This document shows, piece after piece, positions 1 to 52,660 of a DNA stretch of 52,660 nucleotides. The stretch comes from an uncultured bacterium (GTDB lineage Bacteria; Bacillota; Clostridia; Oscillospirales; Oscillospiraceae): assembly GCA_947383145.1 (NCBI GenBank), contig CANDCH010000015.1:1-52660 (forward strand). The letters are read 5' to 3'. The position numbers were made by a program, and so were the translations under genes. The notes under the pieces were generated by a model that did not search any database, was not told the DNA's origin, and saw only the letters and a program-made list of their open reading frames with translations. The first letter of the stretch is position 1. Each line of letters begins with the position of its first letter.

Positions 1-273
1 ATCCTGTTCTTTGGGAGAGGCCGGGGGCGCGGGGGCAGAGCCACCGCAAAACCTATCGGCAGCCGCCGCAGTAGTGCAGACGGTTTTGCCGTTAAAATGG
101 AGCGGACGAAAGCGGGGGGCAGGATTGTCAAATCCTGTTCCCCGTTTTCGGCGGCGAAATGGCAACGGCAAAAATCCAGACGGTCAAGGGGGAAGGGTGG
201 AGATTTTTTGCGAAGCAAAAAATACTACTCGGCCTTGACGGTCTGGATAGTCGGAACGGAGATAGAACGGGGA
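1..273. other. Left edge, no recognisable gene
   Basis: I see no gene here that I can support. Short open frames exist on the plus strand but have no family resemblance and no convincing ribosome binding site. The stretch is probably decayed mobile DNA, judging from the broken genes that follow; that is inference. Confidence 0.4.
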
Positions 274-302
274 TTGTTTTAGGTTGGGAGATATGCTATA
301 CT
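274..302 (+). promoter_or_regulatory. Candidate sigma-A promoter
   Basis: TTGTTT at 274-279 and TATACT at 297-302 are separated by 17 bases. It lies about 50 bases upstream of the SMI1/KNR4 stub and could be that gene's original promoter. Confidence 0.45.
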
Positions 303-350
303 TGGGGTAAAAGTTCATTTCTCCAAATCGCGAAAGCAGGGTGTGCTAAT

Positions 351-533
351 ATGAATATACGCTTGATGAAAATAGCCGCAAGCCTCAAATTGAAAATGAA
401 CCGTTGGCACCTCAACCCTCCTATTTCTCTTGAAAAGGTGCAAACTCTTGAAACCAAGTATGGCTTTAGGCTGCCAAATGAATATAGAGATTTTATATCA
501 AAATATTTTGTGAGAACTGGCAAAACCTTGTGA
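351..533 (+). pseudogene. SMI1/KNR4 (SUKH) immunity protein, N-terminal stub
   Basis: The 60-residue product contains the start of an SMI1/KNR4 (SUKH) domain, with a segment reading WHLNPPISLEKVQ and then LPNEYRDFIS, which is the typical first helix and the entry to the core fold. SUKH proteins are usually 130-180 residues and many are immunity proteins for contact-dependent or polymorphic toxins. Here the frame stops soon after the first motif, so most of the domain is missing. After the stop, another frame (about 511-603) stays open and may be a fragment of a second broken gene, but I cannot name it. The IS1182-type transposase remnant follows head-on and may have caused the break. Confidence 0.55.
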
Positions 534-579
534 AACAGCGCATTACGCCGCATTTCCTGACAACAGACCACCCCAATTA

Positions 580-1239
580 CTACGAATTTACTACCAAGGG
601 ATGAGCTTTGATACGACGAAACACCGGGAAATGCGGACATACGGGTATAGCGCCGCCCTTTGAATTGTCCCCTACCCGTCTTTTCTTTTGCTTTCCCGTT
701 TTTTGCGCCAGATGCTCCCCGGCCTGCTCCTCATATGCGTTCAGCCGTTCCCAGTACGCGCCCGGCCCTTCCTGCGTTTCCACCAGGTACATGGATGCCA
801 GGGAGGCGCTGGCCTTCACATGGGTGGAGTCCGTCGCCACCAGCCGCCCGCTGGCAAGCCCCATATCAATACATTGCTGGGCCACTTGCTCAAACAGCCG
901 CCGGAATACCTTCCGAAAGGCCGGCTTCCGCCGCCGAAGCTGGCTGATCGTGCTGTGATCCGGCACCCGTTCGTCCAAATCTATCCCCAGATACCAGCGA
1001 AACGCGTTGCTGTCCGCACACCGCTCCTCAATTTGCCGCTCCGATGGAATGCCGTACAAAAAGCCCACCAGCAGGTATTTTACCATTACCACCGGGTCAA
1101 TGGGTGGACGGCCATACTTCTGGCTGTACAAATGGGCGGTTTCCTCATACACAAATGACAGGTCCAGCGCCTTTTCCAATTTCCGCAAAAAATGGTTTTC
1201 CGGCACCAAATCTTCGATTGTTACCATGTGATATTTCAT
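580..1239 (-). pseudogene. IS1182-family transposase, 3'-truncated
   Basis: The N-terminus matches IS1182-type DDE transposases: VPENHFLRKLEKALD near the start, then RPPIDPVVMVKYLL, a PDHSTIS motif, and the first catalytic Asp in VATDSTHVKA at about residue 140. Intact family members are about 450-550 residues. This one loses homology after about residue 195 (near position 650) and ends in about 20 unrelated residues, so the second Asp and the Glu are absent and it cannot be active. The ATG at 1239 has a GGAG eight bases upstream; the ATG at 1245 is too close to it. I could not define terminal inverted repeats or a target duplication. Confidence 0.8.
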
Positions 1240-1489
1240 CTGCATCTCTCCGCCCCCTTTACTTCTATTCTACCATGAATTAGTTCAATTTTCAATCCGT
1301 TGCGGCCCTTGAAATTCAAGGCTTTGCTGAATTTTTGGCACCGCTCAAAACCGGGGAAAACGGGGGCAGTAGTAACACGCAGATAACACACTCCAGCTCC
1401 AAATTTGTGTATCGGCTTTCGATATTCTGTACCAAAATCAAGCGAGGCGGTATGAATATCGCTATACTGTATCGAAAAGGAGCATGGCT
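1240..1489. other. Intergenic, AT-richer stretch before the XRE gene
   Basis: No gene is seen. A TATACT at 1463-1468 just before the regulator could be a -10 box, but no good -35 lies 17 bases upstream. A small inverted repeat (TATCG at 1409, CGATA at 1419) is present. One end of the IS1182 remnant should fall in this stretch but was not identified. Confidence 0.3.
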
Positions 1490-1750
1490 ATGGTTAGGAT
1501 TTTACTGTCAACCCGACTTGGCGAACGACGGTTGACCCAAGCGGACCTCGCCAGAATGACGGGGATACGCAAAAACACAATCAGCGAGCTTTACAACGAG
1601 ATCGCCACCAGGGTTAGCCTGGACCACCTGGACCTGATTTGCGAGGCCCTGGGGTGCGGTCTCACGGACCTATTGGAGATCACCCCCAATGCGGAGCCGC
1701 GAGTAAAGACCCGCACAGGCGCACCCCTGCTCGGTAAGGGCGGGCAATAA
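1490..1750 (+). CDS. Cro/C1-type (XRE) HTH regulator
   Basis: A small DNA-binding protein of about 86 residues that is almost entirely one Cro/C1-type helix-turn-helix domain. LTQADLARMTGIRKNTISELY is the helix 2-turn-helix 3 region, and LDHLDLICEALGCGLTDLLEI is the typical end of the fold in single-domain members. The ATG at 1490 is preferred over 1484 because AAGGAG at 1477-1482 is seven bases from it. It ends in a strong terminator, so it is a monocistronic regulator. Such proteins are common in integrative elements. Its target is unknown; the octamer cluster just downstream is a candidate. Confidence 0.8.
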   Translation: MVRILLSTRLGERRLTQADLARMTGIRKNTISELYNEIATRVSLDHLDLICEALGCGLTDLLEITPNAEPRVKTRTGAPLLGKGGQ

Positions 1751-1765
1751 CCAGGCTTGGCCTTT

Positions 1766-1797
1766 GGCCCGGACGTGAAAGCGTCCGGGCCTTTTTC
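1766..1797 (+). terminator. Rho-independent terminator of the XRE gene
   Basis: A perfect 10-bp stem (1766-1775 with 1782-1791) with a six-base loop is followed by a T run. It begins 15 bases after the regulator's stop codon. Confidence 0.88.
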
Positions 1798-1810
1798 TGT
1801 TTTTCGGGCT

Positions 1811-2063
1811 GGTTGCCGGTTGCCGTCCCTCGCGCGCGTACACATAGGCGCATTAAGCGCGTTAGGCGGGTGTTTGTCTGTTTAATCCCTTTAACTTCAG
1901 TTTCATATAGGATTTACGGCAACCACGGCAACCGCACAGGCTAACGCCCCACGGTTCTATACTTTTCCACGGTTGCCGCATACGGCAACCTGGCGGCAAC
2001 GTCGGCAACCAAAATCGGGATTTTCGGTTGCCGAAGTCCGAGAACGGCAACCACACGGCAACC
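1811..2063. repeat. Cluster of CGGCAACC octamers, iteron-like
   Basis: Ten exact copies of CGGCAACC occur within about 250 bases. On the plus strand they start at 1917, 1926, 1983, 2003, 2045 and 2056. In the opposite orientation they start at 1811, 1818, 1971 and 2026. A seven-base match lies at 1994. Spacing is often 9 or 11 bases. No gene occupies the stretch. The arrangement resembles protein-binding iterons, such as those of a replication or transfer origin or a regulator array, but the binding protein is unknown. Confidence 0.75.
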
Positions 2064-2090
2064 GGGCAAAATCCCAGACGTTTGGGATTT

Positions 2091-2300
2091 TCAAATCTCG
2101 GTCCCGTCCGGGAACTTGAAAACGCATACCAGCTCGGCCCCTAGGGCGCTGGCTATTTTTTCGAGGTCCGCGGAAGAAAACTTCCCCGTCTTCATGCGCT
2201 GCCCAAAAGCCTGCGGAGATGTCCCCACCCGGCGGGCCAATTCGGACTCGCTGACCTTTGCATACGTCTCTGCCAGCTTGATTTTTGTCGGTATATCCAC
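2091..2300 (-). CDS. Small Cro/C1-type HTH regulator
   Basis: A 69-residue protein with a Cro/C1-type fold. VSESELARRVGTSPQAFGQR is the helix-turn-helix, followed by LEKIASALGAELV. GTG at 2300 is chosen because GGAGG lies eight bases before it; an in-frame GTG at 2309 abuts the same site and is too close. It is transcribed from the minus-strand half of the mirrored promoter pair at 2324-2423, which suggests it controls both its own expression and that of the small divergent gene. Similar short regulators are common in conjugative elements and prophages of Clostridia. Confidence 0.75.
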   Translation of the reverse strand: MDIPTKIKLAETYAKVSESELARRVGTSPQAFGQRMKTGKFSSADLEKIASALGAELVCVFKFPDGTEI

Positions 2301-2323
2301 TCTGTTCACCTCCGTTGCCCATC

Positions 2324-2352
2324 AGTATAAAGGAAATCATTTCAAATGTCAA
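2324..2352 (-). promoter_or_regulatory. Sigma-A promoter of the small HTH gene
   Basis: Reading the minus strand, TTGACA (2352-2347) and TATACT (2329-2324) are 17 bases apart, a consensus promoter. Bases 2325-2352 are nearly the reverse complement of the divergent plus-strand promoter, including the spacer, so one repressor could bind both halves. Confidence 0.85.
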
Positions 2353-2394
2353 ACAAAATTTTTCAAATTTACAGAAAAATATTTAATAAAAGTC

Positions 2395-2423
2395 TTGACA
2401 TTTGAAAGGTTTTCCTTTATACT
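2395..2423 (+). promoter_or_regulatory. Sigma-A promoter of the 49-residue gene
   Basis: TTGACA at 2395-2400 and TATACT at 2418-2423 have a 17-base spacer. The spacer TTTGAAAGGTTTTCCTT is nearly identical to that of the divergent promoter, giving a long inverted repeat centred near 2374. Confidence 0.88.
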
Positions 2424-2560
2424 ACTGCTTGTAGGGAACAAAGGAGCGGCGGGCCACCCGACCAAGGACACCCGCCGCCCCGCCCCAAAGGAGGCACCGG
2501 GAAAGCCCGGCACCTCCAGAATAACAGAACGGGCCCAAAAATTCAAGGAGGTACACAAAA

Positions 2561-2710
2561 ATGATGATGTCCGAGTTTATCGAGCGCACCGGGTTCCAGC
2601 CCCTCCCCTTCGAGTACGCCAAGATTGAGGAAGCCTACTATAACTTCGACGGTGACAAGGACGCCTTCTGCCGGACCTTCGTCAAGGCCGACGGTGAGAA
2701 GAAGGTCTAG
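2561..2710 (+). CDS. Hypothetical 49-residue mobile-element protein
   Basis: A short gene starting at ATG 2561 with AAGGAGG ten bases upstream. The product includes SEFIERTGFQPLPFEYA, EEAYYNF and DKDAFCRTFVK, an acidic small protein that I recall from conjugative elements of Clostridia but cannot name. It follows a consensus promoter and a leader of about 130 bases containing a GC-rich inverted repeat. The end overlaps the tail of the opposing broken nuclease gene, so its own 3' end may have been cut by a recombination near 2710. Function is unknown. Confidence 0.6.
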   Translation: MMMSEFIERTGFQPLPFEYAKIEEAYYNFDGDKDAFCRTFVKADGEKKV

Positions 2711-2962
2711 CATCGACGGCGGACTTGCTGTCCGGCACAAAGACCTGGAAGCCCGAAGCCGCCCATGCACATAACGCTGCCTCCGCTTCGGGGTCTTGCC
2801 GAGGTCCTTTGTTTCCGCAAAGTAGACCCTGGCCCCCGGAAGGAGTATCAGCCGGTCCGGCACCCCGGTCCACCCAGGGCACACCAGTTTCAAGGCGAGG
2901 CCGCCTGCCGCTTTTACTCTGTCGCGGAGATATGCTTCCACTGTTTTTTCCATACTTCTCAT
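2682..2962 (-). pseudogene. VRR-NUC nuclease, frameshifted
   Basis: The first frame (from ATG 2962) has the VRR-NUC pattern: MEKTVEAYLRDRVKAAGG, GVPDRLILLPG and FAETKDLGKTPKRRQRYV, covering the catalytic Asp and the ET(K)-type strand. The expected last part, GFQVFVPDSKSAVDA, is present but in another frame, so a small indel lies near 2745-2760. Intact phage-type members are about 95-110 residues, act alone and accompany phage or element helicases. The start overlaps the stop of the preceding 28-residue frame (ATGA), indicating former translational coupling. Confidence 0.72.
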
Positions 2963-3045
2963 ATTTTCGCCACTTTGTCAACAGACCGATATTTCACGTT
3001 GTTGACCGTATGCTCGGTCAGCGGGGCGGCAAGACTTTTTTTCAT
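2959..3045 (-). CDS. Possible 28-residue coupled reading frame
   Basis: A tiny frame begins at ATG 3045, overlapping the stop of the PemK remnant as ATGA. It ends with TGA overlapping the ATG of the nuclease. AGGCAGG precedes it. The product (VKYRSVDKVAKI at its end) is not recognised. The double ATGA coupling suggests that the three frames once formed one operon. It could also be a shortened remnant of a longer gene. Confidence 0.4.
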   Translation of the reverse strand: MKKSLAAPLTEHTVNNVKYRSVDKVAKI

Positions 3046-3470
3046 ACCTGCCTCCGATTCCCCTGGGGCGTCACGTCGAAATACGTCCCCATGCGCTCCT
3101 TGCAGTAGGCGCAAATCTCCTTTTCAGCCTGTCCCGGCGCGACCTTCCGCAAAGCAAAAGCGCCTGTGCCGCGAAAAGCGTCAGCACAAGCGCCGCATAA
3201 GCAAAGGGTCAGTTTCGGGGGTACGGGTTCGATCAGGCCGATGCTGACCGCCAGGGCGTGGTTGATGCCCCGGATATGTTTCTCGTCCAGCCTGCCGATG
3301 TAGCCGGACAGCCGCCGCTTGTCCACGGTGCGAATTTGCTCCAACAGGACAAGGGAGGGCTGCGTCAGCCCGCTCCCAGCGTCCAGGTAGTAGTGGGTGG
3401 GCAGCTTGGCCTTGATGTTGGCCTTGCTGGTGATGGCGGCGATAATGACGGTAACTTCATTAGTGAGATC
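3042..3470 (-). pseudogene. PemK/MazF-family toxin, N-terminus lost
   Basis: The C-terminal part of a PemK/MazF endoribonuclease is clear: TVIIAAITSKANIKAKLPTH, then LVLLEQIRTVDKRRL and IGRLDEKHI. It is followed by an extra tail with CLCGACADAF and EICAYCKERMG, a zinc-ribbon-like pair of Cys motifs. The first 30-40 residues, which carry the conserved Arg-Pro strand of the active site, are missing. In their place the frame reads back through a terminator hairpin (3501-3539), so the open frame extends to 3572 only by chance. The antitoxin gene that would normally precede it is absent. The remnant is probably inactive. Confidence 0.7.
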
Positions 3471-3500
3471 GATTTTTTCCCCGGAGTTTAGCCGGTATAG

Positions 3501-3539
3501 CAAAAAACAACCGCATGACACCGAAGTATCATGCGGTTG
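3501..3539 (-). terminator. Minus-strand terminator fused to the toxin remnant
   Basis: A perfect 11-bp stem (3508-3518 with 3529-3539) is followed on the minus strand by six T (3507-3502). It must have ended a minus-strand gene lying to the right, and now runs straight into the truncated PemK frame. Confidence 0.82.
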
Positions 3540-3966
3540 CCGCCCGACAAAGAAAACTTCTTTATCAGGCACGCCCTAATGGGCCGGCGGACCTTTTCTG
3601 TCTCAAGACATATGACGGGACGCGTTTCTACGGTAAAGGCGCTTTTGCGCTGAACGGCGGCGTAAATGTCCCTGTCAGCCGGGATCTGACGGCGACCGCC
3701 TGTCCCATAGCGGAAAGCTGCCGGGGAAGCACGCCCTGCCGCCAGCGGCGCCGACGGGGCGGCTCTCTTTTACCTGCTGTTGGTCCGGGAGCCGGAGGCC
3801 AACGCCAAGCTGAAACAGAAAAGCCAGTTCTTTGGTATGCAAACCGTCCAGCACGCCGGTCTCCCGGAGCGTATCGCCGAAGCCCGGAGGGTCCGCCGCG
3901 ATACGCAGCGTCATTTCAGCGTCCTTCCGCCTGTTTCACACCATCGTCCAAGGCGGACAGGTCCAA
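3540..3966. other. Unassigned stretch with a weak minus-strand frame
   Basis: A minus-strand frame at 3675-3914 starts with MTLRIAADPPGFGDTLRE and has AAGGA nine bases before its ATG. It has no family I recognise and its end looks unnatural. A plus-strand frame over the same bases also looks partly plausible. It may be the decayed gene that used the terminator at 3501-3539. Confidence 0.25.
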
Positions 3967-4359
3967 TTAGACGGCGCCCTCCGGGCAAGCCCCCCTGAGC
4001 AGACCGGACAGCGGCCCATACTCGCACACCGCGATCTCTTCTGTCACCTCCTGCCCCCGGACCCGCAGGAAATCCACCACCAGCACCGCCCGCGCCCCGC
4101 ACTGGGGACACGCCAGCGGCCGCATCCGGCAGGCCCGCCAGCCCACCGGGATGTCCTCCACCCGGTCCAGCGGGCGGCACGCTCCGGCGTAATACTCCGC
4201 GGAGGGCTCGTAGCCCTTGTCCTGGTGGACGGGAAGCAGGAACAGCCGGGGAGCGCTGTGAAGCCGCATCCGGCTCCGGCACTCGCCGCACCGGGGCGTC
4301 AGCTCCCCCCGGGCGATGAGCTTGCTCCCGGTGAGCCGCTCCCAAAACGTGTAGTCCAT
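3967..4359 (-). CDS. Hypothetical protein with two CxxC motifs
   Basis: A 130-residue soluble protein with RCGECRSR near residue 25 and ACPQCGAR near residue 85. Together these could hold one zinc ion, with a strand-rich segment VLVVDFLRV after the second motif. The ATG at 4359 lies just beyond the stop of the upstream gene (4362-4364), so the two are probably translated together. It is the last gene of a three-gene minus-strand operon. The family was not recognised. The CxxC layout suggests a structural zinc site rather than a thioredoxin-type centre. Confidence 0.65.
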   Translation of the reverse strand: MDYTFWERLTGSKLIARGELTPRCGECRSRMRLHSAPRLFLLPVHQDKGYEPSAEYYAGACRPLDRVEDIPVGWRACRMRPLACPQCGARAVLVVDFLRVRGQEVTEEIAVCEYGPLSGLLRGACPEGAV

Positions 4360-4361
4360 CC

Positions 4362-4922
4362 TCAGCCCTTGGCGTTGGCCTTGGCGGTGTTCAGCAGGGC
4401 GCACAGCTGGTCCGCCTTGGAGATCGCCTCCAGCACCCGCTTGTCCTTCATGGACAGGGTGCCCCGGGACACCTGGAGGGTGGTGATGCGCACCTTTGTG
4501 CCGTCCAGCCGGAACTCACAGCTCACCCGGGACGTGCCCATACCGAATTTGCCGTCGTTGGTGCACACGTTGGTCACCTTGCTCAGGTCCACAAACTGGA
4601 GCTCGGTGGGGTTGCAGCGGTGCACCACTCCCAGCCTGCCGCCCTGGTCGATGTAATACACCGCGTTGTTGGCCTCAAATTTATACTGGTATGTAAAGCC
4701 CTGGGCTTTGAAATCCGCCTCCATCGCCGCCGCAAGCTTTTTCATCCGGCTCTCCAGCAGCATGGGAATGGCCACAAGAATGCCCACCACCACAAATACG
4801 GCGCCTACAAAAATGCCCTTATTGTCCATAAACACGGTGAAGGCCAGCACCGCCAGCACGGCCGCCACCGCCGCCGGAATCCCCGCCCAGACAGCCAGGT
4901 AAGAAACATTGACTTTTTTCAT
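4362..4922 (-). CDS. Hypothetical membrane protein, two N-terminal helices
   Basis: A 186-residue protein with two hydrophobic segments (about 7-28 and 36-56) and a soluble C-terminal part of about 125 residues, rich in strands and ending in a basic helix (DKRVLEAISKADQL). The soluble part faces the cytoplasm if the short basic stretch after helix two follows the positive-inside rule. AAAGGAG lies about nine bases before the ATG. It is the middle gene of the operon. I do not recognise the family. A PH-like or ribosome-hibernation-like strand pattern is conceivable but not shown. Confidence 0.68.
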   Translation of the reverse strand: MKKVNVSYLAVWAGIPAAVAAVLAVLAFTVFMDNKGIFVGAVFVVVGILVAIPMLLESRMKKLAAAMEADFKAQGFTYQYKFEANNAVYYIDQGGRLGVVHRCNPTELQFVDLSKVTNVCTNDGKFGMGTSRVSCEFRLDGTKVRITTLQVSRGTLSMKDKRVLEAISKADQLCALLNTAKANAKG

Positions 4923-4956
4923 GTGAGTTCTCTCCTTTTATTTCACAAATTGACGC

Positions 4957-5442
4957 TCAGTTTCCCCGAAACGCGCGGTACTCCTTCTCCAGCTGGAAGG
5001 TGTTGATCACCGCGAACACCCCGGCCAGAATAATCAGCCAGCTGCCCAGCCGCCCGGTCTGCATCAGAACGGTGACGCAGCTGAACAGGCCGTAAATCAG
5101 CAGGATCACGGAGCACACCCGGCTCTGCTTCAGATGGATGCCCAGCCCCAGGCCCAGCACGATCGCCGCGTCGACAAACATAAACGGATTGGCCAGCACG
5201 GCGAATACCGCGGTGACCGCCGCCGAGATGTAGCACAAAATGGCGCTGCCCAAAATGCTTCTCCGCATTTTATCCGGGGCCTGGTTCCGATAGTACTCGC
5301 CCTTTGTGATCTCCCGGTCCCCCGCCGCCGCAGACGGCGCGCCGGGCGTCCCCCAGGGCTGGTCCGCCCTCTGCACCGTCCCGCAGGACGGACAATACTT
5401 CTGGTCCGGCTGGACCTCTGTTCCGCAGGTTGGACATTTCAT
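4957..5442 (-). CDS. Zinc-ribbon membrane protein
   Basis: A 161-residue protein beginning with a double zinc knuckle (CPTCGTEV, then CPSCGTVQ, residues 2-22), followed by a Pro/Ala-rich linker and about four hydrophobic segments from residue 60 onward. This architecture (zinc_ribbon_2 followed by membrane helices) is common in Clostridia and has no assigned role. The ATG at 5442 has GAGGAGG nine bases upstream, excluding an upstream extension. It is the first gene of the operon with the next two, separated by 34 bases. Confidence 0.75.
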   Translation of the reverse strand: MKCPTCGTEVQPDQKYCPSCGTVQRADQPWGTPGAPSAAAGDREITKGEYYRNQAPDKMRRSILGSAILCYISAAVTAVFAVLANPFMFVDAAIVLGLGLGIHLKQSRVCSVILLIYGLFSCVTVLMQTGRLGSWLIILAGVFAVINTFQLEKEYRAFRGN

Positions 5443-5817
5443 GTCTGTTTCCTCCTCAAAGCTTTGATCTCTATCAGCACGCCGGACATCCGGACGGACC
5501 GACCATATGCGGCGGAGCCGCCGCCAAATGGCTTCTCCTTTTAAAATATGTGCGCTCCCCAAAAATCGGGGACTTTTATTTTTTTCTCTTGGCCGAACCA
5601 AAGCAATCGCTCAGCGGTTAGAGCCCGTCTTTTTCGTTATAGTGCACAATTTTTTGCCGGGATTATTTTAAAAAATAGACAACATCTTGCGCGGATTGCG
5701 TGAAAAAATCAACGGTTTGTGCAAAACGCCCCACAGAACCGCCCATCTGTGCTAAACTGTCGGCCATAGGGCGGAATCTGTCTGACCCGCCAAAAAGCGA
5801 ATGAGGAGGAATCTGTT
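5443..5817. other. Divergent intergenic region
   Basis: This region separates the minus-strand zinc-ribbon operon from the plus-strand esterase gene. It becomes AT-rich at 5560-5710. A small hairpin with CCCC/GGGG arms near 5550 is followed by T-rich sequence on the plus strand. I could not identify a consensus promoter for either side; TAAACT near 5753 is a possible -10 box for the esterase gene. Confidence 0.35.
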
Positions 5818-7683
5818 ATGAAACATGGCGTCATTCGGAGGCTGATCGCGTTGAGCGTCGCGTTAGTGCTGTGCGCCGGCACGGCATATGCGGCCTCTTC
5901 CGATTTCCAGGATGTGCCGGAGGGCAGCGCCTATGCCGAGGCCGTGGCCCATCTGAGCCAGCTGGGCATCGTGAAGGGACTCAGCGCCCAGTCCTTCGGC
6001 CCGGAGCGTACCGTGACCACCGCCGAGCTCGCCACCTTCCTGGGCCGCGCCGCGGGCGTGGAGATCGACCCCGCCGCCGGACAGGAGGGGCTGACCGACG
6101 ACGGCTGGTCCGCCGGCAGCGTGGCCTGGGCCAAATCCGCCGGACTGCTGGATGAGCAGGCCCAGTACGACCAGCTCACCGCCGGGGAAATCAACGGCAT
6201 TCTGGGCCGCTTCTGCGCCATGGTGGGCGTGGAGGCCCGGACGGCGGACGGCGCCACCCGCGGCGACCTGGCGGTGGCCCTGGACGCCATCGCCTCCGAC
6301 AGCTTCCAGCGCCTGAGCGGCGTGAAGTACACCACCGTTGCCACCGCCGAGGACTGGGGCCCCGCCATCGGCAAGGTGATCCTGGACCTGGGCGTGGAGC
6401 TGGACCCCGAGAGCGTCACGGCGGACAAATTCAGCGCCGTGTCCGTGCGCACCGTGCCCGGCTTTGACTTCGCCTCCATGAAGCCCACCGCCCCCGCCCC
6501 CCAGCCCGCCCAGCGCACCGTCACCGCCGCCTACGTCTGCGACGAAAACGGCGGCAAGGCCGAGTCCGGCACCCACGTGGCCGTGGAAATGAAGATCGGC
6601 CCCGAGGAGACCGCCGGTTCTCCCTTCAATTATGACTTCATCAGCGGCCTGAACAGCTATGTGGACACCAGCTATGTGATCTCCCTCACCGCCCCCCTGT
6701 CCACCAAGGCGGGCGTGCCTCTGTCCATGGAGCCCACCGACGCCCAGGGCGCCGCCGGCGGCGTCACCCTGCTGGCCGACGACTTCACCGAGGGCACCCA
6801 CTCCTGGACCGGCGGCGGCAAGGAGATCACCCTGAGCTACGCCTCCTGGCTGCCCCATGAGGACGCCGAAAAGGGCTCCACCCCGCTGATCATCTGGCTC
6901 CACGGCGCGGGCGAGGGCGGCACCGACCCCACCGTGTCCATCATCGGCAACAAGGTGGTCAACCTGGCCACCGAGGACATCCAGAAGCTCTTCGGCGACA
7001 CCGGCGCGGCCATTCTGGCCCCTCAGACCCCCACCATGTGGATGGATCTGGACGGCACCGCCACCTACCGCAACACAGAGAACACCGACAGCGGCCGCTC
7101 CTACTACACCGACGCGCTGAAGTCCCTGATCGACCAGTATCTGGCCGACCACCCCGAGATCGACACCGACCGCGTCTATGTGGGCGGCTGCTCCAACGGC
7201 GGCTACATGACCGTGAACATGATCGTGGAGTTCCCCGACCTGTTCGCCGCCGCCTACCCCGTGTGCGAGGCCTATGACGCGGCCTGGCTCACCGACGAGA
7301 TGGTGGAGTCCATCAAGGACCTGCCCATCTGGCTCACCCACGCGAAGAACGACCCCACCGTGGTCATCTACGAGGGGGAGAGCGACCCCGAAAACTACAT
7401 GGCGTACAACCTGAAGCTGGACGAGAACGGCGATCCCATTCCCAAGGACAACTTCTCCAACAACCTGTACAACCGGCTCACCGCCGCCGGGGCCAAGAAC
7501 GTCCACTACTCCCTGTTTGACGACGTGCACGACACCACCGGCCTCTATAACGGCGCCGACGGCAAGCCCTATCAGTACATGGGCCACTGGTCCTGGATCT
7601 ACACCCTGAACAACCAGTGTGTGGAGACCATCGGCGGCGAGGAGGTCACCATTTTCCAGTGGCTGTCCCAGCAGAGCAGGTAA
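5818..7683 (+). CDS. Secreted SLH-domain esterase (PHB depolymerase/CE1-like)
   Basis: A 621-residue exported protein. A signal peptide (1-25, ending AGTAYA) is followed by SLH-type repeats (about 28-160: FQDVPEGSAYAEAV, LGIVKGLSAQSFGPE, then WAKSAGLLDE), which tether proteins to secondary cell-wall polymers. After a Pro/Ala linker and a strand-rich segment comes an alpha/beta-hydrolase domain: LIIWLHGAGEGG (oxyanion loop), GCSNGG with nucleophile Ser459, and LPIWLTHAKNDPTV, which probably carries the acid. GHWSW near 590 probably carries the His. The domain resembles PHB-depolymerase/feruloyl-esterase-like enzymes; the substrate is unknown. AGGAGG is positioned before ATG 5818. The membrane GH3 enzyme downstream suggests plant-glycan or glycoside breakdown at the cell surface. 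Confidence 0.82.
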   Translation: MKHGVIRRLIALSVALVLCAGTAYAASSDFQDVPEGSAYAEAVAHLSQLGIVKGLSAQSFGPERTVTTAELATFLGRAAGVEIDPAAGQEGLTDDGWSAGSVAWAKSAGLLDEQAQYDQLTAGEINGILGRFCAMVGVEARTADGATRGDLAVALDAIASDSFQRLSGVKYTTVATAEDWGPAIGKVILDLGVELDPESVTADKFSAVSVRTVPGFDFASMKPTAPAPQPAQRTVTAAYVCDENGGKAESGTHVAVEMKIGPEETAGSPFNYDFISGLNSYVDTSYVISLTAPLSTKAGVPLSMEPTDAQGAAGGVTLLADDFTEGTHSWTGGGKEITLSYASWLPHEDAEKGSTPLIIWLHGAGEGGTDPTVSIIGNKVVNLATEDIQKLFGDTGAAILAPQTPTMWMDLDGTATYRNTENTDSGRSYYTDALKSLIDQYLADHPEIDTDRVYVGGCSNGGYMTVNMIVEFPDLFAAAYPVCEAYDAAWLTDEMVESIKDLPIWLTHAKNDPTVVIYEGESDPENYMAYNLKLDENGDPIPKDNFSNNLYNRLTAAGAKNVHYSLFDDVHDTTGLYNGADGKPYQYMGHWSWIYTLNNQCVETIGGEEVTIFQWLSQQSR

Positions 7684-7803
7684 CAGCCGCCGGACCGTTT
7701 TCCCGCGATAACCCGTCCCTTCCCTCCGCGTCCCGGAGGGGAGGGCTGGTTATAAACCGCGTACCGAAAGGGTGCGCAAAAAGTGAATGAGGAGGAAGAA
7801 GAA

Positions 7804-10743
7804 ATGCTGCAAATCAACTGGGATGACGTCGCAAAAGTAGTGAACACAATGATCCCGCATCTTGTGGTCATCGCTGTGGCGCTCATCGCCGCCATCGTGG
7901 TCACGGTGGCCGCCATGAAGGCCCCAAAGAACGCCAAGGGCCTGATCCGGGGCAGCGCCTGGGTCGCCGCGCTGCTGGCCATCCTGATCACGGTCAACCT
8001 GATCTGCACCGGCCCCATGACCACCTTGCTGACCTCTGTGGCGGGCAAGCCCGTGTCCAAAATCGACGCGGCCACCACCGAGGAGGCCACAGAGCTGGTC
8101 ACCGAGATCTGCCGGGAGGGCATCACCCTGCTGAAGGATGAGAACAACATCCTGCCCCTTCAGAACAAGAAGATCAATGTGTTTGGCTGGTCCGCCACCA
8201 ACCCCTGCTACGGCGGCACCGGCTCCGGCGCGCTGAACACCGCCTACCCCACCGTCACCTTCCTGGACGCGCTGAAGGGCGCCAACATTGAGTACAATCA
8301 GGAGCTCATCGACTTCTACGCCAATTACCACGACACCTCCCTGCCCGCCGTGAGCATGTGGAACCAGAACTGGACCCTGCCCCAGCCCGGCGCGGCCCTG
8401 TACTCCGACGAGCTGATGAACAACGCCAAGTCCTTCTCCGACACCGCCGTGATCTTCATCGCCCGGGTGGGCGGCGAGGGCGCCGACCTGCCCAGCGACA
8501 TGGTGTCCCTGGTGAACGGCACCTACAAGGCCGACTCCGCCATGAACTATGACGACACCGTAAACGCCGGCAACGACTGGGACCCCGGCGACACCTACCT
8601 GAACCTCTCCAACCCCGAAGAGGAGATGGTAAAGCTGGTGTGCGAGAACTTTGACAACGTCATCGTCATCTACAACAGCGCCAACGCCTTCGAGCTGGGC
8701 TTCATCGACCAGTATCCCTCCATCAAGGGCGCGCTGTGGTGCCCCGGCACCGGTCAGGCCGGCTTCACCGCCCTGGGCGAAATCCTGGCCGGCGACGTGA
8801 ATCCCTCCGGGCATCTGGTGGACACCTATGTGTACGACCTCACCGCCATCCCCGCCTTCAACAACATCGGCTATATGCTCTATGACAACATGGAGGAGCA
8901 CGCCTACAAGAGCGTCAACTTCATGACCCAGCAGGAGGTCACCACCCTGCCCGCCTTCGTCAACTATGTGGAGGGCATCTACGTGGGCTATAAGTTCTAT
9001 GAGACCGCCGCCGCCGAGGGTCTCATCAACTATGACGAAGTGGTTCAGTACCCCTTCGGCTACGGCCTGAGCTACACCACCTTTAAGCAGGAGATCACCG
9101 GCATGTCCGACGACGGCGTGAACATCACCCTGAAGGTCAACGTGACCAATACCGGCTCTGTAGCCGGCAAAGAGGTGGTGCAGGTCTACTTCAACCCGCC
9201 CTACACCAACGGCGGCATTGAGAAGGCCTCCGCCAACCTGGTGGAGTTCGCCAAGACCGCCAAGCTGGAGCCCGGCGCCTCCGAGGAAGTGACCATTACC
9301 TTCCCCATCGAGCAGATGGCCTCCTACGACTACCTGGGCAAGGGCTGCTATGTGCTGGAGAAGGGCGATTATGTCATCTCCATCAACTCCGACTCCCACA
9401 CCGTGCTGGACTCCAAGACCTTCAGCCTCGGCGCCGACAAGGTCTATGACGAGAGCGGCAAGCGGGACAGCGACGCCAGCGCCGCCGTCAACCAGTTTGA
9501 CTTCGCCCAGGGCGAGGTGGAGTACCTCTCCCGCAAGGACGGCTTCGCCAACTACGACGCCGCCACCGCCGCGCCCGCGTCCCACTCCATGCCCGCCGCC
9601 GACAAGGCCAACTTCTATAACAACGCCAACTACCTCACCGCCGAGGCGGCCGCCGCGGACGAGGCGCGGATGTTCCCCAACGCCGCCGCTCCCACCACCG
9701 GGGCCAGCAACGGCCTGAAGCTCATCGACCTGCGGGGCGCGGCCTACGACGATCCCAAGTGGGACCAGCTGCTGGACCAGCTCACCCTGGAGGAGATGGG
9801 CAACCTCATCGCCCTGGGCGGCTTCCAGACCCTTGACCTGCCCTCCATTGAGAAGTACCGCACCAACGACTGCGACGGCCCCGCCTCCATCAACAACAAC
9901 TTCACCAAGCAGGGCTCTGTGGGCTTCCCCGCCGCCGTGATGATCGCCGCCACCTGGAGCGATGAGCTGGCCACCGCCTTCGGCGAGAGCATCGGCAAGA
10001 TGGCCGACCAGATGGACACCGCCGGCTGGTACGCCCCCGCCATGAACATCCACCGCACCCCCTTCGCCGGACGTAACTTCGAGTACTACTCCGAGGACGG
10101 CGTGCTGTCCGGCTCCATGGCCGCCAACGCCACCATCGGCGCGGAGAAGTACGGCGTATACGCCTACATCAAGCACTTCGCCCTCAACGACCAGGAGACC
10201 AACCGCTGCGGAATGCTGTGCACCTGGACCAACGAGCAGGCCATGCGGGAGATCTACCTGAAGCCCTTCGAGATTTCCGTCAAGGAAGGCAAGGCCAAGG
10301 CCGTCATGTCCTCCTTCAACTACGTGGGCCCCCGCTGGGCGGGCGGCTGCTACGAGCTCCAGACCCAGGTGCTGCGCAACGAGTGGGGCTTCCAGGGCAT
10401 GGTGCTCACCGACTACTTCGGCGTGTACGGCTACATGAGCGCCGATCAGGGCGTGCGCAACGGCACCGACTTCTGCCTGGTGAACTATCCCACCGAGACC
10501 AGCCAGATGCGCTTCCGCGAGACGCCCGCGGCCCAGCAGGCCATGCGGCAGTCCACCAAGAACATTCTGTACGTCACCGTGAACAGCCGTCAGTACAGCG
10601 AGCTGGGCATCCAGCAGTCCACCCAGCCCAACCGCTGGGAGACTTACCTGACCATCGCCAACGTGGCGGTGGGCGTGGTGCTGGTGGCCGCCGAGGCGTT
10701 CTTCATCTACAGCTTCCTCAAGAAGAAAAAGAGCGCCGTGTAA
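7804..10743 (+). CDS. Membrane-anchored GH3 glycoside hydrolase, reversed domain order
   Basis: A 979-residue GH3-family enzyme (beta-glucosidase type). Two hydrophobic helices (about 19-38 and 51-70) precede the C-type sandwich domain (GITLLKDENNILPL), then a fibronectin-III-like domain (about 430-530). The TIM-barrel domain comes last, with KHFALNDQETNR and nucleophile Asp870 in VLTDYFG. A third membrane helix and a KKKK tail end the protein. The order sandwich-FnIII-barrel is the permuted arrangement known from some rumen and gut Firmicutes. The positive-inside rule puts the catalytic domains outside the cell. ATG 7804 is chosen over GTG 7783 because GAGGAGG lies between them. The sugar specificity cannot be read from the sequence. 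Confidence 0.85.
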   Translation: MLQINWDDVAKVVNTMIPHLVVIAVALIAAIVVTVAAMKAPKNAKGLIRGSAWVAALLAILITVNLICTGPMTTLLTSVAGKPVSKIDAATTEEATELVTEICREGITLLKDENNILPLQNKKINVFGWSATNPCYGGTGSGALNTAYPTVTFLDALKGANIEYNQELIDFYANYHDTSLPAVSMWNQNWTLPQPGAALYSDELMNNAKSFSDTAVIFIARVGGEGADLPSDMVSLVNGTYKADSAMNYDDTVNAGNDWDPGDTYLNLSNPEEEMVKLVCENFDNVIVIYNSANAFELGFIDQYPSIKGALWCPGTGQAGFTALGEILAGDVNPSGHLVDTYVYDLTAIPAFNNIGYMLYDNMEEHAYKSVNFMTQQEVTTLPAFVNYVEGIYVGYKFYETAAAEGLINYDEVVQYPFGYGLSYTTFKQEITGMSDDGVNITLKVNVTNTGSVAGKEVVQVYFNPPYTNGGIEKASANLVEFAKTAKLEPGASEEVTITFPIEQMASYDYLGKGCYVLEKGDYVISINSDSHTVLDSKTFSLGADKVYDESGKRDSDASAAVNQFDFAQGEVEYLSRKDGFANYDAATAAPASHSMPAADKANFYNNANYLTAEAAAADEARMFPNAAAPTTGASNGLKLIDLRGAAYDDPKWDQLLDQLTLEEMGNLIALGGFQTLDLPSIEKYRTNDCDGPASINNNFTKQGSVGFPAAVMIAATWSDELATAFGESIGKMADQMDTAGWYAPAMNIHRTPFAGRNFEYYSEDGVLSGSMAANATIGAEKYGVYAYIKHFALNDQETNRCGMLCTWTNEQAMREIYLKPFEISVKEGKAKAVMSSFNYVGPRWAGGCYELQTQVLRNEWGFQGMVLTDYFGVYGYMSADQGVRNGTDFCLVNYPTETSQMRFRETPAAQQAMRQSTKNILYVTVNSRQYSELGIQQSTQPNRWETYLTIANVAVGVVLVAAEAFFIYSFLKKKKSAV

Positions 10744-10759
10744 CCCAAATCGCAGCAAA

Positions 10760-10806
10760 AGCCCCGCTTTTCGAGCTTCCTCGAAAAGCGGGGCTCCCTT
10801 TTTTCT
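10760..10806. terminator. Terminator shared by convergent GH3 and atpC genes
   Basis: A perfect 16-bp stem (10760-10775 with 10780-10795) and a CTTC loop are followed by a T-rich run on the plus strand. On the minus strand four T follow, so it may also end the atp operon. Confidence 0.88.
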
Positions 10807-10809
10807 CTG

Positions 10810-13528
<2,719 letters not shown>

Positions 13529-13529
13529 G

Positions 13530-15284
13530 TCAGCCGCCCTGCTTTCCGCCGCTCTGGGCCAGATACGCCCTGGCCAGCCGGACAATCTCCTCCCGGTCCT
13601 CCTGGGAGAGCAGCCCCGTCCGGTCGATGCGCTGGCACAGGTCCATGGCGTTCTCCTCCACGTAGGCCAGCAGCCCCGCCCGGAAGGCGTCCATTTTCTC
13701 CAGGGGCACGTCCTGCATCACGCGGTTCAGGGCGGACACCAGAATAACCACCTGTTGGTGCTGGGAGAAGGGGGCGTACTGGGGCTGGCGCAGCAGCCGC
13801 ATCAGCCCCTGGCCGTAGGTGAGCTGGCGCTTGGTGGCGTCGTCCAGGTCGCTGGAGAACTGGGTGAACACCTCCATCTCCCGGTACTGGGCCAGCTCCA
13901 GCCGGATGGCCCCGGCGGCGGACTTCACCGCCTTGGTCTGGGCGTCGCCGCCCACCCGGGACACGGACAGGCCCACGTTGACGGCGGGCCGCTGGCCGGA
14001 GAAGAACAGGTCGCTCTCCAGGAAGATCTGCCCGTCGGTGATGGAGATGATGTTGGTGGGGATATAGGCGGACACGTCCCCCGCCTGGGTCTCCACAATG
14101 GGCAGGGCGGTCATGCTGCCGCCCCCCAGCTCGTCGCTGAGGTGGGCGGACCGCTCCAGAAGCCGGGAGTGGAGATAGAACACATCGCCGGGGTAGGCCT
14201 CCCGGCCCGGGGAGCGCTCCAGAAGCAGGGACAGGGCCCGGTAGGCCACGGCGTGCTTGGACAGGTCGTCGTACACAATAAGCACGTCCCGGCCCTGGTG
14301 CATGAAGTACTCCCCCAGGGCGCACCCGGCGTAGGGCGCGATATACTGGAGGGCGGCGGACGCCCCGGCGGGGGCGCTGATGACGCAGGTATACTCCATG
14401 GCCTCCCGGCGGGTGAGGTTCTCCACCAGCTGGGCCACCGAGCTGGTCTTCTGGCCGATGGCCACATAGATGCACACCACGTCCTTCCCCTTCTGGTTCA
14501 GGATGGCATCCACCGCCACGGCGGTCTTGCCGGTCTGGCGGTCGCCGATGATGAGCTCCCGCTGGCCCCGTCCGATGGGGAACATGGAGTCGATGGCCAG
14601 AAGGCCCGTCTCCATGGGGGCGTTCACCGGCTGGCGGTCCAGGATACCGGGGGCCGGAGCCTCCAGGGGCCGCTGCTCCTGGGGCGGAATGCGGCCCTTG
14701 CCGTCCATGGGCACACCCAGGGCGTCCACCACCCGGCCCAGGTAGCCGTCCCCCACCGGGATGCCGGCGGTGCGCAGGGTGCGGCGGACCATGCTGCCCG
14801 CGCTGATCTCCTCGCCGTCGCCGAAGAGGATGCAGCTCAGCCCGTCCCGGCGCAGGTCCTGAACCATCCCCCGCACGCCGGAGGAAAATACCAGAATTTC
14901 GCCGTACTGAGCGTGGTCCAGCCCGGAGACGGTGGCGATCTCGCTGTCCACAGTGAGCACGGTGCCGATCTCCTCGGGCACGGCGGCCAGCTCCCACTCC
15001 TCCACCGCCTGGCGCATCAGGGGGATGATGTCGTTCTCCCCCGGCTGGAGGCGGCGCAGGTAATCCTGGAACTGGCGCACCCGGCCGTCCGGCGTCCAGT
15101 CGTACACGTCCGAGCCCACCTGGAGCCGGAAACCGGAGCGCAGGGACTCGTCCCTGGCCCAGTTCAGCGGCACCTCCCGCCGGTAGGTACGGGTGAGAAA
15201 TTCCCCGAACCGCCGGAGCTGCTCCGGCGTGGGCTCCTGGGCGCTGCGCAGCTGGGCGGTGAGGCGGCTTCTATCGGCTCTCAT
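13530..15284 (-). CDS. atpA: ATP synthase alpha subunit with N-terminal delta-like domain
   Basis: A 584-residue alpha subunit, about 80 longer than usual (about 505). From about residue 90 it is a normal alpha: EEIGTVLTV, Walker A GDRQTGKT at 247-254, then DVLIVYDDLSKHAVAYR. Residues 5-78 resemble the C-terminal domain of subunit delta/OSCP. PTPEQLRRFGEFLTRTY, then REVPLNWARDESLRSGFRL and VGSDVYDWTPDGRVRQF match the order and spacing of the delta segment that in E. coli includes VKLNCKIDKSVMAG and GDMVIDGSVRGRL. The ATG at 15284 has GGAGG eight bases upstream and overlaps atpF by 14 bases, so the extension is translated. No separate atpH exists in the operon. The delta N-terminal domain, which normally binds the alpha N-terminus, is absent. 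Confidence 0.9.
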   Translation of the reverse strand: MRADRSRLTAQLRSAQEPTPEQLRRFGEFLTRTYRREVPLNWARDESLRSGFRLQVGSDVYDWTPDGRVRQFQDYLRRLQPGENDIIPLMRQAVEEWELAAVPEEIGTVLTVDSEIATVSGLDHAQYGEILVFSSGVRGMVQDLRRDGLSCILFGDGEEISAGSMVRRTLRTAGIPVGDGYLGRVVDALGVPMDGKGRIPPQEQRPLEAPAPGILDRQPVNAPMETGLLAIDSMFPIGRGQRELIIGDRQTGKTAVAVDAILNQKGKDVVCIYVAIGQKTSSVAQLVENLTRREAMEYTCVISAPAGASAALQYIAPYAGCALGEYFMHQGRDVLIVYDDLSKHAVAYRALSLLLERSPGREAYPGDVFYLHSRLLERSAHLSDELGGGSMTALPIVETQAGDVSAYIPTNIISITDGQIFLESDLFFSGQRPAVNVGLSVSRVGGDAQTKAVKSAAGAIRLELAQYREMEVFTQFSSDLDDATKRQLTYGQGLMRLLRQPQYAPFSQHQQVVILVSALNRVMQDVPLEKMDAFRAGLLAYVEENAMDLCQRIDRTGLLSQEDREEIVRLARAYLAQSGGKQGG

Positions 15285-15762
15285 TCCGCTTTCCTCCCTC
15301 TGCCAGATCCAGGAACTGGTCGAAGGGGTCCTGCCGGAGGGCCAGCCGCCGGGTGGCCTCCTCGGCCAGACGGCGCAGCTCCTGCTGGGAGTCCCGCAGG
15401 CCCTGCTCCCGGACCCGCTCCGCCTCCACGTGGGCGTGGGCCACAATCTGGTTTGCCTGCTCCTGGGCCTGATCCAGCTGCTCCTGGGCGGACTGCTGGG
15501 CGGACTGCTGGGCACGGGCACGGGCCTGGCGGATCTCCTCCCCGGCCCCGTCCAGCTTGGCCTGATACTCCGCCTTCAGCTCCTCCGCCCGGGCCAGCTT
15601 GTCCTGCGCCTGCCCGTCCAGCTCTTTGTAGTAGGCCTCCCGCTTGGCCATGAACTCCTTCACCGGCTTGTACAGAAGGAAGTACAGCCCCCCGGCGAGG
15701 ATGGCCAGATTCATCCAGTGCAGCAGAATCTGCTGCGGGTCAATATTCAGCGGCCACGGCAT
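15271..15762 (-). CDS. atpF: ATP synthase b subunit
   Basis: The peripheral-stalk subunit, 163 residues. One membrane helix (about 13-33, HWMNLAILAGGLYFLLY) is followed by a long charged, Ala/Gln-rich helix that dimerises and reaches up to F1. The tail reads DPFDQFLDLAEGG and would be the contact point for a delta domain. AAGGAGG precedes ATG 15762. The stop overlaps the alpha start by 14 bases. There is one b gene only, so a b2 homodimer is expected. It is not fused to delta, unlike the mycobacterial b-delta protein. Confidence 0.92.
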   Translation of the reverse strand: MPWPLNIDPQQILLHWMNLAILAGGLYFLLYKPVKEFMAKREAYYKELDGQAQDKLARAEELKAEYQAKLDGAGEEIRQARARAQQSAQQSAQEQLDQAQEQANQIVAHAHVEAERVREQGLRDSQQELRRLAEEATRRLALRQDPFDQFLDLAEGGKRNESR

Positions 15763-15781
15763 TTTCCAAACGCCTCCTTTG

Positions 15782-16144
15782 TTACAGCACGAAGATGATA
15801 AGGATGACCACCAGCAAGGCATAGATGATGGCCGTCTCAATGAACACCAGGCCCAGCATCATGGTGGTGCGCACCTTGCCCTCCGCCTCCGGCTGGCGGG
15901 CGATGCTCTCGGCGGACTTGGCGGAAACCATGCCCATGCCCACGGCGCCGCCCGCGGCGGCCACGCCCACGGCGATGCCCGCGGCGATGGCCTTCAGGCC
16001 GATGGTGGAGCCCTCCTCCGTCTCCGTCTGGGCGGCGGGCTCCCCGGAGGCGGGGCCGGCGGCGGCAAAGGCGGGGGCGGCCAGGGACAGGGCCAGCACC
16101 AGCGCGCCGGCCATTACGATCATCTTTTTCAACAGCTTATTCAT
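15782..16144 (-). CDS. atpE: ATP synthase c subunit with signal-like extension
   Basis: The rotor-ring proteolipid, 120 residues against the usual 70-90. Residues 1-28 look like a cleavable signal peptide (basic start, hydrophobic core, AAPAFA), followed by an acidic Pro/Gly/Glu-rich spacer to about 46. The two ring helices follow, with the loop ARQPEAEGK and the ion-binding Glu103 in FIETAIIY. Glu-Thr and a Tyr five residues later resemble the Na+-type site, but the helix-1 Gln of that site is Met70 here, so proton use seems more likely; this is inference. GGAGG lies seven bases before the ATG. Confidence 0.93.
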   Translation of the reverse strand: MNKLLKKMIVMAGALVLALSLAAPAFAAAGPASGEPAAQTETEEGSTIGLKAIAAGIAVGVAAAGGAVGMGMVSAKSAESIARQPEAEGKVRTTMMLGLVFIETAIIYALLVVILIIFVL

Positions 16145-16169
16145 GGATAAACCTCCAAACTTGATAGTT

Positions 16170-17006
16170 TCAGGACAGCTCCGGCTTTTCCCCGCCGGAA
16201 GCCTTTTTCGCCTTTTTGGGGGACGGCTCGGACACCTCGCCGAAATACATCGCCGTCAGCATGGTGAGCACATAGGTCTGAATCAGCGCGTGGAGCAGGG
16301 TGAACAGCACCCCCACCACCACCGGCAGCACAAAGCTGAGGCTGACGTAGTAATAGACCAGCTCGGTGACCAGCAGGCCGCTGAGCAGCGCGCCAAACAG
16401 CCGGAAGCTCATGGAGATGGGCAGTGAGAACTCCTTCAGCGTCCTGCCCAGCCCCCGCAGGCCGTTGGCGGCGACGCCGCCGGACAAAATCACCAGATAG
16501 GACAGGGTGCCCAGGGCGATGGCGGCGTTCACGTCGGACAGGGGCGCGGGCAGCGTCACCGGGTGGCCGTGGACGGTGACCGCCTGGACGCCCAGCAGCT
16601 CAAACAGGGTGCCCACAAAGATATAGGCCCCGGCGGCAAAAATGTAGGCCCCCACAAAGCGGAACCGATGGGGGCTGCTATTTTTCGCCATGCGGTCAAA
16701 AAGCCCCACCGCCTCCTCCAGCAGGAGCTGGAGCTTTCCCGGCTGGTACCGAAACCGGGGGACGGCGAACACCCGGATCAGCGCCGCCGCCAGCAGCAGC
16801 GCGGCCGTCACCAGCAGCGCGGAAATCAAGCCCGGGTTTACGGCCTTCCCAAACAGGCCGATCTGATTGACGTTGTGCAGCACCGCGTCCCGCATGGCCT
16901 CCTGTACGGTCTCCGTCCGCTGGCTGGGACCGGCCAGCAGCGCCCCGCCCAGCAGCGCAAGGACCACGATGGCCCACACAATCAAACCCTTTTTGTGTTG
17001 TTTCAT
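16170..17006 (-). CDS. atpB: ATP synthase a subunit
   Basis: The membrane stator subunit that forms the ion half-channels, 278 residues. The essential Arg lies in SMSFRLFGALLSG, and the last helix has LHALIQTYVLTMLTAMYFGE. The N-terminal hydrophobic segment and a charged Lys-rich tail (SPKKAKKASGG) flank the core. ATG 17006 is preferred over 17012 because AAGGG abuts the latter and is six bases from the former. It is the first gene of the operon; no atpI or uncI is seen upstream. Confidence 0.93.
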   Translation of the reverse strand: MKQHKKGLIVWAIVVLALLGGALLAGPSQRTETVQEAMRDAVLHNVNQIGLFGKAVNPGLISALLVTAALLLAAALIRVFAVPRFRYQPGKLQLLLEEAVGLFDRMAKNSSPHRFRFVGAYIFAAGAYIFVGTLFELLGVQAVTVHGHPVTLPAPLSDVNAAIALGTLSYLVILSGGVAANGLRGLGRTLKEFSLPISMSFRLFGALLSGLLVTELVYYYVSLSFVLPVVVGVLFTLLHALIQTYVLTMLTAMYFGEVSEPSPKKAKKASGGEKPELS

Positions 17007-17195
17007 ACGCATCCCTTTCTCTCGTTTCAGTGCGTCCGCCGCGGCGGGCGTTTCCTCCTCATTTTAGCACTGTCCTCCCCGTTTCTCCACCCTGATTTGA
17101 GAGAAAAGCCCACCTCAATTCTCACAAATATTTAGATTTTCTCCCTGTGTTTTTGTCGAAAATCACAGGGAACCCGGTCCTCTCCCCTGCCCCGC

Positions 17196-18485
17196 TCACG
17201 GCTCGCCCGCGGCGATCATATTGGGCCAGCGGGCCTCCATGTAACCGTCCGTGTACTGCCGGTCGATGAACTCCTCGAAGGGGTTGGCCGGCTCCGGCTG
17301 GATGGGGCGGGCGCTGTAGCGGAGCATGGCCGCGCTGGTCAGCAGCGCGTTGCACGCCATGAACAGCACCACAATCCAGGTGGCGATCTTGCCCGCCAGC
17401 GGGGGCACGGCCTCAATGCCCTTGGACATGAGCGGATAGACCGCCTTGATCCAGACCACCGCCAGCACGCCCCAGAAAAAGCAGAACAGCACGTTGGTGC
17501 GCCCGCCGATGTTCAGCGGCATATCGCTGTAGTCCCAGAACACGGTGCCAAACACCAGCTCGGTGAACACGCTGCACATGTACTCGTAGGCCCCGCCGAC
17601 GACAAACCCGGCGGCGAACACATAGCGGTCGCTCTTCTCCGCCAGCCCCTGGAGGGCCACGGTGAGCACCGCCGCCCCCAGCCCCCACACAAAGCTGAAG
17701 GGCCCGTACAGCACGCTGGAGCGGTTCATCCACTGGCCGTCCACCAGCCCGCACCAGAAGGTCTCGATGATATCGCCCAGCAGGGCGGAGATCAGGAACA
17801 CCCACACCAGCTTGTCCCAGCAAAGGCCCTTGGCGAAGGTATAGGCCTGCGTCCCCTCCGCCCGCTGCATTCCGGGATACGCTTTTTGAAAACGGCTCCA
17901 AACCCCGCTGTAGATGCGGGCGGCCAGCTTCCCCTGGCCGCTGTCCGCCTGCCGCGCCTCATACCAGGCGGCGTCCCCGGTGCGCACGGCGTAAAACACG
18001 GCGCAGAAATCCAGCGCCGTCAGCCCCAGCGCCGCGATAACGACGATCCGCTTCAGCAGCTCCGGAAGGAGCGCCGCCCCCGCCAGCAGCATGGGATGGA
18101 CGACGAGATAGACGGCGTAATACACCCCGGCCACCAGAACGGAGGCCAGCAGGCCCTTTCCCGTGCCGGACAGCAGGCGGCTGCGCTCCTGCCGCCACTC
18201 GATCTTGGGCCCCACCCGCTGGAAAAAGTGGTCGCCAATGCGCTCCACCACCGAGGAGACCACCATCACCGCCAGGAAGGAAAGCACATGGCGGCCCGCC
18301 AGGGTGGGCAGCAGGACGATCAGGAAGTCAAAGGTGAAGCCGTAGGACAGCACCAGCGGCAGGGCCACCACCCCCCGGTTGCAGAACTTCCGGCGGGCGA
18401 CGGCGTAGTACCCCGCCTCCGCCGCCCAGCCCAGGAAGGAGTAGATCAGAAGAAACAGGCCCAGATCACACGGGCTGTAATACAT
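17196..18485 (-). CDS. Putative ABC transporter permease (PF06541/CmpB-like), duplicated
   Basis: A 429-residue polytopic membrane protein made of two related halves. The first begins LLIYSFLGWAAEAGYY with FCNRGVV and a YGF; the second has FLISALLGDIIETFW with WMNRSSVLYGPFSFVWG. This matches the pattern IYSFLGW-E-(F)-NR-G-YG of PF06541 (annotated as putative ABC transporter permease, CmpB-like). Most members have a single copy of about 150-250 residues. No ATPase gene is adjacent, so a transporter role is doubtful. A weak AGAAAGG lies upstream of ATG 18485. Confidence 0.75.
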   Translation of the reverse strand: MYYSPCDLGLFLLIYSFLGWAAEAGYYAVARRKFCNRGVVALPLVLSYGFTFDFLIVLLPTLAGRHVLSFLAVMVVSSVVERIGDHFFQRVGPKIEWRQERSRLLSGTGKGLLASVLVAGVYYAVYLVVHPMLLAGAALLPELLKRIVVIAALGLTALDFCAVFYAVRTGDAAWYEARQADSGQGKLAARIYSGVWSRFQKAYPGMQRAEGTQAYTFAKGLCWDKLVWVFLISALLGDIIETFWCGLVDGQWMNRSSVLYGPFSFVWGLGAAVLTVALQGLAEKSDRYVFAAGFVVGGAYEYMCSVFTELVFGTVFWDYSDMPLNIGGRTNVLFCFFWGVLAVVWIKAVYPLMSKGIEAVPPLAGKIATWIVVLFMACNALLTSAAMLRYSARPIQPEPANPFEEFIDRQYTDGYMEARWPNMIAAGEP

Positions 18486-18497
18486 GGACAGTCACAA

Positions 18498-18565
18498 CCT
18501 TTCTTGAGAAAGCGCTGATTCAATGCGCCCGCGGCACCCTGACGGTTGAATCAGTCCTTTCTTGA
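18498..18565. repeat. Inverted repeat flanked by direct repeats in a divergent promoter region
   Basis: CTGATTCAA (18515-18523) and TTGAATCAG (18546-18554) form a perfect 9-bp inverted repeat. It is flanked by identical direct copies of CCTTTCTTGA at 18498-18507 and 18556-18565. The structure lies just upstream of the PF06541 gene and about 140 bases before the DUF2971 gene, so it may be an operator for either. Confidence 0.6.
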
Positions 18566-18706
18566 TTCGCGTTTGCTCCCCCTACTTTACCCAATTCCGG
18601 CAAAAAAAGCAAGGCCTCCGGGGGAAACATTGACAGGCCGCCGCCCAGGAGATACAATGGGTGGCAGGACGCGGGACCGTATTCCGTCCGCCGGGAGGGA
18701 CACGCT

Positions 18707-19543
18707 ATGGCTCAAAAGCGCAAAACCATCCTCTATCACTACACCGACTTTCAGGCGCTGGACGGCATTCTGCGCTGCGCCCAGCTGCGGGTGAACAACG
18801 TGCTGCGCATGAACGACTCGGCGGAGATGCGCCACTTCATGAACCGGCTGTGCGCCGCCATCGCGGAGCGCCTGGAGGAGGAGGGCCTCGCCGGACAGGC
18901 CCGGCAGATTCAGATTCTATTTCATGAGGAGCTGAAAAAGGAGTATTCCGCCTTTGCCGCCTGCTTCTCCTTCCACCGGGACGACGCCGCCCAGTGGGAG
19001 CGGTACGGCAACCGGGGCCGGGGGGTGTGCATCGCCTTTCGCCGGGAGTACCTGCAAAAAATCGCCAAGGGCGCTCTGTCCCTCCAGGCGGTCTTTTATC
19101 AGGACGATATGGAGGACCACCCCATGGTGGAGGTGTTCTGCGCCCTGGCCCGGTCGGGGGCGGAGCTGTCTCCCGACGGACCTGATGTCAAAAAGGCGCT
19201 GCGGGACGCCTGGGCCTGCTCGGTGTCCTTCAAGCACCCCTCCTTCTCCTCGGAGTACGAGATGCGGCTGGTGGTCTCCCCCTTTGAAAAGGCGGAGTTC
19301 GGCGTCCGGCCCTGCTACCACGTGTCCCGGGAGCGGATCAAAAAGTATTACCCCCTGGACCTGAGGGCCATGTGCCGGGACATCGGCATTGGCCTGGAGG
19401 ACCTGGTGGCCGAGATCATCATCGGGCCGGACTCCACCCAGTCCCTGGGCATCTTCCAGGACTACCTGCGGGACAACGGGCTGGAGGCCCTGGCGGACCG
19501 GGTCTCCCTGTCCGACTGCCCCCTGCGGGGGCTGGCCCCATAG
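18707..19543 (+). CDS. DUF2971 domain protein
   Basis: A 278-residue soluble protein with the DUF2971 pattern: LYHYTDFQALDGILRCAQL at the N-terminus, LRMNDSAEM, CFSFHRDDAAQWERYGNRG in the centre and IIIGPDSTQSLGIFQDYL near the end. The family is widespread in bacteria, sometimes near defence or toxin genes, and has no firmly established activity. The start pattern HYT..AL.GIL recalls the ART-like fold, but this is inference. GGGAGGG precedes the ATG. It stands alone with its own terminator. Confidence 0.78.
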   Translation: MAQKRKTILYHYTDFQALDGILRCAQLRVNNVLRMNDSAEMRHFMNRLCAAIAERLEEEGLAGQARQIQILFHEELKKEYSAFAACFSFHRDDAAQWERYGNRGRGVCIAFRREYLQKIAKGALSLQAVFYQDDMEDHPMVEVFCALARSGAELSPDGPDVKKALRDAWACSVSFKHPSFSSEYEMRLVVSPFEKAEFGVRPCYHVSRERIKKYYPLDLRAMCRDIGIGLEDLVAEIIIGPDSTQSLGIFQDYLRDNGLEALADRVSLSDCPLRGLAP

Positions 19544-19552
19544 GACGCCGAC

Positions 19553-19589
19553 GCAAAAGAGACGCCGCGTACGCGGCGTCTCTTTTTGC
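19553..19589. terminator. Bidirectional terminator
   Basis: A perfect stem of 13 bp or more (19558-19570 with 19571-19583, arms GACGCCGC/GCGGCGTC) is flanked by A and T runs on both sides. It serves the DUF2971 gene and the convergent SLH-protein operon. Confidence 0.9.
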
Positions 19590-19612
19590 CTTTGAGCCGG
19601 CCGGGAGGCGGC

Positions 19613-22024
19613 TTATTTCGCCACAACCACCCGCACGGCGCCGCTCATGGGATCGCAGTAGAGGGTCACCGTGTCCGCGAAGTTGCGGCAGGCGTTGAGG
19701 CTGGGGAACACCTCGACCGAGCCCACCCCCGGCGTCCACGTATAGCCGCTCTTCGAGGCGGCGGACTCCACCCAGTCCGGCAGAGCGCCCTGCCAGCTTC
19801 CCTGCTCCTGAATCCAGCGGACCCAGCTGGGGGCGGGCTCTCCCGTGCTGTGGGAAGTGGCCTCGTTGAAGCAGGCCACCGCGTCGTCCACCTCCAGCAC
19901 CCCCTTGTTGGTGCGCACAAAGGTCTTGCCGTCCTTGTCAAAGAAGGCGGTGGAGGGCACCTTCTCAATGGGGTTGAGGTAGCTGACCGTGGACTCGCCG
20001 TTCCCGTTTGTATACACCGTGCCATAGCCGCTGCGGTGAAGCGTACGCGGGTTGAATTGGCTGGTGGAACCGTCCCCGCCGATGAACAGCAGGCTTCCCT
20101 TTGTGGAAGAAAGCCTCCATATTCCCCCCATCGTATTGCTCAGCACGTAGCTTTCCTCCGCCTCAATGCGGCCATAGACCCGCTCATCGCCGGAGTAGGC
20201 CGCCAGGATGAGAATATCCACCCGGCCTCCCTCGTCCTTATGGTACTGGGTCACGGCGGGATTGGCCGGCACATCCGCCACGCTCTTCTCAACCAAATTG
20301 TAGAGCAGCCCGTCGAAGGTGCGCTCAAACACCCGGACATAAGGGCTCACCTGGAGCTGGTCCAGCATCATGTTCACCTTGTCAAAGCGGGCCTTGGTGT
20401 CCGTTCCGGCGACCTTGAACTCCATGGAGCCGCGATAGGCGGAGGAGGCGTACAGGATATTTCCATCGTAAAAGTCAACGTTCGACTCGCTGGGCAGGTC
20501 CAGCCGCAGGTTGCAGTTGAGCAGCTCGAACTTGTCCCCGGAGATCACGCCCAGGGCGTTGGAGCCCACCCCCTTGACCCCCTCGGGGGCCACGCCGGCC
20601 ACCATGCCGCCGGCGGTGAACATCAGGGTGATCTTGTCGCCGATCTTCCGCCCCTTGAACTCGGAGACCGCGTCCGCCATCACGTTGAACTCGTTGCCCG
20701 CGGCGGTGATCCGCGTGGGGGCGTCGGGCGTGGGGGCGGCGTTCTCATAGATGCAGGTGAAGCGCACGTCGCACGCCTCCAGCACCTTGGAGATGGGGTC
20801 GTAGGTGACGATGTCATAGGGCTTGATGTCGGCCACGGAGATGATCCGGCCGTTTTTGTGGACGGTGAAATCCTTCACGCCGTCGGTGAGGCCCAGGAAG
20901 TAGTCCACATTGGGCGACGTGCTGCGCACCATCAGGAATTTCTCCTCAGTGGAGCCCTGGGCGCGGTACAGCCCGGCCACCTTGCCCCCCTCGTCCAGAT
21001 AAAGGGTGACCACATCCCCGGGCCTGAGCATGGCGGAGTAGTCCTTATAAGTGGTCACGGCGGCGTCGTAGGCGGAGCCGGTGTACACCGGCGTGCTGTC
21101 CGACATGGTGAAGCGGCCCTTGCCGCTGAGATAGAGATAGCCGCCCTGCCTGCGCTCCACGGTGGAGGTGATGTAGGAGGAGTCGTCGGGCAGCAGGGTG
21201 ACAAAGCGGCCCTCCTGATCCAGCAGGGCCCAGCCCCGCAGGCCCAGCAGGGACTGGTCCGCCGGGGCGGCGGCGGGATAGGACGCGGAGGCGTCCCCCT
21301 GGGCGGTGATGACCCAGCCGGACTGGTTGTTGATGGTGGCGTCGGTGGCCAGCACCACCGAGTTCTCCACCAGCGTGCCCAGCCGGGACGCGAAGGGCTC
21401 CTCGGCACCCTTGGGGGGGGTGGACAGCGTCCGGTAAAACAGCAGGGCGGTCTGCGCCCGGGTGATGGGTCCGGCGGGGCTGGCAACATCCAGATCCTGG
21501 TCCAGGCCCAGCCGGGACGCGGCGGCCAGCGCCCCATGGGGCCAGGTGCGGTTGGCCTCCTCGCCGTACCCCAGGATGCGCAGGGCCAGGGTGACGGCCT
21601 CCTGATAGGTAACCTCCCGGTCCGGCCCGAACTTGCCGTTGCCCAGGCCCAGCATCAGCCGGGACTTGGAGCCCTCCGGGATCTCGGTGACCGCGGCCAG
21701 ATTCACATAGCCGCTGGCCCAGTGGCCGCTGCCCATATCGCTGAAAATGGTGCGGTAGGCCTGACTTTTGGCCTGATTGCCCATGCCCAGAATCTCAATG
21801 GCCATTTTGCACAGCTGCGCCCGGGTGAGATGCCCGTCGGGGTCGAACTGCCCGCCGCCGGTGCCGCTCACCACCCCCAGGGAGGACAGCACGTCCGCCG
21901 CCAGGGCGGTCCGCTGGTCCTGCACGTCCTGGAACCGAACGGCGTGGGCGGGAACCGTCAGGGCCAGCGCCGCCGCCAGAGACAGCGCCAGGGCCAGCGT
22001 CCGCTTCAAATTTGTCAATCTCAT
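19613..22024 (-). CDS. Large secreted SLH-domain protein
   Basis: An 803-residue exported protein. A signal peptide (1-27, TVPAHA) precedes three SLH repeats: FQDVQDQRTALAADVLSSLG, then FSDMGSGHWASGYVNLAAV with LGNGKFGPDREVTYQEAV, and a third ending AGPITRAQTALLFYRTL at about 195. The following 600 residues are strand-rich and repetitive in style but match no domain I recognise. The C-terminus reads VTLYCDPMSGAVRVVVAK. AAAGGAGG lies before ATG 22024. It is the last gene of a minus-strand operon with a MacA/MacB-like exporter, with only 19 bases between, so it may be cargo or a partner of that complex at the cell wall. The substrate is unknown. Confidence 0.85.
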   Translation of the reverse strand: MRLTNLKRTLALALSLAAALALTVPAHAVRFQDVQDQRTALAADVLSSLGVVSGTGGGQFDPDGHLTRAQLCKMAIEILGMGNQAKSQAYRTIFSDMGSGHWASGYVNLAAVTEIPEGSKSRLMLGLGNGKFGPDREVTYQEAVTLALRILGYGEEANRTWPHGALAAASRLGLDQDLDVASPAGPITRAQTALLFYRTLSTPPKGAEEPFASRLGTLVENSVVLATDATINNQSGWVITAQGDASASYPAAAPADQSLLGLRGWALLDQEGRFVTLLPDDSSYITSTVERRQGGYLYLSGKGRFTMSDSTPVYTGSAYDAAVTTYKDYSAMLRPGDVVTLYLDEGGKVAGLYRAQGSTEEKFLMVRSTSPNVDYFLGLTDGVKDFTVHKNGRIISVADIKPYDIVTYDPISKVLEACDVRFTCIYENAAPTPDAPTRITAAGNEFNVMADAVSEFKGRKIGDKITLMFTAGGMVAGVAPEGVKGVGSNALGVISGDKFELLNCNLRLDLPSESNVDFYDGNILYASSAYRGSMEFKVAGTDTKARFDKVNMMLDQLQVSPYVRVFERTFDGLLYNLVEKSVADVPANPAVTQYHKDEGGRVDILILAAYSGDERVYGRIEAEESYVLSNTMGGIWRLSSTKGSLLFIGGDGSTSQFNPRTLHRSGYGTVYTNGNGESTVSYLNPIEKVPSTAFFDKDGKTFVRTNKGVLEVDDAVACFNEATSHSTGEPAPSWVRWIQEQGSWQGALPDWVESAASKSGYTWTPGVGSVEVFPSLNACRNFADTVTLYCDPMSGAVRVVVAK

Positions 22025-22043
22025 GGTTCTTCCTCCTTTGCGA

Positions 22044-23267
22044 TCACTCCGCCCGCAGGGCGTCCACCGGCTGGAGGCTGGACGCCTTGATGGCGGGATA
22101 CAGTCCGAACAGCACACCCAGCGCCACCGAGAAGGCGAACGCCCCTACGGTAATGGTCGCGCTGGGCCACAGCTTCATGCCCTGGAGCAGGAATTTCCCC
22201 GCGATGAGGGAGCCCATGCTCCCCAGGCCGATGCCCAGAAGGCCCCCGATGCCGCAGATCACCGCCGACTCGATGAGGAACTGGACGATGATGCTTTTGC
22301 GCTCCGCGCCGATGGCCTTGCGGATGCCGATCTCCCGGGTGCGCTCGGTGACGGTGACCAGCATGATGTTCATGATGCCGATGCCGCCCACCAGCAGGGA
22401 GATGCCCGCGATGGCCCCCAGCACCAGGGACTGCATCAGGCTCTGCTCCTGGACCTGACTGGACCAGTCGTTGTTGCTGTACACATTGAAAAAGCCGTTC
22501 TCTCCCTCGGTGATGAACCCGCCCAGAAACGCCTTCAGCTTGGCGATGGCCAGGGTGGTGGCCTCGGCGCTCTTGGCCTTCACCACGTACTGCTGAATCT
22601 GCTGGTTGTCGTTCAGGGTGCGGTTGAAGGTGTAGGGCAGCAAAATCACGTTATCCATGCTGCTCATGCCCTCCACCCCGGAGGGCTCATACCAGCCCAC
22701 CACCAGGAAGGGCTGGTTGTTGATGAAAATCGTCTCCCCCACCGGGTCCACAAAGTCGAACAGAAGCGTTTTCGCGCCGCCTCCCAGCACGCACACCTTG
22801 TTGGTTTTGTCGATGTCCAGGAAGGACAGCTCCCGGCCGCCCCCCAGGGTGTAGTTGTTGCACACCCCGAACTGGTCGGAGCCCAGCTGGATGGAGATCC
22901 GCTTCTCCCAGTCGTCCCAGTTCTGGGTGCTAAAGGTCTTGGCCCCGTATTTGATGGTGATCTCCCGCCACACGTCCACCTGGGGGGTCACTCCCATCAC
23001 CAGGTCCTGCATCCCCAGGCAGTATTCGTACAACAGCTCGGATACGCTGCCGGAGGTCTCGTAATACTGGTAGGCGTACACCTCAATTTTGTTGTCGCCC
23101 ATGGCCTCGAAGCGCTCCATGCTCCTCTTGTTCATGCCCTGGACCACCGACACCATGATGACCACCGAGGCCACGCCGATGATGATGCCCAGCATGGTGA
23201 GGAAGGAGCGCATTTTCTTGGACGCGATGGATTTGAAGGCCATTTTGAACGCCTGCATCAAATTCAC
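22044..23267 (-). CDS. MacB-like ABC transporter permease
   Basis: A 407-residue FtsX/MacB-type permease: one N-terminal helix (about 20-45), a large extracellular MacB_PCD domain, then three helices in the C-terminal third, ending in the typical LYPAIKASSLQPVDALR. The GIGGLLGIGLGSMG segment and the ERTREIGIRKAIGA coupling motif are both present. The start is taken as GTG 23267, overlapping the ATPase stop as GTGA, with AGGAGG ten bases upstream; GTG 23273 is an alternative. It forms the core of a mechanotransmission-type exporter with the ATPase and adaptor genes. Confidence 0.88.
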   Translation of the reverse strand: MNLMQAFKMAFKSIASKKMRSFLTMLGIIIGVASVVIMVSVVQGMNKRSMERFEAMGDNKIEVYAYQYYETSGSVSELLYEYCLGMQDLVMGVTPQVDVWREITIKYGAKTFSTQNWDDWEKRISIQLGSDQFGVCNNYTLGGGRELSFLDIDKTNKVCVLGGGAKTLLFDFVDPVGETIFINNQPFLVVGWYEPSGVEGMSSMDNVILLPYTFNRTLNDNQQIQQYVVKAKSAEATTLAIAKLKAFLGGFITEGENGFFNVYSNNDWSSQVQEQSLMQSLVLGAIAGISLLVGGIGIMNIMLVTVTERTREIGIRKAIGAERKSIIVQFLIESAVICGIGGLLGIGLGSMGSLIAGKFLLQGMKLWPSATITVGAFAFSVALGVLFGLYPAIKASSLQPVDALRAE

Positions 23268-23959
23268 AGCCACTCCACCTCCTGATGCTCGTCCTTTACG
23301 ATTTTTCCGTCGGAAAGCCGCACCACCCGGGGGGCGGTGGCGGCAATGCCGTCGTCGTGGGTGATGAGCAGAACGGTGGTGCCCTCCCGGTAGAGCTGCT
23401 GGAGTATGCCCAGCACGTGCCGCCCGGTTTTGGAGTCCAGGGCGCCGGTGGGCTCGTCCGCCATGATGATGGGGGGATGGGTGGCGATGGCCCGGGCGAT
23501 GGCCACCCGCTGCTGCTGTCCGCCGGACATCTGGCTGGGGCGGTGGTGGGCCCGGTCGTCCATCCCCACCCGGGCCAGGGCGGCCATGGCGATCTCCTCC
23601 CGCTCAAAAACGGAGGTGCCCCGGTAGATCAGGGGCAGGATCACGTTGTCCAGGGCGTTCAGGTCCTGGAGCAGGTTGTAGCCCTGGAAGATAAAGCCGA
23701 TCTCCCGGTTTCGGATCCGGGCCAGCTCCTTGTCCTTGAGGGAGGTGACGTCGGTGCCGTTGAGCACGTACTCCCCCCGGGTGGGCACGTCCAGGCAGCC
23801 CAGCACGTTCATCATGGTGGACTTGCCGGAGCCGGACGCCCCCACGATGGCCACGAACTCCCCCTGGTCGATCTGGAGGGACACACCGTCCAGCGCCCGC
23901 ACCTCGCTCTCCTGTCCCTCGTTGTAAATTTTATACAGATCTCTGATGTCGATGAGCAT
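23264..23959 (-). CDS. MacB/LolD-type ABC transporter ATPase
   Basis: A 231-residue nucleotide-binding subunit with Walker [11 protein letters not shown]-loop FIFQGYNLL, signature [14 protein letters not shown], Walker [13 protein letters not shown] and H-loop LITHD. The sequence is of the LolD/MacB/YknY class, which partners FtsX-like permeases rather than classical importers. It is coupled to the permease by a four-base overlap and lies nine bases after the adaptor gene. Confidence 0.92.
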
Positions 23960-23968
23960 GGCGCCACC

Positions 23969-25648
23969 TCAGCCAATCATGATGCCGCCGCCCATGCCGC
24001 CGTTCATCTGGTCTGTGGTGTAGTTGATGAACACCATGTCGCCGTCCTCCACGCCGGAGATGATCTCCACCTGCTTGGCGTCGGAGATGCCGGTGACCAC
24101 CGGCACGGGCCAGTAACCCTCCTCCGGCTTGGGCACGCCGGGCAGCACGCTGTAGTCCAGCTCCAGGGCGTCGTCCGGCCGTTCCTCCCGCTGGACGAAC
24201 ACCACCGCCTGCTTGTTGCCCTCGGCGTCCGCCACCGACTTCACCGCCGTGGTGAGCACCAGTACGCAGCCCTCCGACTCGCTGGTGACAAAGGAGTAGT
24301 CCAGCCACGCCCCGGCGTACAGCGAGCCGTCGAAGTTGTCCACCTCCAGGGTGACGGGGTAGGTGGACATGCCCTGGCCCACCTCGCCCTGCATGGCCAC
24401 ATTGGTGACGGTGCCCATGTAGGACCCGCCGTTGTAGTTGGACAGGGTGATCATGTCGCCAAGCTTGACGAAGCCGATGTTGCGGTCGTCCACCTGGATG
24501 GTGACCACCATGGTGGTGGTGTTCTGGATGGTCACCACCGCGTCTCCGGCCTTCACCTCGCCGCCCTCCACCAGGGTGCAGGAGATCACGGTGCCGTCGA
24601 TGGGGGCGGAGGCGTTGAGGGCGTCCACATTGGCCTGGGCCTCCTTCAGGGCCTCCTGGGCGGTGAGAATCTGCTGGTCCAGGGCCTCTGAGCTCATGGA
24701 GAGCAGGGCGTCCCCGGCATGGACGTTGGCGTAGTTGAGCAGGTTGCTGCTCAGCAGGGGGCCGCCCGCCTTGGTGGTCAGGGTGCGGGTCTCGTAGTAC
24801 TGGGTTTTGCCGTCCTCATAGGGGAAGATGGCGGACCCGTCCCCCGCCGACAGCGCCACGGAGGCGTCCATCTCGGCGGTGAGGGTGCCCGGGTTGTCGA
24901 AGGCGATGATAGCCTCGAAATAGATGCCGCCCTCCGGGGTGATGAAGCTGACCTTGTTGATCTTCTCCACCACGCCCTCGCCGGTGTACATCACGGCGGG
25001 GACGGTGACCATGGCGGTCTGGCCCACCCGGATGTCGTTCTCATAGGCGTAGCTGAAATAGAGGGACAGCTTCAGCCGGGTGTCGTTCACCAGGGTGGCC
25101 ACGGTGCTGCCCTCCCCCACGTTGTCGCCGGGCTGGAACTCGGTCACCTCCATCAGCTTGCCGGAGAAGGGGGCGGTCAGGGTGAGGTTGGCCAGCTTGT
25201 CGGTGAGGGAGTCCATCTGGGCCTGGGCGGTGGCCAGGGCGTCCTGGGCGGTCTGGCTGTACACGGCAAACAGGGGCTGGCCGGCGGTCACCACGTCCCC
25301 AGGCGCCACAAGGACCTGCTGCACCGTGCCGTTGGCGGGGATGGTGACGGTGGAGGTCTCCTTGGCGTTGGCGTTTCCGCTGCCCTCCACCATGCTCTGG
25401 ATGGAGCCTATGTAGGCGGGTTCCGCGTAGATGATCCCAAGGGAGTCGTCCTCCTTGAAAACCAGAACCCACATTCCGAAGATGATGCCGGCCAGAACGG
25501 CGGCGGCTACCACAAAAGCTATGATGCGCTTGACCAGCTTCTTCTTTTCCGCCGCGGTGCGCACTCGTTTTTTCTTCTTCTCAGGGGTCTGCTCTGGGGT
25601 CTGCTCCGGGGCTTTCACCGGCGCCTCTGGGGTCTGAAGATCGGGCAT
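23969..25648 (-). CDS. MacA/HlyD-type membrane-fusion adaptor with two lipoyl modules
   Basis: A 559-residue adaptor. A charged cytoplasmic start (Glu/Pro/Lys-rich) is followed by one membrane helix (about 45-67). Two lipoyl-like hairpin modules follow: TIPANGTVQQVLVAPGDVV with APFSGKLMEVTEFQPGD, then ALDQQILTAQEALKEAQAN with APIDGTVISCTLVEGGEVK. Strand-rich domains and a Met/Gly-rich tail (MNGGMGGGIMIG) finish it. Most family members have one lipoyl module, so this looks like an internal duplication. AGGAGG precedes ATG 25648. It is the first gene of the operon, under a TTGTTT-17-TATACT promoter. In Gram-positive bacteria such adaptors (YknX-like) link an exporter to the wall. Confidence 0.87.
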   Translation of the reverse strand: MPDLQTPEAPVKAPEQTPEQTPEKKKKRVRTAAEKKKLVKRIIAFVVAAAVLAGIIFGMWVLVFKEDDSLGIIYAEPAYIGSIQSMVEGSGNANAKETSTVTIPANGTVQQVLVAPGDVVTAGQPLFAVYSQTAQDALATAQAQMDSLTDKLANLTLTAPFSGKLMEVTEFQPGDNVGEGSTVATLVNDTRLKLSLYFSYAYENDIRVGQTAMVTVPAVMYTGEGVVEKINKVSFITPEGGIYFEAIIAFDNPGTLTAEMDASVALSAGDGSAIFPYEDGKTQYYETRTLTTKAGGPLLSSNLLNYANVHAGDALLSMSSEALDQQILTAQEALKEAQANVDALNASAPIDGTVISCTLVEGGEVKAGDAVVTIQNTTTMVVTIQVDDRNIGFVKLGDMITLSNYNGGSYMGTVTNVAMQGEVGQGMSTYPVTLEVDNFDGSLYAGAWLDYSFVTSESEGCVLVLTTAVKSVADAEGNKQAVVFVQREERPDDALELDYSVLPGVPKPEEGYWPVPVVTGISDAKQVEIISGVEDGDMVFINYTTDQMNGGMGGGIMIG

Positions 25649-25697
25649 AATAACGTTCCTCCTGTCTGTCGGGCTTGGCCTGTACATATTCTTTTCC

Positions 25698-25726
25698 AGT
25701 ATAACGGCGGACCGCCGGAAAAACAA
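25698..25726 (-). promoter_or_regulatory. Promoter of the adaptor-exporter operon
   Basis: On the minus strand, TTGTTT (25726-25721) and TATACT (25703-25698) are 17 bases apart. It lies 50 bases upstream of the adaptor start. Confidence 0.6.
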
Positions 25727-25892
25727 CAACAATCCTGTAACAATTTTGCGTCAAATTTCTTAAAATTTTTTTAACTCCAGCCTGTCCCCCCGCGCCATAC
25801 TATATAGCTAATACCCTCCATATCCCGGAAGGGTTGCGCAAACGCCCGGATTTTCCGCCGGGAGATTTCCGGGCGCGGCGTCCCCTTCCCCC

Positions 25893-25920
25893 TTGCAAAA
25901 CCCGCAGAATATGGTATAAT
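25893..25920 (+). promoter_or_regulatory. Promoter of asnS
   Basis: TTGCAA at 25893-25898 and TATAAT at 25915-25920 have a 16-base spacer. The leader is about 30 bases, too short for a T-box riboswitch. Confidence 0.7.
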
Positions 25921-25955
25921 ACCCCTACATTTTTAAAAGAAACGAGGGAACAGAC

Positions 25956-27350
25956 ATGGAACGCATCACCATCGCCTCCGTCTTCGCCGGCGGCGAGCGC
26001 CTGAACGGCCGGACCGTCACCGTCATGGGCTGGGCCAAAACCATCCGGGATATGAAGACCTTCGGGTTTATTGAGCTCAACGACGGCTCCTGCTTCAAAA
26101 ACCTCCAGATCGTCATGGACGCGGGCGCGCTGGACAATTATAAAGAGATCGCCGGACAGAACGTGGGCGCGTCCCTCATCGTCACCGGCACGGTGGCGCT
26201 CACGCCGGAGGCCAAGCAGCCCCTGGAAATCAAGGCCGCCTCCATCGCGGTGGAGGGTCCCTCCTCCCCCGAGTACCCCCTGCAAAAGAAGCGCCACAGC
26301 GTGGAGTACCTGCGCACCATCCAGCACCTGCGGCCCCGAACCAACCTGTTCTCCGCCGCCTTCCGGGTGCGCTCCGTGGCCGCCCACGCCGTCCACTGCT
26401 TCTTCCAGGACCGGGGCTTCGTCTATATCCACACCCCCATCATCACCGCCTCCGACTGCGAGGGCGCGGGCGAGATGTTCCAGGTGACCACCCTGGACGT
26501 GAACAACCCGCCCCGCCTGCCGGACGGCGCCGTGGACTGGTCCAAGGATTTCTTCGGCAAGCGCGCCAACCTCACCGTGTCCGGCCAGCTCAACGCGGAG
26601 AACTTCGCCATGGCCTTCGGCAGCGTGTACACCTTCGGCCCCACCTTCCGGGCGGAGAACTCCAACACCCAGCGCCACGCCGCCGAGTTCTGGATGATCG
26701 AGCCGGAGATGGCCTTTGCCGACCTGACGGACTATATGGACACCGCCGAGGCCATGATTAAGCACATCATCAACACCGTGATGGACAGGTGCCCCGACGA
26801 GATGGACTTTTTCAACTCCTTCGTGGACAAGGGGCTGAAGGAGCGGCTGCGCCACGTGGCGTCCTCCGATTTTGCCCGGGTGAGCTACACCGACGCCATC
26901 GAGATTTTGAAGAAGAACAACGACAAGTTCGACTACAAGGCGGAGTGGGGCTGCGACCTCCAGACCGAGCACGAGCGCTATCTCACCGAGCAGGTGTTTC
27001 AAAAGCCGGTGTTCGTCACCGACTACCCCAAGGACATCAAGGCGTTTTACATGCGCCTCAACGACGACGGAAAAACCGTCGCCGCCGCCGACTGCCTGGT
27101 GCCGGGCATCGGGGAGATCATCGGCGGCTCCCAGCGTGAGGAGCGCCTGGATATGCTGGAGGAGCGCATGGCCCAGCTGGGCCTGAATCCCGCCGACTAC
27201 TGGTGGTATCTGGACCTGCGGCGCTATGGCTCCTGCCGCCACGCCGGGTTCGGCCTGGGCTTCGAGCGGATGGTGATGTACCTCACCGGCATCAGCAACA
27301 TCCGGGACGTGGAGCTCCACCCCCGCACCGTGGGCAGCGCGGACTTCTAA
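25956..27350 (+). CDS. asnS: Asparaginyl-tRNA synthetase
   Basis: A class IIb aminoacyl-tRNA synthetase of 464 residues that charges tRNA-Asn with asparagine. The N-terminal OB-fold ([22 protein letters not shown]) binds the anticodon. Motif 2 is [21 protein letters not shown] and motif 3 is [13 protein letters not shown]. The Asn-specific pattern in [11 protein letters not shown] and LELHPR-type ending (VELHPRTVG) support AsnS over AspS. GAGGG precedes ATG 25956. Length is normal. No T-box leader is seen. Confidence 0.96.
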
Positions 27351-27368
27351 AAAACGGGCGGAATCCCG

Positions 27369-27454
27369 AAAAAAGGAGCGCACACCGCCCCGGCGGTGTG
27401 CGCTCTGCCATGATGAGCACGCAAAAGGCCTGACGGGCGGCGCGTCCGTCAGGC
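27369..27454. other. Two strong hairpins between asnS and the YbaK gene
   Basis: The first hairpin has a 13-14 bp perfect stem (27376-27389 with 27392-27405). The T run that would make it a terminator lies on the minus strand (27374-27369), not on the asnS strand. The second has a 9-bp stem (27428-27436 with 27446-27454) and ends 16 bases before the next start codon. The first may stop antisense transcription or act as a processing or stability element for asnS mRNA. Confidence 0.6.
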
Positions 27455-27469
27455 GGATGGGAGGACACT

Positions 27470-27946
27470 ATGTCAATCGAAAAAGTCAAAACCTATTTCA
27501 GCCAATACGGCATGGCCGGCCGGATCAGGGAGTTCAGCGTATCCAGCGCCACGGTGGAGCTGGCGGCGCAGGCGCTGGACTGCCAGCCCTGCCGGATCGC
27601 GAAAACGCTCTCCTTCCTGGCGGACGGCCGCCCTATCCTCATCGTCGCCGCCGGCGACGCCAAAATAGACAACCCCAAATACAAGGCCCAGTTCGGCACG
27701 AAGGCGAAAATGCTCGCCCCCCAGGAGGCGGAGGCGCTGGTCGGCCACGCGGTGGGCGGCGTGTGCCCCTTCGCCGTCAACGAGGGCGTCGCGGTCTATC
27801 TGGACGAATCCCTCCGGCGGTTCGACACGGTGTTCCCCGCCTGCGGCAGCGGAAACAGCGCCATTGAGCTGTCCATCCCGGAGCTGGAGCGGTATTCGAA
27901 CTATACCGCCTGGATCGACGTCTGCAAGGGCTGGCGGGAGGGCTGA
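27470..27946 (+). CDS. YbaK/EbsC-type aminoacyl-tRNA deacylase
   Basis: A 158-residue trans-editing protein of the YbaK/ProX/EbsC fold, which hydrolyses mischarged aminoacyl-tRNAs. Family features include CRIAKTLSFLADGRPILIVAAGD with the conserved Lys, GTKAKMLAPQEAE, the GG-V-PF motif VGGVCPFAV and the closing IELSIPEL. GGGAGG precedes ATG 27470. It follows asnS but the two hairpins between suggest separate control. Which amino acid it removes cannot be told from the sequence. Confidence 0.88.
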   Translation: MSIEKVKTYFSQYGMAGRIREFSVSSATVELAAQALDCQPCRIAKTLSFLADGRPILIVAAGDAKIDNPKYKAQFGTKAKMLAPQEAEALVGHAVGGVCPFAVNEGVAVYLDESLRRFDTVFPACGSGNSAIELSIPELERYSNYTAWIDVCKGWREG

Positions 27947-27954
27947 GCCCGGGC

Positions 27955-28695
27955 CTACGCCTGCACGTCCACCTGAGGGCCGGAGGCGGGGGCGGCAACG
28001 GCCTGGGCCGTGTCCACGGCGGACGCGTACCCCTGTACGGCCGCGTCCAAAGACTTTACGGCGGCGCCCAACTGCTCCGCCTGGGCCCGCAGCTCCATCT
28101 TGGTGGCGGTGAGCTGATCCGCCTGCCGGTTGGCGATCTCCGTCTCCCGGAAATAGCCCGACTCCCGGATGGCCCGCATGGCCTGACTCCGGCGGAGCTC
28201 CTGCTTGATGCGCTGCGCCTCCCGGCGCTTATTCTCCCGGTCCAGCCGCTTCTGGCGGGCCCGGGCCAGCTGCTCCCGGCTGATCTCCAGTTTCTTTTTG
28301 TTGGCCCGGGTCACCGCCTTTTTCAGCTGGGACACGGCGGCCTTGATCTGGTCGGCGTGGTCCGGGTCGGACCTCCGGGCCGCCTCCAGCTGAACGATGC
28401 GGCGGCGGGCATATCCGGCCGCGGCGCTGGCCTGGGCCTGGGTCCGGGCGCGGCTGAGGCGGGCATAGGCCTCCAGGGGAGCGTCTCCATATCGGGGCGC
28501 GGTCTTGGCCAGCTTGAACTTCTCCCGCTGGGCGTCCGCCTTTTCCTTGGCGTCCCGGATCATCTCCGCCAGGGACGTCCGGCTGTCCTCCTGCTTTTTC
28601 AGCGACTGCGCTAGCAGGCTGCTCTGACGTTCCTCCGTCTGGCCCAGCGCGGCCTGCTCCTCCCGGCCCGCGCCGGACACCGGCTGAATCCCCAT
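27955..28695 (-). CDS. Hypothetical coiled-coil protein
   Basis: A 246-residue, highly charged protein, rich in Ala, Lys, Arg, Glu and Gln with almost no hydrophobic stretch. Heptad-like helices run from about residue 25 to 225 (KKQEDSRTSLAEMIRDAKEK, AKEKADAQREKFKLA, RLDRENKRREAQRIKQEL). No signal peptide or membrane helix is present. AAAGGGGGGAAG lies upstream of ATG 28695. No family was recognised; it resembles lineage-specific Oscillospiraceae proteins of unknown role. It converges with the YbaK gene, with eight bases between their ends and no terminator visible. Confidence 0.7.
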   Translation of the reverse strand: MGIQPVSGAGREEQAALGQTEERQSSLLAQSLKKQEDSRTSLAEMIRDAKEKADAQREKFKLAKTAPRYGDAPLEAYARLSRARTQAQASAAAGYARRRIVQLEAARRSDPDHADQIKAAVSQLKKAVTRANKKKLEISREQLARARQKRLDRENKRREAQRIKQELRRSQAMRAIRESGYFRETEIANRQADQLTATKMELRAQAEQLGAAVKSLDAAVQGYASAVDTAQAVAAPASGPQVDVQA

Positions 28696-28766
28696 ATTCT
28701 TCCCCCCTTTCCATTCCTTTACCTAATATATCGGCTGGACCGGGGGAAAAGGAAAGGGGAAGACCG

Positions 28767-30158
28767 TTATTTTTTTCCCGGCCGGGGCATGAGCGGCGTG
28801 CCCTCGGCGTCCATCCGCCGGAACAGATAGGCCAGGATGGCGGCGGCCGCGGCGGCCAGCGCCACCTCCGCCACGGTCTGGGCGCAGGCCAGGCCGTACA
28901 GCGGGAAAAAGAAGTTCAAAATGTACAAAGCGGGGATCTCCAGCACGATCTTGCGCAGGACGGCAAACAGCAGGGCGTACTGCCCCAGGCCGCAGGCCTG
29001 GAACACGCCCACCGCCAGAAAATCCAGGCACAGGAAGGGCTGGGCCACGCACATGCACCGCAGGAACCGGGAGCCGTAGGCCACCACGGCCTCGGTCTTC
29101 ATGAACAGGCCGATAAGGGGACCGGAGGCGAAGAAATAGCACACCGAAACCACGGCCATAAAGGACAGGGATATCCTTTCCGCGAACAGAACGGCCTTTT
29201 TCAGCCGGGGGACGTTGCCGCCGCCGTAGTTGTAGCTCACCAGGGGCATCAGGCCCTGGGAAATGCCCATGGCGACGTACATGGGAATCATGTTGATTTT
29301 GTAGGCGATGCCCATGGCGGCGATGGCGTCCGGCCCGAAGGCGGCGGTGAAGTTGTTGAGCACCGTCATGCCGGTGACGTTGAGCAGGTTCTGAATGGAG
29401 GCGGGCACCCCCACGCCGAACACCCCTCTCACCAGCGCCCTGCGGGGCCGCGCCATGGCGGGCCGGACGCAGACATAGGTGTTTCCCCGCCGGACGAACA
29501 GCAGGACAAAAAAGTACAGACAGGCGAAGCAGTTGGACAGGAAGGTGGCCAGCCCCGCCCCCGCCGCCCCCATGCCCAGCCCCCAGGGGAGGATAAAAAT
29601 GGGGTCCAGCACAATGTTCAGGGCGCAGCCGCTCATGGCGCCGACGCTGGCGTGGAGGGTGGCCCCCTCCGCCCGCACCAGGTAGGCCAGCACCACGTTG
29701 AGGATGGCGGGCACCGCCCCCCAGCTCACCGTCCAGCGCATATACTCCAGCGTGGCGGCGCCGGTGGCGCCGTCCGCCCCCAGCACCCCAAGCAGCGGGA
29801 CGCGGAACACCGTGGCCAGCGCGGAAAACAGCACGCCGCTGAGCAGCGCGCAGTAAAAGCCGAAGGCGGAGCTCCGGCGCACGGTGTCGTAATCCTTCGC
29901 CCCCAGGGAGCGGCTCATCATGCTGCTGGAGCCCACGCCGAAGAGGTTGTTCACCGCGTTGAACGCCAGAAGCACCGGCGCGGCCAGCGTGACGGCGGAG
30001 TTCTGGATGGGGTCCTCAAGCATCCCCACAAAATAGGTGTCCGCCAGGTTGTACAGCACCATCACCAGCGAGCTGAGGACGGTGGGGACGGACAGGGCCA
30101 GCACCGCCCTGGGAATGGGCATCCGTTCAAAGAGCTCGGTTTTCCGCGTATCTTCCAT
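28767..30158 (-). CDS. MATE-family efflux transporter
   Basis: A 463-residue, 12-helix multidrug and toxic-compound exporter. The family pattern is seen in PTVLSSLVMVLYNLADTYFVG near the N-terminus and in the matching second half (GVPASIQNLLNVTGMTVLNNF). MATE proteins exchange Na+ or H+ for drugs across the membrane. The promoter at 30263-30291 and a 15-base inverted repeat in its leader suggest regulation by a local repressor, which is not encoded nearby. A second, different MATE gene lies at 38228. Confidence 0.9.
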   Translation of the reverse strand: MEDTRKTELFERMPIPRAVLALSVPTVLSSLVMVLYNLADTYFVGMLEDPIQNSAVTLAAPVLLAFNAVNNLFGVGSSSMMSRSLGAKDYDTVRRSSAFGFYCALLSGVLFSALATVFRVPLLGVLGADGATGAATLEYMRWTVSWGAVPAILNVVLAYLVRAEGATLHASVGAMSGCALNIVLDPIFILPWGLGMGAAGAGLATFLSNCFACLYFFVLLFVRRGNTYVCVRPAMARPRRALVRGVFGVGVPASIQNLLNVTGMTVLNNFTAAFGPDAIAAMGIAYKINMIPMYVAMGISQGLMPLVSYNYGGGNVPRLKKAVLFAERISLSFMAVVSVCYFFASGPLIGLFMKTEAVVAYGSRFLRCMCVAQPFLCLDFLAVGVFQACGLGQYALLFAVLRKIVLEIPALYILNFFFPLYGLACAQTVAEVALAAAAAAILAYLFRRMDAEGTPLMPRPGKK

Positions 30159-30228
30159 GGGCGTTCCTCAATTTCAGTCGTAGTCGGCGGCCCTGCTTCG
30201 GGCTTCATAAAACGGCGCTCGCGCGTAC

Positions 30229-30291
30229 AACGCAAGTTGCGTTTTTCCACCGCGCCGTCTCTATTATAGCATTCCCCAGCGAAGATGGAAA
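30229..30291 (-). promoter_or_regulatory. Promoter and operator-like repeat of the MATE gene
   Basis: On the minus strand, TTTCCA (30291-30286) and TATAAT (30268-30263) are 17 bases apart. About 20 bases downstream of the -10 box is a perfect inverted repeat, AACGCAA-G-TTGCGTT (30229-30243), placed to block transcription if bound. Confidence 0.6.
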
Positions 30292-30305
30292 GGTCAATTT
30301 TGAAC

Positions 30306-30344
30306 AAAAATGCCCTCCGCCGGATTCCGGCGGAGGGCGCTTTT
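30306..30344. terminator. Terminator of the ABC exporter operon
   Basis: A 12-bp perfect stem (30312-30323 with 30327-30338) is followed on the minus strand by A and five T (30310-30306). Four T also follow on the plus strand. Confidence 0.88.
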
Positions 30345-30349
30345 CGCGA

Positions 30350-32179
30350 TTATGCCCCCAGCACCTTCGCCGCGTTTTCCTCGGCGAACTGCTTGCTGTA
30401 CAGGTCGTGGTAGTAGCCCCGGGCCCGGAGCAGGGACTGGTGAGTGCCCTGCTCCACAATCCTGCCGTCCTTGACCACCAGGATCATATCCGCCTTGCGG
30501 ATGGTGGAAAGCCGGTGGGCGATGAGGAAGGAGGTGCGGTTCCGAAGCAGGTGGTCAATGGCGTTTTGGATATACTGCTCGGTCTGGGTGTCAATGGAGG
30601 AGGTGGCCTCATCCAGCACAAAGATCCGCGGGTCGGCCAGCACCGCCCGGGCAAAGGAGATCAGCTGCTTTTCGCCGGTGGACAGGCGGTCGCCCTCCTC
30701 GCCCACGTCGCTGTCCCAGCCCTTTTCCAGCTTGGCCGCCACCTGGTCCGCCGACACGGCCCGGGCCGCCGCCTCAATCTCGGCGTCGGAGGCGTCCAGC
30801 CGCCCGTAGCGGATGTTCTCCCGGACAGACCCGGAAAACAGGTGGGGGCTTTGCAGCACATAGCCGATGTTGGAATGGAGCCAGAGCTGGCTGCGCTCCC
30901 GGTAGTCCCGGCCGTCGATGAGAATCTGGCCCTGGGTGGGCTCAAAGAACCGGCAGGCCAGATTGACCAGGGTGGACTTGCCCGCCCCCGTCTCCCCCAC
31001 GATGGCCACGGTGGTCCCCGCCGGGATTTTCAGATTGAAGTGCTCCAGCACGTTGTCCCCGCCGTCGGGATAGCGGAAGGTCACGTCCCGGAACTCGATC
31101 TCCCCTTCCAGCGGCTCCCAGTTCTCCCGCTTGGGGGCGAAGCAGTCGCCGTATTTCTCCACCACCTCCGGCGTGTCGGTGACCTGGGGCTTCTCGTCCA
31201 ACAGGCCGGTGACCCGCTCGATGGACGCCTGGACGGCGATGAACTCCGCCAGATTGCCCGTCAGGTTCTGGATGGGCTCGAAGATGTTCATGGCGTAGGT
31301 GATGAAGGCGGACAGGGTGGCGATCTCCATCACCTGCCCCTCCACCAGCCAGCCCCCCCGCAGCAGCACGATGGCCACCGTCAGGGTGGAGAAGAACAGG
31401 GTCGCCGGGATATACACCGCGTTGAGCCTTGCCGCCCGGACGGCGGAGCGGTTCATATTCCCCGTCAGGTCCTTGAAGCCCTTGATGCTCTGCTCCTCGA
31501 TGACCAGAGTTTTGGTGGTCTTGGCCCCGGTGATGCCCTCGTTGAAGGCCCCGGTGATTTTGGAGTTGATCTTGCGCACCTTCCGGGTCCAGTGGAGGAT
31601 GCGGGGCTGAAACCAGCCGGTGAGGGCCGCCGCGAAGGGCACCACCAGCATGACCACCAGGGCCAGACGCCAGTTGAGCAGCAGCATGGCGGCGAAGGAG
31701 CCCGTCACATAGAACAGGGCGTCGGCGATGTCCATCAGCCCCCAGGCGATGTTGCCGGCGATGCGGTTGGTGTCGTTGGTCACCCGGGTGAGGAGATAGC
31801 CCACCGGGGTCACGTTGAAGAAGGACAGGGACAGGGTCTGCAAATGCTCAAACAGGTCCCGGCGCAGGTCGCGGCCCAGATACATCTCAATGTGCATGGC
31901 CTGCCTGGTGGTGGCCACCACCAGCACGCTCTGGGCAGCGATGGCCGCCAGATAGCTCAGCGCGAAGGGGGCCAGCCCGTCCAGCGTGCCCGCCTCAATG
32001 AAGCTGGCGATGGCGTACTTCTGGAACAGGGGGAAGGACACGTCCACCGCAGCGGACAGCGCCATAAAGGCCACCATTCCGATGAAATACCCCTTGAAGC
32101 GGGCCAGAATGGGGACCAGCCGCCTCCAGATGGACCAGTCAAAAGCCTGGGTATACTCTTTCTCATCAAAGGCGGCCAT
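30350..32179 (-). CDS. Heterodimeric ABC exporter half, canonical ATP site (BmrD-like)
   Basis: A 609-residue ABC half-exporter: six membrane helices (about 25-330), then a nucleotide-binding domain with Walker A GETGAGKST, signature LSTGEKQLISFARA and Walker B IFVLDEATSSID, with the catalytic Glu present. The altered signature (LSTGEKQ in place of LSGGQ) together with the neighbour's degenerate Walker B matches heterodimers such as BmrCD, LmrCD and TM287/288, which export drugs. Its ATG overlaps the stop of the upstream partner by one base (TAATG). The terminator at 30306 ends the transcript. Confidence 0.92.
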   Translation of the reverse strand: MAAFDEKEYTQAFDWSIWRRLVPILARFKGYFIGMVAFMALSAAVDVSFPLFQKYAIASFIEAGTLDGLAPFALSYLAAIAAQSVLVVATTRQAMHIEMYLGRDLRRDLFEHLQTLSLSFFNVTPVGYLLTRVTNDTNRIAGNIAWGLMDIADALFYVTGSFAAMLLLNWRLALVVMLVVPFAAALTGWFQPRILHWTRKVRKINSKITGAFNEGITGAKTTKTLVIEEQSIKGFKDLTGNMNRSAVRAARLNAVYIPATLFFSTLTVAIVLLRGGWLVEGQVMEIATLSAFITYAMNIFEPIQNLTGNLAEFIAVQASIERVTGLLDEKPQVTDTPEVVEKYGDCFAPKRENWEPLEGEIEFRDVTFRYPDGGDNVLEHFNLKIPAGTTVAIVGETGAGKSTLVNLACRFFEPTQGQILIDGRDYRERSQLWLHSNIGYVLQSPHLFSGSVRENIRYGRLDASDAEIEAAARAVSADQVAAKLEKGWDSDVGEEGDRLSTGEKQLISFARAVLADPRIFVLDEATSSIDTQTEQYIQNAIDHLLRNRTSFLIAHRLSTIRKADMILVVKDGRIVEQGTHQSLLRARGYYHDLYSKQFAEENAAKVLGA

Positions 32180-34020
32180 TACGCCTCCCCTCCTTCCTCC
32201 ACCAGGGCGCGGTCGTCGCTGCTCATCTGGATGTCGTAAATTTCCTTATAGATGCCGGGCCGGGAGATCAGCTCGGCGTGGGTCCCGATGTCCGACACCC
32301 GGCCCCCGTCCAGCACCAGGATGCGGTCGGCCTGCATCAGCGTGGTCACCCGGTGGGAGATGAGGATGACGGTGGCCTGGGACATGCGCTCCTTCAGGGC
32401 GGCCCGGATCTTGGCGTCCGTCTCGGCGTCCACGGCGGACAGGGAGTCGTCAAACACCATCACCGGCGCGTTTTGCAGCAGCATACGGGCGATGGCCACC
32501 CGCTGCTTCTGCCCGCCGGACAGGGTGACTCCCCGCTCCCCCACCACGGTGTCATAGCCGTTTTGCAGATCGGCGATGGCCTCGTCCACGCAGGCGGTCC
32601 GGGCGCAGGCGCGCAGCTCCTCCTCCGGGGCGTCCGGCCGGGTGGCGGCGATGTTCTCCCGGATGGTCTGGGAGAACAGGAAAGGCTCCTGGAGCACCAG
32701 GCCCACCTGTCGCCGCAGGCTGGCCCGGCTGATGTCCCGGATGTCCACCCCGCCCACGGTGATGGTCCCCTGCCCCTCCCCCAGGTCATAGAGGCGGTCC
32801 AGCAGGTGGACCAGGGTGGACTTGCCGGACCCCGTCCCCCCCAGCACGGCGAAGGTGGACCCCCAGGGGATGGTGAAGGACACGTCCCGGAGGACCTCCT
32901 GCCCCTCATAGCCGAAGGCGACATGGTCGAACACGATATCTCCGCCCAGCGGCACATCCCCGGCGCCGGGCCGGTCGGCCTCCTCCTCCGCCCGGAGGAT
33001 GTGGCCCACCCGGTCCATGGACACCCCGGCCTTGCTCATCTCGGACAGCACCCGGCCCAGGGACCGCACCGGCCACGCCATGGCGCTGTTGTAGATGACG
33101 AACGCCTGAAAGTCGCCCAGGGTGATGGAGCCTTCCACCGCCGCCACGGTTCCGGCCACGATCACCGCCATGATCTGGAGGCAGACCAGGAACACGCCGG
33201 AGGCCCAGTAGACGCTGAGCACCTTGCCCAGCTCCACCCACAGGCTGGAAAAGCGGTTATTTTTCTGGGCGAAGCGGTCGATCTCAAACCGCTCCCGCCC
33301 GAAGGCCCGCACCACCCGGACGCCGGTGAGATTCTCCTGGGCGCAGGTGGTCAGCTCGCCCTCCGCCTCGTCGGCGGCCTGAAACCGGGCGGATATCTTG
33401 CCGTAAAACACCCCGGAGGCCAGCCCCGTCACCGGGATGAAGGCCAGGGGGATCAGGGCCAGCCTCCAGTTCATCATCAGCATGATGCCGGTGTACAGCG
33501 CGATGAGAAACACCGTGCGCAGCACCTCCATCAGCTGGTTGCACACGAAGGTCCGGATCACCTCCACATCGGAGGTGCACCGCTGGATGATGTCGCCGGT
33601 GGCGTGGGCGGTGTGCCAGTCAAAGCTGAGGCGCTGGATGTGGCTGTACAGGTTGTCCCGGAGCTTTTTCACAAAGCCCTCGGAGCCCTTGGCCAGGTTG
33701 ATCCGCATTCCGAAAATGCACACGCCCCGGACGGCGGCGGCCAGCACCACCGCCCCCGCCGCCATCCACAGGGCGGCCCAGGGGTCGCCGCGGAGCCGGT
33801 CCAGGGGGAGCAGCGCCCGGAGAAAGCCGGGCAGCTCTGGCTCCTCGCTGCCCAGCACCGAGTCCACGGTGACGCCGATGATCTGCGGAATGACCGCGTT
33901 GCACACGGTGTTCATGTATGCCAGCAGGATAGCCCCGGCGAAAAAGCCCCAGCTCCCCTGCAGATGCCGCAGGATGAGGGCGGTTTTGTCCCGCCGGGAC
34001 AGTTTGGTATTGGATTCCAT
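32179..34020 (-). CDS. Heterodimeric ABC exporter half, degenerate ATP site (BmrC-like)
   Basis: A 613-residue ABC half-exporter: six membrane helices followed by a nucleotide-binding domain with Walker A GGTGSGKST, signature TLSGGQKQR and H-loop LISHR. Walker B reads VMVFDDSLSAVD: the catalytic Glu is Asp, as in BmrC-type partners whose own site does not hydrolyse ATP efficiently. ATG 34020 is chosen because it follows GGGAGAA and marks the start of homology. Only 37 bases separate it from the terminator at 34058-34087, leaving no space for a promoter. Expression must therefore come through that terminator from the leader-peptide promoter. Confidence 0.93.
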   Translation of the reverse strand: MESNTKLSRRDKTALILRHLQGSWGFFAGAILLAYMNTVCNAVIPQIIGVTVDSVLGSEEPELPGFLRALLPLDRLRGDPWAALWMAAGAVVLAAAVRGVCIFGMRINLAKGSEGFVKKLRDNLYSHIQRLSFDWHTAHATGDIIQRCTSDVEVIRTFVCNQLMEVLRTVFLIALYTGIMLMMNWRLALIPLAFIPVTGLASGVFYGKISARFQAADEAEGELTTCAQENLTGVRVVRAFGRERFEIDRFAQKNNRFSSLWVELGKVLSVYWASGVFLVCLQIMAVIVAGTVAAVEGSITLGDFQAFVIYNSAMAWPVRSLGRVLSEMSKAGVSMDRVGHILRAEEEADRPGAGDVPLGGDIVFDHVAFGYEGQEVLRDVSFTIPWGSTFAVLGGTGSGKSTLVHLLDRLYDLGEGQGTITVGGVDIRDISRASLRRQVGLVLQEPFLFSQTIRENIAATRPDAPEEELRACARTACVDEAIADLQNGYDTVVGERGVTLSGGQKQRVAIARMLLQNAPVMVFDDSLSAVDAETDAKIRAALKERMSQATVILISHRVTTLMQADRILVLDGGRVSDIGTHAELISRPGIYKEIYDIQMSSDDRALVEEGGEA

Positions 34021-34057
34021 CGAATTCTCCCTTCCCAGTACAGTGGTTGACAGACGC

Positions 34058-34087
34058 AAAAAAGCGCCCCTCTGGACAGAGGGGCGC
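34058..34087 (-). terminator. Terminator between leader peptide A and the exporter (attenuator)
   Basis: A 10-bp stem (34064-34073 with 34078-34087) is followed by six T on the minus strand. It lies between peptide A and the exporter start, 29 bases after the peptide stop. Its stem differs from the second copy (34345-34369) by a C-G to T-A exchange that keeps pairing. Confidence 0.9.
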
Positions 34088-34116
34088 GGCAAACCAACGG
34101 TGCGGAAAGGAGAATC

Positions 34117-34221
34117 CTATCCCCGCCCAAAGGCGCACAAATACCCCAACGGTCCACTCTTTCCATGGAAAAACGCGGCATTGGCCCCAAAGCCCCAAAA
34201 ATTAGCGGCGGTAATCATCAT
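34117..34221 (-). CDS. 34-residue leader or signal peptide A
   Basis: A complete small gene: consensus promoter (34267-34295), AAAGGAGG eight bases before ATG 34221, 34 codons, TAG stop. The product begins MMITAANFWGFG and ends SGPLGYLCAFGRG. It is the same length as peptide B, and the aligned positions 22-32 share the pattern SG-x-LGYLC-x-x-G, so the two are homologous. It is directly upstream of a terminator and then the exporter genes. The best reading is a leader peptide whose translation decides whether transcription passes the terminator, as known for bmrB in front of bmrCD. A secreted or modified peptide exported by the ABC pair is the alternative. Confidence 0.78.
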   Translation of the reverse strand: MMITAANFWGFGANAAFFHGKSGPLGYLCAFGRG

Positions 34222-34266
34222 GGTGTGCGCCTCCTTTCGTCGTGTAATCAGTTCACAGTGTTGCCC

Positions 34267-34295
34267 AGTATATTCCTTCTCCCCGGCGTTGTCAA
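34267..34295 (-). promoter_or_regulatory. Sigma-A promoter A of the exporter operon
   Basis: On the minus strand, TTGACA (34295-34290) and TATACT (34272-34267) are 17 bases apart, a full consensus. The -35 box sits in the palindrome GTTGTCAAC (34288-34296), a feature shared with promoter B. Confidence 0.9.
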
Positions 34296-34338
34296 CCCTT
34301 TTTTTCGTCAATGGAGAGGAAATTTTCCGCCTGAGCGC

Positions 34339-34369
34339 AAAAAAGCGTCCCTCTGGACCAGAGGGACGC
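34339..34369 (-). terminator. Terminator of peptide B cassette
   Basis: A 10-bp or longer stem (34345-34354 with 34360-34369) is followed by six T on the minus strand, 19 bases after the peptide B stop. It is clearly related to the terminator at 34058-34087. Confidence 0.9.
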
Positions 34370-34388
34370 CCGCCAAGGGGAAGCCGGA

Positions 34389-34493
34389 TTATTTAAGCCC
34401 GCACAGGCACAGATACCCCAGCAGCCCGCTGTTCTCGATTTTGCCCTCATCCTTGTAGAGGAGCTTTACCTCCATGATCTTGTTGAAGTCCAT
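34389..34493 (-). CDS. 34-residue leader or signal peptide B
   Basis: A second complete small gene: promoter 34541-34569, AAGGAGG nine bases before ATG 34493, 34 codons, TAA stop, then its own terminator. The product begins MDFNKIMEVKLLYKDEG and ends SGLLGYLCLCGLK. The first 20 residues differ fully from peptide A, while SG-L-LGYLC-x-x-G is kept at the same distance from both ends. Selection is therefore on the C-terminal peptide and the total length. It has no export signal and no protease site of the double-Gly type. Function is unknown; it is probably a paralogue of peptide A acting in the same circuit. Confidence 0.75.
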   Translation of the reverse strand: MDFNKIMEVKLLYKDEGKIENSGLLGYLCLCGLK

Positions 34494-34540
34494 CCTTCAG
34501 CGCCTCCTTCCATCCTGGAATGATCTCTCATTTCGGGCTC

Positions 34541-34569
34541 AGTATACCTCTTGCCGCACAGGTTGTCAA
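34541..34569 (-). promoter_or_regulatory. Sigma-A promoter B of the upstream peptide cassette
   Basis: On the minus strand, TTGACA (34569-34564) and TATACT (34546-34541) are 17 bases apart. The palindrome GGTTGTCAACC (34561-34571) covers the -35 box. Confidence 0.9.
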
Positions 34570-34608
34570 CCTCTTTCAACAAAATGAAAGAAATATTTTC
34601 CTCCATGC

Positions 34609-34639
34609 AAAAACAGAGGCGGGCCCAGGCCCGCCTCTG
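34609..34639 (-). terminator. Terminator of fucO
   Basis: An 11-bp perfect stem (34614-34624 with 34629-34639) is followed by five T on the minus strand, 19 bases after the fucO stop. Confidence 0.9.
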
Positions 34640-34657
34640 CCAAATTTGAACAAACGC

Positions 34658-35803
34658 TCACATGATCTTGCGGAACAGCGCCTTGAAGTCCTCCACGGAG
34701 GCGGCCTTGGGGTTGCCGGGGGCGCAGGCGTCGGCGGCGGCGGACTGGGCCAGGAACTCCAGGTCCTCCTCCTTCATGGCCTCCAGCCTGGTGGGGATGC
34801 CCACATCCACGGAAAGCTGGCGCACCGCGTCGATGGCGGCCTTGCGGTAGGCGGCCTGATCCATCCCGGCGGTGTCCACCCCCATGGCCTCGGCGATATA
34901 CTTGAACTTGTCGCCGGTGGCGTCCTGGTTGTACTCCATCACGATGGGGAGCATCATGGCGCAGGCCACGCCGTGGGGGGTGTCGTACACCGCGCCCAGG
35001 GTGTGGGCCATGGAGTGGGCGATGCCCAAGCCCACGTTGGAGAAGGCCATGCCGGTGACGAACTGGCCCAGGGCCATGGCCTCCCGGCCCTCGGGGTCGT
35101 TGTCCACGGCCTTGCGCAGGTTGGCGGAGATAAGCTTGATGGCCTCCAGGTTCAGGCAGTCGGCCAGCTCCCAGGCGGCGGCGGTGGTGTAGCCCTCGAT
35201 GGCGTGGGTCAGGGCGTCCATGCCGGTGGCGGCGGTGAGCCCCTTAGGCATGGTGGACATCATGTCCGGGTCCACAATGGCGATGTCGGGGATGTCGTTC
35301 ACGTCCACGCACACGAACTTGCGCTTCTTCTCCACGTCGGTGATGACGTAGTTGATGGTGGCCTCGGCGGCGGTGCCGGCAGTAGTGGGCACCGCGATGG
35401 TGAACACGGTGCGGTTCTTGGTGGGGGCCACCCCCTCCAGGGAGCGCACGTCGGCAAACTCGGGGTTGTTGATGATGATGCCGATGGCCTTGCCCGTGTC
35501 CATGGAGGAGCCGCCGCCGATGGCGATCATGTAGTCCGCGCCGCTGGCCTTGTAGGCCTCCACGCCGGCCACCACGTTCTCAATGGTGGGGTTGGGCTTG
35601 ATGTCGGAGTAGACAGAGTAAGCCATGTTGTTGGCGTCCAGCAGGTCGGTGACCTTCTTGGTGATGCCGAACTTCACCAGGTCGGGGTCGGAGGCGATGA
35701 ACGCCTTTTTCACGCCCTTGGCGGACACGATGCCGGGGATCTCCTGGATGGCGCCCTTGCCGTGGTAGGAAATGCCGTTGAGTACGAAGCGGTTGACAGC
35801 CAT
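34658..35803 (-). CDS. fucO: Lactaldehyde reductase / 1,2-propanediol oxidoreductase
   Basis: An iron-dependent group III alcohol dehydrogenase, 381 residues. The NAD site has IGGGSSMDTGKAIG. The metal ligands are Asp and His in TGMDALTHAIEGY, His in GIAHSMAHTLG and His in DTPHGVA. NNPEFADVRSLEG and TINYVITDVEKKRKFVCVD are very close to E. coli FucO, which reduces L-lactaldehyde to 1,2-propanediol during fucose or rhamnose fermentation. No fucose or rhamnose genes are adjacent, so another aldehyde is possible. A promoter with an upstream inverted repeat is present. Confidence 0.88.
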   Translation of the reverse strand: MAVNRFVLNGISYHGKGAIQEIPGIVSAKGVKKAFIASDPDLVKFGITKKVTDLLDANNMAYSVYSDIKPNPTIENVVAGVEAYKASGADYMIAIGGGSSMDTGKAIGIIINNPEFADVRSLEGVAPTKNRTVFTIAVPTTAGTAAEATINYVITDVEKKRKFVCVDVNDIPDIAIVDPDMMSTMPKGLTAATGMDALTHAIEGYTTAAAWELADCLNLEAIKLISANLRKAVDNDPEGREAMALGQFVTGMAFSNVGLGIAHSMAHTLGAVYDTPHGVACAMMLPIVMEYNQDATGDKFKYIAEAMGVDTAGMDQAAYRKAAIDAVRQLSVDVGIPTRLEAMKEEDLEFLAQSAAADACAPGNPKAASVEDFKALFRKIM

Positions 35804-35857
35804 TGGAAACTACCTCCTGTAATTTTTAAATTTCCTGGTTTTGGGTCCTTACCTTAC

Positions 35858-35929
35858 ACTATACCCTCTCCCACCCCCAGCGTCAAGGACGGCATAGGGT
35901 AAAATTTGGAGGTTCAGGTGGTATTTTAC
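35858..35929 (-). promoter_or_regulatory. fucO promoter with upstream inverted repeat
   Basis: On the minus strand, TTGACG (35886-35881) and TATAGT (35863-35858) are 17 bases apart. Just upstream, GTAAAAT (35899-35905) and ATTTTAC (35923-35929) form a 7-bp inverted repeat that could bind an activator or Rex-like factor. Confidence 0.6.
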
Positions 35930-35948
35930 ACTCCCCGAAACGGGAAAG

Positions 35949-35983
35949 CAGCCCGGCCTCACTGGAGGTCCGGGCTGCTCAGC
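35949..35983 (-). terminator. Terminator of the two-component operon
   Basis: A GC-rich hairpin (arms AGCAGCCCGG/CCGGGCTGCT with an inner CCTC/GAGG stem) overlaps the end of the kinase gene and is followed by a short T/C run on the minus strand. Confidence 0.7.
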
Positions 35984-37265
35984 CGTTCAGGGGAATGAGG
36001 ATTTTCAGGGTGAAATATCCCTGTCCGGCGTTCACCGTGGTGAAGCCGCCGTACTGGCCCACCGTATGCCGGATGCTCTTCAATCCAAAGCCGTGGTAGC
36101 CGTCCCCCGCCTTGGTGGTCAGGGGCAGGCCGTCCCGGAAGGACAGCTCCCCCTCCATGGGGTTGACCACCTGAAGGACCAGAAACTGCCGGTCCCGGCA
36201 GATGAGCACGTCGATCATCCGCTTCTCCGGCCCGTCCAGCCCCTGCACCCCCTCGATGGCGTTATCCAGGGCGTTGCCCAGCACGGCGTACAGGTCCACC
36301 GGGTCCATAAAGGCAAGCTGCTCCCCGTCGGCCACACAGCCCAGCCGGATGCCGTTGGCCTCGCAGTACAGGCTCTTCTCAGTGAGCACCGTGTCCAGCA
36401 CCTCGTTGCCCGTCTGGAAAATGGCGTCGTAGATGCGCACCGACTCCTCCGCCTCCCGCAGGTACCGCTCCTGGTTCTCCGCCCCCGCCATGGCGCGGAC
36501 GGCGGCCAGCTGGTGCTTCATGTCGTGGCACTTCCGGTTGATGATGGCAATGGTCTCCTTGGACAGGCGGTACTGCTCCTTCTGCCGGTGCCACAGCTGG
36601 TTCAGGGTGTCCAGTTCCTTTTTCATGGCGCTTTTGGAGAACAGGGTGTACTGAAAATAGAGCATGGTGGCGCAGTAGCACTGGGCCAGCCAGACGCTGG
36701 CCGGGTACAGCGCGCCGGCGCCGCTCGCGTCCATGTCGGAGTACATCCGCCAGCACAGCACCTCAAACACCGCCAGGGACAGCAGAGACAGGGTGAGCTG
36801 CCGGGGTCCCACCAGGTAGGTCCCCTTGTGGGGCATCCACCGCGCCAGCGTCAGGGTGATAACGACGCAGGCGCCGGCAAACAGCAGTACTCCCAGCCCC
36901 ACCCAAGCCGAAGAGCTCCACCCCACACGGGGAGAGAGCTGCCAGATGGCCATTATGAGAGACTCCGCCACCAGCTGGTGGGAAATCTGAACCCACACGG
37001 CGCCATACAGCGCCCCGGGCAGGGACAGCTCGCCGCACACCAGGAAAAACAGGGCGGAATAGCCGAAGGCCGCCGCCATGGTCCCCCACATGGGAAGGGG
37101 GCGGAGCAGCTCCGCCGCGCCGGCCGCCAGCCAGATCAGGGCCAGCGCCAGCATGGCGGCGGCCCGCCCCGCGGGGCGGGGCCGCTTGTCCAGCGGGCGC
37201 AGATAGCTGACGCACACCAGCCACAGCGCCAGAGGCCCGCCCTCCAGCAAAAAGCCGTCCATCAC
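35979..37265 (-). CDS. AgrC-type sensor histidine kinase
   Basis: A 428-residue membrane sensor. Six or seven hydrophobic segments (1-205) form the sensor. A short helix leads to the phosphorylated His in KCHDMKHQLAAV, and a GHKL ATP-binding domain follows: LGNALDNAIEGVQ (N box) and GYHGFGLKSI (G box). This layout is that of AgrC/GHKL quorum sensors. The start overlaps the regulator's stop as ATGA. No agrB or agrD is visible in the window, so the inducing signal is unknown. Confidence 0.87.
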   Translation of the reverse strand: MMDGFLLEGGPLALWLVCVSYLRPLDKRPRPAGRAAAMLALALIWLAAGAAELLRPLPMWGTMAAAFGYSALFFLVCGELSLPGALYGAVWVQISHQLVAESLIMAIWQLSPRVGWSSSAWVGLGVLLFAGACVVITLTLARWMPHKGTYLVGPRQLTLSLLSLAVFEVLCWRMYSDMDASGAGALYPASVWLAQCYCATMLYFQYTLFSKSAMKKELDTLNQLWHRQKEQYRLSKETIAIINRKCHDMKHQLAAVRAMAGAENQERYLREAEESVRIYDAIFQTGNEVLDTVLTEKSLYCEANGIRLGCVADGEQLAFMDPVDLYAVLGNALDNAIEGVQGLDGPEKRMIDVLICRDRQFLVLQVVNPMEGELSFRDGLPLTTKAGDGYHGFGLKSIRHTVGQYGGFTTVNAGQGYFTLKILIPLNG

Positions 37266-37969
37266 GCCCCGCCCCCCACGTAGTTGGTCAGGGCGGTCAT
37301 AAAGGCCGCGCGGTTCCTCCGGCTGATCTCCAGCTCATGTCCGGCCACCACCGCCACGTCCCGGCGCACCTCGGTGACATGGTACAGATTCACCAGATAC
37401 CAGTAATTGCACCGCACAAAGTGCCGGTCCCCCAGCTGGCTCTCCGCCTCCTTCATGCTGCCCCGGAGGACATACTCCCCCTGGTCCGTATGGTAGTGGA
37501 GCCGCCGGTCCTGTATCTCCACATAGTAAATCTGCCGGGTGTCCAGCCGCACCGCGCCGCCGGGCAGGGTGAGCACAAGCTGAGACGCCGCACGCCGGTC
37601 CACCAGGCGCGCCGCCCGGTCCAGCTTGACGGAAAAGGTGTAGTAATCCACCGGCTTGAGCACAAAGTCCAGCGCCCCCACGGAATAGCCCTGGATGGCG
37701 TACTGGGCCATATTGGTGATGAACACAATAACCACGTTCTGGTCCGTCCGGCGGATCTGCTCCGCCGCGGCCATGCCGTCCACCTGGGGCATCTCGATGT
37801 CCAGAAGTATGATGTCGTATACCGGCCGGTAGTCCGCCAGGAGCTCGCTGCCGTCCCGGAACGCCGCCACCTCCAGCGGCGTCCCCCGCTCGGCCTCGTA
37901 CCGGGCCAAAAATCCCTCCATCTGCGCCAGGACGGAGGGCTCGTCCTCCACAACCGCAACGCGAAGCAA
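37262..37969 (-). CDS. LytTR-family response regulator (AgrA-like)
   Basis: A 235-residue transcription regulator. The receiver domain (VVEDE near the start, phospho-acceptor Asp in IILLDIEMPQVDG, Lys in FVLKPVDYYTF) is followed by a LytTR DNA-binding domain (IYYVEIQDRRLHYHT, FVRCNYWYLVNLYHVTEV). The start is taken as TTG 37969 (product LRVAVVEDE), with GGAGG eight bases upstream; the GTG at 37978 abuts that site. It is cotranscribed with and upstream of its kinase. LytTR proteins bind pairs of direct repeats; none was defined here. Confidence 0.88.
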   Translation of the reverse strand: MLRVAVVEDEPSVLAQMEGFLARYEAERGTPLEVAAFRDGSELLADYRPVYDIILLDIEMPQVDGMAAAEQIRRTDQNVVIVFITNMAQYAIQGYSVGALDFVLKPVDYYTFSVKLDRAARLVDRRAASQLVLTLPGGAVRLDTRQIYYVEIQDRRLHYHTDQGEYVLRGSMKEAESQLGDRHFVRCNYWYLVNLYHVTEVRRDVAVVAGHELEISRRNRAAFMTALTNYVGGGA

Positions 37970-38024
37970 TGTCCGCACCTCCCTAATATCGCCAAAGCGC
38001 CGCTGATTATATCATTGACATCAG

Positions 38025-38053
38025 ATTATAGCACACAATCCCCGTCTGGGCAA
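38025..38053 (-). promoter_or_regulatory. Promoter of the two-component operon
   Basis: On the minus strand, TTGCCC (38053-38048) and TATAAT (38030-38025) are 17 bases apart, 56 bases before the regulator start. Confidence 0.55.
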
Positions 38054-38125
38054 GCCCAAGCAGACCTTTCGGCAATATTTTCTGTCGAATATTCGGTAAA
38101 AGCGCCGAAAACCGCCGCTTTCCCA

Positions 38126-38154
38126 TTGACAACCAAGTTTGTTTCCACTATAAT
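38126..38154 (+). promoter_or_regulatory. Promoter of the second MATE gene
   Basis: TTGACA at 38126-38131 and TATAAT at 38149-38154 with 17 bases between is a full consensus. Confidence 0.9.
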
Positions 38155-38227
38155 ACTAGCCTGTCGCTATTACTAACAATAGGGGGCGCCGCTGCTCCGC
38201 CCCGCCTGAGAAAAGGAGGAACTCCCT

Positions 38228-39616
38228 GTGGAACGGCCCGAATCTGAAAACAAAATGGGCGTCATGCCGGTGAACCGGCTGTTGTTGAATATGGCCATCC
38301 CCATCATGATCTCCATGCTGGTCCAGGCCCTTTACAACGTGGTAGACAGCTATTTCGTGTCCAAGGTCAGTCAGGACGCGCTGAACGCGGTGTCCCTGGC
38401 CTTCCCGGTGCAGAACCTGATGATCGCCGTCAGCGTGGGCACCGGCGTGGGCGTCAACGCCCTGCTGGCCCGGAGCCTGGGCCAGGGAGACAGGGAAAAG
38501 GTGAACCGCTCGGCGGTAAACGGCCTCTTTCTGGCGGCGCTGAGCTGTCTGGCGTTTGTGGCGCTGGGGCTCGCCTGCTCCCGGCTGTTTTACGCCGTCC
38601 AGACCGATATCCCCGGCATTGTGGACTACGGCGAGGACTACCTCACCATCGTGTGCGGGCTGAGCATGGGCCTGTTCGGCGCGGTCACCATGGAGCGGCT
38701 GCTCCAGGCCACCGGCCGCACCTTTTATACCATGATCGCCCAGGCGGCGGGGGCGCTGACCAATATCATTCTGGACCCCATCCTCATCTTCGGTCTGGGC
38801 CCCTTCCCCCGGATGGAGGTGGCGGGGGCCGCCCTGGCCACCGTCATCGGCCAGTTTTTGGGCTGCTGCGTGTCCATTTTCTTCAACGCCACCCGCAACC
38901 CGGACATCAAGATCTCCTTCCGGGGCTTCCGCCCCCACGGCCCCACCATCCGGGAGATCTACTCCGTGGGCCTGCCCAGCATTGTGATGCAGTCCATCGG
39001 CTCGGTGATGGTGTTCGGCATGAACCAGATTCTCATCGCCTTTACCGACACCGCCACCGCGGTGTTCGGGGTGTACTTCAAGCTCCAGTCCTTCTTCTTC
39101 ATGCCGGTGTTCGGCCTGTGCAACGGCATGGTGCCCATCGTGGCCTATAACTACGGCGCCCGCAAGCCAGACCGCATCGCCAAGACCATCAAGCTCAGCG
39201 TGATGTACGCCACCATTCTCATGGCCGTCGGCTTCGCCGTGTTCCAGATCTTCCCCGCCCCCCTGCTGGACATGTTCCGCTCGGAGGAGGACGCCGCCGG
39301 CAACCTGATCGCCATCGGCGTGCCCGCCCTGCGCATCATCTCCTTCAGCTGGCTGCTGGCAGGGTTCGGCATTGTCTCCTCCTCGGTGTTCCAGGCCCTG
39401 GACCACGGCGTGCTCAGCCTGATCTCCTCCCTGGTGCGCCAGCTCATCGTCCTGCTGCCCGCGGCCTTCCTCCTGGCCCGGCTGTTCCAGAACCTGGATA
39501 CGGTGTGGCTGGCCTTCCCCATCGCCGAGCTGTTCTCCTGCACCCTGTGCGCCGTCTTCATGCGCCGGGTGTACAGGCGGGATATCCTGCCCCTCCGGGC
39601 CCAGGCGGCGGAGTGA
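38228..39616 (+). CDS. MATE-family efflux transporter
   Basis: A 462-residue 12-helix exporter distinct from the one at 28767. The N-half has MAIPIMISMLVQALYNVVDS and FVSKVSQDALNAVSLAFP. The second half begins SVGLPSIVMQSIGSVMVFG. GLCNGMVPIVAYNYGA is a conserved MATE helix. The start is GTG 38228 with AAAGGAGG upstream. It is monocistronic behind a consensus promoter, divergent from the two-component operon, which could regulate it; that is inference from position only. Confidence 0.9.
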   Translation: MERPESENKMGVMPVNRLLLNMAIPIMISMLVQALYNVVDSYFVSKVSQDALNAVSLAFPVQNLMIAVSVGTGVGVNALLARSLGQGDREKVNRSAVNGLFLAALSCLAFVALGLACSRLFYAVQTDIPGIVDYGEDYLTIVCGLSMGLFGAVTMERLLQATGRTFYTMIAQAAGALTNIILDPILIFGLGPFPRMEVAGAALATVIGQFLGCCVSIFFNATRNPDIKISFRGFRPHGPTIREIYSVGLPSIVMQSIGSVMVFGMNQILIAFTDTATAVFGVYFKLQSFFFMPVFGLCNGMVPIVAYNYGARKPDRIAKTIKLSVMYATILMAVGFAVFQIFPAPLLDMFRSEEDAAGNLIAIGVPALRIISFSWLLAGFGIVSSSVFQALDHGVLSLISSLVRQLIVLLPAAFLLARLFQNLDTVWLAFPIAELFSCTLCAVFMRRVYRRDILPLRAQAAE

Positions 39617-39648
39617 GGCGAATCTTTACGTTTTTTCTCAACTGCCCA

Positions 39649-39677
39649 TTGACAGCGGGCCCCAGGCCGCATATAAT
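39649..39677 (+). promoter_or_regulatory. Promoter of the riboswitch-metK transcript
   Basis: TTGACA at 39649-39654 and TATAAT at 39672-39677 with 17 bases between. The riboswitch begins about 15 bases after the expected start point. Confidence 0.88.
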
Positions 39678-39699
39678 AGAGCCGTACAATTGAATAACC

Positions 39700-39800
39700 C
39701 TTATCAAGAGTGGCGGAGGGACCGGCCCGATGAAGCCACGGCAACCTGCTTTGCAAGGTGCCAAGTCCGGCGGAAACGCAAGATGAGGAGAGAACTGAGC
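39700..39800 (+). promoter_or_regulatory. SAM-I riboswitch (S-box)
   Basis: The conserved S-box core is present: CTTATCAAGAG, GGAGGGACCGGCCCGATGAAG, then CGGCAACC, GGTGCCAAGTCC and GATGAGGAGAG. It binds S-adenosylmethionine. With the terminator just downstream and metK next, the expected logic is premature termination when SAM is plentiful. Confidence 0.95.
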
Positions 39801-39808
39801 CATCCTGT

Positions 39809-39836
39809 CCCCCGCCGGTTTCCGGCGGGGGATTTT
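39809..39836 (+). terminator. Riboswitch expression-platform terminator
   Basis: A 10-bp perfect stem (39809-39818 with 39822-39831) with a TTT loop and ATTTTC after it lies between the riboswitch and the metK start. Confidence 0.88.
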
Positions 39837-39870
39837 CAGCCTCTTCCAAATTTAGAAAGGAGAAATAATC

Positions 39871-41052
<1,182 letters not shown>

Positions 41053-41069
41053 GTACATTACGATGGGTT

Positions 41070-41105
41070 CGGACCGCCGCGCTGGCCGCGCGGCGGTCCG
41101 TTTTG
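41070..41105 (+). terminator. Terminator of metK
   Basis: A 12-bp stem (41070-41081 with 41089-41100) is followed by TTTT. Confidence 0.88.
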
Positions 41106-41146
41106 CCTCCTTACAAATTATTTACAAAGTTCTAAAACATTTTTTA

Positions 41147-41175
41147 TTGCATTATTCGCGCCGGTATACTATACT
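41147..41175 (+). promoter_or_regulatory. Promoter of the O-antigen-ligase-like gene
   Basis: TTGCAT at 41147-41152 and TATACT at 41170-41175 have a 17-base spacer. An overlapping TATACT lies five bases earlier. Confidence 0.65.
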
Positions 41176-41241
41176 AAACAAGCTGTGCAAAATAACGCGG
41201 GACGGCCCCCCTCCGGGCCGCCGCTTTCAAAGGGTGTTTTT

Positions 41242-42687
41242 ATGAGTGATCTCCGCGTCAGGCTCAAGGCCTTCTCCAAAGCCAACCTCCAGCTGTTTCT
41301 GGCCTTATATATCATCTGCCAGCCCCTGCTGGACGTGCTCACCGGCCTGGGGGCGGAGTTTCAGCATCCCGTCACCGCGGGGGTGGTGGTCCGCTCCCTG
41401 TTCATGGCGCTGGCCTTTCTGTACTTCGTGTTCGTCAGCGATTTCCCGGGGAAAAAGCGGTGGATGATCTTCATCGGGGCAATATGCGCCTATCTGGTGG
41501 TGTTCATGGGCTATATGTTCTCCCTGGGCGGGCTGTCCCTGTGCCTGGCAAACCTCAAGGAGCTGGTCAAGACCTTCTTCATCCCCTTCGCCCTGGCCTT
41601 CCTCTGGTCGGTGTATCAGGAATACGGCTATCTGGCCGGAGCCCGGATCATCGGTCTGGCGGGGGCGCTGTACGCCAGCGTCATCCCCATCGCCCTGATC
41701 ACCCGCACCAGTTTCGTCTCCTACGGCAACGCCGGCATGGGCGCCCGGGGCTGGTTCTACGCCGCCAACGAGGTGGGCTGCGTCATCGCCCTCACCGCCC
41801 CCTTCACCATCGCCTGGTGTCTGGAGGTGCTGCCCGCCGCCACCAAAAAAGACTGGTGGAAGGGCGCGCTGGCCGTCTGGTCGCTGATTGCCATCGCCGT
41901 CAGCGCCAACTTCCTGGGCACCAAGATCGTGTTCGGCGCCATCGCCCTGTACTGTCTGGCCGCTTTCGTCTGGCAGCTGGTCCGCCTCAAGCAGCAGCCC
42001 AGCCGGACCACCCGGATTCAGGCCATTGCCATGGGCGGCACGCTGCTGCTCACCCTGCTCATCTTTTTCATCAACTCCCCCCTGATGACCTACCTGCTGG
42101 AGGTCTACTTCAAGCTGTTGTACAACGACCCGGAGCAGACCATGCTGGCCTGGGGCGAGGACATTCAGGCCGCAGCCAAGGGCACCTGGCTCCACACCCT
42201 GCTGGAGAACAACGAGGCCCTCCAGCGCATCGACCAGGTCCTCAGCCGCCGTCTGCTCAGTTCCTCCCCCTCCGTCCAGGTGTTCACCGAGGGCGGAATC
42301 CCGGCCAAGCTGCTGGGCATCGGCTACGCCACCGCCCCCTCCTACAGCCGGGAGGTCTACTTCATGGTGGAGATGGACCCCCTGGCCATGCTGGTCCGCC
42401 ACGGCGCGGTGGGCTTCCTGCTGTACTATGTCCCCTACCTGGGCTTCCTGGGCTGGGCGGTGGTTCAATTCTTCAAACGGCCTCTCCAGCGCCTGTCCTC
42501 CCTGCCCTGCTGCACCGCCCTGTACTGCACTCTGGTGGGCTTCGGCATCTCCACCATCGCGGGCCATGCCCTGGTGTGTCCGGCGGTGGCCACCTTCGTG
42601 CTGGTGGTGGGGCTGGAGCTGTGGGATCTGATTCAGGGGCAGAACCAGCTCCCCAAGGACAGCCGGAACGTCCCGCCCGCCCCGTAA
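41242..42687 (+). CDS. O-antigen ligase-like polytopic membrane protein
   Basis: A 481-residue protein with about 10-12 membrane helices and one long extracytoplasmic loop (about 295-375) before the last helices, as in the Wzy/WaaL O-antigen ligase and polymerase group. Motifs are weak: QPLLDVLTGLG near the start and ARGWFYAANEVGC, typical of the Firmicutes branch with an Asn-Glu pair. Such proteins join or polymerise cell-surface glycans. ATG 41242 follows AAAGGG by seven bases. It is monocistronic, with no glycosyltransferase neighbours, so the substrate is unknown. Confidence 0.72.
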   Translation: MSDLRVRLKAFSKANLQLFLALYIICQPLLDVLTGLGAEFQHPVTAGVVVRSLFMALAFLYFVFVSDFPGKKRWMIFIGAICAYLVVFMGYMFSLGGLSLCLANLKELVKTFFIPFALAFLWSVYQEYGYLAGARIIGLAGALYASVIPIALITRTSFVSYGNAGMGARGWFYAANEVGCVIALTAPFTIAWCLEVLPAATKKDWWKGALAVWSLIAIAVSANFLGTKIVFGAIALYCLAAFVWQLVRLKQQPSRTTRIQAIAMGGTLLLTLLIFFINSPLMTYLLEVYFKLLYNDPEQTMLAWGEDIQAAAKGTWLHTLLENNEALQRIDQVLSRRLLSSSPSVQVFTEGGIPAKLLGIGYATAPSYSREVYFMVEMDPLAMLVRHGAVGFLLYYVPYLGFLGWAVVQFFKRPLQRLSSLPCCTALYCTLVGFGISTIAGHALVCPAVATFVLVVGLELWDLIQGQNQLPKDSRNVPPAP

Positions 42688-42699
42688 ACGCATCCAAAT

Positions 42700-42732
42700 A
42701 ACGCCGCCGGCCGGCCGACCGGCGGCGTTTTC
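42700..42732. terminator. Bidirectional terminator
   Basis: An 11-bp perfect stem (42700-42710 with 42719-42729) lies between the convergent O-antigen-ligase-like and feoB genes; short T runs follow. Confidence 0.8.
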
Positions 42733-42737
42733 AGACG

Positions 42738-44555
42738 CTACGCCAGCCCAAGCAGGCGGGCCGCCGTGGATACAATCAGGCACAGCCCCAGGCCCAGGGC
42801 GGTGGGCAGGGCGATGGCCAGCGCCGTCCACCTCACGCTGCCCGTCTCCTTGTAGACCGTCAGGCAGGTGGTGGAGCAGGGCCAGTGGAACAGGGAGAAC
42901 AGCATGGCGCATACCGCCGTCAGCCAGGTCCAGCCCTGCTGGACGAGCAGCTGCCCCAGCGCCGCCAGATCCTCGAACTCCACCAGGCTTCCGGAGGACA
43001 GATAGGCCATCAGCATCACCGGCAGGACGATCTCATTGGCGGGCCAGCCCAGCAGAAATGCCATCAGGATCACCCCATCCAGCCCGAATACCCGGGCGAA
43101 GGGGTCCAGCGCGCCGGTGCAATGGGCCAACAGGGACATATCCCCAAAATTCACATTGGCCATAAGCCAGATCACCGCCCCGGCGGGGGCCGCCACCGCC
43201 ACCGCCCGGCCCAGCACGAACAGGGTGCGGTCCAGCACTGAGCGGACGACAATCTCCCCCACCCGGGGCCTGCGGAAGGGCGGCAGCTCCAGGGCGAAGG
43301 AGGAGGGCATCCCCTTGAGCACCGTGGCGGACAACAGCCGGGAGCAGGCCAGCGTCCCCGCCACCCCCAGCACCAGCGTGCCCAGCAGCAGGGCGGCCCC
43401 CTCCAGGGAGGCCAGCAGGCCGCTCCGCCCGCCCACAAAGAAGATGGTGATGAGGGCGATGAGGGTGGGGAACTTTCCGTTGCAGGGCACCAGGGAAGAG
43501 GTCAGAATGGCAATGAGCCGCTCCCGGGGGCTGTCGATGATGCGGCAGCCGGTGACGCCGCAGGCGTTGCAGCCCATGGACATGCACATGGTCAGGCACT
43601 GCTTGCCGCAGGCCCGGCACTTCTGGAAGGCGTGGTCCATGACGAAGGCCACCCTGGGCAGGTAGCCCAGGTCCTCCAGCAGGGTGAACAGGGGGAAGAA
43701 AATTGCCATGGGGGGCAGCATCACCGCCACCACCCAGGCGGTCACCCGGTACACCCCGTCCAGCAGGATGCCGGACAGCCACGCCGGGGCCCCCGCCAGC
43801 CAGCCCTCCAGCGCCTCCCCAAGCCGGGCGAACAGGGCCGTGAGCAGGGCGGACGGCCCGTTGGCCCCCGCCACCGTCAGCCACACCACCAGGCCGAACA
43901 GCAGCAGCATCAGCGGGATGCCGGTGCTCTTGGAGGTAAGCAGGCGGTCCAGCCGCCGCTGGCGGCGCAGCCGGTCCGCCCGCTGGCTGCGCACCGCCTG
44001 GGCGGCGTACCGCTCCGCCAGCGTGACCCGCTCCTGGGGCTCCCGCCGGGGGGCGGCGGGAAGCTCCGACTGCGCCAGCCGCGCAATGGCGGCCTTCAGT
44101 TCCTCCAGTCCGTTCTGGCGGCCTCCGGCGGCGCCCACCACAGGCACCCCAAGCCGCTGGGACAGGGCGGGCAGGTCCACCTCCACCCCCAGCCGCTCCG
44201 CCTCGTCCATCAGGTTGACGCACACCAGCACCCGCCCCGTCAGCTCCAGCACCTGGAGCACCAGGATCAGATTGCGCTCCAGGCAGGTGGCGTCGCACAC
44301 CACCACCACCCCGTCCGCCTGGCCGCTTTGGATGTAGTCCCGGGCCACCGCCTCCTCCCGGGAGTGGGCCGCGAGAGAGTAAGTACCGGGCAGGTCCACC
44401 AGCTGATACTCCCGCCCCTGGTAGGTATACTCCCCCCGGGCCGTGGCCACTGTCTTCCCCGCCCAGTTCCCTGTGTGCTGCCGGAGCCCGGTCAGGGCGT
44501 TGAACAGGGTGGACTTGCCCACGTTGGGGTTGCCCGCCAGCGCCACCCGGGTCAT
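42738..44555 (-). CDS. feoB: Ferrous iron transporter FeoB
   Basis: The membrane Fe2+ uptake protein, 605 residues. An N-terminal G domain has G1 GNPNVGKST, G3 DLPGTYSL and G4 NLMDEAE. Membrane domains contain the two Gate motifs with conserved Cys (GCNACGVTGCR and LVPCNGKFPTLIAL). FeoB is often 650-770 residues; this is a short version with compact linker and C-terminal parts. The start overlaps the feoA stop by four bases. It ends near the bidirectional terminator. Confidence 0.94.
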   Translation of the reverse strand: MTRVALAGNPNVGKSTLFNALTGLRQHTGNWAGKTVATARGEYTYQGREYQLVDLPGTYSLAAHSREEAVARDYIQSGQADGVVVVCDATCLERNLILVLQVLELTGRVLVCVNLMDEAERLGVEVDLPALSQRLGVPVVGAAGGRQNGLEELKAAIARLAQSELPAAPRREPQERVTLAERYAAQAVRSQRADRLRRQRRLDRLLTSKSTGIPLMLLLFGLVVWLTVAGANGPSALLTALFARLGEALEGWLAGAPAWLSGILLDGVYRVTAWVVAVMLPPMAIFFPLFTLLEDLGYLPRVAFVMDHAFQKCRACGKQCLTMCMSMGCNACGVTGCRIIDSPRERLIAILTSSLVPCNGKFPTLIALITIFFVGGRSGLLASLEGAALLLGTLVLGVAGTLACSRLLSATVLKGMPSSFALELPPFRRPRVGEIVVRSVLDRTLFVLGRAVAVAAPAGAVIWLMANVNFGDMSLLAHCTGALDPFARVFGLDGVILMAFLLGWPANEIVLPVMLMAYLSSGSLVEFEDLAALGQLLVQQGWTWLTAVCAMLFSLFHWPCSTTCLTVYKETGSVRWTALAIALPTALGLGLCLIVSTAARLLGLA

Positions 44556-44821
44556 GTGGGCACCGCCTGGGCGGGGGTGGCCTGGGTCCGCCGCTCCAGG
44601 GCCACGCCGTCGGCGTCCGCCCGGCGCAGGGCGATGAGCGCCCCCCGAATGAGATAGGCGCAGGGGTCTCCAGCGGGGCTTCTCAGCACGCAGGTCACCC
44701 GGGTGCCCCGCACCAGCCCCAGGTCGGTGAGCCGCCGGTCCATGGCGGGCCCCGCGTCCACCTGGGTCACATAAGCGCTCTCTCCCTCCCGGAGCGCCGA
44801 CAAACACAATGCTTCATACAT
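44552..44821 (-). CDS. feoA: FeoA-domain protein
   Basis: An 89-residue SH3-like protein that accompanies FeoB. It has MDRRLTDLGLVRGTRVTCVLRSPAGDP and YLIRGALIALRRADAD, the core of the family. A 20-residue Ala/Thr/Pro-rich tail follows. GGAGCTG lies before ATG 44821. I found no clear promoter or Fur box in the 85 bases upstream, and a strong terminator for the previous gene stands at 44907-44958. Confidence 0.9.
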   Translation of the reverse strand: MYEALCLSALREGESAYVTQVDAGPAMDRRLTDLGLVRGTRVTCVLRSPAGDPCAYLIRGALIALRRADADGVALERRTQATPAQAVPT

Positions 44822-44906
44822 ATTGACAGCTCCTTTCCGGCGCGGACCGTCCCGCGGACGGCCCGCAAGCTATCCTATGGCGCGCCGTCCCCCGGTGTGC
44901 CTGACG

Positions 44907-44958
44907 GCGCAAAAAGGGGGAGCGGCTCCCCGGGACCGCTCCCCCTTTTTGCGCTTTT
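44907..44958. terminator. Very strong terminator hairpin
   Basis: A perfect 19-bp stem (44907-44925 with 44936-44954) includes A5/T5 blocks. It stands directly after the 5'-nucleotidase gene on the minus strand. Its symmetry would let it work in both directions. Confidence 0.9.
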
Positions 44959-46851
44959 CTATCTTTGTTTTTTTCGCCGGACCCGCCGCACAATCCACAC
45001 CCCCAGCGCAATCAGCGCCAGCACCGCCGCGATGGCGGCGATAGTGAACTCATTGGGGTTCATCAGCAACTTGACCGGGGACCAGCTGGCCTCCACCAGC
45101 TTCCGCCCGTCGGGCTGGGCGTATTTCCCGTCCACCTCTCCCCCCATGGACTGGAGGTAGCGGGCGATGGCGTTCCATTCCTTCACCTCGTTCCCCTGGG
45201 CGTCGTGAACGATGTAATCCTCCAGCCGGTCCATGTCGATGGGGTTCCCGGACGCATCCCGGGCGGTGATGGTAAGCAGGCCGAAGGACGAGCTCTCCGC
45301 CGCCCCCAGCATCTGCCCGCAGTACAGCCCGGTGACCACCCGGTACAGCTGATCGTCGTTGATGGCCGCGCCCGCGCCGTCCGGGCCCAGCAGGGAGACC
45401 GCCGCCGTCTTGTTGAAGAACATCCGGTTGGTGTTGTAGTACGCCCCCACCCCGGAATAGTACAGCCGGGCGGCGGGCATGAGCTGGGACACGGAGGCGT
45501 CCACCTCAATGGCGTTTTTCACATCCGCCCCGGTGAGCCACACCGCCACCAGCGGATATCCCGGCACGCCGTCCGCCCCGATGCCCAGGGAGGCGGCGTT
45601 GAACACGTCGGACACGGTGAGGTCCCCCACGGCGAAGGACTCCCGGATCACCCCCGACGCGGTGAGGGCCAGATCCACCGGCTCCCCGGTGGCCTCCTCC
45701 ACCGCCCACTTGTAGGCGTCGGACAGAAGGTTGCCCAGGGTGGACTCGTGGCGGGTGGCGTAAATCTCATCCACGCTCTCAAAGGGGTAGGGATTGCGGG
45801 CCAGCACCTGGTCGAAGGTCATGCCGAACCGGCTGAGGTAGTTCTCATCCACCTCTTTTTTATACCCTTCCACCAGACCGGCGATGCCGGGGTCCTCCGC
45901 CAGAGCGCCGTCGATGGGGACGAGCGCATAGTCCGTGAGGCTCACCTCGCCGCTGGGCTTGTAGTCCATGGACACCACGCCCAGGTTTTTGGAGTACTCC
46001 CCGGCGGACACAATCCAGGTATCGCCCACCCGGATGGGCTGCCCCAGAGTGCTGTGGGTGTGGCCGGACACGATCAGGTTGATGCCGTCCACCTCCCGGG
46101 CCAGCTGGTAGTCCTCCCCCTTCCCGCTGCCGTCGGTGCCCGAGTGGGACAGGCAGACCACCAGGGGCTGGACGCCGTTCTCCTCCCAGCACCTGGCCCG
46201 GGCCTCGTCCGCCACCCGCTGGGCGGTCTGGACGCGGTCCTGGAGCACCATCCCGGACATGGGGGCGCAGGCGTCCGAGTCCACCCCCATAATGCCGAAA
46301 ACAGCAAACCACACCCCGCCCCGCTCCAGCAGGACGTAATCAGACACGCCGTAGCGGTCAAAGGCGTCCCCCACCGCCGCGAACTCCCCCTCCCGGCTGG
46401 GGAGCAGGTAGTTGGCCTCTACAATGGCGGGCAGGGGGTCCCCGCTGTCCACCGCGGCGTTGAGCATGGAGGCCAGACCGGCGGCGCGGTAGTCGTACTC
46501 GTGGTTGCCGAAGGTGGTTACGTCGTAGCCCATGGCCCCCATCACCCGCAACTCCAGGGCGGAGTCCGCGTAGGCGGTCTGGAACAGGGAGCCCATGGAG
46601 AAATCGCCGCCGTCCACCAGGATCGCGTCCGGGTGGACGGCCTTCTGGGCGTCGATGGCGGTTTTGAGGCGGGCGTAGCCGCCGTATGACCTCCCCGACT
46701 CATCCACGGCGGGGAGAAAATGGGAGTGCATATCGTGGGTGAACAGTACGGTGGCCCGCATGGTGGGCGCACCGGCCAGGGCGGGCAGGACCAGCCCCGC
46801 CGCCAGCAGCAGGGCCAACAGCGGCGCGAACAAACGGCGCAACGGTTTCAT
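44959..46851 (-). CDS. Surface-anchored 5'-nucleotidase/cyclic phosphodiesterase
   Basis: A 630-residue exported metallophosphoesterase. A signal peptide (1-29) is followed by a calcineurin-like domain: LFTHDMHSHF, LVDGGDFSMGS, FGNHEYDY, then VSGHTHSTLGQP and SAGEYSKNLG. A 5'-nucleotidase C-terminal domain (LGNLLSDAYKWA, LALTASGVIRESF) follows. The protein ends with one membrane helix and an Arg/Lys tail (RRVRRKKQR), an anchor. It should release nucleosides and phosphate from external nucleotides. AAGGAGG precedes ATG 46851. Confidence 0.9.
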   Translation of the reverse strand: MKPLRRLFAPLLALLLAAGLVLPALAGAPTMRATVLFTHDMHSHFLPAVDESGRSYGGYARLKTAIDAQKAVHPDAILVDGGDFSMGSLFQTAYADSALELRVMGAMGYDVTTFGNHEYDYRAAGLASMLNAAVDSGDPLPAIVEANYLLPSREGEFAAVGDAFDRYGVSDYVLLERGGVWFAVFGIMGVDSDACAPMSGMVLQDRVQTAQRVADEARARCWEENGVQPLVVCLSHSGTDGSGKGEDYQLAREVDGINLIVSGHTHSTLGQPIRVGDTWIVSAGEYSKNLGVVSMDYKPSGEVSLTDYALVPIDGALAEDPGIAGLVEGYKKEVDENYLSRFGMTFDQVLARNPYPFESVDEIYATRHESTLGNLLSDAYKWAVEEATGEPVDLALTASGVIRESFAVGDLTVSDVFNAASLGIGADGVPGYPLVAVWLTGADVKNAIEVDASVSQLMPAARLYYSGVGAYYNTNRMFFNKTAAVSLLGPDGAGAAINDDQLYRVVTGLYCGQMLGAAESSSFGLLTITARDASGNPIDMDRLEDYIVHDAQGNEVKEWNAIARYLQSMGGEVDGKYAQPDGRKLVEASWSPVKLLMNPNEFTIAAIAAVLALIALGVWIVRRVRRKKQR

Positions 46852-46903
46852 GGGGATATCCTCCTTGGTGTGCTTGTCTGCCCCTATTCTGCCACAATCC
46901 GGG

Positions 46904-46963
46904 AAAAATAGCAAGGCCCTCCCGGCGGGAGGGCCCCGGCTCCGCCGGATGCGGCGGAGCCGC
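46904..46963 (-). terminator. Double hairpin after the rhomboid-like gene
   Basis: Two GC-rich hairpins lie in tandem: an arm pair GGCTCCGCCG/CGGCGGAGCC (about 46937-46963) and GGCCCTCCC/GGGAGGGCC (46915-46935). The second is followed on the minus strand by TTGCTATTTTT. They separate the rhomboid-like gene from the nucleotidase gene. Confidence 0.7.
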
Positions 46964-46964
46964 C

Positions 46965-47816
46965 TCAGTCCTGGCGGATATGAATATGGTTGTTGATGTG
47001 GTTGGCGCAGTAGCAGTAATATCCGTCGCACTTGGAGCAGTAGCGGAACTCCATATTGGGGTCGTCCTGGTCGGTGAGGCCGCACACGGCGCACTTATGG
47101 AGGTAGCCGCCGGTCTCCCGCGCCTTCTTTTCCGCCTGACGGCGGGCCCGCTTGAAATTGATCACCTGGGGGTCCGCCCGGCGGCGGACAAAGCCCAGCT
47201 TCATGGACCAGAAGGGCCAGGTGAAGATGAAATAGTTGATAAAGCTGGGCACGGCCAGCAAAACCACAATGGGGCCGATCCGCACTCCGTCCAACAGGAT
47301 GAGGGCCACGTCCAGCAGGGCCAGCCACTTCATCTTGACGGGCAGCACAAACATGAACAGCACCTGCATCTCGCTGTACATGGTGGCGATGACCAGGAAG
47401 AAGGACAGATGGATGTAATACATGCTGATGGTCCCCAAAACCATCCCGCCCAGAACGGACCACAGTGCGCCGCACAGGTAGAACAGGCTGAACTTGGCCG
47501 TGCCCCACTCCCGCTCCAGCATCCGGCCCGTCCAGTAGATCACATAACAGCCCAGCAACAAATAAAAGGGGTTGCTGCTGGTGGGCACCAGAATAAAGGT
47601 GACCAGCCGCCACACCTGGCCCTGGAGAATCGCCGGTCGGTAAAACATCAGCCAGGACACAAGGCTCTTTCTCAGGAGCAGCTCCATCAGCATCTCCGTC
47701 AGGCCCACCGCCGCCTGCCCGACGGCAATGTACAGGGCCAGGTTGGGAACGCCGAACCGGGGGTGCTTGGCGCAGAACCGGTCGATAGGGCCGTAGTGGT
47801 CGTTTCGGAACATCAT
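46965..47816 (-). CDS. Rhomboid-like membrane protein with zinc-ribbon tail
   Basis: A 283-residue protein with about six membrane helices. WRLVTFILVPTSSNPFYLL and MLEREWGTAKFSLFYLCGA follow the rhomboid fold, in which a W-R motif and an EREWG loop are typical. The catalytic GxSG is not seen (the matching place reads IHLSFF), so it is probably an inactive rhomboid relative. The C-terminal 40 residues carry KCAVCG, YCSKC and CYC with two His, a zinc-binding tail. GAGGAGG precedes ATG 47816. A perfect 12-bp palindrome, TTCCAATTGGAA (47876-47887), lies in its promoter region. Confidence 0.72.
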   Translation of the reverse strand: MMFRNDHYGPIDRFCAKHPRFGVPNLALYIAVGQAAVGLTEMLMELLLRKSLVSWLMFYRPAILQGQVWRLVTFILVPTSSNPFYLLLGCYVIYWTGRMLEREWGTAKFSLFYLCGALWSVLGGMVLGTISMYYIHLSFFLVIATMYSEMQVLFMFVLPVKMKWLALLDVALILLDGVRIGPIVVLLAVPSFINYFIFTWPFWSMKLGFVRRRADPQVINFKRARRQAEKKARETGGYLHKCAVCGLTDQDDPNMEFRYCSKCDGYYCYCANHINNHIHIRQD

Positions 47817-47909
47817 CGGAATTCCTCCTCGCGGGCGCCGCCCGCATTCAAATGCGCAGGTATTATTATAGCCGCTTCCAATTGGAAAGTAATCAATAAA
47901 CTGTAAATA

Positions 47910-48070
47910 GAAGCGCGGAGCCGTCGCGAGCCGTGCGGATGGAGCGGAGCGAAAGCAAAAGCCCAAGACCCACATAGTGGGGCCGGGTTTTGCTTGAGGC
48001 GCAGCGAAGCCGCACGCCGCGAGCAGGCGGAGCGTGACAGCGGAGAAGCGCGGAGCCGTCGCGAGCCGTG
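47910..48070. repeat. Structured dispersed repeat, copy 1
   Basis: Bases 47910-48039 form an element related to 50639-50770. Two stems are visible: AAGCAAAA (47953-47960) with TTTTGCTT (47988-47995), and CGTGCGG (47932-47938) with CCGCACG (48010-48016). The first 26 bases recur exactly at 48045-48070, directly before the tmcAL stop. The element could be a REP/MITE-like sequence or a structured RNA. Confidence 0.75.
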
Positions 48071-48071
48071 C

Positions 48072-49193
48072 TCATACCATCACCGGGCTGTGGGTCCACT
48101 CCGCCCCGCAGCCTCCCGGCTCCCGGCGGCACAGCTCGTAGAAATCGGTGCACCGGGCCTCCAGCTCCAAAAGGGGGAACCCCTTCCCGTGGGCGGGCTT
48201 GGTGACAATGGGCAGGGCCGCCCGGTCCTTCATCTCCCGCAGGAGCGCCCGGCCCCGTCCGCCGGCCCCCAGCACCCGGAGATAGGGCGGATGCTCCGGC
48301 CTGTCGCTGGCCCGCAGCCCCAGCGCCCCCCACAGCGCCATGCGCCGGATGCGGGCGTGGGCGTACCGCTTAGTCTTGGCCAGGGCATAGACCTCCTCCA
48401 GGGTCCGCCCGCCGCGCACCGCCTGGTACAGCCGGGCGTCCAACCCCTCGCCGCTGTCCGGCAGGGCGGCGAAGTCCTCCGGCTCCATGGCCCGCAGCCG
48501 GGACAGCGCCCCCCGCTCCCCGGATCGGAGGCTTGCGGGATTGTCCGCGGGCAGCGCTCCGGCCAGCATCCGCTCCCGGAGGAAGGAGGCGGAGGGATAC
48601 GCCGGGTGGTCCCCTCCATCGTGGCCCGCCCCGGCGCGGAGAACGGCGACGGGCTTGATCGGGCTGTTCAGGGCGTTCAGCGCCCGGATGTACTCTACGC
48701 CCAGGTTGTTGTTGGGATGGGACAACAGTCTGGCCAGATCCTCACCCAGCAGCTTCTCCACCGCCGCCTGACGGCAGGCGGCGAAGGGCAGTCCCTCATC
48801 CAAAAACCGGCGCAGCCCGGTCCGATACTTCGGGCTGTCCAGGCAGTCCGCCACCTGCCGGAGCTTCTCCACATCGCCGCACTCGCTGCCAAAGGACATG
48901 CGGGTCACCACCCCCGTGGCCGCCAGGATCTCCACCGCCCCCCGGGCGAAGGACTCCGCCGACGACACCGCCCACACCGTTGGCAGCTCCAGGACCAGAT
49001 CCGCGCCCCCCTCCAGGGCGGCCCGGGCCCGGGTCCACTTGTCCAGCACGGCGCAGTCCCCCCGCTGGACAAAGTTGCCGCTCATCACGGCCACCACGGC
49101 GCAGTCCCCCAGCATCCGCCGGGTTTCCCGGATGTGGAGGGCGTGCCCGGCGTGAAAGGGGTTGTACTCCGCCACGATGCCCACCGCGTCCAT
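48072..49193 (-). CDS. tmcAL: tRNA(Met) cytidine acetate ligase
   Basis: A 373-residue enzyme that uses acetate and ATP to make N4-acetylcytidine at the wobble base of elongator tRNA-Met. The N-terminal nucleotidyltransferase motif VGIVAEYNPFHAGH and the SGNFVQRGD segment are hallmarks of TmcAL (formerly DUF795/YlbM). YPSASFLRERML and the basic C-terminal domain also fit. GGAGG lies nine bases before ATG 49193. It is divergent from ackA, whose product works on the same acetate pool. Confidence 0.92.
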   Translation of the reverse strand: MDAVGIVAEYNPFHAGHALHIRETRRMLGDCAVVAVMSGNFVQRGDCAVLDKWTRARAALEGGADLVLELPTVWAVSSAESFARGAVEILAATGVVTRMSFGSECGDVEKLRQVADCLDSPKYRTGLRRFLDEGLPFAACRQAAVEKLLGEDLARLLSHPNNNLGVEYIRALNALNSPIKPVAVLRAGAGHDGGDHPAYPSASFLRERMLAGALPADNPASLRSGERGALSRLRAMEPEDFAALPDSGEGLDARLYQAVRGGRTLEEVYALAKTKRYAHARIRRMALWGALGLRASDRPEHPPYLRVLGAGGRGRALLREMKDRAALPIVTKPAHGKGFPLLELEARCTDFYELCRREPGGCGAEWTHSPVMV

Positions 49194-49273
49194 CCCATCC
49201 GCCTCCTCATTGAGAAAAACCGCGCCCCTATGGGCCTATCCTCGCACTTCTTTGTTCAAAACGCGAAAAATGC

Positions 49274-49302
49274 TTGCGGTTTCTCCGCCGGTGTAGTATA
49301 AT
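49274..49302 (+). promoter_or_regulatory. Promoter of ackA
   Basis: TTGCGG at 49274-49279 and TATAAT at 49297-49302 with 17 bases between. The leader to ackA is about 135 bases and I see no known riboswitch in it. Confidence 0.7.
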
Positions 49303-49444
49303 GTGTCCGTTCATACGGCCGCAGAGCGGTCACGGCACGCTTTGCCGCCCCCATTATATACGCGGGAGCCGCCAAAGTAAAGCCCGGACCCTGCGATTTC
49401 AGAGGGCCACCGCCACCGGGGCCTGAAACAAAGGAGTGCGGAAC

Positions 49445-50638
49445 ATGAAAGTTCTCGTCATCAACGCCGGCAGCTCGTCCTTGAAATACCAGCTGCTGGA
49501 CACCGGCAGCCGCGAGGTCCTGGCCAAGGGCCTGTGCGAGCGCATCGGCATCGACGGCAAATTCACCTACAAGGCCCCCGGCAAGCCCACCGTGGACGCG
49601 GCGGACGTCACCATGCCCACCCATGCCGAGGCCATCCAGGCGGTGCTGGCCGCCCTGGTCAACCCTGAGGGCGGCGTCATCTCCTCCATGGGCGAGATCG
49701 ACGCGGTGGGCCACCGGGTGGTCCACGGCGCGGAGACCTTCGCCTGCTCCGTTCGGATCGACGGCAAGGTGATGGCCTCCCTGGAGGAGTGCGTCCCCCT
49801 GGCCCCCCTCCACAACCCCGCCAACATCACCGGCATCAAGGCGTGCTCCAAAGTCATGGGCCCCGACGTGCCCCAGGTGGCCGTGTTCGACACCGCCTTC
49901 CACCAGACCATGCCCCCCGTGGCCTACACCTATCCCCTGCCCTACGAGTACTACGAGCAGGACAAGGTCCGCCGCTACGGCTTCCACGGCACCAGCCACC
50001 GCTATGTGGCCCAGCGGGCGGCGGACATGCTGGGCAAGCCCATCGAGACGCTGAAGCTCATCTCCTGCCACCTGGGCAACGGCTCCTCCATCGCCGCCGT
50101 TTCCGGCGGAAAGAGCGTGGACACCTCCATGGGCTTCACCCCCCTGGCCGGCCTGCCCATGGGCACCCGGTCCGGCGACCTGGACGCGGGCATCCTGGAG
50201 TACCTGATGGGCCGCCACGGCATGGACATCAAGGAGATGGTGTCCGTGCTGAACAAGAAATCCGGCGTGCTGGGCGTGTCCGGCGTGTCCTCCGACTTCC
50301 GGGACCTGTGCGCCGCCCGGGACCAGGGCAACGCCCGCGCGGCCCTGGCGCTGGACATGTTCACCTACGGCGTGAAGAAGTACATCGGGGCCTACGCCGC
50401 CGCCATGGGCGGGGTGGACGCCATCATCTTTACCGCCGGCGTGGGCGAGAACGACGCCCAGCAGCGCATGGCCATCGCCTCCGGGCTGGAGTTCATGGGC
50501 GTGAAGATGGACCCGGACGCCAACAACATCCGGGGCAAGGAGGCCATTATCTCCGCCATCGACTCCAAGGTGAAGGTGCTGCTCATCCCCACCAACGAGG
50601 AGCTGATGATCGCCCTGGACACCGCGGAGCTGGCGTAA
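49445..50638 (+). CDS. ackA: Acetate kinase
   Basis: Converts acetyl phosphate and ADP into acetate and ATP, the energy-yielding step of acetate fermentation. The 397-residue product has the ASKHA-fold motifs NAGSSSLKYQLLD, YGFHGTSHRYVA, HLGNGSSIAAV and FTAGVGEN. ATG 49445 has AAAGGAG nine bases upstream; an in-frame GTG nine bases earlier sits inside that site. No phosphotransacetylase gene is adjacent. Its stop is followed at once by copy 2 of the structured repeat. Confidence 0.97.
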   Translation: MKVLVINAGSSSLKYQLLDTGSREVLAKGLCERIGIDGKFTYKAPGKPTVDAADVTMPTHAEAIQAVLAALVNPEGGVISSMGEIDAVGHRVVHGAETFACSVRIDGKVMASLEECVPLAPLHNPANITGIKACSKVMGPDVPQVAVFDTAFHQTMPPVAYTYPLPYEYYEQDKVRRYGFHGTSHRYVAQRAADMLGKPIETLKLISCHLGNGSSIAAVSGGKSVDTSMGFTPLAGLPMGTRSGDLDAGILEYLMGRHGMDIKEMVSVLNKKSGVLGVSGVSSDFRDLCAARDQGNARAALALDMFTYGVKKYIGAYAAAMGGVDAIIFTAGVGENDAQQRMAIASGLEFMGVKMDPDANNIRGKEAIISAIDSKVKVLLIPTNEELMIALDTAELA

Positions 50639-50770
50639 GAAGCGCGGAGCCGTCGTGAGCAGCGCGGATGGACCGGAGCGAGGACAAAAGCCCAAGGAGG
50701 GCCATGGGCCCGGATGGGTTTTGTCCGAGTCGGAGGGAAACCGCGCGTCGCGAACAGGCTTGGCGTGACA
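50639..50770. repeat. Structured dispersed repeat, copy 2
   Basis: The element starts one base after the ackA stop. Its first bases match copy 1 (GAAGCGCGGAGCCGTCG). Stem partners are changed together: GGACAAAA (50682-50689) with TTTTGTCC (50719-50726), and GCGCGG (50662-50667) with CCGCGC (50741-50746). A central CCCA/TGGG extension is also paired. Confidence 0.75.
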
Positions 50771-50782
50771 ACAGGACACAGG

Positions 50783-50813
50783 AAAGCGGCGGAGTATATT
50801 TCCGCCGCTTTTC
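50783..50813 (+). terminator. Terminator of ackA
   Basis: An 11-bp perfect stem (50783-50793 with 50801-50811) is followed by TT and C-rich sequence. It lies beyond the structured repeat, so the ackA mRNA would include the repeat. Confidence 0.8.
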
Positions 50814-51006
50814 AATCGTTCCCCATCCCCGGAACAGGCAGCCCACCCGCTCAGGCGCGATGGAACAGCGCGGACGGCGGAAGACACCTGCAAACGCCGG
50901 AGCACAGCGCAAATGACAGCACGTCACACAGCAGCCGGCCGCGACCGCCGCCTGCCGGGCTGCGCGCCCCTGGGAATACCAAAGGGGCCGCGGCTCCTCG
51001 CAGGGG
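50814..51006. other. Intergenic, no gene seen
   Basis: GC-rich sequence between the ackA terminator and the end of ruvX. Short frames exist but none has support. No clear terminator for ruvX was found. Confidence 0.4.
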
Positions 51007-51426
51007 TCAGGGATTCCTGGCCCGCCACGCCAGATAGCCCTCCAAAATGAGGCTTGCCGCCACCGCGTCCACGTTCTTTTTGTGGGCCTTCATCCTCTTC
51101 CCCGACGCGTGGAGGATCTGGTGGGCCTCGATGGTGGTGCGCCGCTCGTCCCACAGCCGCACCGGCATCCCGGCCTTCTCCTCCACCAGGGCGGCAAAGT
51201 CCCGGCAGAGCTGGGCCCGGGGCCCCTCGGTGCCGTCCATGTTCCGGGGAAAGCCCATCACCAGCTCCTCCGCCTGCCGCTCCCGGGCAATTCCGGCCAG
51301 CTCCTCCGCCACCCGCTCCGGGTTCCGGCCCCGGATCACTGCGGTATATCCCGCCAGCAGCCCGGCGGCGTCGGACACCGCCACCCCTGTCCGGGCGTCG
51401 CCGTAGTCGATTGCCATCACGCGCAT
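51007..51426 (-). CDS. ruvX: RuvX/YqgF putative pre-16S rRNA nuclease
   Basis: A 139-residue RNase-H-fold nuclease implicated in 16S rRNA 5'-end maturation. Motifs: AIDYGDARTGVAVSD with the first Asp, ELVMGFPRNMDGTEG, VRLWDERRTT and the final Asp in KKNVDAVAASLILEGYL. ATG 51426 is seven bases after GGAGGG; the ATG at 51432 is too close and 51417 lies inside the first strand. It is divergent from the rpmG operon. Confidence 0.93.
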   Translation of the reverse strand: MRVMAIDYGDARTGVAVSDAAGLLAGYTAVIRGRNPERVAEELAGIARERQAEELVMGFPRNMDGTEGPRAQLCRDFAALVEEKAGMPVRLWDERRTTIEAHQILHASGKRMKAHKKNVDAVAASLILEGYLAWRARNP

Positions 51427-51494
51427 AGTCATACCCTCCCGTCGCCGCGGGCTCCATCCCCGCATGACACACATTATAAATAAAAAAAGAAGGC

Positions 51495-51523
51495 TTGACA
51501 AGCCCCCCCAGGTGTGATATACT
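51495..51523 (+). promoter_or_regulatory. Promoter of the rpmG-secE-nusG operon
   Basis: TTGACA at 51495-51500 and TATACT at 51518-51523 with 17 bases between: a full consensus, fitting a ribosomal and transcription-factor operon. Confidence 0.9.
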
Positions 51524-51529
51524 GCCCTC

Positions 51530-51701
51530 ACCTGTGAGCAGGGCTTTCTTTTTGTGCGTATTTTACGGGGTGCGCCCAAAAACCCTGGTTCCCACCGGGA
51601 CCACAGGGAGGCAATGCGCCGGCCCCCCGCAAGCGTTTGCAATGGGCGTACCGCGCCCATTTCCAGCGCCGGAGCCGGCAAAGGCTTCCGGCGCTTTTTT
51701 G
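51530..51701 (+). promoter_or_regulatory. Structured leader with intrinsic terminator before rpmG
   Basis: A leader of about 200 bases with several hairpins: CCCTG/CAGGG arms with an inner CCC/GGG (51584-51609), AATGGGCG/CGCCCATT (51641-51662), and a terminator (51665-51676 with 51683-51695, one bulge) followed by six T. A terminator inside the leader, 33 bases before rpmG, implies regulated read-through. I do not recognise a known riboswitch or ribosomal-protein leader class. Confidence 0.7.
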
Positions 51702-51733
51702 CTGGAGGCCAAATTCAAAAGGAGGTGCCGAGA

Positions 51734-51898
51734 ATGGCGAAAGCCGGAAACCGTGTGAAGGTCGTGCTGCGCTGCTCCGAGTGCAAGCAGCGCAACTACA
51801 ACACCAAGAAGAATAAGCGCAATACCACCGAGCGCCTGGAGCTCAACAAGTACTGCCCCTTCTGCAGGAAGCACACCAAGCACACCGAAACCAAGTAA
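51734..51898 (+). CDS. rpmG: Ribosomal protein L33, zinc-binding form
   Basis: A 54-residue protein of the large ribosomal subunit. CSECKQRNY and CPFCRKH provide the four Cys of the zinc-binding (C+) type. AAGGAGG lies eight bases before ATG 51734. It is the first gene of rpmG-secE-nusG, a common order in Firmicutes. It lies behind a leader with its own terminator. Confidence 0.95.
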
Positions 51899-51934
51899 TG
51901 GGCGCCGCTCACAAGGAAAGAAGGGTAAACGTTA

Positions 51935-52222
51935 ATGTCTGAACAGGAAAAGCGGGACAACGCGCCGCAGGAGTCCTCCGGCTCCGACAAGAAGGACAAG
52001 GCCCCCAAGGAGAAGAAGAAGGAAAAGAAGCCCAACCGCGTCCTGCGCTGGCTGAAGGATCTGAAGGGTGAGCTGAAGAAAGTCACCTGGCCCACCGCCA
52101 AGGACACCCTGAAAAACGTGGGCATCGTCATCCTGTGCGTCATCATCGTGGGCGTCTTCATCTGGGTGTTCGACTTCCTGGCCCGCGCGGTGATCGACGC
52201 CCTGCTCCAGCTCTTCGGTTAA
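51935..52222 (+). CDS. secE: Preprotein translocase subunit SecE
   Basis: An essential part of the SecYEG protein-export channel, 95 residues. A long, highly charged N-terminal extension (to about residue 35, KEKKKEKKP) precedes the conserved amphipathic helix LKDLKGELKKVTWPTAKDT and a single membrane helix (about 62-88). The single helix is the usual Gram-positive form. GAAAGAAGGG precedes the ATG. Confidence 0.94.
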   Translation: MSEQEKRDNAPQESSGSDKKDKAPKEKKKEKKPNRVLRWLKDLKGELKKVTWPTAKDTLKNVGIVILCVIIVGVFIWVFDFLARAVIDALLQLFG

Positions 52223-52227
52223 GCCCC

Positions 52228-52660
52228 ATGGCGGACGAACTGAAGTGGTATGTGGCCCACACCTACTCCGGCTATGAGAACACCGTGGCCGTGTCCATCG
52301 AGCAGGCTGTGGAAAACCGCAATATGCACGACCTCATCGCCGAGGTGTCCATCCCCCTGGAGACCGTCACCGAGATCACCGACAACGGCCCCAAAACCGT
52401 GGAGCGCAAGGTCTTCCCCGGCTATGTGCTGGTGAAAATGGTCATGACCGACGAGACCTGGCATCTGGTGCGCAACATCCGGGGCGTCACCGGCTTTGTG
52501 GGCGCGGCCAACAAGGCCATCCCCCTCACCGAGGAGGAAATCGCCGCCCTGGGCGTGGAAAAGCGCGAGGTGGTGGTGGGCTACGCCGTGGGCGACAGCG
52601 TGAAAATCACCGACGGCGCCCTGGCCTCCTTCATCGGCACGGTGGAGGAGCTGGACACCG
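52228..52660 (+). CDS. nusG: Transcription factor NusG (cut by window end)
   Basis: The transcription elongation and antitermination factor. The first 144 residues are visible: KWYVAHTYSGYENTVA, FPGYVLVKMVM, RNIRGVTGFVG (NGN domain) and the start of the KOW domain (YAVGDSVKITDG). ATG 52228 is five bases after the secE stop, and no purine-rich ribosome binding site precedes it, so translation is probably coupled to secE. The 3' end lies beyond the window. Confidence 0.95.
   Translation, partial: MADELKWYVAHTYSGYENTVAVSIEQAVENRNMHDLIAEVSIPLETVTEITDNGPKTVERKVFPGYVLVKMVMTDETWHLVRNIRGVTGFVGAANKAIPLTEEEIAALGVEKREVVVGYAVGDSVKITDGALASFIGTVEELDT

Follow-up and report, generated by a model that had tools for sequence, protein, structure and literature searches.

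In Bacillus subtilis, the vmlR leader carries a three-codon upstream open reading frame (uORF), and inhibitors that stall initiating ribosomes on it block an anti-antiterminator, whereupon an antiterminator replaces the intrinsic terminator; other tripeptides also function as the uORF, according to the portion of the vmlR study drawn on here (PMC9226507). In bmrB-bmrCD of the same organism, readthrough depends on translation of the leader (PMC4191407), and the accessible passages on both systems report that induction is removed by loss of leader translation (PMC4191407 for bmrB, PMC9226507 for vmlR). The uORFs of toiL, cplR, and vga(A) are likewise described, in the available part of PMC12121999, as reporting ribosomes stalled at start codons. 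Here we present a leader that very probably acts as a ribosome-linked attenuator of an ABC exporter, as judged by comparative sequence analysis. It lies in a 52,660-nucleotide stretch, henceforth the window, from an uncultured member of the Oscillospiraceae (contig CANDCH010000015.1). An earlier sequence-only reading had proposed that two peptide-coding cassettes located here follow a bmrB-bmrCD-like attenuation logic, perhaps with a new arrest or sensing peptide or, as a competing idea, that they encode small exported peptides.

Two leader cassettes in front of an exporter gene pair

Both cassettes occupy the minus strand from 34569 to 34058, and each comprises, as the sequence-only reading had it, a TTGACA-17-TATACT promoter-like site, a GGAGG, a 34-codon open reading frame, and an intrinsic terminator. 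In cassette 1, the promoter-like site (34541..34569), whose pattern recurs in cassette 1 of a second locus (L011), precedes the uORF MDFNKIMEVKLLYKDEGKIENSGLLGYLCLCGLK (34389..34493, stop included) and a terminator stem (34345..34369) with a T tract running to 34339. The cassette as a whole (34339..34521) is matched by our leader RNA model at 57.4 bits (E of 4e-13), having been outside the training set of that model. In cassette 2, the promoter-like site lies at 34267..34295 and the uORF, MMITAANFWGFGANAAFFHGKSGPLGYLCAFGRG, at 34117..34221, stop included. We number the RNA strands in the order 1 (Shine-Dalgarno region), 2' and 2 (end of the uORF), and 3 and 4 (terminator). Strand 1 of cassette 2, GGAGGCGCACA (34224..34234), has its partner at 34139-34129, namely strand 2, TGTGCGCCTTT (34129..34139), the Shine-Dalgarno complement near the end of the uORF; next to it, within the uORF, is the proposed antiterminator strand 2', GGACCGTTGGGGTATT (34140..34155). 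Strands 3 and 4 form the terminator (34064..34087, T tract to 34058), which begins 29 bases past the uORF stop and whose 5' arm is the proposed partner of the antiterminator strand; 2' and 3 carry GGGG/CCCC in the window and GGGA/TCCC in L011. From the last T of the terminator to the exporter ATG at 34020 there are 37 bases, exactly as had been noted, and a promoter scan found no minus-strand promoter-like site in this interval; for scale, the 6.5 kb scanned have 8 promoter-like sites as against a mean of 1.4 in shuffled sequence.

The two window peptides share residues 22-32 (SGLLGYLCLCG versus SGPLGYLCAFG), and their terminator stems are distinguished by a single paired exchange, T-A versus C-G, which preserves folding as the sequence-only reading had observed. 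Cassette 1 is diverged, and its 1:2 stem is no better than chance: against dinucleotide shuffles, p is 0.57 for cassette 1 versus 0.008 for cassette 2. The sole homologue seen of its peptide is at L011/L082, a single locus, and the cassette is known from two species alone. Between this homologue and cassette 1, the body of the uORF has 2 nonsynonymous and 5 synonymous changes (pN/pS of 0.09 over just these 7 changes), and selection on the cassette 1 peptide is therefore possible, small as the numbers are. A search with this peptide in 60 relatives gave seven matches, namely itself, L008, L006, and four within open frames of 567-1215 codons; L008 is a true relative, and L006 proved unrelated on reading.

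The exporter subunits are encoded at 32179..34020 and 30350..32179 on the minus strand by two half-exporter genes that overlap by one base, and they match the solved BmrC/YheI, BmrD/YheH, and TM_0288 chains. Subunit 1 has VFDDS after the Walker B motif, a degenerate site; subunit 2 has an intact DEATS and a degenerate signature, LSTGE. A degenerate site in one subunit combined with an intact one in the other is the mark of heterodimeric exporters with one degenerate site. By these sequence features, the pair is predicted to be a heterodimeric exporter of the BmrCD/TM287-288 type, built of two half-transporters with one degenerate ATP site. Following the pair on the same strand is a MATE-family efflux gene (28767-30158), which possibly belongs to the same operon. 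The window also holds genes for a GHKL-type histidine kinase and an adjacent response regulator (35979-37978, minus strand), located before a lactaldehyde reductase gene, and a SAM riboswitch (39698-39789, plus strand; Rfam RF00162, 79.9 bits). The riboswitch, which lies outside the leader, is the sole match at gathering score in an Rfam search of the window; within the leader, Rfam gave 16 sub-threshold hits, each far under its gathering score.

Distribution of the leader

The exporter is present in 32 of the 42 genomes of the window's genus (33 matches), and three of the 33 loci were set aside, L035 and L039 for lying at contig ends and L042 as a 47% paralogue. At all 30 assessable genus loci, a uORF, a Shine-Dalgarno sequence, and a terminator stand directly 5' of the exporter, and the leader model matches all 30, including L038, L040, and L041 from outside its training set. 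The duplication of the cassette stressed by the sequence-only reading holds for the window (L010) and L011; at the other genus loci, however, there is no second leader-model match (33 exporter loci searched). With 10 or more of 12 positions required to match, a promoter is seen in 42 of 45 leaders, the two first cassettes counted; L040 and L041 are without one, and in L021 it lies farther upstream than the range scanned. The leader is present at each of ten close named loci (E of 7.5e-27 or lower); an eleventh, L092, has a distant exporter and is without a leader.

In the wider family, 78 of 400 genomes match the leader model at an E of 0.01 or lower and 15 at an E below 2e-7, the latter being our cut-off for calling leaders in family genomes. 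The leaders called outside the genus are nine (L047, L048, and L051-L057); among five weaker matches examined, L058, L059, L061, and L062 lack the exporter motif. Exporter homologues number 29 in 200 family genomes besides the window's, 12 of them at 53% identity or more and 17 at 41-48%. The closer ones come from other genera of the family; with L102 left out as incomplete, 11 can be assessed, and 9 of these have a leader-model match, 3 of the 9 being training members of the model. Two, L103 and L104, have no convincing leader; none of the 17 exporters at 41-48% identity has a match at an E of 1 or lower.

At the level of the order, 394 genomes yielded 12 matches at an E of 1e-5 or lower: four are known from the genus or family; L073, L074, L076, and L075 stand before the exporter in two other families; L077 stands before another ABC transmembrane protein; and L078 and L080 stand before other genes. 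The twelfth, L079, is a false match, and another candidate, G000:C5 (L122), proved to be no more than a terminator. At the level of the class, 391 genomes were searched, and the sole match at an E of 1e-5 or lower was the window's own genome. Thus, in model searches reaching up to the class, the leader is found in one order, and an exporter orthologue is visible downstream of every exporter-type leader except L051, whose record ends too soon. The leader model can be used to find such leaders in genomes.

Covariation of the RNA strands

RNAalifold, applied unprompted to 30 leaders, predicts the 1:2 stem and the 3:4 terminator. In the structure so named, 93.9% of cells pair in these 30 leaders and 97.7% in 35 leaders from five genera, where two-sided changes occur in 39 cells versus 6.8 in shuffles (0/500). 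We then permuted partners among 25 clades, set by eye rather than from a tree and represented by one leader each, drawn from 45 leaders. The 1:2 and 3:4 pairings stand far apart from the permuted sets (z of -6.9 and -8.7, respectively, each 0/5000), and 2':3 does so at z of -3.3 (5/5000). Reversed-strand controls gave 367/5000 for 1:2, 2460 and 3048 of 5000 for 2':3, and 3028/5000 for 1:3, and the other pairings 1:4 and 2':4 gave 2655/5000 and 663/5000. The 2:3 pairing gave 40/2000 in 41 leaders of 22 clades; strand 2 proper against strand 3 showed no covariation (1216/5000). The covariation check for an antiterminator that the sequence-only reading had called for is accordingly favorable for 2':3 in the 45 leaders but flat for strand 2 proper. 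It is also divided in five leaders outside the models, found via the exporter and then via the model, in which 1:2 outperforms the swap mean in 5/5 but 2':3 in only 2/5. A direct pairing of the Shine-Dalgarno region with the terminator 5' arm (1:3) was considered and rejected; 94.8% of it is pairable, yet covariation is absent (95/500; 931/2000; 2018 and 2035 of 5000).

Leader by leader, 1:2 surpasses dinucleotide shuffles at p of 0.05 or lower in 42 of 50. The best 2:3 duplex includes at least three bases of strand 2 in 39 of 45 leaders, and the uORF stop falls 6-15 bases past strand 2 in 42 of 45. The uORF end also pairs with the post-stop spacer more than permutation predicts (2/5000); this comparison is not a clean control because the signal probably reflects local hairpin folding at the stop codon, around which a short hairpin recurs in, for example, L023, L025, and L034.

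A peptide motif as the footprint of RNA pairing

Across the 45 leaders, the uORF bodies are dissimilar and range from 20 to 39 codons; the length of exactly 34 codons put forward by the sequence-only reading fits both window cassettes but not the family. What is conserved is a run of letters near the uORF end, typically GGGAxxTTTGCGCGCC, which, with reading frames judged by eye, is read as L-R/C-A in most leaders, as A-A-R-L in L028, L030, and L032, and in further frames in L056, L057, L095, and L099. This run is complementary to the Shine-Dalgarno region of the leader in which it stands, and the two vary together, the respective Shine-Dalgarno and uORF-end members being GGCGCACA/TGTGCGCC in the window, GGCGTGCAA/TTGCACGCC in L020, GGCGCGCGA/TCGCGCGCC in L018, GGCGCACCG/CGGTGCGCC in L040, GGCGTACAC/GTGTGCGCC in L054, GGTGCACAA/TTGTGCACC in L073, and GGCATACAGG/CCTGTATGCC in L095. 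The shared C terminus is, on this comparative evidence, the predicted footprint of an RNA element and not of a conserved peptide. The SG-x-LGYLC-x-x-G motif reported earlier is thus present in both window peptides but does not hold as a conserved peptide, its frame differing among leaders. More generally, a conserved peptide motif beside a transporter can be the shadow of RNA pairing.

Proposed mechanism

The sequence comparisons support the promoter, the uORF, the terminator, and the linkage to the exporter, together with covariation for 1:2 and 3:4 and, less strongly, for 2':3. At this level, the bmrB-bmrCD-like logic suggested by the sequence-only reading is borne out, every one of the 30 assessable genus loci having the uORF, the terminator, and the covarying pairings. 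From these elements, we infer that the uORF would be translated, that the ribosome would be the sensor, and that inhibitors stalling initiation would be the natural signal; the direction of the switch given below is likely. We propose, with somewhat better than even confidence, a start-stall wiring in which strand 1 is the ribosome-binding site. Transcription from the strong promoter would pass the 20-39-codon uORF and, by default, end at the terminator 3:4. Strand 1, the Shine-Dalgarno sequence of the uORF, would pair with strand 2, its last codons, as an anti-antiterminator. If, during synthesis of the terminator, a ribosome were held on the Shine-Dalgarno sequence or within the initial three or four codons, it would cover strand 1, and the freed strand 2 and the stretch just 5' of it could then pair with the terminator 5' arm (2:3), such that termination would fail and the exporter would be transcribed. 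A ribosome reaching the stop would cover strand 2, and the terminator would win; in an untranslated leader, 1:2 would form, and the terminator would again win. Given that the stop lies 6-15 bases past strand 2, a ribosome that completes the uORF would occupy that strand or lie beside it.

Folding was modeled in 41 leaders for the moment at which the polymerase has just cleared strand 3, on the assumption that the ribosome covers -14 to +15. When no ribosome was present, a median fraction of 0.05 of strand 3 was paired with strand 2. With a ribosome at codons 1, 3, 5, and 8, the value was 0.62, 0.60, 0.14, and 0.05, respectively, and near the end it was 0.00-0.01. In 31 of the 41 leaders, placing the ribosome at codon 1 raised the fraction by more than 0.2. 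The model fails for both window cassettes: cassette 2 goes from 0.11 to 0.01, strand 3 pairing with the uORF body instead, and cassette 1 goes from 0.11 to 0.16. Shuffled controls, run on 39 leaders with L040 and L041 excluded, also switch in part (0.435 native versus 0.251, 0.164, and 0.369 with strand 2, strand 1, and the body shuffled, respectively), and the total share of strand 3 that is sequestered increases from 0.54 to 0.68 only. In full-length equilibrium folds, the median terminator fraction is 1.04 with no ribosome and 1.01, 1.00, and 0.99 with one at codon 1, codon 3, and the end, respectively; because the complete terminator dominates at equilibrium regardless of the ribosome, the switch must be kinetic, with 2:3 forming first.

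Methionine-rich uORFs and other leaders on the same plan

A weak leader-model match, L060 (1501-1675, minus strand), has a 30-codon uORF, MRNCYGMMMDRMGMMRMPTSPRACFPVVTR, before a gene for a MetN-like ATPase (358 bits, under the NCBIfam cut-off of 499.7). Such methionine-rich uORFs (L060 and L123-L127), with a terminator present, occur in five of the six genomes from a different genus within the family and have 6-8 methionines per 29-32 codons. Their Shine-Dalgarno sequences can pair with the uORF end in new letters, as in GGGGAAC with GTTTCCCC (L125), and strand 2 also matches the terminator 5' arm, GTGGGAAGC; the duplex energies are -12.7 to -21.8 kcal/mol. From its sequence, this leader appears to be a methionine attenuator organized like the exporter leader, and since strand 2 in this shared plan matches the terminator 5' arm, 1:2 and 2:3 are favored as alternatives to each other. 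The Met codons are at about codons 7-17, away from the start, and a ribosome stalled there would therefore cover the start site only via a queued second ribosome; this either counts against the start-stall reading or offers an additional route for triggering the switch.

L078:1500-1680 and L080:1500-1633 have tiny uORFs, MMNIIYIGCYRDRRIAL and MMNIYIYRMSYVSPAVS, with a Shine-Dalgarno sequence GGCGATC or GGCGAT complementary to the end of the frame and a CGGATG that matches the terminator arm CATCCG; their downstream genes match DUF2207_C (weakly), DUF2284, and PF09818. L077:1209-1434, from another family of the order, is a leader-like match, and the ABC transmembrane protein that follows it is extended at its N terminus, with PF00664 at residues 206-479.

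Alternative explanations

The relation of 1:2 to the antiterminator pairing admits an opposite logic, in which 1:2 and 2':3 coexist as a pseudoknot antiterminator when no ribosome translates the leader, and uORF translation destroys it; absence of leader translation would then switch the exporter on. Because 2':3 covaries while strand 2 proper with 3 does not, the two pairings need not exclude each other, and 2' indeed sits in the loop of 1:2. However, the entry of at least three strand 2 bases into the best 2:3 duplex in 39 of 45 leaders implies competition with 1:2, and bmrB and vmlR, as far as the available accounts go, lose induction without leader translation; we regard this reading as rather unlikely. 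A simpler view, unlikely too but carrying some weight, is that 1:2 merely limits leader translation or is a polymerase pause hairpin, the terminator setting a fixed low readthrough. The support for 1:2 and 3:4, far above that for 2':3, and the weakness of 2':3 in leaders outside the models would agree with it; against it are the covariation of 2':3 with flat reversed-strand controls and the stop placed 6-15 bases past strand 2 in 42 of 45 leaders, which a pause hairpin would not need.

The remaining alternatives place the function in the peptide. That the shared C terminus is an arrest or sensing peptide finds some favor in the L-(R/C)-A frame of strand 2 in most leaders and in the pN/pS of the bodies, 0.09 for cassette 1 and 0.50 over 14 chosen pairs, but it is quite improbable as an account of the family: the bodies are unalike, the frame is another one in several lineages (L028, L030, L032, L056, L057, L095, and L099), and 1:2 covariation accounts for the conserved letters, which follow the Shine-Dalgarno region they pair with. 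The notion that the exporter carries a family of small exported or bacteriocin-like peptides draws on the adjacency of the peptide genes to an ABC exporter; yet bodies and lengths vary, the cassette peptides have no match in Pfam or NCBIfam, and NHLP and peptide-cleavage exporter models score far under their cut-offs, making it exceedingly improbable.

Taking the above together, we favor a ribosome-linked attenuator triggered by stalling at the start. If this is true, the exporter leader would be a sequence-independent start-stall sensor, in which any agent holding initiation, on any peptide, turns the exporter on, and uncultured Oscillospiraceae-like bacteria would sense ribosome-targeting compounds and raise the exporter in a manner readable from their genomes alone. 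The same wiring in the same family would then carry methionine-rich uORFs before a MetN-like gene, and may serve other genes (L077, L078, and L080). Whether these leaders form a class of wiring defined by the use of the uORF's own ribosome-binding site as the strand that switches is, in our estimate, an evenly balanced proposition.

Comparison with known systems

The E. coli trp attenuator is wired as 1:2 / 2:3 / 3:4, and the present leader is proposed to have attenuator wiring of this type; unlike trp, the exporter leaders are without a run of codons for a single amino acid, and strand 1 is the ribosome-binding site. With vmlR it has in common a uORF, an anti-antiterminator, and an intrinsic terminator, together with an antiterminator that is here a proposed one, as described in the part of PMC9226507 drawn on here. 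There, the uORF is in a hairpin bulge, and the Shine-Dalgarno sequence is single-stranded and precedes the hairpin (PMC9226507), whereas the present leader has 20-39 codons, and the Shine-Dalgarno sequence is itself the paired 5' strand; moreover, the vmlR gene, by the same partial account, codes for an ABC-F factor and the present gene for an exporter. The bmrB-bmrCD system resembles it in having a uORF, an intrinsic terminator, and a heterodimeric BmrCD-type exporter downstream, but, comparing by description from the accessible text (PMC4191407), the bmrB terminator lies within a 53-residue uORF and that of the present leader after the stop. The main text on the patAB attenuator of Streptococcus pneumoniae, in the portion available, leaves a leader peptide unmentioned (PMC4319486), and toiL of E. 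coli differs in controlling translation and Rho-dependent termination, per the available part of PMC12121999. The open literature, including the accessible portions of PMC11109978 and PMC8632094 and with subscription journals outside its scope, gave no description of this leader element. Thus, the logic is already known from vmlR and bmrB-bmrCD, and the anatomy, the hosts, and the pairing with an exporter appear to be new.
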